Part shown: positions 1 through 64,000 of the stretch, one piece after another | How the letters are laid out: the number at the start of each line of letters is the position of its first letter | Position numbering within the stretch: position 1 is the stretch's first letter | NCBI RefSeq assembly: GCF_000725545.1 | Contig: NZ_JNZP01000004.1 | Span: 1-64,000, forward strand | Direction of reading: 5' to 3' | DNA from: Streptomyces exfoliatus | GTDB lineage: Bacteria > Actinomycetota > Actinomycetes > Streptomycetales > Streptomycetaceae | DNA: 64,000 nucleotides | The notes under the pieces: generated by a model | The model's input: only the letters and a program-made list of their open reading frames with translations | Databases searched by the model: none | Told to the model about the DNA's origin: nothing | Position numbers and translations under genes: made by a program

Positions 1-1137
1 TACCCGACAGCTCACCGGTGAACGTGTTCGCACTGTTCCACGTCGCGGTCTCCTCACTCCACGCCTGGGTGGCGCGGTGCGCCTCCAGCTGGACCTCGGA
101 ATCACCCGTCGTGTGAAACTGATCGAAATACAGCTTCAGATCAGCCGAATCGATCTTCGTGCCGGCCGGAATACTGCCCACCGGGAACCGCAGCAGCGCA
201 CGCGAGGTGCCCGTACTGGTGTTACCGACCGACAGACGCCAGTTGTCCTTGTAATTCGTCGTCGGACCGTCCGACGAGATCGCACGGCCGAGCTGTAACC
301 GGAACCGTAAGGAGCCTTCGCGTCCTTCCTCGCGTCCGTCATGAACGCCGCAGGAATGACCAGGACCGGGTCCGCACCCTCACCGAAGAACGATATGGAA
401 CCGTCCTTGTTCGCCTTGGGCGTCAGCCCACCGGCGTCAAGGGTGAAGGTGAAGGACACCGGACCGGACGGCTTCGCGTCCAGGACGATGTTCTCCTTCA
501 CACGCCCAGGACCGACCACGTACGACAGATCCGCACCGCGCACCGCGTCCTTGTACGTGACGGTGTCACCCTCGGCGACCGGAGCGAGCTTCCCCGCACC
601 CTCCAGACCCAGGGTCACCGTGTGACCGCCGGCCTCGAACCGCAGCAGCCGATCGGCGTCCGTACCGAAAGAACTCCGGGTGACGTTCGTCGTGTTGGAG
701 AACGCGAAGCCCTTGGCATCGGAGGCGACGACCGTCGGGTCGATGTCCTTCCAGGACTTCCCCGACAGGTACCCGGTCGGCACGGCCGACACCTCGGCCT
801 GCACCCGCCCGTCGGACAGCATCCAGTACCGCGCGTTCGCCGAACGCTTCCCCGTCAGCTCGGCAACCCGCTTCGGCTTCGCGGCCGCCTTGCCAACCGG
901 CAGCTTCTCCCGACTGGGGAGCTCCCGGCCCTCGTCGGCCAGGGGCTTCGCCTCGACCTCATCGTCGTCCGAGAACCAACCCGCGACCGTGTCGAAGACG
1001 CCCTTGTCGTCGTTCGTCTCCGGTGCCTGCGGAGCCCCATAGGCGGCCTGCGGCAGCAGCGTGCCTGCTACCGCCGCCACGACCAGACAGGAGATGTATC
1101 TCCTGTACGGAACTTTCACCTCAATACCTTTCGGCAT
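1..1137 (-). pseudogene. Secreted DNRLRE-domain protein, probable N-terminus of an RHS/WapA-like protein; frameshifted and cut by window edge
   Basis: The gene enters the window from the left on the minus strand, so only the N-terminal part is visible. It begins with a Sec-type signal peptide (basic start, hydrophobic core ISCLVVAAVAGTLLP, cleavage near AYGA). A long extracellular region follows (SGKSWKDIDPTVV, VRGADLSYVVGPGRVKENIVL), as found at the front of Streptomyces DNRLRE/RHS surface proteins. Around 280-300 the frame breaks after YGSGYSS. One base to the side the reading continues as SSDGPTTNYKDNWRLSVGN and then RALLRFPVGSIPAGTKI, a clear DNRLRE domain. One missing G in the GGCC at about 287-290 would explain it. 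The start could also be the GTG at 1119 (VKVPYRRY), which is preceded by AAAGG. Whether the full protein is a polymorphic toxin cannot be seen here. Confidence 0.7.
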
Positions 1138-1436
1138 CGACACACCCCCATCGCTGCACGCGAAATGGGCATGCCGAACGAGCTGGTGCGGAGATTTCCG
1201 CCCAGCTTGGAGCAATGCGGAGTGATCGCTCAGATGGCGTGAACCTTGATCACGTGCAGTGCAGCAGGCGTTCTAACACTCTCGCGAGGCCCGGGCAACC
1301 CCCACGACATAAAGGACAAATAAATGACCAAAGGGGGTGCGGTTCGCCCGTTTCTTCCGGTCGCTCGCACGGGGCCGGTGGCGTGGTGTATAACCGCCCG
1401 GTTCATGTGCCAACCAACGGAAAGCCGGGCTCACTC

Positions 1437-1907
1437 ATGTCGTCCAATGAACTTGCGGAAAGCTCGGTGCGGGAGGAGAGCGAGCACAAGAGCGCGGAGG
1501 GCTCCCCGGACCGGCGGGGCCTGCTGATCGCCGGCGTCACCCTGCTCGCCTGCTTCGGGCTGGTCGGCTACGGCATCCTCGACACCGACGAACAGCCGAA
1601 GCCGGCGGCCGTACCGACGGCCGAGGTGAAGTACGAGGTCACGGGAACGGGAACGGCCGAGATCTCCTATCTCGCCCCCGACAAGACCGATACGGCCACC
1701 GTCGAGAGCAGCGTCACGCTCCCCTGGACCAAGTCGGTCCAGATGCCCCTCGGGAAGGCCCCGACCGTCACCGTCGTCCTCGACGACAAGGGCGGACAGG
1801 CGTCCTGCGCACTCGCGATCCGGAACAAGCACGTCCAGCGCGCCACCACCACGGGCGCATTCGGCCGCGCCACATGCGCGGCAGAGGCTCAGACGGCACA
1901 GGAATAA
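1437..1907 (+). CDS. MmpS family membrane protein
   Basis: This 156-residue protein has a polar N-terminus, one membrane helix at about residues 28-48 (GLLIAGVTLLACFGLVGYGI), and an exported beta-rich domain. The domain contains VKYEVTGTGTAEISYLAPD and TLPWTKSV, the signature of MmpS-type transport accessory proteins. The LPW motif and the paired cysteines near the end (SCALAI and RATCAAE) fit the family fold. MmpS proteins in mycobacteria partner MmpL lipid exporters, but no MmpL gene is in this window, so the partner is unknown. ATG 1437 is chosen because homology starts just after it. Upstream, TATAAC at 1389-1394 could be a -10 element. Confidence 0.75.
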   Translation: MSSNELAESSVREESEHKSAEGSPDRRGLLIAGVTLLACFGLVGYGILDTDEQPKPAAVPTAEVKYEVTGTGTAEISYLAPDKTDTATVESSVTLPWTKSVQMPLGKAPTVTVVLDDKGGQASCALAIRNKHVQRATTTGAFGRATCAAEAQTAQE

Positions 1908-2007
1908 ACATCGCCCAAATCCCGAAGGACCAATTCACCCGAAACCTTGAAGCGTTCCCCGACTGCGTTCCCGCTCTCGGCAAATGGTTTACAAGACCTT
2001 CCCGGAA

Positions 2008-2913
2008 TCAATCCTCTCCTGCGATTCTGTCGCGCTGCGCGCGCAATGCCTCGATGATGGCCGTGTTCGTCGGGTCGGCCGTCTCCGTGCGACGGGTCGC
2101 GGCGAACAGGAGGCGCAGAATCGGGTGGTCCTCGATGGGCGCCGTGCGGATTCCGGGTGTGGCCGGGTCGATGGCCGTCCGGGGGACGAGGGCGGTGGCG
2201 AGGCCGGCCCGCGCGAGGGCGAGCTGGGCGGCGATGTCGGCGGTGACGTACCGCGTCGTGGGCGTGAAGCCGGCCTGCTGGCAGGCGTGCAGGACGGCCT
2301 GTCCGCAGTCCGTGGTCGGCGGCGGCACGACGAGGTGGTGCGTGGAAAGGTCGCGCAGGGCGACGGGGCGCTCGCCGGATCCGTCGGCGGCGGTGACGAC
2401 GAGCAGCGGATCGTCGAGCAGCGGCGACACCTCGACGCCCGCGGGCCGGGTCTCCGGCAGGTGGTGATAGCGCTGCCCCAGCACCACATCGACGGTGCCG
2501 AGCGCGAGTTCCCGCAGTTGCGCCTGGTCGCTGACGAGACAGGTCACGGCGAGCTGCGGATGCCGGGAGCCCAGGGCGGTCAGCGCGGGGGCGACGATCC
2601 TGGCGACGGTCGACGGCAACGCGGCAAGCGTGGCGGTGGCCCCGACAGTGCCCTTGACCGCTGCGACGGCGCACTCGGCCTCCTCCATGGCGGCGAGGAT
2701 CCGGTCGGCGTGCTCGAGGAGGACGCGGCCCGCCTCCGTGAGCGCGACGGTTCGCCCGTCGGGACGCAGCAGATCGACGCCCATGTCGTGTCTCAGTGCG
2801 GCCAGCTGCTGGGACACGGCACCGGGAGACAGCGACAGGGACTGGGCGGCCGCGGTGATGGAACCGCGGGCGGCGACGGTCTTGAGCATGTACAGACGGC
2901 GAATATCCAGCAC
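2008..2913 (-). CDS. LysR family transcriptional regulator
   Basis: The protein is 301 residues, the usual LysR length. Its N-terminal winged helix-turn-helix (LDIRRLYMLKTVAARGSI, then AAQSLSLSPGAVSQQLAAL) is followed by a periplasmic-binding-protein-like effector domain starting near residue 90 (ATLAALPSTVARIVAPALTA). The GTG start at 2913 places the HTH at the usual position. It is divergent from the gene at 2993, with only 79 bp between them, the standard arrangement for a LysR protein controlling its neighbour. The effector is unknown. Confidence 0.92.
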   Translation of the reverse strand: MLDIRRLYMLKTVAARGSITAAAQSLSLSPGAVSQQLAALRHDMGVDLLRPDGRTVALTEAGRVLLEHADRILAAMEEAECAVAAVKGTVGATATLAALPSTVARIVAPALTALGSRHPQLAVTCLVSDQAQLRELALGTVDVVLGQRYHHLPETRPAGVEVSPLLDDPLLVVTAADGSGERPVALRDLSTHHLVVPPPTTDCGQAVLHACQQAGFTPTTRYVTADIAAQLALARAGLATALVPRTAIDPATPGIRTAPIEDHPILRLLFAATRRTETADPTNTAIIEALRAQRDRIAGED

Positions 2914-2992
2914 GACTCGATAGATTACCTAAAGGGTTCCGTCAGGAATCCTCCCCTTGACCTGCGGAGTCGAGAGGGGCGACCTTCGGCGC

Positions 2993-3730
2993 ATGGAAAT
3001 CTTCGACTGCGTCTCCGCGGTTGCCCGGCCCATCCACGACTTCGGCGACGAGTTCATGTCCGACGACACGACCGCCGCCATCGGCCTGCGCGCCGGGTTC
3101 GCCCCGGGGCGCGGCTTCTACTGCCGTGGCCGGTTCGGGGTGCTCGGCGAGGCACCGGCTTCGGTGGTCCAGGCGGTACAGGGCTTCCTCGGCCCCGATC
3201 TGGTCACCGTCGGCTGGCGGGCCGGACGACCGGTGATGCCGGCGGAGGAAGCCGCCGCCCGCTACGCACAGGCCGTCCGGGCGTGGGGACGCGCGAACAT
3301 CCCCGCCCACGCGGACGTGGAGCACTTCAACCGCCTGGCGCAGCGGCTGATCGACGCCGCCGACGCCGACGGCCTGCCGCTGTTCGCCGGCTGGCGCGCG
3401 CAGCCCGTACCCGGCGACGACCCGGTCGGGGCGGCCATGCAGCGCATCCACGTCCTGCGGGAACACCGTGGCGCCTGCCATCTGGCGGCGGTGCGCATGA
3501 GCGGGCTGAGCGCCCGAGAGGCGATGGTCGTCAACCTCGGCGTCGAGCAGGCGGCCCACTACGGCTGGCGAGAGCCACGTCCCGTGGCCCCGGCCTCGGC
3601 CTCCCGCCGGCAGCGTGCCGAGCGACTCACGGACGAACTGCAGGCACCCCTGTACGCCACCCTGACCGCCCGCCAACGTACCGAATTCGCCGAGCAGGTC
3701 ACCGCGTTGACCGGCGCTCCGGCCACGTGA
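2993..3730 (+). CDS. SCO6745-like helix-rich protein
   Basis: A soluble, alanine-rich 245-residue protein without signal peptide or membrane helix. Its layout resembles the SCO6745 family of actinobacteria: an N-terminal helical bundle beginning SAVARPIHDFGDEF, the segment FGVLGEAPASVVQAVQGFL, a GW(R) after a beta turn, and a C-terminal HLAAVRMSGLSAREAMVVN stretch. Members are often annotated as hypothetical or HTH-like, and no enzymatic motif stands out. ATG 2993 was chosen over an upstream in-frame ATG at 2957 because GAGAGGGG lies about 10 bases ahead and homology begins here. It is probably controlled by the divergent LysR gene. Confidence 0.6.
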   Translation: MEIFDCVSAVARPIHDFGDEFMSDDTTAAIGLRAGFAPGRGFYCRGRFGVLGEAPASVVQAVQGFLGPDLVTVGWRAGRPVMPAEEAAARYAQAVRAWGRANIPAHADVEHFNRLAQRLIDAADADGLPLFAGWRAQPVPGDDPVGAAMQRIHVLREHRGACHLAAVRMSGLSAREAMVVNLGVEQAAHYGWREPRPVAPASASRRQRAERLTDELQAPLYATLTARQRTEFAEQVTALTGAPAT

Positions 3731-3990
3731 CCGGCCGCCGGGAACGTAAAGCATCCGGGTGATCCCGGCGTGTCGCTGCGGCGTCGCAGGTCACCGTGGG
3801 GGCAGATCAAGGACCGTGCAGCATTCGCTGCACCCCTCCCTCGGGCTGCGCGCTCGGTCCCGCACCCGCATAGCTGGAGACGCTATGTCTGCCGGTGCCC
3901 CCGGAACCGCTGCCCAGACTGGCCCAGGTTCGCCCGCAGCTCGCGGATACGCCACGTAGTCGCGACGGTGAGGACTCTCCCGCGGCCGAG
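3731..3990. other. Intergenic stretch without a convincing gene
   Basis: I see no convincing gene in these 260 bases. Open frames exist in several phases but show arginine/serine-rich, non-biased translations. The stretch lies beyond the natural stop (3991) of the frameshifted minus-strand gene. Confidence 0.4.
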
Positions 3991-4691
3991 TCACTCGTTC
4001 GGGGTGTCGCCCTCCGTGTCGCCTGTCTCCTCGACGGGCGGGGCGAGGAACAGCGGGCAGAGCCTGTCGAGGATCCAGGTTCCACCGGGCGCACCAGCAT
4101 CGGGGCGGCGGCAACAACGGCGAGGACGGCTTCCCTCACTCCGATGACCGGGGCAAGACGTTCGTAGAGCCAAAAGAGCCGCCCCGCTCCCCGCGCGAGG
4201 ATCTTGCCCTCGTAGTGCCACTCCGGGGAGCACTCCCGCTCTTCCACGAGGACGCTGAGGCCGACGGCGACGAGGTACGGGTCCCAGGCGTTGGGCCAAG
4301 AGTTCAGCCAGGCGACCGTGGCCGCCGGCTCGTCGCCCTCGCCCGCCGGGGCGGCATCCGTCGCTCTCGGAGCGACGACGGGTTCCGGCAGCGCTTCTCT
4401 GAGCTCCGGGAGACTCATCTCGATCGGGTCGTTTTCGAGGACGTTGTAGAACAGGGCCCGCGTCATGGCTGTCGGACCTTGCCCCGTGATCGCGGCGAAG
4501 GGCTTCAGCTCCCAGCCGGGGTCGGCGGTCGCCCGCTGCACGTCGGACTCGAACCTGTTGACGGCGGGCGTATTCGTTTGGGCACGTGGAGCCCTGGGGT
4601 TCTTCTGCGCGGCCTCCGCCGCCGCGCGGGTAGCGCGCCGGACAAGGTTGTGGATCTCGCCGAGCGGCCCGAGCTCGGCCCTCTTGTACAC
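3991..4691 (-). pseudogene. Hypothetical protein gene with apparent frameshift near 4085
   Basis: I do not recognise the family. The minus-strand frame opens at GTG 4691 (MYKRAELGPLGEIHNLVRR) and has natural sequence such as WELKPFAAITGQGPTAMTRA and YEGKILARGAGRLFWLYERL. At about 4085 the frame becomes implausibly arginine/serine-rich (SSTGSARCSSPRPSRRQ). The neighbouring frame then reads GGTWILDRLCPLFLAPPVEE and stops at 3991 with good third-position G/C. The repaired product would be about 232 residues, soluble and mildly acidic. A single-base slip in the GGTGGAACC area explains it, either as an assembly error or true decay. It lies head to head with the knottin cassette; no functional link is shown. 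Confidence 0.45.
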
Positions 4692-4740
4692 GGCCTTGGT
4701 GCCCCTGCGATCAAGGCCTTCACGCTACAAGGGGAACCTC

Positions 4741-4914
4741 GTGCGGATCGAGGTCACCGACACCCGAAGGGAGGCTCTGCCCAGATGCCCGGCCGCCGCC
4801 GACGGCGAAGGCGAAGGCAGTCGCGGACTGCTGCTCGTCGAGGCGCTGGCCGACCGCTGGGGCTGCTCACCCCACTCCTGCGGCGGACCTGAGAAGACCG
4901 TCTGGGACGAGTTC
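4741..4914 (+). pseudogene. Remnant of an anti-sigma-factor-type HATPase gene, C-terminal fragment
   Basis: The + strand encodes VRIEVTDTRREAL, then a linker, then [16 protein letters not shown] and EKTVWDEF. This is the C-terminal half of the small GHKL ATP-binding proteins (RsbW/SpoIIAB-like) abundant in Streptomyces. The N-terminal half with the N-box is absent: upstream sequence belongs to the minus-strand gene ending at 4691. No start codon or RBS supports expression. A second scrap of the same family lies at 6927-6980, so the two flank the knottin cassette. Confidence 0.6.
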
Positions 4915-5203
4915 AACTCCATCCGCGGCAGCCTCCATCCCACTTCCTGGCGGCATCGAATAGGACCACGGCGACGAGTACGGCCCGATGCCGGACCCGC
5001 GAGGCGTCGCATGGCCGCGGGCCGCGGTTCCTGCCATCGGGAACGGCGTGAACCGTGGCTTGAAGTTGCCCCGGCCAACGGCGACTGCGCGCTACCATCC
5101 CGAACGTGCTCTTCATCCTCCGGGCGAACCTTCGGACTGAGCGGAATGCATACGCTTGCCCGGGACAAGGAAGTGGCTGCCCTCCTCACGAGAAGGACGA
5201 ATC
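4915..5203. promoter_or_regulatory. Leader and presumed promoter region of the knottin cassette
   Basis: No coding signal is seen here. It must contain the promoter of the 5204 gene. I could not assign a convincing -35/-10 pair; GCATACGCT around 5146 is the best -10-like run. The ribosome binding site is clear: GAAGGA at 5192-5197, seven bases or so before ATG 5204. Confidence 0.4.
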
Positions 5204-5386
5204 ATGGTCACCTTCACGGCAGACTTGGTGTCCCTCGACGCCGAGACGGTCACGGACATCGAAGGAATCTTCACCGAGGTCTTCACGGCCCCGACTGCTT
5301 GCACCGACGCCGGAGGTGCCTGCTGGCTGGACTCCGAGTGCTGCCCGGGCATGATCTGTTCGTGGTTCAAATGCACCCGGGCCTGA
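5204..5386 (+). CDS. Putative knottin-like (inhibitor cystine knot) RiPP precursor peptide
   Basis: This is a 60-residue peptide with a good ribosome binding site. Residues 1-32 form a cysteine-free acidic leader with an amphipathic stretch (LDAETVTDIEGIFTEVF) ending in TAPTA. Residues 33-60 form a core with six cysteines at 33, 40, 46, 47, 52 and 57, spacing C-x6-C-x5-C-C-x4-C-x4-C. This falls within the inhibitor cystine knot pattern of conotoxins, spider toxins and plant knottins, including the central CC pair and glycine/proline turns (GGAC, CCPGM). The gene overlaps the start of the next by 16 bases, implying translational coupling to a thioredoxin-containing protein. I infer a ribosomally made peptide cleaved after the leader and folded by three disulfides (1-4, 2-5, 3-6 if a true knot). 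Target and exporter are unknown. A zinc-binding mini-protein is the main alternative. Confidence 0.72.
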   Translation: MVTFTADLVSLDAETVTDIEGIFTEVFTAPTACTDAGGACWLDSECCPGMICSWFKCTRA

Positions 5387-6708
5387 GACTGGCCGATGGT
5401 GTAATCAGCGTTGATCTCGGGCGCGGCAGCGTCTTGCTGGATATCGCCCGGCCTGTGGCTGCTTTCGTCGCCCCGATGGCCATGCCGTGGCTGCAGGGCA
5501 AGGAGCCGGCCGTGGAAGACCACGCCGCCTACCGGCAGTGCCTCGAGAGGTGGAGCGCTGCCGGGCTCGTCCGCGTCGGCAACACCCAGCCGGCTCTCAC
5601 GCCCGACTCGACTCAAATGCGGGCGCAGGCTGACGATGTCGCAGTGCCGCATCGCGTGTTGGTGGTGGCCATGTCGTCGGAGTGCGGATTCTGCACGCAG
5701 CTGTCGGCCGACCTCGCCGCGAATGCCTCCGTCGTGACCCGCTTGAACTCCTCCGTACTTCTACTCGAAGACGTGCGGGACGAATTGCTGGGCTTGCCTG
5801 TCCCGCCGCAGGTCCGAGAACGACTTGCGGCACTCGGACGCAGGACGGCACATCTCGGGACTCCGAGTGGCTGGCTTCTGTCACCCGGCAGCCCCGCCAG
5901 GTTCGTTGTGGGGTTCCCCGAGGTCAGCGCCGAGTTGGTGCAGCTCAGCGGCGGCAACGCCATGGCAACGGTGATCGAAGCTCCTACCAGTTGCTCCCTC
6001 AAGGTCGCCGAAGCGCCAGTAGACGCGTTGGTGACCGCTCCGGTGGACGGCGGCCGCGCCGTGGGCATCGCGGTCCGGGGCGGCGACGACATACTCGAGT
6101 TGGTCCGATCGGTGACCGGTGAGGGGCACCAGGGCGCCTACACACCCGTCACACTGACCGTGGAACGGCCACAATCGCTTTACCTGTTCTACCGGGGCGG
6201 CGAACTCCTCACTCGCGCCCGGACGGCAGAGGCTTTGAGACAGACCTTGGCCCAAGTGCTGACGGGTTACGGACTTCCCAACCCCGGCGAGACGACGCTG
6301 CTGTGCGCGGCGGCTGTGCACCGGGCTGGACGCGCAGTCCTGCTGCCGCGGAATTGGCTGTCGGACCTCGTCGCGCACTCAACGAGGCTTGAGCGTGCCG
6401 GCTGGCGCCTCTGCCCAAGGCCGTTCACCACCCTGCGCCTTCCGCCGTCGGGAGGAAGACCGGTGTTGACCGGCTCGCCCGCAAGCCGGGAGCGGGATGT
6501 TCCAGTCAACAGCATCTTGTCTCAGTCAGCTTCGACCGGGTCGGGGACGCATGCTCAGTTGCTGGCTCAGATCGTCAACTGGGTCCATCGTCCTGCCACA
6601 CCCGATTCCGTTTGCTCGCTGGCAGAAACCCTTAAGACCCTGCCGGTGCACGTCGGTACGTGGCGCCAGGCCCTCGACCATCTGCTTGCCGACTCGCCTG
6701 GCACCTGA
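5371..6708 (+). CDS. Putative RiPP maturase: PqqD/RRE-like + thioredoxin (CGFC) + degenerate HprK-like protein
   Basis: A 445-residue soluble protein starting at ATG 5371 inside the end of the precursor gene, in another frame. Residues 5-70 (LRLADGVISVDLGRGSVLLD ... LERWSAAGLVRVG) resemble PqqD-type peptide-recognition domains. Residues 94-190 are thioredoxin-like: strand RVLVVAMSSECGFCTQL with the redox pair C105/C108, and the cis-proline loop LGTPSGWLLSPG near 162-173. Residues 220-445 resemble the HprK-like domain of RiPP clusters (YLFYRGGELLTRARTAEALR, then LLCAAAVHRAGRAVLLP). The P-loop after AVLLP is lost, reading RNWLSDL instead of a GxxGxGKS motif. My inference is that it binds the precursor leader and forms or shuffles its disulfides, with a non-catalytic HprK part as scaffold. 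No protease or transporter is adjacent. Confidence 0.65.
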   Translation: MHPGLRLADGVISVDLGRGSVLLDIARPVAAFVAPMAMPWLQGKEPAVEDHAAYRQCLERWSAAGLVRVGNTQPALTPDSTQMRAQADDVAVPHRVLVVAMSSECGFCTQLSADLAANASVVTRLNSSVLLLEDVRDELLGLPVPPQVRERLAALGRRTAHLGTPSGWLLSPGSPARFVVGFPEVSAELVQLSGGNAMATVIEAPTSCSLKVAEAPVDALVTAPVDGGRAVGIAVRGGDDILELVRSVTGEGHQGAYTPVTLTVERPQSLYLFYRGGELLTRARTAEALRQTLAQVLTGYGLPNPGETTLLCAAAVHRAGRAVLLPRNWLSDLVAHSTRLERAGWRLCPRPFTTLRLPPSGGRPVLTGSPASRERDVPVNSILSQSASTGSGTHAQLLAQIVNWVHRPATPDSVCSLAETLKTLPVHVGTWRQALDHLLADSPGT

Positions 6709-7074
6709 CGAGATCAGGGGCTGGGGGAGGACCTCTGTGAGGATGCTGACCTCTCATTCCTGCCTGGCCATGAGCCCGTCGACAAGGACGGGGGCGATGT
6801 CGTCCATCGGGGCCTGTTCTCGGGCGACGTCGAGGTCCTGGCCGGGCCGGGCGAGCAGCTCGTGGGCTTGGGTGCCGTTGCGCTGCGGTGATCACCAGCG
6901 GGCACGGGGCAGCGAGCCAGGACTGCGGCGAGGGCAGGCGCGACCTGCTCCTGGTCGAGGGCCTTGGCTGACCATTGGGGGCCTTCACGCCGCGATGGCG
7001 GCAGGCCCGGCAGGCCCCTCTGGGCGGAGTGTGATCCTGAACGCCAAGCGGACATCAGTTTCCGACAGGCTGGG
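6709..7074. other. Degenerate intergenic region with gene scraps
   Basis: No intact gene is present in these 366 bases. Apart from the HATPase scrap at 6927-6980, the minus strand at about 6768-6875 reads AHELLARPGQDLDVAREQ followed by APMDDIAPVLVDGLMARQE and a stop. This looks like the coded tail of an unrecognised protein whose front is missing. The stretch appears to be a graveyard of small decayed genes. Confidence 0.35.
6927..6980 (+). pseudogene. Second scrap of an anti-sigma-type HATPase gene
   Basis: The + strand reads GEGRRDLLLVEGL and then, after a one-base slip, ADHWG. This matches the [16 protein letters not shown] motif found at 4741-4914. Nothing of the rest of the gene is recognisable, and a stop codon (TGA at 6968-6970) interrupts the original frame. 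It appears to be a decayed copy. Confidence 0.4.
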
Positions 7075-9762
7075 TCAGTCCTCGTCCGGCACCGCGACCG
7101 CTCCGTCCCGGCCGCGCATACGCTCAAAGGTCGGGTTGTCGACGGACACGTCCCGTTCCATGATGTCAGCCTCTTCCGTGCGGCCTTCCAATCGGAGGGT
7201 GCGGATCACGTCGTGGGCGATCGCGGCCTCGTTCCACTCGTACGAACCGGACCTGTAGATCGCCAGCGCGGCGTCGAAATCCGCGTGCGCCTCCGTGTAC
7301 CGGCCGAGTTCGCGATAGGCCACGCCTCGCAGGTGACGTGCCATCGCACCCGCATAGGAGTCGCCGGCTGCAGCACAAGCGTCCACGGCATGCGTGAGCG
7401 GCGCCTCGGCGTCCTGAGGGCGTCGAGCACGCAACTGCAGCCAGCCGACGTCCCGCTGGGTGTGCGCCACCCACATGTGGTCGTCCAACTGCTCGAACAG
7501 CGAGATCGCCTGGCGGGCAGTGGCGGCAGCATCATCAAGCCGTCCCATGCCCGCAAGGACACGGATCCGGGCGTTGTTCACCCGGCCGAGCCACAGCCGC
7601 TCCCCCATCCGGCCGAAGATACCCTCCGCCCGGCTGTAGCAGTCGAGCGCCTTCTGGCGCTCTCCAAGAAGTCGATAGATCTTGCCGAGGGCGTACTCCG
7701 TGGCACCTTCCCAACGGCGGTCGCGGAGAAGCCTGAAGTCATCCCTGGCCGATTCGAGCAGAGAGGCCGCCTCCGACGGGCGGCGTAGATAACCGAGCGT
7801 CTCGGCGAGGGTGCGCCGCAGACGTGCCCGTGCCCTCAGGTCACCCGCCTGTTCGGCGAGGCGCAAGGCCTCCCGCTGGCTCTGCTCGCCCAGCTCGGGT
7901 TTCCCACGCCAGCGTTGCAGCTCCCCCAGCAGCTCGAGGGAACCGAGGGTATGCCAGGAATCGCCAACCACCCGCAGCTCGTCCACTGCGGTCGTCATAC
8001 GGTCAAGAGCGGTGCGGTAGTCCCCCTTCATGGAGTGCGCCCGGGCAACCACCATTGCGTCCCGGGCCCATAGGGCCCGGTCCCTGGACCTCTCCACTGC
8101 GTCGTCGCTGCTCAAGGGCAGAAGCGAAAGCACCCGGTCCGGGTTGCCTTCGGCGAGGGAAGCCATCGCGCGTGCTCTGCGGAGACCGGCCAGCACCCGC
8201 GGCCGCGTCTCCCCAGCAACCTCAAAGATCCACTCAGCGGAATTCGGAGCCAGGGTGATGTCGTCAAGGAAGTACGACAGCGCCTCTCCAATCTCCCCAG
8301 CAACCGCGTTCAGCCCAAGGGTTCGTGCGTGGTCGAGCGCCCAAAGGAGACGCTCCTGCTCGTCGGCGACCCACTCAGCGGCTGTGACCGACGCTCCGGA
8401 GAGGTCGGACATGCGCTGAGGGTCCACCTCGGTGCGCAGCTCCGGGGCGCGCTGAGCTGCCCAATAGACAACAGCGTCCCTGTAGGCCCGGACCAGACGT
8501 TCCTCCAGAGCGTTCTGTTCCTCCGGCGGCATCTGCTCGTACTGACGGGTGAGGAAGAGACGCGTCAAGTCGTGCATGCGGTAGCTGCTCTCGGAGTCAC
8601 CGCCGCCGTCTTCCTCTTCCAGCCTCTCCATCAACGCGACCTCGAGCAGTTCGTCACCGGCCGCAAGTCCGGCCGCGCGGGTGGTCGCGAGCCGGGTGAG
8701 ATGCCAGTCCGTCAACCGGCCTGGAGGCAATGAGGCGAGCAAAGCGAAGGAGGAACGGGTAGTCGGCGTGAGGCCCTGGAAACTCAAGGTGAAGCAGGCA
8801 GTCAGCCTGCTGTTGTCGAGACGTCCCAGGCTCTCCAGGCGGTCTGTTTCATCGACCAGGGCCTGCCGCATACGGCCAAGACTGTGGCCCGATTCCTTCA
8901 GCTTGCAGCCGACCAGCCGCAAGGCCAGCGGGAGGTTGCTGCAAAATCGAAGAATGTCCATTGCCGCCGTCATCTCGGCGGCAACGCGTTCCTGCCCCGC
9001 GTAGTGCGCGAGCACGGCAAGCGCGTTCTGATCGTTTGGCAGACGCACCGGCAGCGGCTCCCGCTGGGTGATGCTGTTGAAAGAGAGCGCGCGTCGAGAG
9101 GTGATCAGCACCGAGCAACCGGGTCCAGTGGGGAGCAGAGGCTCGATCTGATCCTTGCTGTGCGCGTTGTCCAGGACAACAAGCAGTCGCATATCTGCAG
9201 TGAGTGTCCGGAACATCGCCGCCCGGTCGTCGACGGAGTTCGGCACATCCTTCGGGTCCACGTGCAGACTGCGGAGGAGCATGTGACCGAGTGCATCGGA
9301 ACTGCTCCTCGGAGTCGCCTTGTCACCATGGAGTTCGAGGTAGATCTGACCGTCCGGGTAGGCGTCCTTCACCTCGTACGCGGCATTGACTGCCAGGGCC
9401 GTCTTTCCCACCCCGGGCTGGCCATGCACGACAACGAGTTTCGACTGCCCCGCAGCGGCACTTGACGGGAGCGAGCGACTGTCGGGTACTGGCACGTCCC
9501 GGAGATAGGCGCGTAGACCGTCCAGGCCGGCGGTCTCGCCGGCCAGCGTTTCCCTCATGGGAAGTTCGCGAGGTGGTTGCGCCGCAGAGGCCGACTGCCG
9601 GGGTTCGGTTGCCGGAGCCTGCACGACCAGCTGGCCCACCTGCAGGGCAACTGCGTGGGCGATGTTCCCGCCGGCGGCGATCGAGCCCTGCTCCGCGCTC
9701 AGCCCCCCGCGCCCCTGCCGCTTGTCACGGCCTGAACCACGACGCCACCACCCGGCACTCAC
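7075..9762 (-). CDS. STAND NTPase: NB-ARC domain with C-terminal TPR repeats
   Basis: An 895-residue protein of the AfsR-like STAND class but without the N-terminal SARP DNA-binding domain. Residues 1-60 contain GSIAAGGNI (26-34). An NB-ARC module follows: P-loop GQPGVGKT at 114-121, Walker B LLVVLD at 193-198, and GCSVLITSRR at 215-224. Next comes a winged-helix region (YRMHDLTRLFLTRQY), and the last ~350 residues are tetratricopeptide repeats (LGKIYRLLGERQKALDCYSR). Start GTG 9762 is chosen because it forms a GTGA overlap with the stop of the membrane protein gene at 9759, a sign of translational coupling. Such proteins act as nucleotide-driven switches in regulation or anti-phage defence. 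Without a DNA-binding domain, a signalling or defence role is more likely. It converges on the knottin cassette. Confidence 0.85.
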   Translation of the reverse strand: MSAGWWRRGSGRDKRQGRGGLSAEQGSIAAGGNIAHAVALQVGQLVVQAPATEPRQSASAAQPPRELPMRETLAGETAGLDGLRAYLRDVPVPDSRSLPSSAAAGQSKLVVVHGQPGVGKTALAVNAAYEVKDAYPDGQIYLELHGDKATPRSSSDALGHMLLRSLHVDPKDVPNSVDDRAAMFRTLTADMRLLVVLDNAHSKDQIEPLLPTGPGCSVLITSRRALSFNSITQREPLPVRLPNDQNALAVLAHYAGQERVAAEMTAAMDILRFCSNLPLALRLVGCKLKESGHSLGRMRQALVDETDRLESLGRLDNSRLTACFTLSFQGLTPTTRSSFALLASLPPGRLTDWHLTRLATTRAAGLAAGDELLEVALMERLEEEDGGGDSESSYRMHDLTRLFLTRQYEQMPPEEQNALEERLVRAYRDAVVYWAAQRAPELRTEVDPQRMSDLSGASVTAAEWVADEQERLLWALDHARTLGLNAVAGEIGEALSYFLDDITLAPNSAEWIFEVAGETRPRVLAGLRRARAMASLAEGNPDRVLSLLPLSSDDAVERSRDRALWARDAMVVARAHSMKGDYRTALDRMTTAVDELRVVGDSWHTLGSLELLGELQRWRGKPELGEQSQREALRLAEQAGDLRARARLRRTLAETLGYLRRPSEAASLLESARDDFRLLRDRRWEGATEYALGKIYRLLGERQKALDCYSRAEGIFGRMGERLWLGRVNNARIRVLAGMGRLDDAAATARQAISLFEQLDDHMWVAHTQRDVGWLQLRARRPQDAEAPLTHAVDACAAAGDSYAGAMARHLRGVAYRELGRYTEAHADFDAALAIYRSGSYEWNEAAIAHDVIRTLRLEGRTEEADIMERDVSVDNPTFERMRGRDGAVAVPDED

Positions 9763-10142
9763 CGGGGACCTTCGTACGCCGACGAACCATCGACATCCCC
9801 ACCGGCAGCGATCGACCCGCCTTCCGCCCGGATCCCAGTTGCAGGCGCCGAATCCGGCTGCCACGCTGCGCCGGCGCTCCGAGCCCGGGCATTTCGCACA
9901 CTCCCGGCCGCAGCGATCGCCCCGCCGCGCGCCACCGCCGTGTCAACCGGCGTCTGTCGCAAGTGCGCCACCAGCGACAGTACGAAACCAGCGACGGTGA
10001 CGAACAGGCTCAGCACGCTACTCAGCTTGTCAGCCCGGTCAAGGCCCAGAAGCGTCATGAACACGGCCAGAGCGATGACACCCGCGATTCCGCCGACCAG
10101 GCGCAGCAACTGCCAGTTAGTCATGACCTTATGATGGCCCAT
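9759..10142 (-). CDS. Small two-helix membrane protein coupled to STAND NTPase
   Basis: A 127-residue protein with two predicted membrane helices, about residues 12-33 (LLRLVGGIAGVIALAVFM) and 41-61 (SVLSLFVTVAGFVLSLVAHL). The hydrophilic tail carries two copies of a small motif, GAIAAAGS near 74 and GSIAAGGD near 109. The same motif recurs as GSIAAGGNI at the start of the STAND protein encoded next, with which the stop codon overlaps (GTGA). The shared motif and coupling suggest that the two proteins assemble together, the membrane protein perhaps serving as anchor or effector. The start could be ATG 10142 or ATG 10124 (MTNWQLLRL); neither has a strong RBS. Confidence 0.65.
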   Translation of the reverse strand: MGHHKVMTNWQLLRLVGGIAGVIALAVFMTLLGLDRADKLSSVLSLFVTVAGFVLSLVAHLRQTPVDTAVARGGAIAAAGSVRNARARSAGAAWQPDSAPATGIRAEGGSIAAGGDVDGSSAYEGPR

Positions 10143-10475
10143 CAAGGACTCTCAGGGGATCCGGCCGCGTCAATTTCCGCCACCGATTCTCTAGGCGTTT
10201 GGGGCGTAACGATCAGTCTCAGCACGACATGAGATGTCGCTCGAGCGCTGCAGGACTGGCGCGGCTGCGGATCAATCGAGAAGAGGCACGGTCGCTCTGC
10301 CACTGGCGGGAGACCATCGGGGCCCCGCTGCCCCAGTTCGAGGCCCTCGCGAGCGCCTACGGGCGGGTGGACGGGCCGGGCAGCGAGAAGGCTCTGGAGT
10401 GCCGGGCGCAGGCCGCGCGCTGCCGGAGCGAGATCGGTCAGGTGGCCGAGACGCTCACAGGGCTGCAGGACGTCG
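10143..10475. other. Intergenic stretch with an open but unrecognised remnant
   Basis: From about 10244 the + strand stays open with natural-looking sequence (LARLRINREEARSLCHWRE, LECRAQAARCRSEIGQVAE) for about 80 codons, then loses sense near 10490. No start codon with RBS is visible and I do not recognise the family. It may be the tail of a regulator, such as MerR-like, broken by the transposase fragment that follows. Confidence 0.3.
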
Positions 10476-10740
10476 TTGGCGCCCCGTCTGGACCGCGCCC
10501 TCAAGAAGATCGCGAAGCGGGGCGGCGAGGTCGTCCTGATCGACGGCACCCTCATCCCCACCACTCGCCGCACCGGGACGGCGAACCGCCTGAACTGCCC
10601 AGGAACGCACCACCGCCACGGCCTGCGCTTCCTTGCGATCACCGACGATCGGGGCCGCCTGATCTGGATCTCCGCAGCCCGTCCGGGACGGACCCGCGAC
10701 CCCACCGCCGCCCGCCACGACAAGATGGTCGAGCGCCTGA
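10476..10740 (+). mobile_element. Truncated IS5-type (DDE_Tnp_4) transposase remnant
   Basis: The + strand encodes LDRALKKIAKRGGEVVLIDG and TLIP, then GTHHRHGLRFLAITDDRGR, LIWISAARPGRT and TAARHDKMVERL. This is the central catalytic part of DDE_Tnp_4/IS5-family transposases: the first Asp lies in IDGTLIP and the second near RDPTAARHD. The N-terminal helix-turn-helix and the C-terminal part with the last acidic residue are missing, and the frame decays after 10740. No inverted repeats were recognised. The element is inactive. Confidence 0.6.
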
Positions 10741-10852
10741 CAGACGATCAAGAGCACAGACAGCCACCCACGACCTGGACGAGTACGCCTCACGAGGATC
10801 ACGCCACCCCACTGACCTGCATGTTCAAGATGGCGCAGGCTCAATACTGCAC

Positions 10853-10948
10853 CGGCGCCCGGTCCGCGACTACGAACACCGCCCGGCTTCCTCCGCCTCC
10901 CGCGCCTACTGGGCGATGACCCACATCACGGACCGCCGCCTGAGCGGC
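10853..10948 (+). mobile_element. C-terminal scrap of a second transposase
   Basis: The + strand reads RPVRDYEHRPASSASRAYWA followed by MTHITDRRLSG. It resembles the C-terminal end of IS5-group transposases (typically RDYERxPxxSEAMI...xxMTRRL). It is in a different frame from the fragment at 10476, so it is a separate remnant, or the same element broken by deletions. The open sequence continues to about 11100 (NIQPLFDTLGIQENTTSTLA) without a family I can name. Confidence 0.45.
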
Positions 10949-11484
10949 GCAAACACCCCCTGCTTGGCACGCTCCGCGGACGGCGGCCGCGTGAACATCC
11001 AGCCCCTCTTCGACACGCTCGGCATCCAGGAGAACACCACCTCGACCCTGGCCGACGACCTCCACACCCAGATCGACGAACTACAGGGCCGGCTGCGGGG
11101 GAGGCAGAGACGCCGCTTCCTGCACCGCCGCACGCCTTCCCATGAGATCCCCGACTCCGCGCCGCTACCCACGGCCTCGGCTACCGACCGGACAGGCGCC
11201 CCGGATGCCCTACCGGCAAGCCTTCGACCACCTGATCTATGGAGTGCCGACAAGGGCGCATATATTCGTCGTGGTGTGCGGCGTGTCACACGCAGGAGCC
11301 GTGGGATCGCCGTGGGATCATCGATATCGGTCCCACGGTTGCGTTCCATCCGAAACCGCAGGTCAAGAAGGCACGGACCCGGCGAGGCGACCCCAGGGCA
11401 CCAGTTTCGCCGCACCAACGAGAGGCGATCACTGCACGCGGAAACCCCTCCAGAGGCGCTTCCGCAGGTCAGAACGTTTTTCTT
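10949..11484. other. Non-coding stretch between transposase scraps and tRNA
   Basis: Open frames occur but none has both a plausible start and natural codon use. The segment to about 11100 looks like former coding sequence. The remainder up to the tRNA shows nothing recognisable. Confidence 0.35.
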
Positions 11485-11561
11485 TGGTGGGGCGGGTGGG
11501 ACTCGAACCCACGGCCGACGGATTATGAGTCCGCTGCTCTAACCGGCTGAGCTACCGCCCC
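11485..11561 (-). tRNA. tRNA-Met (anticodon CAU)
   Basis: Read on the minus strand, a full cloverleaf is present. The acceptor stem GGGGCGG pairs with CCGCCCC, the D-arm is GCTC...GAGC, the anticodon stem GCGGA/TCCGT has loop CTCATAA, and the T-arm GTGGG-TTCGAGT-CCCAC is canonical. The CCA end is encoded at 11485-11487. The anticodon CAU could also denote tRNA-Ile2 whose C is modified to lysidine; elongator Met is the default. Its 3' end faces the accessory region on the left, a typical integration position. Confidence 0.9.
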
Positions 11562-11726
11562 GATCGGTGAGGCGCGTACATGTGTGCGCGCCGTCTGCCG
11601 CAGCATAGCCGCTCATACGATCTCCTGCTCCGGAAGATCGGCTCTGCTGACCATGAAGACCCCGGCGCGCCCGGCATGGTTCCCGGGGACGCGAAAAAGG
11701 ACCCCGAAGGGTCCTCTTCCGTCTCG

Positions 11727-11799
11727 CTCCCCCGGCTGGACTCGAACCAGCAACCCTCCGGTTAACAGCCGAATGCTCTGCCAATTGAGCTACAGGGGA
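11727..11799 (-). tRNA. tRNA-Asn (anticodon GUU), copy 1
   Basis: The minus strand folds into a tRNA with acceptor stem TCCCCTG/CGGGGGA (one T-G pair), D-arm GCTC-AATTGGCA-GAGC, anticodon loop CTGTTAA (GUU) and T-loop TTCGAGT. CCA is not encoded. It is nearly identical to the copy five bases upstream in transcription order, so the two form a tandem duplication. Confidence 0.95.
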
Positions 11800-11804
11800 T
11801 CGCG

Positions 11805-11877
11805 CTCCCCCGACTGGACTCGAACCAGTAACCTGCCGGTTAACAGCCGACTGCTCTGCCAATTGAGCTACAGGGGA
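11805..11877 (-). tRNA. tRNA-Asn (anticodon GUU), copy 2
   Basis: Same fold and anticodon as the neighbouring copy. The differences are in the anticodon-stem, variable and T-stem bases (for example AGTCGG versus ATTCGG, and TACTGG versus TGCTGG). The two genes are five bases apart and surely cotranscribed. Confidence 0.95.
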
Positions 11878-12013
11878 TTGCTGCGTTGCACCGAACGTAC
11901 CCAGTCCGGCTGAACCGGGGGGGCGCTCGCTCGCTGCGAGACATACATTAGCGCAAGCAGGGGGGTGCTCCGCCAATCGGTATCCCCAGGGCCTCCAGGG
12001 AAGGATCGCAGCC

Positions 12014-12325
12014 GTGCGGTACAAGCTGACGTTCGTCGTGGGACTCGCCCTCGGTTACGTGATCGGCACGCGTGCCGGTCGCGAGCGGTACGAGCAGATG
12101 AAGAAGTCCGCCAAGGACTTCTCCCAGAACCCGGCCGTGCGCAACGCCGCCGAGTCCGCCGCCCAGACCGGGCGCCAGGTCGCGGGCAAGGCCGCGCACG
12201 TCGTGGGCGACAAGATGGGCGACCGTCTGCCGTCCTCCGTGACCGACCGGGTCCACGCGATGCGGGCGCGGAGCATGGGCAACGGGAAGGTCCCGGACGA
12301 CGAGTGGGGCACCAGTAACACCTGA
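12014..12325 (+). CDS. YtxH domain-containing protein
   Basis: A 103-residue protein starting at GTG 12014, preceded by GGGAAGGAT. The N-terminal hydrophobic segment LTFVVGLALGYVIGTRAG with the GYVIGTRAGRERYEQ motif is the hallmark of YtxH-type small membrane-associated proteins. The rest is a charged helical tail (AAESAAQTGRQVAGKAAHVV). The function is unknown; the family is linked to envelope stress in Firmicutes. It sits 30 bp before the sugar kinase gene and may be cotranscribed with it. Confidence 0.85.
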   Translation: MRYKLTFVVGLALGYVIGTRAGRERYEQMKKSAKDFSQNPAVRNAAESAAQTGRQVAGKAAHVVGDKMGDRLPSSVTDRVHAMRARSMGNGKVPDDEWGTSNT

Positions 12326-12355
12326 ACCGCCCCACGTGCGGCAGAATCATGTGTC

Positions 12356-13795
12356 ATGGGGATAGTCGCCGGACTCGACAGCTCAGCGGAGTTCACACGC
12401 ATCGTCGTCTGTGACACGGACACGGGTGCCGTACTGCGGCAGGGGTACGCCCCGCATCCGGGCGAACCGAAGGCCGTGGACGTCGACCCGCAGAACTGGC
12501 TGCTCTCGCTCGGGGAGGCCGCCACCGGCGGGCTCCTGGAGGGCGTGGAGGCCATCGGCGTGTCCGCGCAGCAGCACGGGCTCGTGCCGCTGGACGCGCA
12601 GGGCGGCCTGGTGCGGCCCGCGCTCGTCCGCAACGACAAGCGGGCCCAGATCGCCGCCGCCGACCTCGTCGAGGCGCTCGGCGGCCGTCAGGCCTGGGCC
12701 GAGGCCGTCGGCTCGGTGCCCGGCGCCGGTCAGCCCGTCGCCAAGCTGCGCTGGCTGGCCCGTGACGAACCCGAGCACGCCCGGCGGATCGCGATGGTCC
12801 TCCAGCCGCACGACTGGCTGGTCTGGCAGCTCCTCGGCAGGCCCGCCCGGCGCACCACCGACCGCGGCGCCGCCTCCGGCACCGGCTACTGGTCGGCCCG
12901 CACCGGCACGTACCGCCCCGACCTGGTCGAGCTGGCGCTCGGCCACCAGGCCGTGCTGCCCGAGGTCCTCGGCCCCGCGGACCCGGCCGGCATCACCCCC
13001 GAGGGCCTCCTCGTCTCCGCCGGTACGGGAGAGACGATGGCCGCCGCGCTCGGCCTCGGGCTCGGTCCCGGCGACGCGGTGGTCTCGCTCGGCGCGTCCG
13101 GCTCCGTGATGGCCGTCCACCACGAGGCCCTCGCCGACGCCGGCGGCATGATCACCTCCTTCGCCGACGCCACCGGCATGCACCTGCCGGTCGTCCACAC
13201 CTCCAACGCGGTACGGGCACTGCGCGGCACCGCCGAGATGCTGGGCGCCGACTCCCTGGACGAGCTGTCCGCGCTCGCCCTGAAGTCGACCCCGGGCGCC
13301 TCGGGTCTTGTCCTGCTGCCCTATCTGGAGGGCGAGCGGACTCCGAGCCTGCCGCACTCGGCGGGCACGCTCAGCGGGCTGCGGCGCGAGTCGATGAAGC
13401 CCGAGCACCTGGCGCGGGCGGCGTTCGAGGGGATGCTCTGCGCGCTCACCGACGCCATGGACGTGCTGCGCGGTCGGGGCGTCGACGTACGGCGGGTCTT
13501 CCTGCTCGGCGCGGCGGCCGCGCTGCCGGCCGTGCAGGCGCTCGCGCCGGCGCTGTTCGGCGCACAGGTCGTCGTCCCCCAGCCGGCCGACTACGCGGCG
13601 CTCGGTGCCGCGCGGCAGGCGGCCTGGGCCCTCGGGGTGGCCCGGGGCACGCTGTCGCCTTCCGCTCCCCCGGCCTGGCAGGGCGCCGCCGCCCAGGTCC
13701 TGGAGCCGGGCGGGGAACTGGCGGCGGGGCAGGCCGTGCGGCAGCAGTACGTGGCGACCCGGGAGCAGATCCACCCCGGCGCGTTCGGTTCGTGA
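12356..13795 (+). CDS. xylB: FGGY-family carbohydrate kinase (xylulokinase-like)
   Basis: A 479-residue cytoplasmic kinase that likely phosphorylates a pentulose such as xylulose with ATP. Both actin-like domains are visible: the phosphate-1 loop GLDSSAEFTRIVVCDTDTG at the N-terminus, VSAQQHGLVPLD and ALVRNDKR (sugar binding), VVSLGASGSVMAV, and the C-terminal LPYLEGERTP and VFLLGAAAALPAVQALA. The usual STQ in the first loop is SAE here. No sugar transporter or isomerase gene is adjacent, so the exact substrate is inferred from family resemblance only. Confidence 0.8.
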   Translation: MGIVAGLDSSAEFTRIVVCDTDTGAVLRQGYAPHPGEPKAVDVDPQNWLLSLGEAATGGLLEGVEAIGVSAQQHGLVPLDAQGGLVRPALVRNDKRAQIAAADLVEALGGRQAWAEAVGSVPGAGQPVAKLRWLARDEPEHARRIAMVLQPHDWLVWQLLGRPARRTTDRGAASGTGYWSARTGTYRPDLVELALGHQAVLPEVLGPADPAGITPEGLLVSAGTGETMAAALGLGLGPGDAVVSLGASGSVMAVHHEALADAGGMITSFADATGMHLPVVHTSNAVRALRGTAEMLGADSLDELSALALKSTPGASGLVLLPYLEGERTPSLPHSAGTLSGLRRESMKPEHLARAAFEGMLCALTDAMDVLRGRGVDVRRVFLLGAAAALPAVQALAPALFGAQVVVPQPADYAALGAARQAAWALGVARGTLSPSAPPAWQGAAAQVLEPGGELAAGQAVRQQYVATREQIHPGAFGS

Positions 13796-13902
13796 GGTCC
13801 CCGCTCCGGGAGTGCACGCCTTCGTAAAGTCTTCGCCAGGGCTCGCACCGCGCCGATAAACCGAGTCGTAACGGTCCGGGGCCGCGGGCGATAGTAGGAG
13901 CC
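13796..13902. other. Short intergenic region before ABC exporter operon
   Basis: These 107 bases hold the presumed promoter of the ABC operon. I saw no terminator hairpin or convincing promoter consensus. Confidence 0.3.
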
Positions 13903-15636
13903 GTGCTCATAAGACTCCTGCGAACCCACCTCGGGCCCTACCGAAAACCGATCGCCCTGCTCGTGCTGCTGCAGTTCCTGCAGACCTGCGCGAGCCTCTA
14001 TCTGCCGACCCTGAACGCGGACATCATCGACAACGGTGTCGTCGACGGGGACACCGGTTACATCCTGCGGTTCGGCGCCCTGATGGTCGGCGTCTCCGTC
14101 GTCCAGGTCGTCTGCAACATCGGGGCCGTGTTCTACGGCGCCCGGACGGCCTCCGCCCTGGGCCGGGACGTGCGCGCCGCGGTCTTCGACCGGGTGCAGT
14201 CGTTCTCGGCGCGGGAGCTGGGGCACTTCGGCGCGCCCTCGCTGATCACCCGTACGACCAATGACGTGCAGCAGATCCAGATGCTGGTCCTGATGGCGTT
14301 CACCCTGATGGTCTCCGCGCCCATCATGTGTGTCGGCGGCATCGTGATGGCCCTCGGCCAGGACGTGCCGCTCTCGGGTGTCCTGCTCGCCGTGGTGCCG
14401 GTCCTCGGGATCTCCGTCTCGCTGATCGTGCGGAGGATGCGGCCGCTCTTCCGGACGATGCAGGAGCGGCTCGACACGGTGAACCGGGTGCTGCGGGAGC
14501 AGATCACCGGCAACCGGGTGATCCGCGCGTTCGTGAAGGACACGTACGAGGAGGAGCGGTTCCGCGGGGCCAACGCCGACCTGACCGACGTGTCGATGGC
14601 CACCGGCCGGCTGATGGCGCTGATGTTCCCGACGGTGATGACCGTCGTGAACATCTCCAGCGTCGCCGTCGTCTGGTTCGGTGCGCACCGCATCGACAGC
14701 GGCGGGATGCAGATCGGTGCGCTGACCGCGTTCCTTGCCTATCTGATGCAGATCGTGATGGCGGTCATGATGGCCACCTTCATGTTCATGCAGGTGCCGC
14801 GGGCCGAGGTCTGCGCGGAGCGCATCGAGGAGGTCCTCGGGACCGAGTCGAGCGTGGTGCCGCCGGTGGAGCCGGTGAAGACCCTGGACCGGCGGGGGCA
14901 TCTGGAGGTCAGGAGCGCCGACTTCCGTTACCCGGGTGCCGAGGAGTCCGTGCTCAAGGACGTCGGGCTCGTCGCACGGCCCGGTGAGACCACGGCGATC
15001 ATCGGCTCGACCGGCAGCGGGAAGTCCACGCTCCTCGGGCTCGTGCCCCGGCTCTTCGACGCCACCGGAGGAGAGGTCCTCGTCGACGGCGTCGACGTGC
15101 GGAAGCTCGATCCCGGGCTGATGGCGAGGACGGTGGGGCTCGTCCCCCAGAAGCCGTACCTGTTCTCCGGGACCGTCGCCACCAACCTGCGGTACGGCAA
15201 GCCCGACGCCACCGACGAGGAACTCTGGCACGCCCTGGAGGTCGCCCAGGCCGCCGACTTCGTACGGAACCTGGAGAACGGGCTGAACGCCCCGATCGCC
15301 CAGGGCGGCACCAACGTCTCCGGCGGGCAGCGGCAGCGGCTCGCCATCGCGCGGACGCTGGTGCAGCGGCCGGAGATCTATCTGTTCGACGACTCGTTCT
15401 CCGCGCTCGACTACGAGACGGACGCCCTGCTCAGGGCCGCGCTCGCCGAGGAGACGGCCGACTCGACCGTCGTGATCGTCGCCCAGCGGGTCTCCACCAT
15501 CCGGGACGCCGACCGGATCGTCGTCCTCGACGAGGGCCGGGTCGTCGGCACCGGACGGCACCAGGAGCTGATGGCGGACAACGAGACGTACCGGGAGATC
15601 GTCCTCTCCCAGCTCACCGAGGCGGAGGCAGCCTGA
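13903..15636 (+). CDS. ABC exporter half-transporter, subunit A (degenerate ATP site)
   Basis: A 577-residue fused permease-ATPase: six membrane helices in residues 1-310 and a nucleotide-binding domain after about 330. The domain has Walker A GSTGSGKST, signature VSGGQRQRLAIAR and Walker B YLFDDSFSALD. The residue after the Walker B aspartate is Asp instead of the catalytic Glu, as in one half of heterodimeric multidrug exporters (TM287/288, BmrCD). Start is GTG 13903. The stop overlaps the ATG of the next gene by one base, so both halves are made together. The substrate is unknown, probably lipophilic compounds. A close paralogue lies at 32425. Confidence 0.9.
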   Translation: MLIRLLRTHLGPYRKPIALLVLLQFLQTCASLYLPTLNADIIDNGVVDGDTGYILRFGALMVGVSVVQVVCNIGAVFYGARTASALGRDVRAAVFDRVQSFSARELGHFGAPSLITRTTNDVQQIQMLVLMAFTLMVSAPIMCVGGIVMALGQDVPLSGVLLAVVPVLGISVSLIVRRMRPLFRTMQERLDTVNRVLREQITGNRVIRAFVKDTYEEERFRGANADLTDVSMATGRLMALMFPTVMTVVNISSVAVVWFGAHRIDSGGMQIGALTAFLAYLMQIVMAVMMATFMFMQVPRAEVCAERIEEVLGTESSVVPPVEPVKTLDRRGHLEVRSADFRYPGAEESVLKDVGLVARPGETTAIIGSTGSGKSTLLGLVPRLFDATGGEVLVDGVDVRKLDPGLMARTVGLVPQKPYLFSGTVATNLRYGKPDATDEELWHALEVAQAADFVRNLENGLNAPIAQGGTNVSGGQRQRLAIARTLVQRPEIYLFDDSFSALDYETDALLRAALAEETADSTVVIVAQRVSTIRDADRIVVLDEGRVVGTGRHQELMADNETYREIVLSQLTEAEAA

Positions 15637-17567
15637 TGGCCGGTCCTGGCGGACGCATGATGGCCGGAGGCGGCCCCGACCAGCGGTCGATGGACTTCAA
15701 GGGCTCGGGGAAGCGGCTGCTCAAGCAGCTGGCGCCCGAGCGCGGCGCGCTCTGGGTGATGATGATCGCCGTCGCGCTGTCGGTGGCGGCCTCCGTGGTC
15801 GGCCCGAAGATCCTCGGCAAGGCGACCGACCTCGTCTTCGCGGGCGTGGTCGGCCGGCAGATCGAGGGCGGCACGAAGGCGGAGGCGATCGCGAACCTGC
15901 GCGCCGCGGGCGACTCCGGCATGGCGGACATGCTGTCCGGGGTCGACTTCACGCCCGGGCAGGGGATCGACTTCTCCGCCGTCGGCGACGTGCTCCTCGT
16001 CGTCCTCGGCGTCTACGTGGCGGCGGGTCTGCTCATGCTGGTGTCCACCCGCATGTCGATCAAGGTGATCAACCGGACGGTCTACCGGATGCGGGAGGAC
16101 GTCCAGACGAAGCTGTCGCGGCTCCCCCTGTCGTACTTCGACAAGGCGAAGCGCGGCGAGGTGCTGTCCCGGGCGACCAACGACATCGACAACATCTCGC
16201 AGACGCTCCAGCAGTCGATGGGGCAGCTGATCAACTCGCTGCTCACCATCGTCGGCGTGCTCGCGATGATGTTCTGGATCTCGCCGCTGCTCGCGCTCGT
16301 GGCGCTGGTCACGGTGCCGGTGTCGGTCTTCGTCGCGGCGCGGATCGGCAAGCGCTCGCAGCCGCACTTCGTGCAGCAGTGGAGGTCCACGGGCACGCTC
16401 AACGCGCACGTGGAGGAGATGTACAGCGGGCACACCCTGGTGAAGGTCTTCGGTCGGCAGGAGGAGTCCGCGCGGGACTTCCGCGAGCAGAACGAGGCGC
16501 TGTACGAGGCCGGGTTCAAGGCGCAGTTCAACAGCGGCGTGATGCAGCCGGTGATGTTCTTCATCTCGAACATCAACTACGTCCTGGTGGCCGTGGTCGG
16601 CGGTCTGCGGGTGGCGAGCGGCACCCTCTCCATCGGTGACGTGCAGGCCTTCATCCAGTACTCGCGGCAGTTCTCCATGCCGCTGACGCAGGTCGCGTCG
16701 ATGGCGAACCTGGTGCAGTCCGGCGTCGCCTCGGCCGAGCGGATCTTCGAGCTGCTCGACGCCGAGGAGCAGGAGCCGGACGCCCCGAAGAGCGAGAGCG
16801 AGACGCCCACGGAGCTCAAGGGCAGGGTCGCCCTGGAGGACGTGTCCTTCCGCTACGAGGCCGACAAGCCGCTCATCGAGGACCTGTCGCTCGCGGTGGA
16901 GCCGGGGCAGACGGTCGCGATCGTCGGCCCGACGGGCGCAGGCAAGACGACCCTGGTGAACCTGCTCATGCGGTTCTACGAGGTGACGGGCGGCCGGATC
17001 ACCCTCGACGGGGCGGACATCGCGAAGATGTCCCGGGAGGAGCTGCGGAGCGGGATCGGCATGGTCCTGCAGGACACCTGGCTGTTCGGCGGCACCATCG
17101 CCGAAAACATCGCGTACGGCGCGACGCGCGAGGTGACGCGGGCGGAGATCGAGGAGGCGGCGCGGGCCGCGCACGCCGACCGGTTCGTCCGCACCCTGCC
17201 CGAGGGGTACGACACGGTCATCGACGACGACGGGGCGGGGGTCAGCGCGGGCGAGAAGCAGCTGATCACCATCGCGCGGGCGTTCCTGTCCGACCCGGTG
17301 ATCCTCGTCCTCGACGAGGCCACCAGTTCGGTCGACACCCGTACCGAGGTCCTGATCCAGAAGGCGATGGCCCGACTGGCGCACGGGCGCACGTCGTTCG
17401 TGATCGCGCACCGGCTCTCCACGATCCGGGACGCGGACGTGATCCTGGTGATGGAGAACGGTTCGATCGTGGAACAGGGCACGCACGAGGAGCTGTTGGC
17501 GTCGGGCGGGGCGTATGCCCGGTTGTACGCGGCGCAGTTCGCCCAGGCGGTCGCCGAGGTCGACTGA
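15636..17567 (+). CDS. ABC exporter half-transporter, subunit B (canonical ATP site)
   Basis: A 643-residue partner of the preceding gene, also permease plus ATPase. The membrane part includes LSYFDKAKRGEVLSRATNDI and MMFWISPLLALVALVTVPV. The ATPase has Walker A GPTGAGKTT and Walker B ILVLDEATSSVD with the catalytic Glu intact, but a deviant signature VSAGEKQLITIARA. This complements subunit A: the competent site uses B's Walker motifs with A's normal signature. That asymmetry is strong evidence for an obligate heterodimer. The start ATG 15636 overlaps the previous stop. Confidence 0.92.
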   Translation: MAGPGGRMMAGGGPDQRSMDFKGSGKRLLKQLAPERGALWVMMIAVALSVAASVVGPKILGKATDLVFAGVVGRQIEGGTKAEAIANLRAAGDSGMADMLSGVDFTPGQGIDFSAVGDVLLVVLGVYVAAGLLMLVSTRMSIKVINRTVYRMREDVQTKLSRLPLSYFDKAKRGEVLSRATNDIDNISQTLQQSMGQLINSLLTIVGVLAMMFWISPLLALVALVTVPVSVFVAARIGKRSQPHFVQQWRSTGTLNAHVEEMYSGHTLVKVFGRQEESARDFREQNEALYEAGFKAQFNSGVMQPVMFFISNINYVLVAVVGGLRVASGTLSIGDVQAFIQYSRQFSMPLTQVASMANLVQSGVASAERIFELLDAEEQEPDAPKSESETPTELKGRVALEDVSFRYEADKPLIEDLSLAVEPGQTVAIVGPTGAGKTTLVNLLMRFYEVTGGRITLDGADIAKMSREELRSGIGMVLQDTWLFGGTIAENIAYGATREVTRAEIEEAARAAHADRFVRTLPEGYDTVIDDDGAGVSAGEKQLITIARAFLSDPVILVLDEATSSVDTRTEVLIQKAMARLAHGRTSFVIAHRLSTIRDADVILVMENGSIVEQGTHEELLASGGAYARLYAAQFAQAVAEVD

Positions 17568-17626
17568 TCCGGTTGATCGCTCGGCATGATCGACTCGCCG
17601 ATGACCCGTGCCGCATGATGTGCGGC

Positions 17627-18814
17627 ATGGGTCAATCGGTGAAGAACAAGGGTTATTGGGTGCCCTCGGTCGCCCTCCGGGTGCGCATACCGGGGGCGGA
17701 GACGGCCGCGCTGCTCCTCGACGGGTCCGGACGGGTCCGCGGGGACGCGGATCTGGTCTTCGAGGGGCAGCCCTCGCACCCGTCGGGGGCGGTACGGCTG
17801 GGCCCCTCGGAGCTCGAACTCGATCTGAACGGGGTCGAGTCCGAGGTCGAGCGGATCGTCGTCGCCGGGTGGAGCCGACACGGCGGCTTCGGGGAGCCCC
17901 CGTCGCTCGACGCGGTCGCCCCGGACGGTTCGGCCGTCCTCTCGTACGCGCCGACGGAAGCGGCGGACCTGCCCGCCCTCGCCCTCGGTGCCTTCTACCG
18001 GGAGGCGGGCGGCTGGAAGTTCGACGGCCTCGGGGAGGGGTACGGCGCCGGGCTCGCGGGCCTCGTCACGGCGTACGGGGTCGAGGTCACCGAGGACGAG
18101 CGGGTGCCGGTCCTCGGGCCGGTCCGGCTGACCGGCGTGGTGAAGATGCGGGGACAGGTGCCGACACCCGGCGGGTACGTGCCGGGGCTCTTCCCGCCGC
18201 CGGAACGGCCGTACCGCCTGGTCGAGGGCTGGGGGTTCGGCGAGGTCTTCGAGCCGTTCACCGCCGAGGGCCACGGCCACCAGGTGATCACCGTCGACCC
18301 CTCGCCCTCGGGTCCCGTCCTCGTCGAGCTGGCGCACGAGGGAGAGGGGTACGTCTCCCTCTATCCGCTCGACGCGAAGAACAAGGACGAGGACTTCCTC
18401 TTCGCCTCCGCGCTGCCCGACTTCCAGGGCAGCAGGATCATGGACGCCCCGAGGGGCCGTCCGCTGCGCTTCCGGCTCACCGCCACGGGCCGGTGGGTAC
18501 TGCGGGTGAAGCCGGTCGCGGCGGCCCGCCGCATCGAGGACGTCCTGCACGGCTACGGTCCCGAGGCGCTCCTGTACACCGGCGGGAACGCCGACCTGCG
18601 GATCGACTTCTTCGGCACGACCGAGATCGAGGGCGGCTACGCCAGCCTCTACACGTACGAGGTGAAGGGCTGCACGAGCGTGCCGAGCGACAACCGGCTG
18701 CTGTTCACCAGCAACGGAAGGATGCGACGGTCGGTTCCGCTCTCGGCGGGCCCGCTGATGCTGCGCTACTACGCGGCCGGCCCCTGGACCCTCAAGGTCG
18801 GGGAGGTCGACTAG
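17627..18814 (+). CDS. TerD family protein
   Basis: A 395-residue protein with an N-terminal TerD-type domain: [20 protein letters not shown], the central [19 protein letters not shown], and the family end motif [20 protein letters not shown] plus a [10 protein letters not shown] stretch. The C-terminal ~200 residues form a beta-rich extension with no family I can name. TerD proteins bind calcium and are tied to tellurite resistance and stress responses. ATG 17627 is chosen because the domain starts there. The last four bases CTAG are shared with the convergent hrdA stop. Confidence 0.75.
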
Positions 18815-19815
18815 TCGAGGTAGCCGCGCAGCTGGTCCGCGTACGCGTGGTCGCGGAGTTTGCCGAGTGTCTTGGACTCGATCTGTCGGATGCGTTCGCG
18901 GGTCACGCCGAAGATGTGGCCTATCTCCTCCAGGGTGCGGGGCCTGCCGTCGTCGAGGCCGTAGCGGAGCTGGACGACCTTCCGTTCGCGTTCGCCGAGG
19001 GTGGAGAGCACGTCCTCCAGGTGGCGGCGGAGCAGCAGGAACGCGGCGGACTCGACGGGTGAGGTGGCGTCGCCGTCCTCGATGAGGTCGCCGAGGGCGA
19101 CGTCGTCCTCCTCTCCGACGGGGGCGTGCAGGGAGACGGGTTCCTGGGCGAGGCGGAGCACCTCGCCGACGCGTTCGGGGGCCAGGTCCAGCTGGGCGGC
19201 GACCTCTTCGGCGGTGGGTTCGTAGCCGCGTTCCTGGAGCATGCGGCGCTGGACGCGGATGACCCGGTTGATGAGTTCGACGACGTGCACGGGGACGCGG
19301 ATGGTCCGGGCCTGGTCGGCGAGGGCCCGGGACATCGCCTGGCGGATCCACCAGGTGGCGTACGTGGAGAACTTGTAGCCGCGCGCGTAGTCGAACTTCT
19401 CGACGGCCCTGATGAGGCCGAGGTTGCCCTCCTGGACGAGGTCGAGCATGGTCAGGCCGCGGCCCACGTACCGTTTGGCGACGGAGACGACGAGGCGGAG
19501 GTTGGCCTCGATGAGCTTGCGCTTGGCGATCCGGCCGAGGACGACGAGCCGGTCCAGGTCGCCCGCGAGCCGGGAGTCCAGGTCGGGCGTGGTGGCGAGT
19601 TTCTCCTCGGCGAAGAGCCCCGCCTCGACCCGGCGGGCGAGGTCGACCTCCTCCTCGGCGGTGAGCAGCGGGATGCGGCCGATCTCGCGGAGGTACTGGC
19701 GGAAGAGGTCGGAGGAGGGCCCGTTGCCGCCGGGGTCGGGGCGGCGGCGCTGGACCGGGACCTCGGCGAGTTCGGCCTGCTCGTCCGGTGGGGTGGTCTG
19801 GGTCTCGGTCTGCAC
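18811..19815 (-). CDS. hrdA: RNA polymerase principal-type sigma factor HrdA
   Basis: A 334-residue sigma-70 of the RpoD group. Region 1.2 is [20 protein letters not shown]. Region 2 contains [37 protein letters not shown] and the melting motif [13 protein letters not shown]. Region 3 starts at [14 protein letters not shown]. Region 4 has [13 protein letters not shown] and the helix-turn-helix [20 protein letters not shown]. Region 1.1 is short, as in the non-essential Hrd paralogues. Location beside dnaG matches hrdA (SCO2465) of S. coelicolor from memory, rather than hrdB, C or D. GTG 19815 has GGAGG ten bases ahead. Confidence 0.88.
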
Positions 19816-19928
19816 GGCGGGCGACCTCCAGGCGGGGCGGAACGGCTCCGTCACCCAGTGTGGGGTACGACACATCGCCGCCACGAGGGGCGTGCGGTGA
19901 CTTTTTGAGACCGCCGGGTCACCGAACG

Positions 19929-21827
19929 TCAGAGCGCGGCGGCGCCGTTGTTCCGCAGGGACTGGCCGTACTGGGTGAGGACCCACAGTTCGTTCTGCAC
20001 GGCGGCGAGCTGTTCGGGGTCGCCGTTGGGGCCGAGCCGGGCGAGGGTGCCCTGGACCTCGCGGATGCGGCGGTCGACGGCGCGGAGGCGGACGGTGACG
20101 AGCTGGTCGCCCGCGTAGGCCTCGTCGACGTTCTTGGCGAAGATCGTCTCGACGGCGAGTTCGGTGACCAGGGCGCGGACGGTGTCGTTGGGCGCGGCCT
20201 CGCGGACGGTGTCCAGGTAGTCGGAGGGGGCGCCGGTGGCGCCGCCCGCGTCCTGGACGCACTGGCGGACGGCCGCGTAGGGCGGGGCGGTGAACTCGTC
20301 GGCGCCGTACGCGTCGAAGGCCGGGGAGACCAGTTCGGGCCGCTGGAGGGCGAGCTTGAGGAGTTCGCGCTCGGTGCGGTGGGCGGGGCTGCGCAGGTTG
20401 AGCGCGGGCCCGGAGGGCCCGGTGGGGCCGCCGGGCGCCGCCCCGGTGTCGTAGCCGCGCTGGGGGGACTGCCGCTCGGGGCCCTTGCCGCCGCGGTCGC
20501 GGGCCCAGCGGGCGAGCTGCGCGACGCGCTTGACGACGAACTGGGTGTCGAGGATGCCGAGCATGCCGGCGAGCTGGACGGCGACCTCGTGCTGGGCGCC
20601 GATGTTCTTGATGCGGGCGACGACGGGCGCGGCCTCGTCGAGGGCGGCGGCGCGGCCGGCCGGGGTCTCCAGGTCGTACCGCTTCACGATCTGGCGGAGG
20701 GCGAACTCGAAGAGCGGGGTACGGGGCTGGACGAGGTCGGCGACGGCCTCGTCGCCCTTGGCGAGTCGCAGGTCGCAGGGGTCCATGCCGTCGGGGGCGA
20801 TGGCGATGTACGTCTCGGCGGCGAACTTCTGGTCGTCCTCGAAGGCGCGCAGGGCGGCCTTCTGGCCCGCGGAGTCGCCGTCGAAGGTGAAGATGACGCG
20901 GGCCGAGCCGTTGTCCATGAGGAGCCGACGGAGGATCTTGATGTGGTCGCCGCCGAAGGCGGTGCCGCAGGTGGCGATGGCGGTGGTGACGCCGGCGAGG
21001 TGGCAGGCCATAACGTCGGTGTAGCCCTCGACGACGACGGCCCTGCTGACCTTGGCGATGTCCTTCTTGGCCAGGTCGATGCCGTAGAGCACCTGGGACT
21101 TCTTGTAGATCGGGGTCTCGGGGGTGTTGAGGTACTTGGGGCCGTTGTCGTCGTCGCGGAGCTTGCGCGCGCCGAAGCCGACGATCTCGCCGCCGACGTC
21201 CTTGATCGGCCACATGAGGCGGCCGCGGAAGCGGTCGATGGGGCCGCGGCGGCCGTCCTGGGAGAGCCCGGAGAGGATCAGTTCCTTGTCGGAGAAGCCC
21301 TTGCCGCGCAGATAGCGGGTGAGGTGGTCCCAGCCGGCCGGGGAGTAGCCGACGCCGAAGTGCGCGGCGGCGGACTGGTCGAAGCCGCGCTCGGCGAGGA
21401 ACTTCCGGCCGATCTCGGCTTCGGGCGAGTCGAGTTGGTCGACGTAGAACTGGGCGGCGACCTTGTGCGCCTCGACCAGGCGGATGCGTTCGCCGCGCTG
21501 GTGGCCGGGGTTGTAGCCGCCTTCCTCGTACCGCAGGGTGATGCCCGCCTTGGCGGCGAGGCGCTCGACCGTCTCCGAGAAGGAGAGGTGGTCGATCTTC
21601 ATCACGAAGGCGATGGTGTCGCCGCCTTCCTGGCAGCCGAAGCAGTGGAAGAGTCCCTTGCTGGGGCTGACCTGGAAGGAGGGCGACTTCTCGTCGTGGA
21701 AGGGGCAGAGGCCCTTGAGGTTGCCGCCGCCCGCGTTGCGGAGCTGGAGGTACTCGGACACGACGGCGTCGATCGGGACCGCGTCCCGGACCGTCTTCAC
21801 GTCGTCATCGTTGATCCTGCCTGCCAC
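19929..21827 (-). CDS. dnaG: DNA primase
   Basis: A 632-residue DnaG that makes RNA primers for replication. The CHC2 zinc finger is intact (C41, H44, C62, C65: [11 protein letters not shown] ... HCFGCQEGG). The TOPRIM core contains [15 protein letters not shown] and the metal-binding [18 protein letters not shown]. The C-terminal helicase-interaction region (about 450-632) is variable, as usual. The start is GTG 21827. It lies 113 bp upstream of hrdA in the same direction, recalling the dnaG-sigma pairing of other bacteria. Confidence 0.97.
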
Positions 21828-21856
21828 GCATGAAGTCTACGTGGGCGCGGGGGTGA

Positions 21857-23116
21857 TCAGATCAGGCCGTCCAGGGGCACGGAGGGGTCGGCGAGGGCGT
21901 CGGGGTCCACGGCCTTGCGGGACCTGATGAGCGTCTGGAGGGGGTCTGTGACGTCCCACACGTTCACGTTCATGGCCGCGAGGACCCGGCCCTCCTTGAG
22001 CCAGAAGGCGATGAACTCGCGCTTGCCGGTGTCGCCGCGGACGACGACCTGGTCGTACGAGCCGGGGGGCGCCCAGCCGGAGTACTCCATGCCGAGGTCG
22101 TACTGGTCGGTGAAGAAGTAGGGGACGCGGTCGTAGGAGACGTGCTGTCCGAGCATGCCGCGGGCGGCGGCCGGGCCGCCGTTGAGGGCGTTGGCCCAGT
22201 GCTCGACCCGGAGCCGGGTGTGCAGGAGCGGGTGGTGGGCGGCGGCCACGTCACCGGCGGCGTAGATGTCGGGGTCGGAGGTGCGCAGCGACTCGTCGAC
22301 GGCGACGCCGCCGCCGTCGGCGCGGTCGACGAGGGCGAGCCCGGCGTTCTCGGCGAGGGCGGTGCGGGGGGCGGCGCCGATCGCGGCGAGCACGGCGTGC
22401 GCCGGGTGCTCCTCGCCGTCGTCGGTGCGGACGGCGAGGACCATGCCGTCCTGGCCGATGATCTCGGTGAGCCGGGCGCCGAAGTGGAAGCGGACGCCGT
22501 GGTCGGTGTGGAGGTCGGCGAAGAGCTGGCCGAGCTCGGGGCCGAGGACCCGGTGGAGCGGGGTGGGGTCGGATTCGACGACGGTGACCTCGGCGCCGTA
22601 GCCGCGGGCGGCCGCGGCGACTTCGAGGCCGATCCAGCCGGCGCCCGCGATCACCAGGTGGCCGTTGTCCCGGCCGAGGCCGGCGAGGACCTGACGGAGC
22701 CGGTCGGCGTGGGCGAGCCGGCGCAGGTGGTGGACGCCGGCGAGCTCGGTGCCGGGGACGTCGAGGCGGCGCGGCTCGGCGCCGGTGGCGAGGAGCAGCT
22801 TGTCGTAGCGGATGACGGTGCCGTCGCCGAGGCGGACGGTGCGGGCCTCACGGTCTATGGCGGTGACGGACTGCCCGAGGTGCAGTTCGATGTCGTTCGC
22901 CGCGTACCAGGGGGCCTCGTGGACGAAGACGCTGTCGCGTTCCTTGGAGCCCGTGAGGTAGCCCTTGGACAGGGGTGGGCGCTCGTAGGGGTGGTCGCGT
23001 TCGTCGCCGATGAGGATCACCCGGCCGTTGAACCCCTCGGCCCGCAGGGTCTCCGCCGCTTTGGCCCCTGCCAGGCCCCCGCCGACGATGACAAAGGTCT
23101 GATCTGCGTCGACCAC
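21857..23116 (-). CDS. FAD-dependent oxidoreductase, ferredoxin reductase type
   Basis: A 419-residue flavoprotein of the AlkT/ThcD ferredoxin (rubredoxin) reductase group. It shows an FAD-binding VIVGGGLAGAKAAETLR, the family motif YERPPLSKGYLTG, an NAD(P)H-binding LVIAGAGWIGLEVAAAARG, and TSDPDIYAAGDVAAAHH near the end. It probably passes electrons from NADH to a ferredoxin, perhaps for a P450. No ferredoxin gene is adjacent. Start GTG 23116 has GAGGAGG just upstream. Confidence 0.88.
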   Translation of the reverse strand: MVDADQTFVIVGGGLAGAKAAETLRAEGFNGRVILIGDERDHPYERPPLSKGYLTGSKERDSVFVHEAPWYAANDIELHLGQSVTAIDREARTVRLGDGTVIRYDKLLLATGAEPRRLDVPGTELAGVHHLRRLAHADRLRQVLAGLGRDNGHLVIAGAGWIGLEVAAAARGYGAEVTVVESDPTPLHRVLGPELGQLFADLHTDHGVRFHFGARLTEIIGQDGMVLAVRTDDGEEHPAHAVLAAIGAAPRTALAENAGLALVDRADGGGVAVDESLRTSDPDIYAAGDVAAAHHPLLHTRLRVEHWANALNGGPAAARGMLGQHVSYDRVPYFFTDQYDLGMEYSGWAPPGSYDQVVVRGDTGKREFIAFWLKEGRVLAAMNVNVWDVTDPLQTLIRSRKAVDPDALADPSVPLDGLI

Positions 23117-23236
23117 GTCGTTTCCTCCTCTTTGCGACCGGTTCCAACCTACGCCCCCGGGCGTTCCCCGGGCCGTACCGCCTCGGGGCGTGCATGCGAG
23201 CGTCCCGCACGGACGGTGTGACGGGAAGAGGGCCGC

Positions 23237-24577
23237 TTACGAGGAACGGGGCGGGCGGAGGTAGGCGTGGAGGTGGCGGGCGGAGGCGTCGGTGAGGGAG
23301 GCGATCTGGTCGACGATGACGCGCTTGCGGGCCCGGTCGTCGCGCGCGGCGTCGAAATGGGACCGGAACTGCGGTTCGAGGCCGTCGGGGGCCCGCAGGA
23401 CGAGGGCCTCGGCGAGTTCGGCGACGACGATCCGCTGGTCGGCGCGGAGGGCCTCCTGCTCGGCGCGCTGCATCACATACCGGTCGGCGACGGCCTTGAG
23501 AACGGCGCATTCGTTGCGGGTCTCGCGGGGGACGACGAGCTCGGCGCCGTAGCGGGTGAGGCGGCCGGAGCCCCAGGTCTGCCGGGTGGCGGCCTCGGCG
23601 GCGAGGCAGAAGCGGCCGATGAGCTGGCTGGTGGCGTCCTTGAGGCGGGCCTGGGCGACGGCCGAGCCGTCGTAGCCGTGCGGCCACCACTCCTGGTCGA
23701 GGAGCCGGTCGAGGGCCTCGGCCAGTTCCCTCGGGTCGGTGTCCTCGGGTACGTAGCGGCCGATGGCGACGGAGAAGATGTCGGCGCGCTCGGGCTCGGC
23801 GAGCAGCAGGTTGGGGTCGATGTGTCCGGCGTGCAGGCCGTCCTCGAAGTCGTGCACCGAGTAGGCCACGTCGTCGGACCAGTCCATGACCTGGGCCTCG
23901 AAGCACTTGCGGTGGGCGGGGGCGCCCTGCCGGATCCACGCGAAGACGGGCAGGTCGTCCTCGTACACGCCGAACTTGGGCGAGCCCGGGTCCTCGGGGT
24001 GGGCCCCGCGGGCCCAGGGGTACTTGGTGGCGGCGTCGAGGGCGGCCCTGGTGAGGTTGAGCCCGACGCTGACCTGCTCGCCGTCGGCGTCCTTCACGAA
24101 GCGCTTGGGCTCGATGCGGGTGAGGAGGCGGAGCGACTGGGCGTTCCCCTCGAAGCCGCCGCAGTCCTTGGCGACGTCGTTGAGCGCCTGCTCGCCGTTG
24201 TGCCCGAAGGGCGGGTGGCCCATGTCGTGGGAGAGGCAGGCGGCTTCGACGAGGTCGGGGTCGCAGCCGAGGGCGGCGCCGAGCTCGCGTCCGACCTGGG
24301 CGCACTCCAGGGAGTGGGTGAGCCGGGTACGGGGGCTGGCGTCCCAGGCGTTGCCGCGGGTGCCGGGGGTGACGACCTGGGTCTTGCCGGCGAGCCTGCG
24401 GAGCGCGGCGGAGTGCAGCACGCGGGCGCGGTCGCGCTGGAAGGCGGTGCGTCCGGGGCGTTTGTCGGGCTCCGCGGCCCAGCGGTCGGTCGCGGCGGAG
24501 TCGTAGCCGGGGGTGTCGGTGCTGCCGGGGGTGTCGGTGGTGCCGGGGGTGTCCTTGCTGTCTGCGATGCCTTCCAT
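23237..24577 (-). CDS. dgt: dGTP triphosphohydrolase (dGTPase-like HD protein)
   Basis: A 446-residue HD-superfamily enzyme that hydrolyses deoxynucleoside triphosphates. Metal ligands are visible in [14 protein letters not shown] and [16 protein letters not shown], followed by [11 protein letters not shown] and [17 protein letters not shown], the family's third metal motif. An N-terminal extension includes three TDTPG-type repeats encoded by three 18-bp units at 24507-24560. Start ATG 24577 is the first in-frame ATG near the homology; no clear RBS is seen, so the extension could be shorter. Confidence 0.9.
24507..24560. repeat. Three 18-bp tandem units inside dgt
   Basis: The unit CCGGGGGTGTCGGTGCTG (+ strand) repeats three times with one to three differences. 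It encodes the TDTPG-rich linker of the dGTPase N-terminus. Such in-frame repeats expand and contract by slippage. Confidence 0.8.
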
Positions 24578-24612
24578 GCACCGACGGTAACCGGAGGGAC
24601 CGACAGAAGCAC

Positions 24613-25533
24613 TCAAACGGCGGCGAGTTCCCTCACCGGGAGGGTCGTGCGGACCCGCTCGTAGCGGTGCAGGACCAGGCGGGCGAGGGCCGGGTGGGCG
24701 CCGAGGGGGGCGGCGGCGATCCAGGGGGCGTCGGCGGCGGCGCGGGTGGCGAAGAGGCCGGGGGCGGTGAAGCAGGAGGCGACGGCGACCCGGTGCCGGC
24801 CGCGGGCGGCGAGGGTGCGGACGGCCTCGGCGACCGTGGGCGTGGCGGCGGAAACGTACGCGGGGACGACGGGGGCGCCACCGAGGCGCTCGCCGAGGAG
24901 TGCGGCGATACGGCGGATCTCGGCGCCCGACCGGGGGTCGCGGGAGCCCGCGGAGGCCAGGACCACCCCGGCGGCGCGCGAGGTGCCGTCCTCGGGGGTC
25001 CAGCCGGCCTGCGCGAGCCGGTCGGCGAGGGCCTCGACGAGGAGCGGGTGCGCGCCGAGGGGTTCGGCGACGCGGGCCCGGAGGGCGGGTACGGCGGCGA
25101 CGGCCGCGGGCAGGTCGTGGGTGACGTGGTACCCGGGGGCGAAGAGGAGGGGGACGAGGACGGCGTCCCTGCCCTCGGCGGCCAGCTCCGCGAGGGTGGT
25201 GTCGAGGAGCGGGGCGTTCAGCTCGATGTGGGCGAGCCGCACGTCGAGGCCGGGCCGCAGCTCACGGACCCGGTCGAGGAGCCGGTTCAGGGTGGCTCGG
25301 GCGCGGGGGTCGCGGCTGCCGTGGCCGACGGCGACGAGGGTGGGGGCGGTCGCCGCGCGGGCGACGGCGGGCGTGACGAGGGTGGGGACGTTCATGGGCG
25401 GGTGTGCCTCCTCGTCGTGCTTCCGTGGCCGACGGGCGTACGGATGCACGTGGCCGAGCTGGATCCCGAGCTGCTCGGTGATTCTTCCGAGCAGCTCGGC
25501 GGCGCTGTCGAACGTGCTGTCCGGCTCCGTCAT
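24613..25533 (-). CDS. Sirohydrochlorin chelatase (CbiX type)
   Basis: A 306-residue double-domain CbiX/SirB-like protein that inserts metal into sirohydrochlorin. The N-half has the catalytic [27 protein letters not shown] and [14 protein letters not shown]. The C-half repeats the fold with [14 protein letters not shown], where the first histidine is replaced by alanine, and [11 protein letters not shown]. An N-terminal extension of about 46 residues, rich in His and charged residues ([17 protein letters not shown]), precedes it. The start could instead be ATG 25395 (MNVPTLVTP). Sirohaem is the cofactor of the nitrite reductase encoded at 39397, so the gene fits the nitrogen-assimilation setting. 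Confidence 0.85.
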
Positions 25534-25599
25534 GGACCGATCCTGACGGCGGCACGTTGCCTGCCCGTTTCGGGTGGGTGACGGGTCTTTGCCGTGACC

Positions 25600-26008
25600 T
25601 CACACCGCCCGGTCCCGACCCGCCGGGGCGGTGCCCCGCCCCCGTTGCGGACAGTCGTTCCGCCCGGCCGGACGACTGCCCACACGGGGGTGATCGGGCC
25701 CAGGCCCCCGGGCGAGCCGGTCGCCGATGCCGTGGCCGCGCCACGGCGGGTCGACGTGGAGCTGGTCCAGCTCGTCGCCGTCGAGGACGAGGAGGCCGAC
25801 GACCGCGCCCTCCAGGGTGGCCACCCAGGTCTCCTGGCCGGGGACGACGACGTGCCGGAAGCACGCCCTGACCTCTTCGCCCGTGTGCGCCCCTGCGCAC
25901 GTCCGGGAGCGCCGCCGTGGAGGAGCGCAGCCATACGTCGGCCGCTTCGGCGGCGTCGGAGTCGACGGCCCGGCGGATGTCGAGGTCGGCGGGGTCGTCG
26001 GTCTTCAT
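25600..26008 (-). pseudogene. GNAT N-acetyltransferase, frameshifted and truncated
   Basis: The frame begins MKTDDPADLDIRRAVDSDAA (ATG 26008), a typical GNAT N-terminus, up to SSTAALPDVRR. A one-base surplus in a G run near 25900 shifts it. In the next frame it continues AHTGEEVRACFRHVVVPGQE, VGLLVLDGDELDQLHVDP and WRGHGIGDRLA, which includes the acetyl-CoA-binding R-GxGIG motif. After that the natural C-terminus (usually LWTFQVN... and YERHGF) is missing. The gene is therefore broken twice. Confidence 0.75.
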
Positions 26009-26084
26009 GGCGCGGATCGTTCGGGGACTTCGCACCTCCCCTGCCCCCTTTTTTCCTTCCGAATCACGGAATATCTTTTCCACT

Positions 26085-26807
26085 ATGAGAATGTCCCCGC
26101 CCGCACTCCCCCGGCGCGTCGCCGCCGAGTTCATCGGCACCACCGCCCTCGTCGCCGTCGTCGTCGGCTCCGGCATCCGCGCCGACTCCCTCAGCCAGGA
26201 CATCGGCGTCCGGCTGATCGCCAACGCCGCCGCCTCCGCGCTCGGCCTCGGGCTGCTCATCGCCCTCATCGGGCCGCTCTCCGGAGCCCACTTCAACCCC
26301 GTCGTGACCCTCTCGGAGTGGTGGTCCCGGCGCCCCGAGCGCGGCGGGCGCGAGGCCCTCGCCTACATCGCCGCCCAGCTCGCCGGTGCCGTCGCCGGGG
26401 CCCTGCTCGCCGAGGCGATGTTCGGCCGGGCGCCCGGCGCCTGGGCGACCGAGCCGCGCTCGGCGCCGCACCTGCTGCTCGGCGAGGCCGTCGCCACCGC
26501 CGGGCTCGTTCTCGTCGTGCAGGGGCTGCGCCACATCGGCCGGCCCGGACTCGCCCCCGTCGCCGTCGCCGGGTACATCGGCGCCGCGATCTGGTTCACC
26601 TCGTCCGGTTCCTTCGCCAACCCGGCCGCCACCCTCGGCCGCTCCTTCTCCGACTCCTTCACCGGGATCGCGCCCGCCTCCGTGCCCGCCTTCGCCGCCG
26701 CCCAGCTGCTCGGGATGCTGCTCGGGATGGTCCTGGCCGGTGTGTTGTACGGAACACACCGGACCGCCGGCGAACCGAATGGCGCCGAAGCGCGTCGGAC
26801 GGGGTGA
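26085..26807 (+). CDS. MIP/aquaporin family channel, AqpS-like
   Basis: A 240-residue membrane channel with six helices and the two pore boxes: HFNPVVTL in the first half and FANPAATLGRSFSDSFTGI in the second. The second box resembles arsenic-associated AqpS channels (NPAxTLxRSxSD) rather than water-specific AqpZ. The N-terminus LPRRVAAEFIGTTALVAVVV is typical. No arsR or arsC gene is adjacent, so the solute is unknown. ATG 26085 (or 26091) has no recognisable RBS, suggesting a leaderless transcript. It is divergent from the GNAT pseudogene. Confidence 0.85.
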   Translation: MRMSPPALPRRVAAEFIGTTALVAVVVGSGIRADSLSQDIGVRLIANAAASALGLGLLIALIGPLSGAHFNPVVTLSEWWSRRPERGGREALAYIAAQLAGAVAGALLAEAMFGRAPGAWATEPRSAPHLLLGEAVATAGLVLVVQGLRHIGRPGLAPVAVAGYIGAAIWFTSSGSFANPAATLGRSFSDSFTGIAPASVPAFAAAQLLGMLLGMVLAGVLYGTHRTAGEPNGAEARRTG

Positions 26808-26845
26808 CACACCGACACCGATCCACGCTCCACGGAGGTTCCCGC

Positions 26846-27535
26846 ATGCCGGCACGGCTCACCCGGTTGATCCCGCGCACCACCCGGGCCCGCCGCCGTG
26901 CCGTCCAGGCCCTCATGGCGGGCGCCGTCCTCGCCCTCCTCCCGTCCACCTGGATGCACACCGCCGCCGCGGGGAAGCTCCGTACCACCGCCGACGTGCC
27001 CGCCCGGGACGTCGCCGTCGTGTTCGGCGCCGGGCTGTGGAACGGGCGCCCCACCCCGTACCTCGCGCACCGGCTCGACACCGCCGCCGAGCTGTACCGG
27101 ACGGGCAAGGTCCGGGTCCTCCTCGTCACCGGCGACAACAGCAGGACCGCGTACGACGAACCCAGCGCCATGCGCGCGTACCTCACCGCGCGCGGGGTGC
27201 CGGACGGGCGGATCGTCAGTGACTACGCGGGCTTCGACACCTGGGACTCCTGCGTCCGGGCCCGGAAGGTCTTCGGGGTCGACCGGGCCGTGCTCGTCAC
27301 CCAGGACTTCCACATCAAGCGGGCCGTCGCGCTGTGCGGGCGCGCGGGCGTCGACGCATACGGCGTCGGGGTCCCCGAACCCCACGACGCCACCTGGTAC
27401 TACGGCACCACCCGGGAGCTGTTCGCCGCCGGGAAGGCCTCCCTGGACGCCGCCCTGCGGCCCGACCCGCAGTTCCTCGGGCCGGCGGAGAAGGGCGTCA
27501 CCGAGGCGTTGGCCTCGCCTCCCGGCCGGCCGTGA
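26846..27535 (+). CDS. SanA/YdcF-like DUF218 membrane-anchored protein
   Basis: A 229-residue protein with one N-terminal membrane anchor (VQALMAGAVLALLPSTWMH) and an extracytoplasmic DUF218 domain. The core reads VAVVFGAGLWNGRPTPYLAHRL in part, VLLVTGDNSRTAYDEP, MRAYLTARGVP and TWDSCVRARKVFGV, followed by VTQDFHIKRAVALC. This is the SanA (vancomycin-sensitivity) subgroup, tied to envelope integrity. ATG 26846 is preceded by CGGAGG. Confidence 0.85.
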   Translation: MPARLTRLIPRTTRARRRAVQALMAGAVLALLPSTWMHTAAAGKLRTTADVPARDVAVVFGAGLWNGRPTPYLAHRLDTAAELYRTGKVRVLLVTGDNSRTAYDEPSAMRAYLTARGVPDGRIVSDYAGFDTWDSCVRARKVFGVDRAVLVTQDFHIKRAVALCGRAGVDAYGVGVPEPHDATWYYGTTRELFAAGKASLDAALRPDPQFLGPAEKGVTEALASPPGRP

Positions 27536-27610
27536 CCCGCAGCCGGACTCACCCGCGGGCGGCCCTGACCCGCAGCCGGACTCGCCTCCCGCCCGGCCGT
27601 GACCCGCAGC
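27516..27610. repeat. Imperfect tandem repeat of about 33 bp after the SanA-like gene
   Basis: The 18-base sequence TGACCCGCAGCCGGACTC starts at 27533 and 27566, and its first 11 bases again at 27600, giving a 33-34 bp period. The first copy spans the stop codon of the SanA-like gene. No function is evident. Confidence 0.75.
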
Positions 27611-27655
27611 GCCTCACCCCGCCACCGAGCGGAAGCTGAGCGGAGAGCCCCCCGC

Positions 27656-27706
27656 CCGTAATACGCGGCGCCGCCCCGCGTAACACGGCTGACGCACGCT
27701 TGCGGC
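27656..27706 (+). promoter_or_regulatory. nasA upstream region with nitrogen-regulator-like sites
   Basis: GTAATAC at 27658-27664 and GTAACAC at 27680-27686 are 22 bp apart. GTAACAC followed by CGCACGCTT ends about 20 bases before ATG 27707. The same GTAACAC...CGCACGCTT block precedes the nirB operon at 38177. GlnR sites are built from GTnAC/GaAAC half-sites spaced by helical turns, so GlnR control is a reasonable inference. Confidence 0.4.
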
Positions 27707-29812
27707 ATGTCCGAGGTCACCGCCGTACCCACCCACTGCCCCTACTGCGCCCTGCAGTGCGGCATGTCGCTCCGCCCCACCGGCGACCCGGAGCTGCCCG
27801 CCGAGGTGGTCGACCGGACCGACTTCCCCGTCAACCGGGGCGCGCTCTGCGGCAAGGGCCGCACCGCCCCCTCCGTACTCTCCTCCCGGGTCAGGCTCAC
27901 CGAGCCCCTGGTCCGATGCCCTGACACGGGGGTCCTGGCACCCGCGACCTGGGAGGAGGCACTCGCCGCCGTCGCCGACGGGCTGCGCCGGACCCGCGCC
28001 GACCACGGACCCGATGCCGTGGGGGTCTTCGGCGGCGGCGGCCTCACCAACGAGAAGGCGTACACCCTCGGGAAGTTCGCCCGGCTCGTCCTCGGCACCT
28101 CGCAGATCGACTACAACGGCCGCTTCTGCATGTCGTCGGCCGCCGCCGCGCACGGCAGGGCCTTCGGCCTCGACCGGGGACTCCCCTTCCCCCTGGAGGA
28201 CATCCCGAAGACGGGGTGCGTCATCCTCGTCGGCTCCAACCTCGCCGAGACCATGCCGCCCGCCCTCCGCTACCTCACCGAGCTCAAGGAGAACGGCGGG
28301 AAGCTGATCGTCATCGACCCGCGCCGCACCCGCACCGCGGAACAGGCCGATCTGCACCTCGCGCCGCGCCCCGGCACCGACCTCGCGCTCGCCCTCGGCA
28401 TGCTGCACCTCGTGGTGAGCGAGGGGCGCGTCGACGAGGAGTTCGTCGCGGCTCGCACCTCCGGCTGGGAGGCCGCGCGGGCCGGAGCCATGTCCCACTG
28501 GCCGGAGCAGGTCGAGCGGATCACCGGCGTGCCGGTGCCGCAGATCAGGGAGGCCGTCGCGCTGTTCTCGGACGCGCCCACGGGCATGGTCCTGACCGCG
28601 CGCGGCCCCGAGCAGCAGTCCAAGGGGACGGACACCGTCGGCGCCTGGATCAACCTGTGCCTGGCGACCGGAAAGGCGGGCCGACCGCTCAGCGGCTACG
28701 GCTGCCTCACCGGCCAGGGCAACGGCCAGGGCGGCCGCGAGCACGGTCAGAAGGCCGACCAGCTGCCCGGCTACCGCAAGCTCGACGACCCGGCCGCCCG
28801 CGCGCACGTCGCCGGCGTGTGGGGCGTGGAGCCCGAATCGCTGCCGGGACCCGGGCGGAGCGCGTACGAGCTCCTCGACGCGCTCGGCGGCGACGTGAAG
28901 ACCCTGCTCCTCATGGGCTCCAACCCGGTGGTCTCCGCGCCGCGCGCCGCGCACGTCGAGGAGCGGCTGCGGTCGCTCGACTTCCTCGCCGTCGCGGACG
29001 TCGTGCTCTCCGAGACCGCCGCGCTCGCCGACGTCGTGCTGCCCGTCACCCAGTGGGCGGAGGAGACCGGCACCATGACCAACCTGGAGGGCCGGGTCCT
29101 GCTCCGCCGGCGCGCCCTCACCCCGCCCGCCGGGGTCCGCAGCGACCTGGAGGTGCTGCACGCGCTCGCCGGGCTCCTCGGCTGGGAGAAGGGCTTCCCC
29201 GCCGACCCCGAGGAGGTCTTCGAGGAGCTGCGCCGCGCCTCCGCGGGCGGGCCAGCCGACTACGCGGGCATCAGCTACCGCCGGATCGAGGAGGAGCAGG
29301 GCGTGTTCTGGCCCTGCCCGACCCCCGAACACGAGGGGACGCCCCGGCTGTTCCTGGACCGGTTCGCGACGCCCGACGGGCGGGCCCGGTTCGTGCCGGT
29401 GGTGCACCGGGCGGCGGCCGAGGAGACGGACGCCGAGTACCCGGTCGTCCTCACCACCGGCCGGGTCGTGTCCCAGTACCAGTCGGGGGCGCAGACCCGG
29501 CGGGTCGACGAGCTGAACGCGGCGGCGCCCGGCCCCTTCGTGGAGCTCCACCCGCGGGTCGCCGAGCGGCTCGGGGTGGCCGAGGGCGAGCGGATCGCGG
29601 TGGTCTCGCGGCGCGGCCGGGCCGTCGCACCGGCCCGGATCACCACGGCGATCAGGCCGGACACCGTCTTCATGCCGTTCCACTGGGCGGGTGAGGGCCG
29701 GGCCAACACCCTGGTGAACCCGGCGCTCGACCCGGTCTCCCGGATGCCCGAGTTCAAGGTGTGCGCGGTCCGTCTGGAGCCGGTCGCCTCCGGGGACGCT
29801 ACGGCCGGCTGA
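27707..29812 (+). CDS. nasA: Assimilatory nitrate reductase, molybdopterin oxidoreductase
   Basis: A 701-residue bis-MGD enzyme of the NasA/NarB group reducing nitrate to nitrite in the cytoplasm. The [4Fe-4S] ligands are C11, C14, C18 and C48 (CPYCALQCGM ... NRGALCGKG). Further landmarks are FGGGGLTNEKAYTLGKFAR, NGRFCMSSAAAAHGRAFG, and a C-terminal MopB domain (LTTGRVVSQYQSGAQTRR, PFHWAGEGRANTLVNPALDP). There is no Tat signal, as expected for an assimilatory enzyme. Nitrite goes to NirBD encoded 10 kb downstream. Its 3' end overlaps the convergent CutA fusion by 14 bp. Confidence 0.93.
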   Translation: MSEVTAVPTHCPYCALQCGMSLRPTGDPELPAEVVDRTDFPVNRGALCGKGRTAPSVLSSRVRLTEPLVRCPDTGVLAPATWEEALAAVADGLRRTRADHGPDAVGVFGGGGLTNEKAYTLGKFARLVLGTSQIDYNGRFCMSSAAAAHGRAFGLDRGLPFPLEDIPKTGCVILVGSNLAETMPPALRYLTELKENGGKLIVIDPRRTRTAEQADLHLAPRPGTDLALALGMLHLVVSEGRVDEEFVAARTSGWEAARAGAMSHWPEQVERITGVPVPQIREAVALFSDAPTGMVLTARGPEQQSKGTDTVGAWINLCLATGKAGRPLSGYGCLTGQGNGQGGREHGQKADQLPGYRKLDDPAARAHVAGVWGVEPESLPGPGRSAYELLDALGGDVKTLLLMGSNPVVSAPRAAHVEERLRSLDFLAVADVVLSETAALADVVLPVTQWAEETGTMTNLEGRVLLRRRALTPPAGVRSDLEVLHALAGLLGWEKGFPADPEEVFEELRRASAGGPADYAGISYRRIEEEQGVFWPCPTPEHEGTPRLFLDRFATPDGRARFVPVVHRAAAEETDAEYPVVLTTGRVVSQYQSGAQTRRVDELNAAAPGPFVELHPRVAERLGVAEGERIAVVSRRGRAVAPARITTAIRPDTVFMPFHWAGEGRANTLVNPALDPVSRMPEFKVCAVRLEPVASGDATAG

Positions 29813-30527
29813 ACCAGTCGCCGCTCTCGATGACCGGGCCGAGGGGCGCGTCCGGCGCCGCCAGGAACACCCAGGCGGACACCCGCGCCCCGTCCCGTAC
29901 CCGTACGACGTCCATCGCCACCCGCTCGTACCCGACGGGCAGCTCGAGGCGGTCGAGCAGGCCGAACAGCTCGCCGTACGAGCCGGGCGAGGGCGTGAGC
30001 AGGGAGCCGACCACCCGGCCCCCGTCCGCCGGGACGGCGTACGGATAGCCGGGCCCGTCGTGCAGGACCGCCCCGTGCAGCACGGCGTCCGCCTCGGTGC
30101 CGATCCGGCCGCGGAGGAACCGGTCGTGGTTGTACGCGCCCGGGCGCAGCGTCCCGTACATGAAGAACGGTCGTTCGCCGAGGGCTACGCCCGCCGGGGT
30201 CTCGGGGACCACGGCCGCCGCGGTCTCCTCCTCGACCCAGCGGGCGTAGCCCTCGGCGACCCTGTTCACCCGGGTGGCGAGGATCTCGGGCGTCTCGTAG
30301 TCGTGGGCGGCGAGGAGGTGCGCCTCCAGGGCCGGGTAGCGGGCCTCGGTGGTCTTGAGGACCACCTGCCACTCCTCGGCGGTCTCGATCGCGCCCCGCC
30401 AGTGGTAGACGGAGGTGACGGGCCCGACGATCTGCGCGCAGGCGGCGAGCCGGGTCTCGACGGCGCCGCGCGCCAGGGCGTCGGCCTTGGCGCGCGCGTC
30501 GGTGGTGGTGGTGACGGTGACGATCAC
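29799..30527 (-). CDS. CutA divalent-cation tolerance protein fused to a gamma-glutamylcyclotransferase-like domain
   Basis: A 242-residue, two-domain protein. Residues 1-100 are CutA1: VTVTTTTDARAKADALAR, RLAACAQIVGPVTSVYHWRG and YETPEILATRV, including the conserved CAQI and W-G pairs. Residues 119-242 are an AIG2/GGCT-like fold starting FFMYGTLRPGAYNHDRFLRG. In the segment VVGSLLTPSPG, the acidic residue often found after the Gly is Ser, so cyclotransferase activity is uncertain. GTG 30527 overlaps the stop of the ABC gene upstream (GTGA), making it the third gene of that operon. Confidence 0.85.
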   Translation of the reverse strand: MIVTVTTTTDARAKADALARGAVETRLAACAQIVGPVTSVYHWRGAIETAEEWQVVLKTTEARYPALEAHLLAAHDYETPEILATRVNRVAEGYARWVEEETAAAVVPETPAGVALGERPFFMYGTLRPGAYNHDRFLRGRIGTEADAVLHGAVLHDGPGYPYAVPADGGRVVGSLLTPSPGSYGELFGLLDRLELPVGYERVAMDVVRVRDGARVSAWVFLAAPDAPLGPVIESGDWFSRP

Positions 30528-32428
30528 GTCTCCACGGTAAGGGCGAACTGGGCCGCGTGCAGGCGGGCGTACGGGCCGCCGGCGGCGAGCAGCTCCTCGT
30601 GGGTGCCCTGTTCGGCGATGGCGCCGCGGTCCATGACCAGGATGGTGTCCGCGTCGCGGATCGTGGAGAGCCGGTGGGCGACGACGAAGCTGGTGCGGCC
30701 TGCGCGCAGGGAGGACATCGCCTGCTGGACGAGGCGTTCCGTGCGGGTGTCGACGGAGCTGGTGGCCTCGTCGAGGACGAGGATCACCGGCTCGGAGAGG
30801 AACGCGCGGGCCAGCGTGATCAGCTGCTTCTCCCCCGCGCTGAGGCCTCCGCCGTCCTCGTCGAGGACGGTGTCGTACCCGGCGGGCAGGGTCCGTACGA
30901 ACCGGTCGGCGTGCGCGGCCCGCGCCGCTTCGACGATCCGCTCCCTGGAGACCTCGCCGGGCACCCCGTAGGCGATGTTGTCGGCGATGGTGCCGCCGAA
31001 CAGCCAGGTGTCCTGGAGGACCATGCCGATGCCGGAGCGCAGTTCCTCCCGGGTCATCGCGGCCGTGTCGACGCCGTCGAGGGTGATCCGGCCGCCGGTG
31101 ACCTCGTGGAACCGGAGCAGCAGGTTGACCAGGGTCGTCTTGCCCGCGCCCGTGGGGCCGACGATCGCGACGGTCCTGCCGGGTTCGACGGTGAGCGACA
31201 GGTCCTCGATGAGCGGCTTGCCGTCCTCGTAGCGGAAGGCGACCTTCTCGAAGGAGACCCGGCCGCGGAGTGCGGCGGGCTTCTCGGGTGCCTCGGGGTC
31301 CGGGGACTCCTCCTCGGCGTCGAGGAGGTCGAAGACGCGCTCGGCCGAGGCCACTCCCGACTGGAGGAGGTTGGCCATGGCGGCGACCTGGGTGATGGGG
31401 CCGTTGAAGTCGTACGAGTACTGGATGAAGGCCTGGACGTCGCCGACGGAGAGGGTGCCGCTCGCGACCCGCAGTCCGCCGACCACGGCGATGACGACGT
31501 AGTTCAGGTTGCCGACGAGGGTCAGGGCGGGCTGGATGAATCCGGACACGAACTGGGCCCGGAAGCTCGCCCGGTACAGCTCCTCGCCGAGTTCGTCGAA
31601 GCGGCGCACGGCCTCGGCGCGCCGCCCGAAGGCGACGACCTCGGTGTGGCCGGTGATCATCTCCTCGACGTGGCTGCCGAGTCGGCCGGTGACGGCCCAC
31701 TGCTTCACGAACTGCGGCTGGGCGCGGCGGCCGACGTGGGCGGCGACGGCGACCGAGACGGGCACGGTGGCGAGGGCGACGAGCGCGAGGACCGGGGAGA
31801 TCCAGAACATCATCGCGAGGACGCCGACCAGGGTGAGGAGGGCCCTGATCATCTGACTGAAGGCCTGCTGGAGGGTCTGGACGATGTTGTCGATGTCGTT
31901 GGTGGTGCGGGAGAGGACCTCGCCGCGCGACTGCCGGTCGAGATAGGTGAGGGGCAGCTTCGCCAGCTTGTGCTGGGCCCGCTCCCGGAGCCGGTGCCCG
32001 GCGCGCTGGACGACGGTGGTGGCGATCCGCAGCTGCGCCCAGGTGAACAGGGACGAGCCCGCGACGACGAGGACGGAGAGGGCGAGGACCCGGCCGACGG
32101 CCGCGAAGTCGACGCCGGCCGGCCCGGTGGCGCCGGTGATGACGAGGTCGGTGGCGCGGCCGAGGAGCAGCGGGCCGAGGACGGTGAGGGCGACGGCGGT
32201 GGCGCCGGCGGCGAGGACGGCGAGGAGCCGGGGCCGGTCGGGGGTGAGGGTGCGCAGGAGGCGGAGGCCGGAGGCGCGGAAGGAGAGGGAGCGTTCGAGG
32301 GCGGGGGCGGCGGGGAGGCCGGGGCCGCGCTGCGGAGGGGGGCCGGTGCGGGCGGGGGCGGTGGCCGGCTTCTCCGTCGTGCGCGTGTTTCCGGTGCCGT
32401 CCGCGCGGCTCTCCGTGGCGGTGCTCAT
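30524..32428 (-). CDS. ABC exporter half-transporter, subunit B2 (canonical ATP site)
   Basis: A 634-residue permease-ATPase paralogous to the gene at 15636. The membrane part has LTYLDRQSRGEVLSRTTNDI and MMFWISPVLALVALATVPV. The ATPase has Walker A GPTGAGKTT, deviant signature LSAGEKQLITLARA and intact Walker B VILVLDEATSSVD. An N-terminal ~45-residue proline/alanine-rich tail precedes the first helix. ATG 32428 overlaps the upstream stop by ATGA. It is the active-site partner of subunit A2. Confidence 0.92.
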   Translation of the reverse strand: MSTATESRADGTGNTRTTEKPATAPARTGPPPQRGPGLPAAPALERSLSFRASGLRLLRTLTPDRPRLLAVLAAGATAVALTVLGPLLLGRATDLVITGATGPAGVDFAAVGRVLALSVLVVAGSSLFTWAQLRIATTVVQRAGHRLRERAQHKLAKLPLTYLDRQSRGEVLSRTTNDIDNIVQTLQQAFSQMIRALLTLVGVLAMMFWISPVLALVALATVPVSVAVAAHVGRRAQPQFVKQWAVTGRLGSHVEEMITGHTEVVAFGRRAEAVRRFDELGEELYRASFRAQFVSGFIQPALTLVGNLNYVVIAVVGGLRVASGTLSVGDVQAFIQYSYDFNGPITQVAAMANLLQSGVASAERVFDLLDAEEESPDPEAPEKPAALRGRVSFEKVAFRYEDGKPLIEDLSLTVEPGRTVAIVGPTGAGKTTLVNLLLRFHEVTGGRITLDGVDTAAMTREELRSGIGMVLQDTWLFGGTIADNIAYGVPGEVSRERIVEAARAAHADRFVRTLPAGYDTVLDEDGGGLSAGEKQLITLARAFLSEPVILVLDEATSSVDTRTERLVQQAMSSLRAGRTSFVVAHRLSTIRDADTILVMDRGAIAEQGTHEELLAAGGPYARLHAAQFALTVET

Positions 32429-34158
32429 GCGGCTTCCTCCTCGGTGAGCTGGGAGAGGACGATCTCCCGGTACGTGGGGTTGTCCGCCATCAGGGACGTG
32501 TGGGTGCCGGTGCCGACGTTCCGGCCGCGGTCGAGGACGACGATCCGGTCGGCGCCGCGGATGGTGGAGACCCGCTGGGCGACGATCACGACGGTCGCGT
32601 CGGCCGTCTCCTCCCGGAGGGCGGCGCGGAGCCGGGCGTCCGTGCGGGGGTCGAGTGCGGAGAACGAGTCGTCGAAGAGGTAGAGGCGGGGGCGGGCGAC
32701 GAGGACCCGGGCGATGGCGAGGCGCTGCCGCTGGCCGCCGGAGAAGTTGGTGCCGCCCTGGGAGACGGGCGCGTCGAGGCCGTCGTCGAGTTCGCGTACG
32801 AAGCCGGCGGCCTGGGCGACCTCCAGGGCGTGCCAGAGTTCCTCGTCGGTGGCGTCGGGTCTGCCGTACCGGAGGTTGGTGGCGACGGTCCCGGAGAACA
32901 GGTACGGCTTCTGGGGGACGAGTCCGACGGTCCTGGCCATCAGTTCGGGGTCGAGCCGGCGGACGTCGACGCCGTCGACGAGGACCTCTCCGCCGGTGGC
33001 GTCGAAGAGCCGGGGCACGAGCCCGAGGAGCGTGGACTTCCCGCTGCCGGTGGAGCCGATGATCGCGGTGGTCTCGCCGGGTCGTGCGACGAGCCCGACG
33101 TCCTTGAGGACCGGCTCCTCGGCGCCCGGGTAGCGGAAGCCTGCGCTCCTGACCTCCAGGCGCCCCTGCGGGTCGAGGGTCTTCACCGGATCCTTCGGCG
33201 GCACCACGCTGGACTCGGTCGCCAGGACCTCGCGGACGCGCTCGGCGCCCGCCTCGGCCCGGGGCATGTGCATGAGCATGAAGAGGACCATCATCACGGA
33301 CATGGAGATCTGGAGCTGGTAGCCGAGGAAGGCGACGAGCCCGCCCGGCTGGAGGTCGCCGGTGTCGATGCGGCCGGCGCCGACGTACACGAGGGCGACC
33401 GTGGTCAGCTGCCAGACGACGAGCACGGTCGGGAACATGAGGGCCTGGAGCCGGCCTGCCCGGAGGCCGACGGAGAGCAGGTCGTCGTTGGCGGCGGCGA
33501 ACCGTTCCCGCTCGTGCCGGTCGCGGACGAAGGCGCGGACCACCCGGACGCCGGTGATCTGCTCGCGCAGCACCCGGTTGGCGCGGTCGACGCGCTCCTG
33601 CATGCCGCGGAAGAGGGGGCGCATGCGCAGCACGACGGCGCCGACGGCGCCCGCCATCACGGGCATGAAGAACAGCAGGACCAGGGCGAGGGGCACGTCC
33701 TGGCGCAGGGCCATGACGATGCCGCCGAAGCAGAGGAGCGGCGCGGCGACCAGCATGGTCAGGACGAGGACGGCGAACGTCTGGATCTGCTGGACGTCGT
33801 TGGTGGTGCGGGTGATGAGGGAGGCGGCGCCGAAGCGGCCCCGCTCCCGCGCCGAGAAGTCCTGGACCCGGCGGAAGACCTCGGAGCGCAGGTCGCGGGC
33901 GACGCCCATGGCGATCCTGGCGCCGGTGTAGGTGGCGGCGGCCGCGGCCGCCGCCTGGAGGAGGGTGACGGCGATCATCGTGGCGCCGCCGCCGAGGACA
34001 CGGTCGGTGTCCCCGCGCAGGACGCCCTGGTCGATGACGCCGGCGTTGAGGGTGGGCAGGGCGAGGGAGGACAGGGTCTGGACCAGCTGGAGGGCGACGA
34101 GGAGGGCGAGGAGGGGCCGGTAGGGCCTGAGGCGGGGGACGAGGAGCCGCAGCAGCAT
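32425..34158 (-). CDS. ABC exporter half-transporter, subunit A2 (degenerate ATP site)
   Basis: A 577-residue paralogue of the gene at 13903, identical in length. Much of its ATPase matches that gene almost word for word (VARPGETTAIIGSTGSGKST, LVPQKPYLFSGTVATNLRYG). The signature is FSGGQRQRLAIAR and Walker B is YLFDDSFSALD, again with Asp replacing the catalytic Glu. It is the first gene of a three-gene operon with B2 and the CutA fusion, each coupled by a 4-bp overlap. It probably exports small molecules; substrate unknown. Confidence 0.92.
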   Translation of the reverse strand: MLLRLLVPRLRPYRPLLALLVALQLVQTLSSLALPTLNAGVIDQGVLRGDTDRVLGGGATMIAVTLLQAAAAAAATYTGARIAMGVARDLRSEVFRRVQDFSARERGRFGAASLITRTTNDVQQIQTFAVLVLTMLVAAPLLCFGGIVMALRQDVPLALVLLFFMPVMAGAVGAVVLRMRPLFRGMQERVDRANRVLREQITGVRVVRAFVRDRHERERFAAANDDLLSVGLRAGRLQALMFPTVLVVWQLTTVALVYVGAGRIDTGDLQPGGLVAFLGYQLQISMSVMMVLFMLMHMPRAEAGAERVREVLATESSVVPPKDPVKTLDPQGRLEVRSAGFRYPGAEEPVLKDVGLVARPGETTAIIGSTGSGKSTLLGLVPRLFDATGGEVLVDGVDVRRLDPELMARTVGLVPQKPYLFSGTVATNLRYGRPDATDEELWHALEVAQAAGFVRELDDGLDAPVSQGGTNFSGGQRQRLAIARVLVARPRLYLFDDSFSALDPRTDARLRAALREETADATVVIVAQRVSTIRGADRIVVLDRGRNVGTGTHTSLMADNPTYREIVLSQLTEEEAA

Positions 34159-34170
34159 GGTGACGGTCCC

Positions 34171-34827
34171 TCACGCGCCGTACGGGCGGACGGCCTTGGC
34201 GTCCTTGAGGGCGCGGCCCCACCAGCCGAGCTGGTCGAGGAGGACCTTGGCCGCGGCCTCGGCGCCGGCCGGGTCCTTGTGGCGTCCCTCCTCGTCGAAG
34301 AGTCCCCAGGCGGAGTGGAAGGAGACGGAGTCGCGGACGGTGACGGCGTGCACCTCGGCGAAGACCTGGCGGAGCTGCTCGACGGCCCGCAGGCCGCCGG
34401 AGATGCCGCCGTAGGAGACGAAGCCGACGGGCTTGGCCTGCCACTCGGTGTAGTGCCGGTCGATGAGGTTCTTGAGGGCGGCGGGGAAGGAGTGGTTGTA
34501 CTCGGGGGTGACGACGACGAAGGCGTCGGCTGCCTCAAGGACGGGGGTGACCTTGGCGAGTTCGGCGCGGACGGCCGGGGACGGGTTGTGGGAGAGGGAG
34601 GTGGGGAGGTCGATCTCGGCGAGGTCGACGACGGTGACGGTGAAGTCCTCGCGCTCGGCGAGGCGGGAGCGGAACCAGTCGGTGATGACGGGGGCGAAGC
34701 GGCCTTCGCGGTCGCTGGCGACGACGAGGGCGAGGGAGAGGGGGGCGGGGGCGTGGGAGCCGGTGGAGAGGGAGGCGGTGGAGGGGGCGGTGGAAGCGGT
34801 GGCCGTTGCGGCGCTCGTGATGTCCAT
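34171..34827 (-). CDS. NADPH-dependent FMN reductase family protein
   Basis: A 218-residue flavodoxin-fold oxidoreductase. Motifs are ALVVASDREGRFAP (phosphate loop region), VVVTPEYNHSFPAALKNLID (the PEYN motif) and GFVSYGGISGGLRAVEQLR. The N-terminal 30 residues are Ser/Thr/Ala-rich and poorly conserved, so translation may begin later. It reduces flavins or quinones with NADPH. It is 12 bp upstream of the ABC operon in the same direction and divergent from the aminotransferase gene. Confidence 0.88.
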   Translation of the reverse strand: MDITSAATATASTAPSTASLSTGSHAPAPLSLALVVASDREGRFAPVITDWFRSRLAEREDFTVTVVDLAEIDLPTSLSHNPSPAVRAELAKVTPVLEAADAFVVVTPEYNHSFPAALKNLIDRHYTEWQAKPVGFVSYGGISGGLRAVEQLRQVFAEVHAVTVRDSVSFHSAWGLFDEEGRHKDPAGAEAAAKVLLDQLGWWGRALKDAKAVRPYGA

Positions 34828-34918
34828 GCCCTTGATCGTGGTACCTCAAGTTTGGTTGAGGTCAAGCGGTGATCGCCGATCGTCTTCAAGTCTCTTTTTC
34901 CGGCCGTACGGTGAGGGC

Positions 34919-35680
34919 ATGACGACCCCGCCCGAACACATCGAGATCGACGGCGTCCCGGCGGCCGACCCCGGCCTGCTCGCCGCGCTCATGAGCGGCT
35001 TCGGCCACTTCACCGCCATGCAGGTGCGGGACGGCCGCGTGAAGGGCCTCGGCCTGCACCTCGCCCGCCTCGACCGCTCCACCCGCGAGCTCTTCGGCCG
35101 GGACCTCGAAGGGAAGCGGGTCCGCGCGCTGATCGCCGGAGCCCTGGAGGCGGCCGGGCGGCGGGACGCCTCGGCGCGGGTGTACGTGTACCCGGGCGTC
35201 CGCGTCGCGGTGACCGTCGCCGCGCCGGCCCCGGACGGCCCCGGCGCCCCGCAGCGGCTGACGACCGTCGAGTACTGGCGCCCCGCGCCGCACATCAAGC
35301 ACCTGGGCGGCTTCGGCCAGAGCTACCACCGCGAGGCGGCCGTACGCGCCGGCTACGACGAGGCCGCGCTGACCTCCCCGTCCGGCGAGATCGCGGAGGG
35401 CGCGATCACCAACATCGCCTTCTGGGACGGCACTTCCCTGGTCTGGCCGTCGGCGCCCTGCCTGGAGGGGATCACCATGAGCCTCCTGGAGACCCGCCTC
35501 GGCTCGGTCCGGCGTCCGGTCACCCGGGCCGGCCTGTCGGGCTACCGGGCCGCCCTGGTGACCAATTCCCGCTCGATCGCACCCGTGACGTCGATCGACG
35601 AGGTCACGTACGGGGTGGACGAGGAGCTGATGGGGCGGGTCCTCGCGGCGTACGACGCGGTGGAGTGGGACGCGCTGTGA
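34919..35680 (+). CDS. Aminotransferase class IV family protein
   Basis: A 253-residue PLP fold-type IV protein (BCAT / aminodeoxychorismate lyase group). Visible motifs are HFTAMQVRDGRVKGLGLHLA, the PLP-lysine region PHIKHLGGFGQSYHREAA, AEGAITNIAFWDG (EGxxxN-type) and CLEGITMSLLETRL. Short length and the HFTAMQVRDG start fit the aminotransferase-IV proteins of unknown substrate common in Streptomyces. ATG 34919 is preceded by GGTGAGGG. It is divergent from the FMN reductase with 91 bp between. Confidence 0.85.
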   Translation: MTTPPEHIEIDGVPAADPGLLAALMSGFGHFTAMQVRDGRVKGLGLHLARLDRSTRELFGRDLEGKRVRALIAGALEAAGRRDASARVYVYPGVRVAVTVAAPAPDGPGAPQRLTTVEYWRPAPHIKHLGGFGQSYHREAAVRAGYDEAALTSPSGEIAEGAITNIAFWDGTSLVWPSAPCLEGITMSLLETRLGSVRRPVTRAGLSGYRAALVTNSRSIAPVTSIDEVTYGVDEELMGRVLAAYDAVEWDAL

Positions 35681-35927
35681 GCGGGGCGCGAGGGGTGGCC
35701 GGTCACCCGTTCGGCACGGAGCGTCAGCTGACGCACCGAAACCCCTCCTGACCTGCGTAAACGTCCGGGATCCAGGCGACACACCGTATCGGACGGCCCA
35801 ATCCTGATGCCTCATCAGCAGGCGCGCGGCGCGTGACGGCTCTTATCTCGGTCACAGAAGGCCGTTCGGGAAGTCCCTCCCGGGAGGCCCGATCCGCTCG
35901 ACCGCTCGCGCGCCCCGGAGGCCCCCC
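35681..35927. other. Intergenic region before the secreted protein gene
   Basis: These 247 bases contain no convincing gene. They should hold the promoter of the 35928 gene, but I could not identify a strong consensus. Confidence 0.3.
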
Positions 35928-36434
35928 ATGCGCACCACTGTCCGTCTGTTCACCCGCACCGCGCTGACGGTCGCGGCGATCGGAGCTTTCGCCGTCCCCC
36001 CGGCGTACGCCGGAAACTCCGAGACGCTCGAGATCTACCCCTCCGAGGCCACGCCCGGCACCACCGTCACCGTCAACACCCTCGCCTGCGGCAAGCACGG
36101 CCGCGGGGTCGGGGACGCGAACTCGCTGGGCGCGGGCGAGTTCCACCTGAACCCGAGCACGCACAAGGAAGTCGTGGTCGGACAGTTCACCGTGCCGGAG
36201 CACGTCAAGCCCGGCACGTACGGCATCAGCGTGGCCTGCGACAACGGCAAGACGGCCCGGGGCGATCTGATCGTCAAGCACCGGCGTCCGAGCGGCCATG
36301 TCCAGACCGGCGTCGGGGGCAGCGTCGGCCCCGACACCGCCCAGGTCACGGCAGGTGCGGCGGTGCTGGCCGCGGCTGCCGTGGGCGGGGTCCTGCTCCT
36401 GCGCCGCCGGGCGAGCGGCGCGCAGGGGCACTAG
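35928..36434 (+). CDS. Secreted membrane-anchored protein, candidate partner of class F sortase
   Basis: A 168-residue protein with a signal peptide (RTALTVAAIGAFAVPPAYAG), an extracellular beta-rich domain with two cysteines (VNTLACGKHG, GISVACDNGK), and a C-terminal hydrophobic segment (VTAGAAVLAAAAVGGVLLL) followed by RRRASG. This resembles a cell-wall sorting tail, but the usual LPxTG or LAxTG box is absent; GSVGPDTAQ stands at that place. It lies just before the class F sortase gene, a layout seen repeatedly in Streptomyces. Cell-wall attachment is an inference; simple membrane anchoring is equally possible. Confidence 0.75.
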   Translation: MRTTVRLFTRTALTVAAIGAFAVPPAYAGNSETLEIYPSEATPGTTVTVNTLACGKHGRGVGDANSLGAGEFHLNPSTHKEVVVGQFTVPEHVKPGTYGISVACDNGKTARGDLIVKHRRPSGHVQTGVGGSVGPDTAQVTAGAAVLAAAAVGGVLLLRRRASGAQGH

Positions 36435-36500
36435 GGCCTGCCTTTCGGGTCAGGCCGGATCAGGCCCCGCGAGCCCGGCATGATCCGGAAGGCAGGTCCT
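36433..36500. terminator. Large imperfect inverted repeat after the secreted protein gene
   Basis: AGGGCCTGCCTTTCGG (from 36433) pairs with the complement of CCGGAAGGCAGGTCCT (ending 36500), 14 of 16 bases. An inner GGATCA/TGATCC pair lies within. It can form a long hairpin right after the stop at 36434, a probable terminator or attenuator ahead of the sortase gene. Confidence 0.5.
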
Positions 36501-36606
36501 GAGACCACCCGCCTGTCCTGCCCCCGCCGCGCGCCCGCATACGGCCCGGCGGGGGCAGGGCCACATCCCCCAGCAGCAGGGAACGCGAACCGACCGAGGG
36601 GACACC

Positions 36607-37224
36607 GTGAGCAACAGGAGCAAGGGCTGGGGCATAGCCGTGGCCGCCTGCGTCGGCATCTGGCTCGTCCAGAACGGCTCGGAGCACGTCACTCCCCCCG
36701 TGCCCTCGGCCGCCCAGGCCTTCGCCGCCGGGCCGAGCGTGCACACCGACGCCGCCGCCGACCCGCTGCCGCCTTCGGCGCCGGTCCGGCTGCGCATCCC
36801 GGAGACCGACGTGGACACCCCGATGATGGGGCTCGGCCTGGCCGCGGACGGTTCGCTCGACGTACCGCCGGCCGGGAACCGGAACATGGCCGGCTGGTTC
36901 GAGGACGGCACGCCGCCCGGGGCCAAGGGCACGGCGATCGTCGCGGGCCACGTCGACAACGCCGAGGGGCCCGCCGTCTTCTACACGCTCGGCGCGCTGA
37001 AGAAGGGCCACCGGATCGAGGTCGACCGGCAGGACGGCAGGACCGCCGTGTTCACCGTCGACGCGGTCGAGGTGTACGAGAACAAGGACTTCCCGGACCG
37101 GAAGGTGTACGACGAGGCCGACCGGGCCGAGATCCGGGTGATCACCTGCGGCGGCGGCTTCTCGAAGAAGAACGGCTACCAGGGGAACGTGGTCGCCTTC
37201 GGCCACCTCATCGGCGTCAGGTAG
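36607..37224 (+). CDS. Class F sortase
   Basis: A 205-residue transpeptidase with an N-terminal membrane anchor (WGIAVAACVGIWLVQNG) and an extracellular sortase domain beginning VRLRIPETDVDTPMMGLG. The catalytic pair is H115 (AGHVDN) and C181 (VITCGGGF). The position where many sortases carry the catalytic Arg reads GYQGNVVAFGH, so Arg is not at the standard place. Class F enzymes attach proteins to peptidoglycan, and the preceding gene could encode a substrate. GTG 36607 follows a GAGGGGACACC stretch that includes the RBS. Confidence 0.88.
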   Translation: MSNRSKGWGIAVAACVGIWLVQNGSEHVTPPVPSAAQAFAAGPSVHTDAAADPLPPSAPVRLRIPETDVDTPMMGLGLAADGSLDVPPAGNRNMAGWFEDGTPPGAKGTAIVAGHVDNAEGPAVFYTLGALKKGHRIEVDRQDGRTAVFTVDAVEVYENKDFPDRKVYDEADRAEIRVITCGGGFSKKNGYQGNVVAFGHLIGVR

Positions 37225-37228
37225 CCGG

Positions 37229-38014
37229 TCACGCCCACTGGTCGAAGCCCAGCTTCGCGACCAGCGAGAAGACCACGACGAGCAGCACCCCGCGCACGAA
37301 CTCGGTGCCCTTGCTCAGCGCCATCCTGGCCCCGAGCATCCCGCCCGCCAGATTGAATACGGCCATGACGGCCGCGAGCTGCCAGTACACGCTGCCCTGG
37401 TAGGCGAACATCGCGAGGGCACCGGCGTTGGTGCAGACGTTGACGATCTTGGCGGTGGCGGAGGCCGTCACCAGGTCGAGGTGGAGCACCGCGGTCAGGG
37501 CGAGGACGAGGAACGTGCCCGTGCCGGGCCCGAACAGGCCGTCGTAGAAGCCGATCCCGCCGCCCACCACGACGATCGCGGTGACGACCCTCGCCCGGGT
37601 CAGCGGCGCCCGGTCCGCCCCCTCAGGGCGTGCTCCGAAGGAGGGCCGCAGGATGACGAAGGCCGCCACCGCGACGAGCACCACCATGATCACGGGGCGT
37701 AGGACGGCGTCACTGATCCCGGCCGCGAAGAAGGCCCCGCCCATGGACCCGGCGAGGGCCGCGAGCCCGACCCGTACCGCCGTCCACACCTGGACCGGCG
37801 CCTTGCGGACGAAGGTGACGGCGGCCCCGGTGGTGCCCACGATCGCGACGGCCTTGTTGGTGCCGAGGGCGTACGTGTGCGGGACGTTCGGCAGCCCGAG
37901 CAGCAGGGCGGGCAGCAGGAGCAGTCCGCCGCCCCCGACCACGGCGTCGATCCAGCCCGCCACGAGCGCGGCGAGGCAGAGCAGGACAAGGGTCGTCAGG
38001 GTGATCTCGGGCAT
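37229..38014 (-). CDS. TauE/SafE family sulfite/anion exporter
   Basis: A 261-residue integral membrane protein with about eight helices. The family motif AGWIDAVVGGGGLLLLPALL sits in the first helix, and its inverted repeat GIGFYDGLFGPGTGTFLVLA in the second half. It probably exports sulfite or organosulfonates. ATG 38014 is chosen because the first helix starts right after it. It is convergent with the sortase gene, four bases apart, and divergent from the nitrite reductase operon. Confidence 0.9.
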   Translation of the reverse strand: MPEITLTTLVLLCLAALVAGWIDAVVGGGGLLLLPALLLGLPNVPHTYALGTNKAVAIVGTTGAAVTFVRKAPVQVWTAVRVGLAALAGSMGGAFFAAGISDAVLRPVIMVVLVAVAAFVILRPSFGARPEGADRAPLTRARVVTAIVVVGGGIGFYDGLFGPGTGTFLVLALTAVLHLDLVTASATAKIVNVCTNAGALAMFAYQGSVYWQLAAVMAVFNLAGGMLGARMALSKGTEFVRGVLLVVVFSLVAKLGFDQWA

Positions 38015-38139
38015 GGTCGTGAGCGTAGGGACGGGATGGATGGCCCGTCCATCGATCCCCTGATCGTTGAGCAATCTCTGAGGTTGCGGCCGGTCGGTCG
38101 CCCCACGCCCTCACAGCGGGCCGGGGCCGGGACGGAGAT

Positions 38140-38204
38140 CAGCGTTCCGTACGGGAAACAGTCGGGATGCCGTCGGGTAACACCGGCCGCGCACGCTTCC
38201 CGGT
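38140..38204 (+). promoter_or_regulatory. nirB operon upstream region with nitrogen-regulator-like sites
   Basis: GTACGGGAAAC at 38149-38159 and GTAACAC at 38177-38183 are spaced by helical-turn multiples. The GTAACAC...CGCACGCTT block is shared with the nasA upstream region, at almost the same distance from the start codon (28 versus 27 bases). The half-sites resemble GlnR elements (GTnAC, GaAAC), so joint nitrogen control is inferred. Confidence 0.45.
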
Positions 38205-39395
38205 ATGAGTACACGGATCGTGGTGGTCGGGGGCGGAACGGCGGGCGCCCGGCTCGCCCAGCGCCTGCCCGTCACCCTCCTCGGCGAGGAGCCGCACGCC
38301 CCCTACAACAGGGTGCTGCTCGCCGACGTCCTCGCCGGGCGGTACGCCTCCGAGGTCATCGCCCTGCCCGGGACCCGCGAGCCGGCGCGGCTCGGGGTGC
38401 GGGCGGTGCGGATCGACCGGGCGGCGCGGACGGTGGAGTGCGCGGACGGCTCGGTCGTCGGCTACGACCGGCTGGTCCTGGCCACGGGCTCCAACCCGGT
38501 GCTGCCGCCGCTGCGCGGCCTGCGCGGGGCGGAGCCCCCGGAGGGCGTCCACGCCTTCCGTACCCTCGACGACTGCCTCGCGCTGCGCGACCGGGTCCGG
38601 CCCGGGACGCGGGCGGTGGTCATCGGCGGCGGGCTCCTCGGGGTCTCGGCGGCGCGGGCCCTCGCGGCCCTCGGCGCGGAGGTGGTGCTCACCCAGCAGG
38701 GCGAGCGCCTGATGGAGCGCCAGCTCGACGAGCACGCCTCCGGCCTGCTGCGCGAGCACGTGGAGTCCCTCGGGGTCGAGGTGCACACCGAGTGCCGGGT
38801 GAGCGGCCTGCGGCAGCGGGACGGGTCGGTGACGGCGGTCGAGCTGGCCGACGGCTTCGTGCTCGACGCCCAGGTCGTGGTCCTGGCCTGCGGGGTCCGC
38901 CCCAGGGTGGCCCTGGCCCGGGAGGCGGGGCTCGACGTCGGCACGGGGATCGTCGTCGACGACGAGCTGCGCACCTCGGACCCGTACATCCACGCGATCG
39001 GCGACTGCGCTGAGCACGCGGGCCGCGTGTACGGCCTCGCGGGCCCGGCCCTTGAACAGGCCGACGTCCTGGCGGACGTCCTCGCCCGCGTCGTCCCCGC
39101 GGCGGGCTACACCGGCACCCGCGCCCTCACCCGGCTCACGCTCGGCGGCGCCCGCCCTCTCGACCTCGCCGCTTTCGGCGACGCCACCCCCCGGCCGGGC
39201 GACGACGTCGTCCAGCTCACCGACGCCACGCGGAGCGCGTACCGCAAGGTCGTCGTCCGCGGGGACCGGCTCGTCGGGGGCGTCCTCCTCGGCGATCTGG
39301 CCGCGGTCGGCTCGCTCGCCCAGGCGTGGGAGGGCGACGAAGCCCTCCCCGACGCCCCCCTGCTCCACCTGCTCACCCACGACGGAGGCTCCTGA
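38205..39395 (+). CDS. FAD-dependent oxidoreductase of nitrite reductase operon
   Basis: A 396-residue pyridine-nucleotide disulfide oxidoreductase-fold flavoprotein resembling the N-terminal half of NirB. Motifs are IVVVGGGTAGARLAQRLP, APYNRVLLADVLAG (the NirB-like loop), AVVIGGGLLGVSAARALAAL and DPYIHAIGDCAEHAGRVYG. It is one base from the nirB start and so cotranscribed. It may supply or relay NADH-derived electrons for nitrite or nitrate reduction; the partner is not proven. Confidence 0.88.
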   Translation: MSTRIVVVGGGTAGARLAQRLPVTLLGEEPHAPYNRVLLADVLAGRYASEVIALPGTREPARLGVRAVRIDRAARTVECADGSVVGYDRLVLATGSNPVLPPLRGLRGAEPPEGVHAFRTLDDCLALRDRVRPGTRAVVIGGGLLGVSAARALAALGAEVVLTQQGERLMERQLDEHASGLLREHVESLGVEVHTECRVSGLRQRDGSVTAVELADGFVLDAQVVVLACGVRPRVALAREAGLDVGTGIVVDDELRTSDPYIHAIGDCAEHAGRVYGLAGPALEQADVLADVLARVVPAAGYTGTRALTRLTLGGARPLDLAAFGDATPRPGDDVVQLTDATRSAYRKVVVRGDRLVGGVLLGDLAAVGSLAQAWEGDEALPDAPLLHLLTHDGGS

Positions 39396-39396
39396 C

Positions 39397-41949
39397 ATGA
39401 GCGCTGACATGACCGCGCACACCCCGACGATCGTCCTGGTCGGCCACGGAATGGTCGGCCAGCGGTTCCTGGAGTCGCTCGCCGACCGTGGCGTCACCGA
39501 GCGGGCCAGGATCGTCGTCCTCTGCGAGGAGCCGCGTCCCGCCTACGACCGGGTGCAGCTGACCTCGTACTTCTCCGGCAAGACCCCCGACGACCTGTCG
39601 ATGGTCGAGGCCGGTTTCATGGAGAAGCACGGCATCGAGCTGTACGTCGGGGACCCGGCGGAGTCGGTGGACCGGGAGGCCCGTACGGTCACCGCCCGCT
39701 CCGGGCAGGTCTTCGCGTACGACTCGCTCGTGCTCGCCACCGGCTCGTACCCGTTCGTCCCGCCGGTGCCCGGCAAGGACGCCCGCGGCTGCTTCGTCTA
39801 CCGGACGATCGAGGACCTGCTCGCGATCGAGGAGTACGCGAAGACGGCGACGACCGGCGCGGTCGTCGGCGGCGGTCTGCTCGGCCTGGAGGCGGCGGGC
39901 GCTCTGAAGGGGCTCGGCCTCGACACCCACGTGGTGGAGTTCGCGCCGCGCCTCATGCCGGTGCAGGTCGACGAGGGCGGCGGCGCGGCGCTGCTCCGCA
40001 CGATCGAGCGGATGGGTCTCACCGTCCACACCGGGACGGGCACGCAGGAGGTCGTGACGGCGGACGGCGCCGTGACGGGGATGAAGCTGTCGGACGGTTC
40101 GGAGGTCGCCACCGACATGGTGGTCTTCTCGGCCGGTGTCCGCCCCCGGGACCAGCTGGCCCGCGACTGCGGCCTCACCGTCGGGGAGCGCGGCGGCATC
40201 GCGGTCGACGAGCTGTGCCGTACGTCCGACCCGGCGGTCTTCGCGATCGGCGAGTGCGCGCTGGCCTCCGACGGCCGGGTGTACGGCCTGGTGGCGCCGG
40301 GCTACGAGATGGCGCAGACGGCGGCGGCGGTGATCGCCGACGCGACGGACGAGACGGTCAGCGGGTTCACGGGCGCCGACATGTCGACGAAGCTGAAGCT
40401 GCTCGGTGTGGACGTGGCCTCCTTCGGTGACGCGCACGGCACGGCCGAGGGCTGCCTCGACGTCGTCTACTCCGACTCCCGTTCGGGCGTCTACAAGAAG
40501 CTCGTGATCTCCGGCGAAGGGGTGCTGCTCGGAGGCGTCCTGGTCGGCGACGCCGAGCAGTACGGGCTGCTCCGGCCGCTCACCGGAACGGTGCCGCCGG
40601 TCTCCCCCGAGCAGCTGGTGCTTCCGGCGGGCGCGGGCGCGCCGGTGGCGCTCGGTCCCTCGTCGCTGCCGGACGACGCGGTGATCTGCTCCTGCCACAA
40701 CGTGACGAAGCACGCGATCGGCCAGTGCGAGTCGCTCGCCGAGGTGAAGAAGTGCACCAAGGCCGGTACCGGTTGCGGCAGTTGCGTGAAGGTGATCGAG
40801 AAGCTGCTGCCGGCGCCCAAGGACAAGGGGCTCTGCGGCTGCTTCTCGTACACGCGCAGCGAGCTGTACGAGATCGCCCGCACCCTGCGGATCACCTCGT
40901 TCGCGGCGCTGCTCGACTCGCACGGGCGGGACGCGGCGAAGGGCGGGGAGGGCTGCGAGGTCTGCAAGCCGACCGTCGGCTCGATCCTCGCTTCGCTGAA
41001 CAATGGCTACATCCTGGACGGCGAGCAGGCCTCGCTCCAGGACACCAACGACCACTTCCTCGCCAACATGCAGCGCAACGGCTCCTATTCGGTCGTGCCG
41101 CGCATTCCCGGCGGTGAGATCACCCCGGACAAGCTGATCGTGATCGGCGAGGTGGCCCGCGACTTCGGCCTCTACACGAAGATCACCGGCGGCCAGCGGA
41201 TCGACCTCTTCGGCGCCCGGGTGGACCAGCTCCCGGCGATCTGGACCCGCCTGGTGGACGCGGGCTTCGAGTCCGGGCACGCGTACGGCAAGTCGCTGCG
41301 CACGGTGAAGTCCTGTGTGGGGCAGACCTGGTGCCGGTACGGCGTCCAGGACTCGGTGAAGATGGCGATCCAGCTGGAGCTGCGCTACCGGGGCCTGCGC
41401 GCCCCGCACAAACTGAAGTCGGCGGTCTCGGGCTGCGCCCGCGAGTGCGCGGAGGCGCAGTCGAAGGACTTCGGGATCATCGCGACGGCCAACGGCTGGA
41501 ACCTGTACGTCGGCGGGAACGGCGGCGCGACCCCGCGCCACGCGGACCTGCTCGCGCAGGACCTGTCGGACGCCGAACTGGTGCGCCTGATCGACCGGTT
41601 CCTGATGTTCTACATCCGGACGGCGGACCGTCTTGAGCGGACGTCGACGTGGCTGGAGCGCCTGGAGGGCGGGCTCGACCACCTCAAGGACGTGGTGGTG
41701 CACGACTCGCTCGGGCTCTGCGACGAGCTGGAGGCGCTGATGGCGGCGCACGTCGACGACTACCAGGACGAGTGGGCGCAGACCCTGGACGACCCGGAGC
41801 GGCTGCGGCGCTTCGTGTCCTTCGTGAACGCGCCGGACGCGCCGGACCCCTCGGTCCGGTTCGTGCCGGAGCGCGACCAGATCAAGCCGGACCTCACGAT
41901 CCTGACGCTCGGCAGGACGAACAGCACGCTGGAAGGGGCTTCCCGATGA
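39397..41949 (+). CDS. nirB: Nitrite reductase (NADH) large subunit
   Basis: An 850-residue cytoplasmic enzyme reducing nitrite to ammonium. The N-half is an FAD/NAD(P)H module (IVLVGHGMVGQRFLESLADR, CEEPRPAYDRVQLTSYF). Next come BFD-type [2Fe-2S] segments (ICSCHNVTKHAIGQCESL, TKAGTGCGSCVKVIEKLL). The C-half has the sirohaem/[4Fe-4S] ligands C640, C646, C680 and C684 (SCVGQTWCRYGVQDS, SGCARECAEAQSKDF). Length and order are those of full NirB. GGAGG precedes ATG 39397, and nirD overlaps its stop (ATGA). Confidence 0.96.
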   Translation: MSADMTAHTPTIVLVGHGMVGQRFLESLADRGVTERARIVVLCEEPRPAYDRVQLTSYFSGKTPDDLSMVEAGFMEKHGIELYVGDPAESVDREARTVTARSGQVFAYDSLVLATGSYPFVPPVPGKDARGCFVYRTIEDLLAIEEYAKTATTGAVVGGGLLGLEAAGALKGLGLDTHVVEFAPRLMPVQVDEGGGAALLRTIERMGLTVHTGTGTQEVVTADGAVTGMKLSDGSEVATDMVVFSAGVRPRDQLARDCGLTVGERGGIAVDELCRTSDPAVFAIGECALASDGRVYGLVAPGYEMAQTAAAVIADATDETVSGFTGADMSTKLKLLGVDVASFGDAHGTAEGCLDVVYSDSRSGVYKKLVISGEGVLLGGVLVGDAEQYGLLRPLTGTVPPVSPEQLVLPAGAGAPVALGPSSLPDDAVICSCHNVTKHAIGQCESLAEVKKCTKAGTGCGSCVKVIEKLLPAPKDKGLCGCFSYTRSELYEIARTLRITSFAALLDSHGRDAAKGGEGCEVCKPTVGSILASLNNGYILDGEQASLQDTNDHFLANMQRNGSYSVVPRIPGGEITPDKLIVIGEVARDFGLYTKITGGQRIDLFGARVDQLPAIWTRLVDAGFESGHAYGKSLRTVKSCVGQTWCRYGVQDSVKMAIQLELRYRGLRAPHKLKSAVSGCARECAEAQSKDFGIIATANGWNLYVGGNGGATPRHADLLAQDLSDAELVRLIDRFLMFYIRTADRLERTSTWLERLEGGLDHLKDVVVHDSLGLCDELEALMAAHVDDYQDEWAQTLDDPERLRRFVSFVNAPDAPDPSVRFVPERDQIKPDLTILTLGRTNSTLEGASR

Positions 41950-42305
41950 CGACGACTCTCAGCTCTCCCACCACGACGAAGACACTCGAGATCCGCTCCT
42001 CCGACGACTCCTGGGTGCCGGTCTGCGAGGAGTCCCGGCTGACGCCGGGGCGGGGCGTGGCGGCCCTGCTGCCGGACGGCCGGCAGGTGGCGGTCTTCCG
42101 CGGCCGGTCGGGGCGGGTGTACGCGATCGACAACCGTGACCCGTTCACGGGGGCCCAGGTGCTGTCCCGGGGGCTGGTCGGCTCGGTGGACGGGCGGCCG
42201 TTCGTGGCCTCGCCGCTCCTGAAGCAGCGCTTCGACCTGGAGACGGGGCGGTGCCTGGACGACGACGAGGTCGCGGTGGCGGTCTATCCCGTACGCGGCA
42301 AGTGA
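41946..42305 (+). CDS. nirD: Nitrite reductase (NADH) small subunit
   Basis: A 119-residue Rieske-fold protein without the cluster-binding Cys/His pairs, as is normal for NirD. Motifs are WVPVCEESRLTPGRGVAALL, RVYAIDNRDPFTGAQVLSRG and SPLLKQRFDLETGRCLDD. It forms the complex with NirB. Translation is coupled to nirB by an ATGA overlap. Confidence 0.93.
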   Translation: MTTTLSSPTTTKTLEIRSSDDSWVPVCEESRLTPGRGVAALLPDGRQVAVFRGRSGRVYAIDNRDPFTGAQVLSRGLVGSVDGRPFVASPLLKQRFDLETGRCLDDDEVAVAVYPVRGK

Positions 42306-42306
42306 C

Positions 42307-42342
42307 TTGACCGCTCGTTCCACATAGCCGTACGGTCTTCTC
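42307..42342 (+). promoter_or_regulatory. TetR-gene promoter with operator; probable leaderless start
   Basis: TTGACC at 42307-42312 and TACGGT at 42331-42336 are 18 bp apart. Transcription would begin about seven bases later, at or near the GTG 42343, so the mRNA may be leaderless. TGACCGCTCGTTCC (42308-42321) overlaps the -35 box. Its complement, GGAACGAGCGGTCA, matches 12 of 14 bases of a site before the MFS gene at 42992, making it the likely TetR operator. Confidence 0.5.
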
Positions 42343-42927
42343 GTGGCCAGGACCAAGGAATTCGATCCCGACGCCGCGCTCGACGCAGCCCTCGGGCTGT
42401 TCTGGGCGCGGGGCTACGAGGCGACGACCCTGTCGGACCTCGTGGAGCACCTCGGCATCGGCCGGGCCAGTCTCTACGCGACCTTCGGGAACAAGCACGA
42501 TCTGTACCTGAAGGCGATGGACCGCTACCTGGAGACCCGCGACCCGGAAATGGTCGAGGAGCTCTCGGCGCCGGGCCCGGCCCTGCCGGCCGTCCGCGGG
42601 CTCGTCCGCCGCTTCGCCGCCCAGGCGTCGGCGGACGAGGAACGCCTGAACGGCTGCTTCGTCACCAACGCGGCGGCGGAACTGGGGCCGCGCGACACCA
42701 CCGTCGCCCGCCGGGTCGAGCTGAGCTGGGAGCTGATCGAGACGCTCCTGTACGCGGCGCTCACCCGGGCCCGCGCCGGGGGCGAACTCCCGGCCGACCG
42801 GGACCCGCGGGCGCTGTCCCGGATGCTGCTCGTCCTGATGCAGGGCATCCGGGTGGTCGGCAAGGTGTCGAGCGATCCGGCCCGGGTGCGGGACGCGACG
42901 GAACAGGCGCTGAGCCTGCTGGACTGA
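42343..42927 (+). CDS. TetR/AcrR family transcriptional regulator
   Basis: A 194-residue repressor. The N-terminal HTH is canonical: DAALDAALGLFWARGYEATT, LSDLVEHLGIGRASLYATFG and NKHDLYLKAMDRYL. The C-terminal ligand domain contains LNGCFVTNAAAELGPRD (the GC-x-VNAAxE motif of the YxaF/LmrA-like C-terminal subgroup). It precedes an MFS pump and an SDR gene, which it probably represses together with itself. Confidence 0.93.
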   Translation: MARTKEFDPDAALDAALGLFWARGYEATTLSDLVEHLGIGRASLYATFGNKHDLYLKAMDRYLETRDPEMVEELSAPGPALPAVRGLVRRFAAQASADEERLNGCFVTNAAAELGPRDTTVARRVELSWELIETLLYAALTRARAGGELPADRDPRALSRMLLVLMQGIRVVGKVSSDPARVRDATEQALSLLD

Positions 42928-42951
42928 ACGAACACTGCTCGACCGAGGAGC

Positions 42952-42978
42952 GGGCGCCCCCGTGGGCGCCCTTTTCTT
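42952..42978 (+). terminator. Intrinsic terminator after the TetR gene
   Basis: GGGCGCCC (42952-42959), loop CCGT, GGGCGCCC (42964-42971), followed by TTTTCTT. A compact G/C hairpin with a real T-tract, uncommon in Streptomyces. It separates the TetR gene from the MFS gene. Confidence 0.8.
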
Positions 42979-42991
42979 CGGCCCTCATATT

Positions 42992-43005
42992 GGAACGTAC
43001 GGTCA
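42992..43005 (+). promoter_or_regulatory. TetR operator-like site before MFS gene
   Basis: GGAACGTACGGTCA contains the GAACG-nn-CGGTC arrangement and matches the complement of the site at 42308-42321 at 12 of 14 positions. Placed 29 bp before ATG 43034, it could block the MFS promoter. Confidence 0.5.
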
Positions 43006-43033
43006 AATACGGCAGGCTCAGGGGGATGGATCC

Positions 43034-44497
43034 ATGCAGGCGGCGCAGGCTCGCGAGCACGACGGAACGACCGGTCAGGAGCGGCCCGGCACTCCCGGCA
43101 GCCCTGCGACGCCCGACGGGAGGCCCCGCACCCGCGGCGGGTTCGTCCTCCTCGGCGGCGTGCAGATGACGCTCATCTTCACACTCGCCGCCCTCGCCGT
43201 CCCCCTCCCCCGCATCGGCGCCGAGTTCCGGCTCGACCGCGCCGACCTGATCCTGCTGAGCGCCGCCTACGGGCTGACCTTCGCCGGACTGCTCCTGCTC
43301 GGCGGCCGGCTCGCCGACCGGTTCGGCGGACGCCGGACCCTCACCGCCGGGCTCCTGCTCTTCGGCACCGCCTCCGCCCTCGCACCGCTCGCCCCCGGAT
43401 ACGAGGCGCTGCTCGCCGCCCGCTTCGCGCAGGGCGTCGGCGCGGCCCTCGTCGCCCCGGCCGCGATGGCCGTACTCCGGGCGCTGTTCCCGGCACCGGT
43501 CGCGTACGGCAGGGCGATGGCCACCTGGGGCGGGCTCTCCGTGCTCGGCGCGACCGCGGGGAACCTGCTCTCCGGGGTGATCGCTGCCGCCACCTCCTGG
43601 CGCGGCACCTTCGCCGTACCGGTCGCCGTGGCCCTCGCCGCGCTGCTCCTCGCGCCCCGGCTGCTGCCCCCGACCCCGCCGGGACCGCAGACCGGGCCGC
43701 AGCCCGCGACCCCGCCTCGACCGCAGCCCGCGCCCCCGCCCGGCACGGACCGGGCCCTGGACCTGCCCGGCGCGCTGCTCGCGACCGCCGGGATCACACT
43801 CGCCAGCTTCGGACTCGTCCTCACCGACGCCCATGCCTGGGGCTCGGCACCGGTCCTCGTCCCGCTGCTCACCGGCCTCGCGCTCCTCGCGGCCTTCGCG
43901 GCCGTGGAGCGGCGGACGGCCGACCCCCTCCTGCCGCCGGACTTCCTGCGCGACGGCCGCCGCGCCCTGGGCCTCGCGGCGATCGGGCTCACGGCGGCCG
44001 GAACGGCCACGGTCTTCGTGCTGCTGTCGCTCGCCCTCCAGGAGGGGCGAGGCTGGTCCCCGCTGCTCACCTCCGCCGCCTTCGTCCCCTTCGCGGTCGC
44101 GCTGCTCGGCTCGGGCCGGCTCGCGGGCCCGCTGATCGGGCGGTACGGCCCCGGGCGGGTGACCGGAGCCGGGCTCGGCACGGCCGCCGCCGGGCTCGGC
44201 CTGCTCGCCGCGACCGGCTTCGACGGCTCCGTCCCGTACGCGTACGGGCTGCTGCCCGGCCTCCTGCTGCTGCCGGCCGGTGGCGCGCTGTCCTTCGCGG
44301 GCGCCGCCGTGCTCGCCGTCGAGGGCGTCCCCGCGGACCGCGCGGGGCTCGCGGGCGGCGTCCTGAACACGGCGATGGAGCTCGGGCCGACCGTGCTCTT
44401 CGCCGCACTGCTCACCCTCGGCGGCGACGCGGTGTCGCTGGCGGCCGCGGCCGTCCTGTTCACCGTCCTCGCCGCCGTCACGCTCCGCGTCAAGTAA
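43034..44497 (+). CDS. MFS transporter, drug efflux type
   Basis: A 487-residue transporter with a hydrophilic N-terminal tail of about 38 residues and about 14 helices. The loop-2 motif GGRLADRFGGRRTL and the antiporter-like segment LFPAPVAYGRAMATWGGL, then GNLLSGVIAAATSWRGTF, place it in the DHA2-type drug exporters. A proline-rich linker (about residues 215-240) separates the halves. ATG 43034 has AGGGGGA upstream. It is probably regulated by the preceding TetR protein. Confidence 0.9.
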   Translation: MQAAQAREHDGTTGQERPGTPGSPATPDGRPRTRGGFVLLGGVQMTLIFTLAALAVPLPRIGAEFRLDRADLILLSAAYGLTFAGLLLLGGRLADRFGGRRTLTAGLLLFGTASALAPLAPGYEALLAARFAQGVGAALVAPAAMAVLRALFPAPVAYGRAMATWGGLSVLGATAGNLLSGVIAAATSWRGTFAVPVAVALAALLLAPRLLPPTPPGPQTGPQPATPPRPQPAPPPGTDRALDLPGALLATAGITLASFGLVLTDAHAWGSAPVLVPLLTGLALLAAFAAVERRTADPLLPPDFLRDGRRALGLAAIGLTAAGTATVFVLLSLALQEGRGWSPLLTSAAFVPFAVALLGSGRLAGPLIGRYGPGRVTGAGLGTAAAGLGLLAATGFDGSVPYAYGLLPGLLLLPAGGALSFAGAAVLAVEGVPADRAGLAGGVLNTAMELGPTVLFAALLTLGGDAVSLAAAAVLFTVLAAVTLRVK

Positions 44498-44518
44498 ACG
44501 CATCCCCAAGGGAGTCTC

Positions 44519-45283
44519 ATGATGTCCGCACGCTTCACCGACCGCTCCGTCCTCGTCACCGGCGGCGGCTCAGGTCTGGGCCGGGCCATCGCGCTCGCCT
44601 TCGCCGCCGAGGGCGCCAAGGTCGTCGTCGCAGGCCGTACCGCCGGGCCCCTCGAAGAGACGGTCGCCCTGATCGAGGCCGCCGGAGGCACCGCGGCCGC
44701 GGTCACGGCCGACGTGTCCGGCGCCGAGTCCACGCGGGAACTGGTCCGGCGCACGGTGGAGCTCTTCGGGGGTCTCGACGTCGCCGTGAACAACGCCGGC
44801 GTCTTCCGGGGCGGTCACAGCGCGGCCGACTTCCCGCTGGAGGACTGGCAGACGCTGCTCGACATCAACGTGACGGGGGTGCTGCACGCCCTGCAGGCCG
44901 AGGTGGCGCACATGCGGGCGCACGGCGGCGGGGCGATCGTGAACATCTCGTCCAACCTGGGCCCGCACGTCCGGATCCCCGGGGTCTTCGGCTACCAGGT
45001 GTCGAAGGCGGCCGTCTCGGCCCTGACCAGGGCCGCGGCCCTGGACCACATCGCCGACGGCGTCCGGATCAACGCGGTCAGCCCCGGTGCCTCGGAGTCC
45101 ACGATGTCGCTGCTTCCCGGCGAGACCGAGGCGGAGCGGGCGGTCCGGATGAAGGAGGAGTCGCCGCTCGGCCGGATCTCGTCGGCGGACGAGATCGCGG
45201 CGGCCGTGCTCTATCTCGCCTCCGACGCGGCGGGCTCCGCCGTCGGCACCGACCTGGTGATCGACGGCGGGGTCTCCGCCTGA
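44519..45283 (+). CDS. Short-chain dehydrogenase/reductase
   Basis: A 254-residue classical SDR. The NAD(P) motif is VTGGGSGLGRAIALAFA, followed by NNAGVFRGG, the active-site NISSNLGPHV and FGYQVSK (Tyr and Lys of the catalytic tetrad), and the C-terminal GTDLVIDGG. It lies 21 bp after the MFS gene in the same direction, so it probably belongs to the TetR-controlled unit. It may reduce a xenobiotic exported by the pump. Confidence 0.92.
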   Translation: MMSARFTDRSVLVTGGGSGLGRAIALAFAAEGAKVVVAGRTAGPLEETVALIEAAGGTAAAVTADVSGAESTRELVRRTVELFGGLDVAVNNAGVFRGGHSAADFPLEDWQTLLDINVTGVLHALQAEVAHMRAHGGGAIVNISSNLGPHVRIPGVFGYQVSKAAVSALTRAAALDHIADGVRINAVSPGASESTMSLLPGETEAERAVRMKEESPLGRISSADEIAAAVLYLASDAAGSAVGTDLVIDGGVSA

Positions 45284-45323
45284 CGTACGCCGGGGCCCGG
45301 GGCCAAGCCCTGGGTGGCGGGGC

Positions 45324-45737
45324 TCAGCCCTGGGTGGCCGCCGGGTCCATCCAGAAGACCTCCCAGTGGTGGCCGTCCAGGTCGGCGAAGGAGCGGCCGT
45401 ACATGAAGCCCATGTCCATCGGCTCCTTCGCCGGGCTGCCGCCGGCGGCGAGGGCCGCGTCGGCCAGCTCGTCGGCCTTCGCGCGGCTCTCGGCGCTCAG
45501 GGTGATGAGCACCTCGGTGGCCTTGGTGGCGTCGGAGATGTCCTTGCCCGGGGCGGTGAAGCTCTTGAACTTCTCCTCGGTGAGCAGCATCGCGAAGATC
45601 GTGTCGCTGATGACCACACACGCGGCGGTCTCGTCGCTGAACTGCGGGTTGATGGAGTAGCCGAGCTTCTCGTAGAACGCCTTGCTGGCGTCGAGGTCCT
45701 TCACGGGCAGGTTCACGAAGATCATCTGCGGGGCCAT
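45324..45737 (-). CDS. VOC family protein (glyoxalase/bleomycin-resistance fold)
   Basis: A 137-residue protein with the betaalphabetabetabeta repeats of the vicinal-oxygen-chelate superfamily: MIFVNLPVKDLDASKAFYEK, LGYSINPQFSDETAACVV, and the closing FADLDGHHWEVFWMDP with the metal Glu. It is most like the small YetH/PhnB-type lactoylglutathione lyase-like proteins. Substrate unknown. Confidence 0.88.
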   Translation of the reverse strand: MAPQMIFVNLPVKDLDASKAFYEKLGYSINPQFSDETAACVVISDTIFAMLLTEEKFKSFTAPGKDISDATKATEVLITLSAESRAKADELADAALAAGGSPAKEPMDMGFMYGRSFADLDGHHWEVFWMDPAATQG

Positions 45738-45858
45738 GGTGTTCTCTCTCTTCCTTCGGTCCGGCCCGCTCGCTGCGTTCCGGCGCGTTCAAGAGGTGAG
45801 ACGGGCATCCTGCTCGGAACTCATCGCTCTCCGGAAGATTCTTCGAAGATTTCTCCGC

Positions 45859-46305
45859 TCAGGCCACCGAGCGGAGCCGTAGTGCCGCCAAGGGGACGAA
45901 TCCCCCGCTCCCGCCGGTCTCCGGCGTCGGCCCGGCGAGCCGCCGCAGCATGGCGAGGGCGATCCGCTCGCCCTGCGCCTTGGCCCGCTCGGCCCGCGGC
46001 CCCGCGTGGAGGCCGTCGACGGTCGCGCGCCAGAGCTGCACCCAGCGCCCGAAGTGGGCGGCGGTGAGGGCCCTGGCGGAGTGGAGGGCGGCGTGCGGGG
46101 CGAAGGCGTCGCGCCCGTATGCGGCGGTACGGAAGAGGGCACGCTCCCAGAAGTCGGTGATCCGCGGGAGGTGGAGCTCCAGGTCGGTGCCGGCGATCTC
46201 GGTGAAGAACGGCCCGATGAGCGGGTCGGCGAAGGCCGCGCCGTAGAAACGGCGCAGCAGGACGTCGAGGTCGTCGCGGTCGCGGATGTCCCTGGTGGCA
46301 GGCAT
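45859..46305 (-). CDS. Group III truncated haemoglobin
   Basis: A 148-residue globin. The group III pattern is visible: LLRRFYGAAFADPLIGPFF, HLPRITDFWERALF (the DFWE motif), YGRDAFAPHAALH with the likely proximal His, and HFGRWVQLWRATVDGL. It binds haem and may handle NO or oxygen. ATG 46305 is chosen because the helical core starts right after MPATRDI. Confidence 0.87.
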   Translation of the reverse strand: MPATRDIRDRDDLDVLLRRFYGAAFADPLIGPFFTEIAGTDLELHLPRITDFWERALFRTAAYGRDAFAPHAALHSARALTAAHFGRWVQLWRATVDGLHAGPRAERAKAQGERIALAMLRRLAGPTPETGGSGGFVPLAALRLRSVA

Positions 46306-46374
46306 GCCCCCCAGTGTCCCCGGAGGCCCCCGCACACCCAAGTGACGAAGGTCCTCCGGGGCGCCGCAGAGGCC

Positions 46375-47421
46375 TCAGACCGTCCAGCGGTGGACGGTGT
46401 CCGTCGTGGCGTCGTACGTGAGCCAGCTGCCGTCGCCGAGGGGGCGGACCGGGCCGTCGGTCGCGCCCCCGGGGTAGCGGACGCGTCCGCGCGTCTCCAG
46501 GGTGCGGGCCGCGAGGAGCCAGGTGGCCTGTTCCCCGGGGTCTGCGCCGTACCCGACGTCGCTGGTGGCCATGACGGTGTCGCCGTCGAGGAAACCGCAG
46601 GAGTGGTCCCACCGCAGCTCGTCGTTCTCCGCGAGGACCGTGCCGTCGAGGGCGTGCAGCTGGAGGTCGTTGCCGTTGTGCTCCAGGGTCAGGAATCCGG
46701 GGTGGTCCGGGTGGACGTCGTACAGGATGCGGTCGAGGCCGTCGTTCAGCTCGTGGTGGACGGTCAGCTCCCGCCCGTCCCGGCGTCCCCAGTACACGAG
46801 GACGCCGTCCTGTCCCATGCCGACGCAGAGGCCCATGTGCACGCCGTCGGGGTGGCTGAGGTGCCACGAGCCGGAGGCCACGCTGTCCGGCAGGGGAAGC
46901 CGGGCCAGCTCGCGGCCGTCCCGGGCGTCGAGGACGACCCAGCCCTCCTGGTAGTCGTCCGGGTCGTCGCCCGCCTCCAGGACGACATGGGCCCACACGT
47001 ACCGTCCGTCGTCGGAGACCCGGCAGGAGCCGGACTCGCTCCCCGTGCAGACCTGTCGCTCGTCGCCGGTGTGCGGGTGGCCGACCAGCTGGTCCCAGCA
47101 GGCGTGCCCGTACGTCCACCGCGTAGCGCCGTCGGCGTCCACGGCGCGCACCGACCTCTGTCCGGAGAAGGCGGCGAAGGTGCCGTCCGGGGCCACCGAG
47201 TGGGCTCCCCCGCCCCAGCCTGGCCACGGCAGCGGGAAGACGGCGGCCGGCGCCCGGTCACCGGCGAACAGGGCCCCGAGGTCGTGGACCTCGAGTTCCG
47301 CTCCGTGCAGGAACAGGGCCCTGCCGCAACCGGCCCCACGGCGCTCGAAAGGCAGGCCACAGACCAGTTCGCGCGCTCCCGGGAGCGCGACCGAATCGAG
47401 CAGGCGTGCGTCGACGTTCAT
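46375..47421 (-). CDS. Beta-propeller-like hypothetical protein
   Basis: A 348-residue cytoplasmic-looking protein without signal peptide. Repeated Asp/Gly-Trp blade-like units (SVAPDGTFAAFSGQRSVRAV, RVSDDGRYVWAHVVLE, WVVLDARDGRELARLPLP, LHALDGTVLAENDEL) point to a WD40/YVTN-type beta-propeller. I do not recognise a specific family and see no catalytic motif. Adjacent genes give no clue. Confidence 0.6.
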   Translation of the reverse strand: MNVDARLLDSVALPGARELVCGLPFERRGAGCGRALFLHGAELEVHDLGALFAGDRAPAAVFPLPWPGWGGGAHSVAPDGTFAAFSGQRSVRAVDADGATRWTYGHACWDQLVGHPHTGDERQVCTGSESGSCRVSDDGRYVWAHVVLEAGDDPDDYQEGWVVLDARDGRELARLPLPDSVASGSWHLSHPDGVHMGLCVGMGQDGVLVYWGRRDGRELTVHHELNDGLDRILYDVHPDHPGFLTLEHNGNDLQLHALDGTVLAENDELRWDHSCGFLDGDTVMATSDVGYGADPGEQATWLLAARTLETRGRVRYPGGATDGPVRPLGDGSWLTYDATTDTVHRWTV

Positions 47422-47627
47422 GGCGGGAACCTAGCGCCCCGCACCGACACCGGCGGCCCCGGTTCCGGCGCTTCTCGCCCCCGGCTCCCAAGCTCCCGGT
47501 GCCCGCCGCTTCCCCTTCACCGCTTGTTGATGCACAGTCAACTCCGTACTCCTAAGTTCCGGAAGCGCGCGACCCCGCCGCCGACCGGCCTGGCGGGGCG
47601 GTTCACCACCCTTCTCTGGAGTGAGAC

Positions 47628-48788
47628 GTGGAGCGACGCAGTTTCCTGCGTGGAGCGGTCATCGGCACGTCGGCGGCGGCCTTCGGCGGCACCCTGATGC
47701 ACGGCGCCGCCTACGCGGCCCCCGCCCAGCCGGGCGCGGGCCCGTACGGGGCGCTCGGCGCCGCGAACGCCAACGGCATCCAGCTGCCCGCCGGTTTCAC
47801 CAGCCGGATCATCGCCCGGTCCGGCCAGACCGTGGCCGGCACCTCGTACACCTGGCACAACGCCCCCGACGGCGGCGCCTGTTTCGCCGACGGCACCGGC
47901 TGGATCTACGTCTCCAACTCGGAGATCTCCAGCACCGGCGGCGCGAGCGCGGTGAAGTTCAACTCCTCGGGCACCGTCACCTCGGCGTACCGCATCCTCT
48001 CCAACACCAACCGCAACTGCGCGGGCGGCGCCACCCCGTGGAACACCTGGCTGTCCTGCGAGGAGGTCGACACGGGCTACGTCTACGAGACCGACCCGTG
48101 GGGTGTGAACGCCGCCGTGCGCCGGCCCGCGATGGGCCGCTTCAACCACGAGGCGACGGCCGCCGACCCGGTCCGCCGGGTGATCTACCTGACCGAGGAC
48201 AAGTCCGACGGCTGCCTCTACCGCTTCGTGCCGTCCACCTGGGGCAACCTCTCCGCCGGCACCCTCCAGGTGCTCGTGGCCGGGACCGCCACCTCCGGCT
48301 CGTTCACCTGGCAGAACGTGCCCGACGTGGACGGCTCCCCCACCGCCACCCGCTACCAGGTCTCGGCCGCCAAGAAGTTCAACGGCGGCGAGGGCTGCCA
48401 CTACGCCAACGACACCGTCTGGTTCACCACCAAGGGCGACAACCGGCTGTGGCAGCTCAACCTGGCGAACAGCACCTACGAACTGGCCTACGACGACTCG
48501 CTGGTCTCCGGCGGCGGCGCCCCGCTCACGGGTGTCGACAACGTCACCGGCTCCTCCTCCGGTGACCTCTTCGTCGCCGAGGACGGCGGCAACATGGAGA
48601 TCTGCGTCATCACCCCGGACGACGTCGTGGCGCCCTTCCTGCGGATCAACGGCCAGTCCTCCTCCGAGATCTGCGGCCCCGCCTTCTCCCCCGACGGCAA
48701 GCGGCTGTACTTCTCCAGCCAGCGGGGCACGAGCGGCAGCTCCTCCGGCGGCATCACCTACGAGGTGACCGGCCCGTTCCGCGCGTAG
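47628..48788 (+). CDS. Tat-exported PhoX-like (DUF839) protein
   Basis: A 386-residue protein with a twin-arginine signal (ERRSFLRGAVIGTSAAAFGG, processing near AYAAPA). The mature part resembles the PhoX/DUF839 beta-propeller: LSCEEVDTGYVYETDPWG, GRFNHEATAADPVRRVIYLT and EDKSDGCLYRFVPSTWG. This contains the Glu and Asp residues that bind calcium/iron in PhoX phosphatase. A phosphate-related extracellular role is likely but not proven. GTG 47628 has GGAGTGAGAC directly upstream. Its end overlaps the convergent regulator gene by 31 bp. Confidence 0.82.
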   Translation: MERRSFLRGAVIGTSAAAFGGTLMHGAAYAAPAQPGAGPYGALGAANANGIQLPAGFTSRIIARSGQTVAGTSYTWHNAPDGGACFADGTGWIYVSNSEISSTGGASAVKFNSSGTVTSAYRILSNTNRNCAGGATPWNTWLSCEEVDTGYVYETDPWGVNAAVRRPAMGRFNHEATAADPVRRVIYLTEDKSDGCLYRFVPSTWGNLSAGTLQVLVAGTATSGSFTWQNVPDVDGSPTATRYQVSAAKKFNGGEGCHYANDTVWFTTKGDNRLWQLNLANSTYELAYDDSLVSGGGAPLTGVDNVTGSSSGDLFVAEDGGNMEICVITPDDVVAPFLRINGQSSSEICGPAFSPDGKRLYFSSQRGTSGSSSGGITYEVTGPFRA

Positions 48789-49792
48789 CTCCGCGCGTAG
48801 CACCCCGGTTCCACCGTCCGTTGGGCGCCGCCGAGCAGGGCGGCGCCCAACGGCGTCAGGGTGTGCAGGACCGCGTTGCCGTGGCGGAGGGTCGCGATGA
48901 GCCCGGCCTCGCGCAGCACGCCCGCGTGCTGGCTCGCCGAGGCGAGCGACACCCCGGCCCTGCGGGCCAGCTCGCTGGTCGTCCCGCCGTCGCCGATGGC
49001 GTGCAGGACGGCCGAGCGGGTCTGACCGACCAGCTTGGCGAGCGAGGAGCCGCCCGGCGCGCGGACGGTCGGCGCCTCGCCGTGGGTGACGGGGTAGACG
49101 AGGACGGGCGGCAGCGCGGGATCGCGCAGTACGACCGGGGTCCCCCGGCAGAAGTACGAGGGCTGGAGCAGCAGTCCACGCCCGTCGAGGTGGACGTCCC
49201 GGTCGACCGGGTAGTCGGCCTCCAGGACGGGCGCGCGCCAGCGCAGCATCGGCGGCAGCGAGGCGAGGAGTTCGTCGGCGCCGCCGTCCAGGAGGGCGCG
49301 CCCGCGCCGGGCGCGGTCGGCCTCGACCCGGGCCCTGATGTGCGGCCAGTACGGCTCGACGGCCGCCCGGTGGTAGCTCCGCAGGGCCCCCACGAGCCGG
49401 TCGAAGGGCTCCGCGCCGCCGTCGGCGAGGGCACGGAGCGAGTGGGGTACGGTCCGGGCCCCCGAGCGGTCCGCGGCGAGCAGCGACAGCTCGGCGCGCA
49501 GCCGCCCGGGGTCGGTGGCGCGGATCGCCTGGAGGCCCTCGTCGAGCCCCTGGACGCCCTCGGCCGGCGTCAGGAAGTCGGGAAAATAGCCGCGGCTCGG
49601 AACGAGCGCGGCGAGGAGCCGGGTCTCACCGCCGAGCCGCATCCGGGCTTCGGAGCGCCATTCTCCGAAGACGACGTGGCCGCGCCGGTCTCTTAAACGG
49701 TGAAAGCTCAGAATCGTTTCCCACAGAACATCCGGCCGGGCGGCCGTACGCACCCCCGCCAAGTCGTTTCCTGTGAAATGAATCCGCAGCAT
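48758..49792 (-). CDS. DUF5937 / ArsR-type winged-helix regulator
   Basis: A 344-residue regulator. The N-terminal DUF5937-like region starts MLRIHFTGNDLAGVRTA and includes LLLQPSYFCRGTPVVLRD. The C-terminal ArsR winged helix reads SAVLHAIGDGGTTSELARRA, GVSLASASQHAGVLREAGLI and HTLTPLGAALL. Such proteins are numerous in Streptomyces and sense unknown ligands. ATG 49792 was preferred over a start 10 codons upstream because the conserved domain begins there. Confidence 0.85.
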   Translation of the reverse strand: MLRIHFTGNDLAGVRTAARPDVLWETILSFHRLRDRRGHVVFGEWRSEARMRLGGETRLLAALVPSRGYFPDFLTPAEGVQGLDEGLQAIRATDPGRLRAELSLLAADRSGARTVPHSLRALADGGAEPFDRLVGALRSYHRAAVEPYWPHIRARVEADRARRGRALLDGGADELLASLPPMLRWRAPVLEADYPVDRDVHLDGRGLLLQPSYFCRGTPVVLRDPALPPVLVYPVTHGEAPTVRAPGGSSLAKLVGQTRSAVLHAIGDGGTTSELARRAGVSLASASQHAGVLREAGLIATLRHGNAVLHTLTPLGAALLGGAQRTVEPGCYARSYARNGPVTS

Positions 49793-50202
49793 GAACGTCC
49801 CCACCTGTGCACTCGCAACCACCCCCGACGACGAGTATGCACAGCATCACTGCACGTTACCAGGGTGTTTCAGCCACAGTTGAAAAGCATCGCGGCGATC
49901 GGCCCGGAACCGAAAAGCTGTACGGGTCGGGCAGGAAACCTTCAGGACCGAGGTGACGTGGTGAAGACCGTGGGGGGCTTTGCCCGTCCGGCGGCGGTCG
50001 GCGAGGGTTGCGGCTCACCTGCCCGACATCGGTAAAGGGCGCGGCCTCCGGGTGGGGATCCGGGGGTCGCGCCCGCCCCGTTCTTTGCGGCGGGTAAACG
50101 GAAAAGTTCAACGGCCAATAATTCAATCGGCCGTAATTGAACACGAACTCACATCTGGCCGACGATCACGCGAATGAGCGGCCGCGTTCAGGGTGAAAAA
50201 CG

Positions 50203-50240
50203 ACGGGACGGACACCTCCGCACAAAGGTGTCCGTCCCGT
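50203..50240 (-). terminator. 15-bp perfect hairpin downstream of ppdK
   Basis: ACGGGACGGACACCT (50203-50217) pairs perfectly with AGGTGTCCGTCCCGT (50226-50240), loop of eight bases. No T-tract follows. It is one of three hairpins after ppdK and the most stable. Confidence 0.75.
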
Positions 50241-50321
50241 CTCCTGTGAATCCGGAGCCGCCGCCCGCCGGTGAGGGTGGAAAGCTGACCGGCGGCGACC
50301 CCGGGGGTTCCGGTGAATCCG

Positions 50322-50343
50322 CTGCTGAACGGGGGTTCAGCAG
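50322..50343 (-). terminator. 9-bp hairpin downstream of ppdK
   Basis: CTGCTGAAC (50322-50330) pairs with GTTCAGCAG (50335-50343) around a four-base loop of G. It is the middle member of the hairpin series. Confidence 0.5.
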
Positions 50344-50365
50344 GATCCGGCGGCCGTACCTGGAT

Positions 50366-50404
50366 CCCGGTTCAGGAGGGCCCGACCGCCACTCCTGAAC
50401 CGGG
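50366..50404 (-). terminator. 13-bp hairpin just after ppdK stop
   Basis: CCCGGTTCAGGAG (50366-50378) pairs perfectly with CTCCTGAACCGGG (50392-50404), loop 13 bases. It lies 13 bp beyond the ppdK stop codon and is the probable primary terminator. Confidence 0.7.
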
Positions 50405-50416
50405 GGTCAGCAGGGC

Positions 50417-53128
<2,712 letters not shown>

Positions 53129-53320
53129 GGGTCCCGACTCCTCGATGACTCGGTTGGCTGCCCTGACGGCGAGGAACATACCCAGATCGAAGGCTTCTGG
53201 GGAGGTACGCCTAGCGGACACCCGGTCTTAACCACCCGTCCGCCAGCACTTCGAAAGTTACCGAGCAGAAGCTTCCGCTTTCACGGCCCGAAGGCTCCTT
53301 GACCCAAACCAGTATTTCAT

Positions 53321-53334
53321 CGCTCACGTGAGCG
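53321..53334. promoter_or_regulatory. 14-bp perfect palindrome upstream of ppdK
   Basis: CGCTCACGTGAGCG is a perfect palindrome about 190 bp before the ppdK start. A near copy GCTCATGTGAGC is at 53423-53434. A paired dimeric-regulator site is plausible; the factor is unknown. Confidence 0.4.
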
Positions 53335-53347
53335 CGCATTCGTGCAT

Positions 53348-53370
53348 TTGCGTTCAAGTCTTGAACGCAA
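53348..53370. promoter_or_regulatory. Perfect inverted repeat TTGCGTTCAA-GTC-TTGAACGCAA
   Basis: Two 10-base arms, 53348-53357 and 53361-53370, are exact complements around GTC. It lies between dusB and ppdK and touches the dusB terminator hairpin. It may be an operator, or an extension of the terminator. Confidence 0.5.
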
Positions 53371-53397
53371 AAGGGGTGGCACCCAGTGCCACCCCTT
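53371..53397 (-). terminator. Terminator after dusB
   Basis: AAGGGGTGGCAC (53371-53382) pairs perfectly with GTGCCACCCCTT (53386-53397), loop CCA. It lies about 90 bp after the dusB stop on the minus strand. The neighbouring TTGCG arm then gives a short T-run in transcription direction. Confidence 0.75.
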
Positions 53398-53484
53398 CAG
53401 GCGGTGCAGTCGGCCGTAACCTGCTCATGTGAGCGGCACCCCCCTCAGGGGTGGCGAGGATCACTCCCCAGGAATGCCCTCATC

Positions 53485-54621
53485 TCAGCCGCCGGACGTG
53501 TCCAGCTCGGCGTCCTCGCTCACGCCGGCACAGTCATAGGGGTCCTTCAACCAGCCATCCGGCAGGACGACTCGGTTGTTTCCGGACGTACGGCCCCGGG
53601 GACCGTCCGCGCCCACCGGCCACGGCTGGTCCAGGTCCAGCTCGCTCAACTGAGCGCGCAGTTCGTCCAGGGACGAGGTGATCGCCAGCTTCTTGCGCAT
53701 CTCGGAACCCACCGAGAAGCCCTTCAGGTACCAGGCGACATGCTTGCGGAAGTCGATGACACCGCGTGCCTCGTCGCCCAGCCACTCGCCGAGCAGCCGC
53801 GCGTGCCGCACCATCGCGTCCGCGACCTCCCGCAGCCCCGGCTGCGCGTACGTACCCGTGCCCTCGAAGCCCGCCACCAGGTCGGAGAAGAGCCACGGCC
53901 GGCCCAGGCAGCCGCGCCCGACGACCACGCCGTCGCAGCCCGTCTCCCGCATCATCCGCAGGGCGTCGTCGGCCGACCAGATGTCGCCGTTGCCGAGGAC
54001 CGGGATCTCGGGCACGTGCTCCTTGAGGCGCGCGATGGCGTCCCAGTCGGCGGTGCCCCCGTAGTGCTGGGCGGCGGTCCGCCCGTGCAGGGCGATCGCC
54101 GTGACGCCCTCCTCGACCGCGATCCGGCCCGCGTCGAGGTACGTGATGTGGTCGTCGTCGATGCCCTTGCGCATCTTCATCGTGACCGGCAGGTCGCCAG
54201 CGCCCGTCACGGCCTCGTGCAGGATCGCGCGCAGCAGCGGCCGCTTGTAGGGCAGGGCCGAGCCGCCGCCCTTCCGGGTCACCTTGGGGACGGGGCAGCC
54301 GAAGTTCAGGTCGATGTGATCGGCCAGGTCCTCCTCGACGATCATCCGCACGGCCTTGCCCACCGTCACGGGGTCGACCCCGTACAGCTGGATCGAGCGC
54401 GGCTGCTCCGTCGCGTCGAAGCGGATCAGCTGCATCGTCTTCTCGTTGCGCTCGACCAGGGCGCGCGTCGTGATCATCTCGCTCACGAACAGCCCCTTGC
54501 CGCCGGAGAACTCGCGGCAGAGGGTACGGAAGGGGGCGTTGGTGATGCCGGCCATGGGGGCGAGCACCACCGGCGGCTGCACGATGTGCGGCCCGATGGC
54601 AAGAGGGGTGAACGCGGTCAT
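53485..54621 (-). CDS. dusB: tRNA-dihydrouridine synthase
   Basis: A 378-residue FMN enzyme reducing uridines in tRNA D-loops. Motifs are VVLAPMAGITNAPFRTLCRE, the catalytic Cys in HIDLNFGCPVPKVTRKGGGS, LPVTMKMRKGIDDDHITYLD, LHGRTAAQHYGG and PVLGNGDIWSADDAL. The C-terminal helical domain contains FRKHVAWYLKG. ATG 54621 is used; an ATG nine bases upstream is also possible. Confidence 0.94.
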   Translation of the reverse strand: MTAFTPLAIGPHIVQPPVVLAPMAGITNAPFRTLCREFSGGKGLFVSEMITTRALVERNEKTMQLIRFDATEQPRSIQLYGVDPVTVGKAVRMIVEEDLADHIDLNFGCPVPKVTRKGGGSALPYKRPLLRAILHEAVTGAGDLPVTMKMRKGIDDDHITYLDAGRIAVEEGVTAIALHGRTAAQHYGGTADWDAIARLKEHVPEIPVLGNGDIWSADDALRMMRETGCDGVVVGRGCLGRPWLFSDLVAGFEGTGTYAQPGLREVADAMVRHARLLGEWLGDEARGVIDFRKHVAWYLKGFSVGSEMRKKLAITSSLDELRAQLSELDLDQPWPVGADGPRGRTSGNNRVVLPDGWLKDPYDCAGVSEDAELDTSGG

Positions 54622-54684
54622 GGACCCCATTGTCCCGCACCCCGGCCGCCTTCCGTCAGCCGTACCGTCCGCGCATGGCCGAGC

Positions 54685-55557
54685 TCACAGCCGTACCCCC
54701 GCCCGCTCGCGGACCACGATGCCGAGGAGCCGCTCGACACCGGCCCTGGTCTCGTCGTCGAGCGGGACGTAGGTGACGAGGTGCGGCCCGGGGGTCGGGC
54801 CGAGCCAGAGGTTGGTGTGCTCGAACCGGAGCAGGCCCACGTGGGCGTTGCGGACGACCTTGGTGCGCCCGCCGGGGGCGACCACGTCATGCCGGGCCCA
54901 GATCTCCCGGAACTCCGGCGAGGCCTCTTCGAGCCGCCGTACCAGCGCCTTCCAGGCGGGCTCCGCCAGGTGCTCGGCCATGGAGGCCCTGAGCTTCCCC
55001 GCGAGCAGGGGCAGGAGCTCCGGCAGATCGGTGGCCGCCGTCCGGAAGTCGTCGTTCGTGAAGGCCAGCCAGAGGGAGTTGCGGTCCTCGCGGGGCAGGG
55101 CGTCCAGGTCGCAGAAGAGCCGCCCGAAGGTCCGGTTGTGGGCGAGGAAGTCGAAGCGGCTGTTCTGGACGGCGGCGGGGACGGGCTCCAGCTGCTCCAG
55201 GAGCGCCCGCAGGGCCGGGGTCACGGCCGGGGAGACGGCGCCGGGGCGCGGGTCGGCCTGTCCCGCGAGGGCGAAGAGGTGGCTCCGCTCGGTCGGGTCG
55301 AGGAGCAGGGCGTCGGCGAGGGCGTCGAGGACCTGCGGGGAGACCTGGATGTCCCGGGCCTGTTCGAGCCAGGTGTACCAGGTGACGCCGACGGCGGAGA
55401 GCTGGGCGACCTCCTCGCGGCGCAGTCCGGGGGTGCGGCGGCGACGCCCTCTCGGCAGGCCGACCTGTTCGGGCGTGATGCGCTCGCGGCGGCTGCGGAG
55501 GAAGGCGGCGAGCTCGTGCCGCCGGGTGCCGGGGGCGGCCGTCGTCATCGTCGTCAC
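54685..55557 (-). CDS. XRE-type regulator with MmyB-like ligand domain
   Basis: A 290-residue regulator. The N-terminal helix-turn-helix contains the family mark TPGLRREEVAQLSAVGVTWY, then TWLEQARDIQVSPQVLDALA. The C-terminal MmyB-like PAS-type domain (RFDFLAHNRTFGRLFCD, and GLLRFEHTNLWLGP near the end) may bind a fatty acid-like ligand. It is divergent from the MFS gene with 79 bp between that carry two TGGTnGTACCA/CTGGTACCAG sites, presumably its operators. Confidence 0.9.
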   Translation of the reverse strand: MTTMTTAAPGTRRHELAAFLRSRRERITPEQVGLPRGRRRRTPGLRREEVAQLSAVGVTWYTWLEQARDIQVSPQVLDALADALLLDPTERSHLFALAGQADPRPGAVSPAVTPALRALLEQLEPVPAAVQNSRFDFLAHNRTFGRLFCDLDALPREDRNSLWLAFTNDDFRTAATDLPELLPLLAGKLRASMAEHLAEPAWKALVRRLEEASPEFREIWARHDVVAPGGRTKVVRNAHVGLLRFEHTNLWLGPTPGPHLVTYVPLDDETRAGVERLLGIVVRERAGVRL

Positions 55558-55597
55558 GTCTCCAGGGTGCCGGGGCCCTCAGGCCGTTGCCAGGTGG

Positions 55598-55631
55598 TGG
55601 TTGTACCAGGATAAAGACACTCTGGTACCAG
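55598..55631. promoter_or_regulatory. Operator-like repeats between MmyB regulator and MFS pump
   Basis: TGGTTGTACCA (55598-55608) and CTGGTACCAG (55622-55631, perfect palindrome) share the GTACCAG core, spaced about two helical turns. They lie in the 79-bp divergent promoter region, the expected place for autoregulation and pump control. Confidence 0.55.
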
Positions 55632-55636
55632 GCTGA

Positions 55637-57109
55637 GTGGCGGCGGATGGTCAGGGGGTGACCACGACTCCGACTCCCGCACCGCTTTCTCCGGCCCGCA
55701 CGACCGCCCTGGACGGCCACGTCACCACGCCCGCCCTCGGCCGGCTCGGTCTGTTCACCGTGCTCCTCGGCGCCTCGCTCCCCCTGATCGACTTCTCCGT
55801 CGTCAACGTCGCCCTGCCGTCCATCGACCACGACCTCGCCGCGGGACCGGCCCTGCTCGAACTCGTCGTCGCCGGGTACGGACTGTCGTACGCCGTGCTG
55901 CTCGTCCTCGGCGGGCGGCTGGGCGACCTCTTCGGCCGCCGCCGGCTCTTCCTCGCCGGCATGGCGGCCTTCGGCCTGACCTCCCTCGCCTGCGGTCTCG
56001 CGCCCGGCGCCTGGACCCTGGTCGGGGCGCGGGTGGCCCAGGGCGCCGCGGCGGCCCTGATGCTCCCGCAGGTCCTCGCGACCATCCACTCCTCGACGTC
56101 GGGCCCGCGGCGGGCGAGGGCGCTCAGTCTGTACGGGGCGACCGTGGGCCTCTCGATGATGGTGGGCCAGATCCTGGGCGGGGTGCTCGTCGCCGCCGAT
56201 CTCGCGGGCTCCGGCTGGCGGGCGGTGTTCCTGGTGAACGTGCCGGTGACGGTGGCGGGCCTGGTCCTCGCCCTGCGCACCGTCCCGGAGACCCGGTCCG
56301 AGCGCCCGGCCCCCGTGGACGTGCCGGGCACCCTGCTGCTCGGCGCCGCGCTGCTCACCCTGCTCGCCCCGCTGACGGAGGGCAGGGCGGCCGGCTGGCC
56401 GCTGTGGACCTGGATCGCCCTGGCCGTGTTCCCGGTCGCCGTGTGGGCGTTCTGGCGGGTGGAGCTGCGGGCGGACCGCGCGGGGCGTACTCCCCTGGTC
56501 CCCCCGAGCCTGCTCGGCCTGGTCCCGCTGCGGCGCGGGCTCGTGCTGATCCTGCCGCTCTCGATGGGCTTCGGCGGCTTCGTGTTCGTGATCGCGGTGG
56601 CGCTCCAGCAGGGCCTGGGGCTCGGCGCGGTGGTCTCGGGCCTGGCGCTCGCCCCGATGGCGGTGGCGTTCTTCGCGGCCTCGCTCGCGGGTCCCCGGCT
56701 CGTACGGCGGTGGGGTACGCGGGTGGTGACGGCGGGCGGCGTGGTGCAGGCCCTCGGCATCGGACTGCTCGCCGTGACCGTCTGGCGCGCCTGGCCGGAC
56801 CTCTCGGTCTGGCTGCTGCTGCCGGGGATGGCCGTCGCGGGGCTCGGCCAGGGCCTCCAGCTGCCGGTGCTCTTCCGAGTGGTGCTCTCCGAGGTCCCGC
56901 CGGAGCGGTCGGGCGTGGGCAGCGGCGTCCTGGTGACGACCCAGCAGTCCGCCCTGGCCCTCGGCGTCGCGACGCTCGGCTCGCTGTTCCTGAGCCTGGC
57001 ATCGTCCGTCGGCTCGGGCACGGCCCTGACGGTGACGCTCCTGGTCCAGTTGGCGCTTGTCCTGCTCACGGCGGCGCTGTCGCTGCGGCTGCCGAGGACG
57101 GTGGGGTAG
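55637..57109 (+). CDS. MFS transporter, DHA2 drug efflux type
   Basis: A 490-residue, 14-helix drug:H+ antiporter. Motifs are LIDFSVVNVALPSIDHDL (typical first helix), GGRLGDLFGRRRLFLAGM (loop 2), ARALSLYGATVGLSMMVGQI and LGGVLVA. The start is GTG 55637 or GTG 55658 (VTTTPTPAP); neither has a strong RBS. It is divergent from and probably controlled by the MmyB-like regulator. Confidence 0.9.
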   Translation: MAADGQGVTTTPTPAPLSPARTTALDGHVTTPALGRLGLFTVLLGASLPLIDFSVVNVALPSIDHDLAAGPALLELVVAGYGLSYAVLLVLGGRLGDLFGRRRLFLAGMAAFGLTSLACGLAPGAWTLVGARVAQGAAAALMLPQVLATIHSSTSGPRRARALSLYGATVGLSMMVGQILGGVLVAADLAGSGWRAVFLVNVPVTVAGLVLALRTVPETRSERPAPVDVPGTLLLGAALLTLLAPLTEGRAAGWPLWTWIALAVFPVAVWAFWRVELRADRAGRTPLVPPSLLGLVPLRRGLVLILPLSMGFGGFVFVIAVALQQGLGLGAVVSGLALAPMAVAFFAASLAGPRLVRRWGTRVVTAGGVVQALGIGLLAVTVWRAWPDLSVWLLLPGMAVAGLGQGLQLPVLFRVVLSEVPPERSGVGSGVLVTTQQSALALGVATLGSLFLSLASSVGSGTALTVTLLVQLALVLLTAALSLRLPRTVG

Positions 57110-57114
57110 CGGAC

Positions 57115-57159
57115 ACGACGGAGGGCCCGGGGCGGCGCGCGCCCCGGGCCCTCCGTCGT
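57115..57159. terminator. 20-bp perfect hairpin, bidirectional terminator
   Basis: A 20-base arm (57115-57134, starting ACGACGGAGGG) is exactly complementary to 57140-57159 around a five-base loop. It lies between the convergent MFS and DUF6243 genes, six and eleven bases from their stops. The most stable hairpin I saw in the window. Confidence 0.85.
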
Positions 57160-57169
57160 ACAGGTGAAG

Positions 57170-57385
57170 CTACTTCTGAGCGGCCTCGCCGGTCCCGGCG
57201 TTCTCGACGTTCTCGGCGTTCTCGGTGCCCTGAGCGCGTTCGCGCATCTTCTTCAGGAGCTCCTGCTTCTGCTCGTCGGCCGTGCGACGGGCGGCACCGG
57301 CGCTCTGGACGCCGCCGTGCTGTTCGTCGCGGGACAGCTTCTTGCGCTGTCCGCCGACGCCGAGGAGGTTGTTGCGCTTGGCCAT
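57170..57385 (-). CDS. DUF6243 family small basic protein
   Basis: A 71-residue hydrophilic protein starting MAKRNNLLGVGGQRKKLSRD, a sequence typical of Streptomyces DUF6243. The middle is helical and charged (DEQKQELLKKMRERAQG), and the tail is acidic with Glu/Asn-rich TENAENVENAG. The function is unknown; the shape suggests a nucleic-acid- or ribosome-associated protein. Confidence 0.8.
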   Translation of the reverse strand: MAKRNNLLGVGGQRKKLSRDEQHGGVQSAGAARRTADEQKQELLKKMRERAQGTENAENVENAGTGEAAQK

Positions 57386-57551
57386 GGGGGTTCTCCCGTG
57401 CAGTGAGGTGGGCGGTGGTCGAGCTCGATCAGCTGGGCTGGGCGCTCACTCGTAGATCTGGAAGAACGAAGACATGTCGGTGACGGTACCTCGGCCGCGG
57501 GAGGCCGAGCACCACATTTCCCGGCCACCCCCACCCCCCACCCCTCACGGA

Positions 57552-57575
57552 ATGACAAATATTGAAATCTGTCAT
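57552..57575. promoter_or_regulatory. Operator-like ATGACA-N12-TGTCAT before aldo/keto reductase gene
   Basis: ATGACA (57552-57557) and TGTCAT (57570-57575) are complementary arms around an A/T-rich centre, 22 bp before the ATG 57597. CTGTCATT recurs at 58666-58673 just ahead of the TetR gene, suggesting that both are bound by that TetR protein. Confidence 0.5.
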
Positions 57576-57596
57576 CGGTCATGTCACTCTTGAGCC

Positions 57597-58631
57597 ATGA
57601 CCCACACCCCGCGCATTCCCACCCGCCCCCTCGGCACCACCGGCCCCCGCGTCTCCGCCCTCGGCCTCGGCTGCATGGGCATGTCCGCGCTGTACGGCGA
57701 GAGCGACCGCGCCGAGTCGATCGCGACCCTCCACGCCGCCCTGGACGCGGGCGTCACCCTGCTCGACACGGGCGACTTCTACGGCATGGGCCACAACGAG
57801 CTGCTGATCGCCGAGGCGCTCCGCACCGCGCCCGCCGCCGCCCGCGAGCAGGCGCTGACCAGCGTCAAGTTCGGTGCGCTTCGCACGGTCGAGGGCGGGT
57901 TCACCGGCTACGACGGCCGCCCGGCCGCCGTGAAGAACTTCGCGGCGTACTCGCTCCAGCGGCTCGGCACCGACCACATCGACATCTACCGGATCGCCCG
58001 CGTCGACCCCGACGTGCCGATCGAGGAGACCGTCGGCGCCATCGCCGAGCTGGTCGAGGCGGGCCACGTACGGCACATCGGCCTCTCCGAGGTCGGCGCG
58101 GACACCCTGCGCCGGGCGGCGGCCGTGGCCCCGATCGCGGACCTCCAGATCGAGTACTCGCTGATCTCCCGGTCCATCGAGGAGAAGATCCTCCCGGCCG
58201 CGCGCGAGCTCGGCATCGGGATCACGGCGTACGGAGTCCTGTCCCGCGGTCTGATCAGCGGTCACTTCACCCGGGACCGGGAGCTGGCACCCGGCGACTT
58301 CCGCGGCATGAGCCCGCGCTTCCAGGGCGAGAACCTCCAGCGGAACCTGGACCTGGTGGACCGGCTGCGGGCGCTCGCCGACGCGAAGGGCGTCTCGGTG
58401 GCGCAGACCGCCGTCGCCTGGGTCCTCGCGCAGGCGGGACGGCAGGGCGTGGACATCGTCCCGCTGGTCGGCGCCCGGCGCAGGGACCGGCTCGCGGAGG
58501 CGCTCGGCGCCCTCGACGTCACGCTCGACGCCGCCGACCTGGCCGCGATCGAGGAGGCCGTCCCGGCCGGCGCGGCGGCCGGCGAGCGCTACCCGGCGGC
58601 GCAGATGGCACACCTGGACAGCGAGCACTGA
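57597..58631 (+). CDS. Aldo/keto reductase
   Basis: A 344-residue NADPH-dependent reductase of the AKR superfamily (AKR11/13-like). Catalytic motifs are LDTGDFYGMGHNELLIAEAL (Asp, Tyr), LTSVKFGAL (Lys), and IDIYRIARVDPDVPIEETVG where the usual His of the tetrad is Arg (YRIAR). The C-terminus has the coenzyme site PLVGARRRDRLAEAL. It is 44 bp upstream of a TetR gene and probably regulated by it. Confidence 0.9.
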   Translation: MTHTPRIPTRPLGTTGPRVSALGLGCMGMSALYGESDRAESIATLHAALDAGVTLLDTGDFYGMGHNELLIAEALRTAPAAAREQALTSVKFGALRTVEGGFTGYDGRPAAVKNFAAYSLQRLGTDHIDIYRIARVDPDVPIEETVGAIAELVEAGHVRHIGLSEVGADTLRRAAAVAPIADLQIEYSLISRSIEEKILPAARELGIGITAYGVLSRGLISGHFTRDRELAPGDFRGMSPRFQGENLQRNLDLVDRLRALADAKGVSVAQTAVAWVLAQAGRQGVDIVPLVGARRRDRLAEALGALDVTLDAADLAAIEEAVPAGAAAGERYPAAQMAHLDSEH

Positions 58632-58675
58632 CCGGCCGCCGCCAGGCCTCCACGGCTAACAAGTACTGTCATTCC

Positions 58676-59266
58676 ATGGCCGCCACCGAGACCCTGACCG
58701 CAGAGCGCATCCTCGAAGCAACCGAGGAGGTGCTGCGTCGTTACGGCCCGGCGAAGGCGACCGTCGTGGACGTGGCCCGGGTGCTCGGCGTCAGCCACGG
58801 CAGCGTCTACCGCCACTTCCGTACGAAGGCGGCGCTGCGCGAGGCGGTCACGGAGCGGTGGCTGGAGCGGACGGTCGTGGAGCTCCGCCCGTACGCGGAG
58901 GAGCCGGGTCCCGCCGCCGAGCGGCTCACCGGCTGGCTGACCGCCCTCTTCGGGCTCAAGCGCCACAAGGCGGGCGGCGACCCGGAGCTGATGGCCACCT
59001 TCCAGGTCCTCATCGGCGAGAACAGCGCGGTGGTCGACCGGCACGTGGACCATCTCGTGGGCCAGATCGCCCGGATCGTCGAGGACGGGCACCGGGAGGG
59101 CGTGTTCGCCGCCCCGGAGCGGGACTTCGCGACGACGGCCCGCGCGGTCTTCGACGCCACGGACCGCTTCCACGACCCGGCGCACGCCGGCGACTGGTCC
59201 GCCCCGGACATCGGGGACGCGTTCGCGGCGGTCGTCTCCCTGGTGCAGCGCGCGCTGCGGCCCTGA
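58676..59266 (+). CDS. TetR family transcriptional regulator
   Basis: A 196-residue repressor. The HTH is LTAERILEATEEVLRRYGPA, VVDVARVLGVSHGSVYRHF and RTKAALREAVTERWLE. The C-terminal domain resembles YbjK-type TetR proteins. ATG 58676 is the first in-frame start after the aldo/keto reductase stop. It probably controls that reductase via the TGTCAT-type site at 57552. Confidence 0.92.
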   Translation: MAATETLTAERILEATEEVLRRYGPAKATVVDVARVLGVSHGSVYRHFRTKAALREAVTERWLERTVVELRPYAEEPGPAAERLTGWLTALFGLKRHKAGGDPELMATFQVLIGENSAVVDRHVDHLVGQIARIVEDGHREGVFAAPERDFATTARAVFDATDRFHDPAHAGDWSAPDIGDAFAAVVSLVQRALRP

Positions 59267-59278
59267 CCTCGTACGGGA

Positions 59279-59310
59279 AAGCCCCCGGCTCCGAAAGGAA
59301 CCGGGGGCTT
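59279..59310. terminator. Hairpin between convergent TetR and glyS genes
   Basis: AAGCCCCCGG (59279-59288) pairs with CCGGGGGCTT (59301-59310), with further partial pairing in the loop. It lies 12 bp after the TetR stop and can serve both directions. Confidence 0.75.
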
Positions 59311-59321
59311 CGCCGTACGCG

Positions 59322-59347
59322 CGAACGGACTCAGCGCACGAACGGAC

Positions 59348-59352
<5 letters not shown>
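59322..59352. repeat. Short direct repeat over the glyS stop
   Basis: CGAACGGACTCAGC occurs at 59322-59335 and 59339-59352. The second copy contains the glyS stop codon (TGA on the minus strand). Probably a local duplication without function. Confidence 0.6.
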
Positions 59353-60730
<1,378 letters not shown>

Positions 60731-60796
60731 GGTGCTCTCTTCATTACGACGACGAAGTGCGAATGCCACAGGTTACCGGCGCCCGCGGGGCCGGAA

Positions 60797-61172
60797 TCAA
60801 ATCGGTTCGACCTCGTCCATCGGGAAGTGGAGGGCGGCCGGTACGCGGCTGTCGACGGCGCTGACCAGGTCGCGCCCCGACTTGTACCAGTCTGCCGCGA
60901 ATTCGATACAGGCGCCGTTCTCCCCGAAGAGCCGCCGCGCCCCGGAGGGAAGGATCCCGAGCCCCACGACTCGATGCCAGCGCACCCCGTGCGCGTGGCC
61001 CTCGGTCCAGTGCATCAGAGAGGGGTACGCGGCGAGGGCGGCGTGGACGACGCCGGGGCCGAACGGCGCGAGCCACGGCGTCGGCGCGGGTGAAGCGTTT
61101 CGCGGCCCAGGCGCGGAGGCCGTCCCCACCCACGGCTCCGAGGGCGGGGGAGCCCCAGTCGATGCCCGGCAC
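60797..61172 (-). pseudogene. Conserved hypothetical protein with apparent frameshift near 61090
   Basis: The front part reads VPGIDWGSPALGAVGGDGLR, AWAAKRFTRADA from GTG 61172. One frame over it continues WLAPFGPGVVHAALAAYPSL, MHWTEGHAHGVRWHRVVGLG, ARRLFGENGACIEFAADWYK and SAVDSRVPAALHFPMDEV to a stop at 60797. The two parts join near 61090 by a one-base slip. The combined product of about 124 residues is soluble, with several His and Trp. I do not recognise a family name. It ends 66 bp before the glyS start. Confidence 0.5.
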
Positions 61173-61214
61173 AGTGGGCCCGCACTGTAGTGCGGCGGAA
61201 CACACGTCCGACAA

Positions 61215-61252
61215 TTGACAATCGTTTCCAGTTTTGTTGAAAATGAGTGTCA
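61215..61252 (+). promoter_or_regulatory. znuA promoter with two Zur-like boxes, probably leaderless
   Basis: TTGACA (61215-61220) and TGAAAA (61238-61243) form a promoter with 17-bp spacing, placing the start of transcription at about the ATG 61252. TGACAATCGTTTCCA (61216-61230; complement TGGAAACGATTGTCA) and TGAAAATGAGTGTCA (61238-61252) both resemble the Streptomyces Zur box TGAAAATGATTTTCA. They cover the -35 and -10, so zinc-loaded Zur would block transcription. Confidence 0.7.
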
Positions 61253-62277
61253 TGAACGTACGTCGCCTGATACCCAGCACCGCCCTCGCCGGAGCCGTCA
61301 CGCTCGGCCTCGTCTCCCTCTCCGCCTGCGGAACCTCCGACGCGGCGGGCAAGGACAGCGGCGGCAAGCTGGACGTGGTGGCCTCCTTCTACCCCATGCA
61401 GTACCTGGCCGAGCAGATAGGCGGCGACCACGTCGCCGTCGACACGCTCACCAAGCCCGGCGTCGAACCCCACGACCTGGAGCTCAAGCCGAAGCAGATC
61501 GGCGAGCTCGGCGAGGCCGACGTCATCCTCTACCTCAAGGGCATCCAGCCCGCCGTCGACGAGGCCATCGCCCAGGCCGGCGTCAAGAACACCGTCGACG
61601 CCGTCACCCTCACGAAGCTCGAAGCCCACGGCACCGGGACCGGCGGCCACGAGGGCGAGGCGGGCCACGAGGGCGAGACCGCCGAGGAGCACGCCGAGCA
61701 CGCCGGCGAGGGCCACGCGGAAGAGGAGGCGGGCCACGACCACGGCTCCGAGGCCGGCGCCGACCCGCACGTCTGGCTCGACCCCGTGAAGTACGCCGAG
61801 GTCGCCAAGGGTGTCGGCACCGCCCTGGAGAAGGCCGACCCGGACCACGCCGCCGACTACAAGAAGAACACCGACGCGCTGGTCAAGAAGCTCGGCGACC
61901 TGAACACCGAGTTCACGAACGGTCTGAAGAACACCACGACGAAGACCTTCATCACCACCCACTCCGCCTTCGGCTACCTCGCCGAGCGGTACGGCCTGGA
62001 CCAGGAGGGCATCTCCGGCATGGACCCCGAGTCCGAGCCGAGCCCCGCCCGGATCAAGGAACTCCAGGACAAGGCGAAGAAGGAGAAGGTCACCACCGTC
62101 TTCTTCGAGACCCTCGCCAGCGACAAGACCGCCAAGACCCTCGCCTCGGACACCGGTCTCAAGACCGACGTGCTCGACCCGCTCGAGGGAATCACGGACA
62201 CGTCCCAGGGCGATGACTACATCGAGGTCATGCAGTCCAACCTCGCCGCGCTGAAGAAGGCCCTCGGCGCCAAGTGA
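61252..62277 (+). CDS. znuA: Zinc ABC transporter substrate-binding lipoprotein
   Basis: A 341-residue lipoprotein with lipobox LVSLSAC (Cys26), so it is membrane-tethered on the outside. The ZnuA fold is evident: VVASFYPMQYLAEQIGGDHV, the zinc ligand region GVEPHDLELKP (H74), DPHVWLDPVKYAEV (H173) and FITTHSAFGYLAERYG. Between residues 126 and 164 lies the His/Glu-rich loop typical of zinc-specific members. ATG 61252 is preferred because the promoter predicts transcription from there. Alternative in-frame ATGs lie 9 and 18 bases upstream. Confidence 0.94.
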   Translation: MNVRRLIPSTALAGAVTLGLVSLSACGTSDAAGKDSGGKLDVVASFYPMQYLAEQIGGDHVAVDTLTKPGVEPHDLELKPKQIGELGEADVILYLKGIQPAVDEAIAQAGVKNTVDAVTLTKLEAHGTGTGGHEGEAGHEGETAEEHAEHAGEGHAEEEAGHDHGSEAGADPHVWLDPVKYAEVAKGVGTALEKADPDHAADYKKNTDALVKKLGDLNTEFTNGLKNTTTKTFITTHSAFGYLAERYGLDQEGISGMDPESEPSPARIKELQDKAKKEKVTTVFFETLASDKTAKTLASDTGLKTDVLDPLEGITDTSQGDDYIEVMQSNLAALKKALGAK

Positions 62278-62306
62278 CCGCAGCACCACAGCAGGAGGTA
62301 CGAGCC

Positions 62307-63080
62307 ATGGCAGCGCCGGAACCAGCCCCCGTCATATCCGTCCGCGGAGCCACGGCGGCCCTCGGCGCCCGGCCCGTCCTCCGGGGCGTCGACCTCACCG
62401 TCCACCACGGTGAGGTCGTCGCCCTGCTCGGCGCCAACGGCTCCGGCAAGTCCACCGCCGTCCGCTCCGTCATAGGCCAGGTGCCGCTGACCGGCGGCCG
62501 GATCGAGCTGTTCGGCACGGAGCAGAAGCGGTTCCGCGACTGGGCCCGCGTCGGCTACGTACCGCAGCGCACGACCGCGGCCAGCGGTGTCCCCGCCACG
62601 GTCCGCGAGGTCGTCTCAGCGGGCCGGCTCGCGCGCCGCAGGTTCGGCTGGACGACGAAGGAGGACCGGGCCGCCGTCGAGCGGGCCATGGAGCTCGTCG
62701 GCCTCGCCGACCGCGCCAAGGACTCCGTCACCGCCCTCTCCGGCGGCCAGCACCAGCGGGTCCTGATCGCCCGCGCGCTCGCCTCCGAGCCCGACCTGCT
62801 GATCATGGACGAGCCGATGGCCGGCGTGGACCTCGGAAGCCAGGAGATCCTCGCGGCGACCCTGCGCGAGCAGGTCGCCGAGGGCACCTCCGTCCTCCTC
62901 GTCCTGCACGAGCTGGGCGCCCTCGAACCGCTCATCGACCGCGCGGTCGTGCTCCGCGACGGCTGTGTCGTCCACGACGGCCCACCGCCCGAGGCGCTCG
63001 GCCAGCACGCCCTGCCGGGCCACGACCACGTCCACCCCCACGCGGCCGACGAGCCGCTCCGCACGGGACTGCTGACCTGA
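62307..63080 (+). CDS. znuC: Zinc ABC transporter ATP-binding protein
   Basis: A 257-residue ATPase. Walker A is LLGANGSGKSTAV, the signature LSGGQHQRVLIARAL, Walker B LLIMDEPMAGVD, and the switch His is in VLLVLHELGAL. ATG 62307 is chosen because AGGAGGT sits seven bases upstream. A GTG at 62274 overlapping the znuA stop (GTGA) is an alternative. It powers zinc import with ZnuA and ZnuB. Confidence 0.94.
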   Translation: MAAPEPAPVISVRGATAALGARPVLRGVDLTVHHGEVVALLGANGSGKSTAVRSVIGQVPLTGGRIELFGTEQKRFRDWARVGYVPQRTTAASGVPATVREVVSAGRLARRRFGWTTKEDRAAVERAMELVGLADRAKDSVTALSGGQHQRVLIARALASEPDLLIMDEPMAGVDLGSQEILAATLREQVAEGTSVLLVLHELGALEPLIDRAVVLRDGCVVHDGPPPEALGQHALPGHDHVHPHAADEPLRTGLLT

Positions 63081-63082
63081 CC

Positions 63083-63982
63083 ATGGACTTCCTCGAACCT
63101 GCCTTCATGCAGCGGGCGCTCCTCGCGGCCGTCCTCGTCGGCATCACCGCCCCCGCCGTCGGCATCTACCTCGTCCAGCGCCGCCAGGCCCTGATGGGCG
63201 ACGGCATCGGCCACGTCGCCATGACCGGTGTCGGCCTCGGCTTCCTGCTGAACTCCAACCCGGTCTGGATGGCGACCCTCGTCGCCGTCGCGGGCTCCGT
63301 CGCGATGGAACTGATCCGGGCGTACGGGAAGACCCGCGGCGACCTCGCGCTCGCCCTGCTCTTCTACGGCGGCATGGCCGGCGGCGTCCTGCTGATCAAC
63401 CTGTCGCCGACCGGCTCCAACGCCAACCTGACCTCGTACCTCTTCGGCTCGCTCTCCACGGTCTCCACCGAGGACGTGACCGCGATCAGCATCCTGGCCG
63501 CCTTCGTGGTCCTGGTCACCGTCGGCCTGCGCCGGCAGCTCTTCGCGATCAGCCAGGACGAGGAGTTCGCCCGGGTCACCGGCCTGCCGGTGCGCGCCCT
63601 GAACCTGCTGATCGCGGTCACGGCCGCGGTGACGGTCACGGTCGCGATGCGGGTCGTGGGCCTGCTGCTGGTCAGCGCGCTCATGGTGGTTCCGGTGGCG
63701 GCGGCCCAGCAGCTGTCGAAGTCGTTCCGGGCGACCTTCGTCCTCGCGGTGGCGACCGGCGTCACGGTCACCCTGGCGGGCACGGTCACCTCGTACTACC
63801 AGGACGTCCCGCCCGGCGCGACGATCGTCCTGTACGCGATCGGGATCTTCGTCGTCCTGACCCTGCTCGCCGCCCCGCTCGCCCGGCGGCGGGCCCGGGC
63901 CGCGGAGCAGGCCGCGGCGGACTGCGACGCCCGCTGCGTGCCCACCACCCGGCAGCCGAAGGACGACGTGAAGGTGCTCTGA
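63083..63982 (+). CDS. znuB: Zinc ABC transporter permease
   Basis: A 299-residue ABC-3 family permease with about eight membrane helices. It has LVQRRQALMGDGIGHVAMTG and VGLGFLLNSNP near the front, and VGLLLVSALMVVPVAAAQQL as the family's ATPase-contact segment. It starts two bases after the znuC stop, so the three genes form one operon. A Cys-containing tail (ADCDARCVP) may bind metal. In S. coelicolor zur follows next, beyond this window. Confidence 0.95.
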   Translation: MDFLEPAFMQRALLAAVLVGITAPAVGIYLVQRRQALMGDGIGHVAMTGVGLGFLLNSNPVWMATLVAVAGSVAMELIRAYGKTRGDLALALLFYGGMAGGVLLINLSPTGSNANLTSYLFGSLSTVSTEDVTAISILAAFVVLVTVGLRRQLFAISQDEEFARVTGLPVRALNLLIAVTAAVTVTVAMRVVGLLLVSALMVVPVAAAQQLSKSFRATFVLAVATGVTVTLAGTVTSYYQDVPPGATIVLYAIGIFVVLTLLAAPLARRRARAAEQAAADCDARCVPTTRQPKDDVKVL

Positions 63983-64000
63983 TCTGGGACACACGGGGGA

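What the first reader, a model, noticed from the sequence alone, without database searches (positions are those of the whole stretch)
5204..6708. Candidate bacterial knottin (cystine-knot) RiPP with a dedicated thioredoxin-domain maturase
Seen: a 60-residue gene with a good RBS encodes a Cys-free leader and a core with spacing C-x6-C-x5-CC-x4-C-x4-C. Its last 16 bases overlap the start of a 445-residue protein with a CGFC redox motif. Known: inhibitor cystine knots in animals and plants have this spacing, and RiPP loci encode a precursor next to leader-binding and modifying proteins. Inference: the second protein binds the leader and installs the three disulfides. A two-gene bacterial route to a knotted peptide that carries its own oxidoreductase would be new to my knowledge.
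Basis: partly seen in the sequence, partly recalled or inferred. Interest (0 to 1): 0.95.

Follow-up and report, generated by a model that had tools for sequence, protein, structure and literature searches.

The report
Bacterial knottin with dedicated disulfide maturase
A pair of Streptomyces genes encodes a small six-cysteine peptide, predicted to fold into the same kind of knot as many venom peptides, and beside it a protein with a predicted thioredoxin domain that likely grips the peptide's leader and would tie its disulfide bonds, which would be a new bacterial route to very stable peptides.

Summary
A 60-residue gene (5204-5386) with the spacing C-x6-C-x5-CC-x4-C-x4-C overlaps a 445-residue CGFC protein (5371-6708). 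The pair is a real family: of 12 distinct maturase loci, 10 have a precursor immediately upstream; one lacks a recognisable precursor and one is a remnant. All 34 precursors aligned fit an inhibitor-cystine-knot frame in six spacing classes; 32 of 34 end the leader with [FL]T[DE]xxxAPxAC. Cores are under strong purifying selection in two clades. The core model resembles ICK venom peptides. The second protein is predicted to have three domains: an RRE (leader-binding fold of RiPP enzymes), a thioredoxin fold with invariant CxxC and Thr-Pro, and a degenerate HprK-like domain without a P-loop. Five other loci have an adjacent ABC transporter; the window does not. Most likely this is an RRE-guided, disulfide-installing RiPP-like system for knottins. 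My ten searches of open-licence papers listed no such system. Dedicated oxidoreductases of bacteriocins (BdbAB, GccCD, bactofencin) and defensin-type actifensins are known, so the novelty lies in the RRE-thioredoxin fusion and the ICK core. Disulfides, connectivity, leader binding, cleavage and activity are untested.

The parts
5204..5386 (+). Precursor peptide gene, 60 aa: leader residues 1-32 (no Cys), core from Cys33 with six Cys
5371..6708 (+). Maturase gene, 445 aa (start ATG 5371 likely, not proven)
5377..5586 (+). Maturase residues 3-72: predicted RRE (PqqD-like leader-binding fold), with Cys57 invariant in relatives
5614..5955 (+). Maturase residues 82-195: predicted thioredoxin fold, CGFC at 105-108, invariant Thr164-Pro165
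6286..6705 (+). Maturase residues 306-445: predicted HprK/PEPCK-like domain without a P-loop (invariant P326, R327, W329)
4832..10227 (.). Single block of 5.4 kb shared at 91.9% identity with Streptomyces sp. 13-12-16 (L004 9462-14855)
7078..9864 (-). NB-ARC/TPR protein within the shared block; role in the system unknown
9762..10145 (-). 128 aa protein within the shared block, no Pfam match, hydrophobic N-terminal half by eye; role unknown

Best explanation
The window encodes a 60-residue precursor with a conserved leader end and a six-cysteine core that is predicted to fold as an inhibitor cystine knot, next to a protein predicted to be an RRE-thioredoxin-HprK-like fusion that likely binds the leader and would install or proofread the three disulfides. 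Inferred order of events: the RRE (residues 3-72) captures the conserved leader, probably the stretch up to [FL]T[DE]xxxAP; the thioredoxin domain (82-195, CGFC plus Thr-Pro loop) oxidises and reshuffles core cysteines, with invariant Cys57 and Cys208 as a possible relay; the degenerate HprK-like domain serves as a scaffold and not as a kinase; the folded peptide is exported, in related loci probably by the adjacent ABC transporter, and the leader is removed by a protease that the locus does not seem to encode. The product is most likely a secreted, stable bioactive peptide; its target is unknown.
Confidence: 0.6

Rival explanations
1. The maturase works the other way round: it binds the leader and keeps the core cysteines reduced and unfolded until export, and the knot forms outside the cell by general oxidases.
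For: Thioredoxin folds in the cytosol usually act as reductases (established knowledge); no dedicated re-oxidising partner recognised in the window's cassette; an ABC transporter sits next to five other loci.
Against: CGFC/CGYC with Thr before Pro resembles DsbC-type isomerases more than CGPC thioredoxins (recalled, no call); two further invariant cysteines, 57 and 208, suggest an internal relay.
Confidence: 0.2
2. The core cysteines carry something other than three disulfides (metal, thioether or another crosslink), and the likeness to knottins is only of spacing.
For: Many RiPP enzymes with an RRE make crosslinks other than disulfides (established knowledge); the disulfides were not observed.
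Against: No further modifying enzyme was recognised in the window's cassette; vicinal CC and six spacing classes that all fit the ICK frame; core model resembles ICK structures.
Confidence: 0.08
3. The peptide is a defensin-like bacteriocin of the actifensin sort that folds on its own, and the second protein is an immunity or regulatory protein that only senses the precursor.
For: Actifensin is an actinobacterial three-disulfide peptide with a leader, and the paper mentions no thioredoxin, though its locus has hypothetical genes of unknown function (PMC6989792, passages); a two-gene unit without protease is small for a RiPP locus.
Against: Invariant redox motif in 25 of 25 relatives; the RRE fold serves to bind leaders of substrates (established knowledge); linkage to the precursor is near-complete.
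Confidence: 0.09

Closest known systems
Actifensins / actinodefensins (Actinomyces; PMC6989792, passages read)
   Same: Actinobacterial precursor with a leader and a six-Cys, three-disulfide core; linked ABC genes; NCBIfam has an 'actinodefensin-associated protein B' that matches an RRE-like protein in a second, non-window ICK-like locus (L077) and, far below cut-off (15.4 of 45 bits), one of ten maturases scanned
   Different: Defensin cysteine pattern (C-X5-12-C-X3-C-X9-10-C-X4-5-C-X-C), not ICK; 'thioredoxin' occurs 0 times in the paper; subtilisin-like protease and several ABC genes in the locus
Glycocin and bactofencin loci with thioredoxin-like proteins (sublancin BdbAB, glycocin F GccCD; PMC12457901, PMC7616364, passages read)
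   Same: Dedicated thiol-disulfide oxidoreductase for a disulfide-bearing precursor
   Different: No RRE fusion in the passages read; other core folds; glycocins are glycosylated
Lasso peptide RRE and HprK-like kinase loci (TbiB1; LPP loci of PMC13381572, passages read)
   Same: RRE of the same predicted fold (best structural match is lasso TbiB1 with its leader); discrete RRE and HprK-like kinase occur together in such loci
   Different: No macrolactam synthetase or B2 protease recognised in the window's cassette; HprK-like domain is fused and has lost the P-loop; a disulfide and not an isopeptide knot is expected
Inhibitor cystine knot peptides of venoms and plants
   Same: Cysteine spacing and predicted core fold
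   Different: Eukaryotic ICKs enter the secretory pathway by a signal peptide and fold with general PDI (recalled); here no signal peptide is apparent by eye and a dedicated partner is encoded
Bacterial cis-defensins, mostly myxobacterial in the passages seen (PMC11561630, passages read)
   Same: Bacterial six-Cys peptides
   Different: Selected by signal peptide and a defensin cysteine pattern; no 'thioredoxin' or 'leader' in the text

Membership tests
Inhibitor cystine knot (knottin) | Six Cys in the order C..C..CC..C..C with ICK-like loop lengths | tested here: met
   34 of 34 aligned precursors fit my expression, six spacing classes; rows were collected by similarity
Inhibitor cystine knot (knottin) | ICK fold of the core | tested here: inconclusive
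Inhibitor cystine knot (knottin) | Disulfides C1-C4, C2-C5, C3-C6 | not testable with these tools
RiPP | Conserved leader with more variable core | tested here: met
   32 of 34 share [FL]T[DE]xxxAPxAC before different core classes; within a clade, however, the core is more conserved than the leader
RiPP | Leader-binding RRE in or beside the modifying enzyme | tested here: met
RiPP | Post-translational modification and leader removal | not testable with these tools
   No product is known
Thiol-disulfide oxidoreductase (thioredoxin fold) | CxxC and Pro loop in a thioredoxin fold | tested here: met
   C105, C108, T164, P165 in 25 of 25; predicted fold match of residues 82-195; Pfam Thioredoxin_2 at E <= 1 in 17 of 25, P0002 itself 13.4 bits against a cut-off of 27
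HprK-type kinase | P-loop GxxxxGK[ST] | tested here: not met
   0 of 25 members; in the sub-region alignment the P-loop falls on PRNWLSDLV
Actinodefensin / actifensin | Pattern C-X5-12-C-X3-C-X9-10-C-X4-5-C-X-C | tested here: not met
   The core has vicinal CC and no final C-X-C; NCBIfam has no hit for P0001 or P0002
Lasso peptide | Macrolactam synthetase and B2 protease beside the precursor | tested here: not met
   None recognised among the ORFs of the window's cassette; a B2-like protein is beside a different ICK-like precursor in L077
CCPGW family putative bacteriocin (NF047792) | NCBIfam score over the cut-off of 80 bits | tested here: not met
   Weak matches in 8 of 34 precursors, 11.6-12.1 bits in the three shown; none for P0001

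The most novel reading that the evidence does not exclude
This is the founding example of a new RiPP class: bacterial knottins whose class-defining step is cytosolic disulfide knotting by a leader-guided RRE-thioredoxin enzyme built on a dead HprK-kinase scaffold, a modular route in which one leader and enzyme type serves several kinds of knotted core.
Probability: 0.5. Interest if true: 0.93.

Novelty: new variant of a known kind. Interest (0 to 1): 0.85.

Why it matters
Knottins are among the most stable peptide scaffolds and are hard to fold by design. A compact leader-guided enzyme that makes the knot inside a bacterium would show that disulfide pairing can be an enzyme-programmed RiPP modification, would give a genetically simple way to make knotted peptides, and would open a family of bacterial ICK natural products with unknown targets. 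The gene pair is small enough to test directly in E. coli and in Streptomyces.

Tried and rejected
Sequence search against solved structures: the maturase found nothing; the precursor found two chains at E 3.5 and 8.2, both without significance. Pfam and NCBIfam give no family over its cut-off for P0002; among its 25 relatives I saw only weak matches, but their cut-offs were not shown (ten checked singly). The precursor just passes Pfam Dickkopf_N (25.5 bits, cut-off 25), which I take as a shared cysteine frame and not kinship. Plasmids (maturase), phages (precursor) and viral contigs (maturase) gave no relative at that sensitivity. L003 (36% over residues 37-110, E 7e-4) was dropped as a chance hit before counting loci. 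L024 was searched for a precursor by profile and by script and none was found. The weak hit L076 shows no such peptide. Global profile alignment of the whole C-terminal half to 11 HprK-like proteins failed (49 of 60 shuffles as high); the local score of that half was reached by 0 of 60, and for residues 255-356 by 1 of 60 in either mode. No promoter or terminator pattern at 4600-7100. Which Cys of the 7-Cys cores belong to the knot was not settled. The co-occurrence counts use two draws of 335 and 394 genomes whose overlap is not exactly known; the hypergeometric value assumes that they coincide, so I do not rely on it. The precursor profile A4 itself contains precursors found beside maturases, which favours finding such. 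Of the 28 precursor hits all but P0046 (a longer reading of P0045) went into A4, with P0001 and six locus translations; one locus row repeats a database row (33 distinct of 34). Precursors of L008, L009 and L026 were not added as rows of their own (L008 and L009 equal P0033 and P0040). In the tree only 14 of 31 rows carry a core label, some of them by shared contig length or consecutive locus tag and not by reading the DNA. Several paper searches listed only part of the papers that matched (20 of 284, 10 of 129, 15 of 27, 20 of 37, 12 of 26).

Full report
What is in the window. The 60-residue ORF at 5204-5386 and the 445-residue ORF at 5371-6708 are present as described, with a 16-base overlap. 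The leader has no Cys; the core from Cys33 has the spacing C-x6-C-x5-CC-x4-C-x4-C. An ICK-type expression hits one ORF in six frames of the 64 kb and none in 60 Markov resamplings. The genus is Streptomyces: G713, 'same genus' as the window's genome, is the genome of L004, Streptomyces sp. 13-12-16; the stretch L020 of G713 lies letter for letter in L004.

Relatives. A search of 5.8 billion proteins found 4 close precursors and, besides the query, 24 maturases; where an organism is named it is Streptomyces, Kitasatospora, Embleya or Streptantibioticus. A profile of ten precursors found 28, some of them members of the profile. In genomes the maturase is rare and patchy. Counts include the window's own genome: 3 of 150 near relatives, one of them a chance hit; 7 of 394 in the family; 4 of 392 in Streptomyces; 2 of 394 across the class, both in the window's genus. 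In the genus of G343, which is Kitasatospora because G182 of that genus holds L005's DNA, it is 3 of 70. Only a few candidates per genome were scored in some of these searches (4), so distant relatives can be missed.

Linkage. Twelve distinct loci remain after merging duplicates (identity of duplicates checked): the window, L004, L005, L006, L007, L008, L009, L010, L023, L024, L025 and L026. A precursor lies immediately upstream in ten. The exceptions are L024, where neither the profile nor a script shows a precursor, and L025, a truncated maturase joined to a transporter remnant. In L026 the maturase comes in three pieces, one with a stop, while the precursor frame is intact. From the other side, 8 of 335 family genomes have a precursor hit at E <= 0.05. 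The six strong ones (E <= 2.1e-23) are all among the seven genomes with a maturase hit. Of the two weak ones, G175 is no such peptide, and G393 is an ICK-like precursor with another gene set and no maturase hit. Some database pairs bear consecutive locus tags (ACWGF2_31395/31400, ACFRMQ_00935/00940).

Leader and core. In the alignment of 34 precursors (33 distinct) every row fits an ICK frame; the residues between successive Cys (outside CC) are 6-5-4-4 in 8 rows, 6-5-4-9 in 10, 6-6-3-10 in 13, and three singletons. 30 of 34 have FT[DE]xxxAPxAC and 32 of 34 [FL]T[DE]xxxAPxAC; the two without are P0048 and P0052. The 6-6-3-10 class has at least one Cys before the knot frame. A maturase tree puts each of the three core classes with more than one labelled row on one side of a single branch, support 100/99 or better, with 14 of 31 rows labelled; vertical inheritance of the pair would give the same picture. 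Nei-Gojobori counts give core dN/dS 0.04-0.17 and leader 0.20-0.88 in seven comparisons (six of them among the same four sequences); window against L004 gives 0.60 for the precursor, 0.66 leader and 0.52 core, at dS 0.12; maturases give 0.35-0.39.

Redox features. Cys105, Cys108, Thr164-Pro165 and Cys208 are invariant in 25 of 25, Cys57 in the 24 that cover it. Cys57 lies in the RRE and Cys208 after the thioredoxin domain. That they form a relay is my inference. CGFC/CGYC with Thr before Pro is reminiscent of DsbC-type isomerases; this is recalled.

Surroundings. An ABC transporter lies directly upstream in L005, L006, L008 and L026, downstream in L007, and as a remnant in L025; in L005 Pfam finds ABC_tran and two overlapping ATPase models and no peptidase C39. 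That it exports the peptide is inferred. The best long match in the window's genome has 35% identity. The window and L004 share one 5.4 kb block (4832-10227, 91.9%) with precursor, maturase, an NB-ARC/TPR protein and a 128-residue protein, in different flanks, which suggests horizontal transfer of a cassette.

Known kinds. Actifensin is a six-Cys, three-disulfide actinobacterial peptide with another cysteine pattern, and the paper does not contain the word thioredoxin (PMC6989792, passages). Dedicated oxidoreductases serve glycocins and bactofencin (PMC12457901 and PMC7616364, passages). Two RRE surveys have 0 occurrences of thioredoxin and disulfide in the main text (PMC12710340 and PMC7470986); the first reports RREs fused to 1,158 kinds of Pfam domain, whose list I could not read, so a thioredoxin fusion may be among them. 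Ten full-text searches listed no paper whose title or abstract start describes a bacterial knottin RiPP or an RRE-thioredoxin protein; only open-licence PMC papers are held, and some lists were partial. Absence from print is not shown.

Verdict. The pair is real, conserved and of a plausible and unusual mechanism. I commit to leader-guided disulfide formation (0.6), with a holdase or reductase role as the main rival (0.2). Shown: genes, linkage, conservation, motifs. Predicted: RRE, thioredoxin, HprK-like and ICK folds. Untested: binding, disulfides, connectivity, export, cleavage, activity.

Noticed in passing
L077 6866-9319 (-): A different Streptomyces locus: a 55-residue precursor with an ICK-like six-Cys core beside a Transglut_core3 protein (27.9 bits, cut-off 26; lasso B2 model below its cut-off), a 511-residue protein that looks like an asparagine-synthetase-type cyclase by eye (no Pfam or NCBIfam hit) and an RRE-like protein matching NCBIfam actinodefensin-associated protein B (85.9 bits, cut-off 45). 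ICK-like cores may also be fed to a lasso-like set.
   Followed up: partly
P0048 (metagenome protein, 56 aa): Carries a core closely similar to the window's on the L077 type of leader (43% identity to the L077 precursor), as if cores and leaders were exchanged between the two systems.
   Followed up: partly
window 4832-10227 and L004 9462-14855: Shared 5.4 kb block in different flanks; three tRNA genes lie at 11485-11877 of the window, and a relaxase-like ORF (by eye) lies in L004 at 15591-17357.
   Followed up: partly
window 7078-9864 (-): NB-ARC/TPR protein next to the pair; among the loci compared its relative was seen only in L004. Could be regulator, self-protection or unrelated.
   Followed up: no
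maturase residues 57 and 208: Two invariant cysteines outside the CxxC, one in the RRE and one after the thioredoxin domain.
   Followed up: partly
L026 and L025: Decaying copies: maturase in pieces in G343, maturase C-terminal piece joined to a transporter remnant in G303.
   Followed up: no
L024: Maturase without recognisable precursor, beside a very long ORF that looks like a nonribosomal peptide synthetase by eye.
   Followed up: no
L010 8326-9549 (+): A gene that looks like an MFS transporter by eye lies directly upstream of the precursor, perhaps in the place of the ABC transporter.
   Followed up: no
P0006 and P0013 records: Public names 'Dickkopf N-terminal cysteine-rich domain-containing protein' and 'coatomer subunit epsilon' for members of these two families are misleading.
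   Followed up: no
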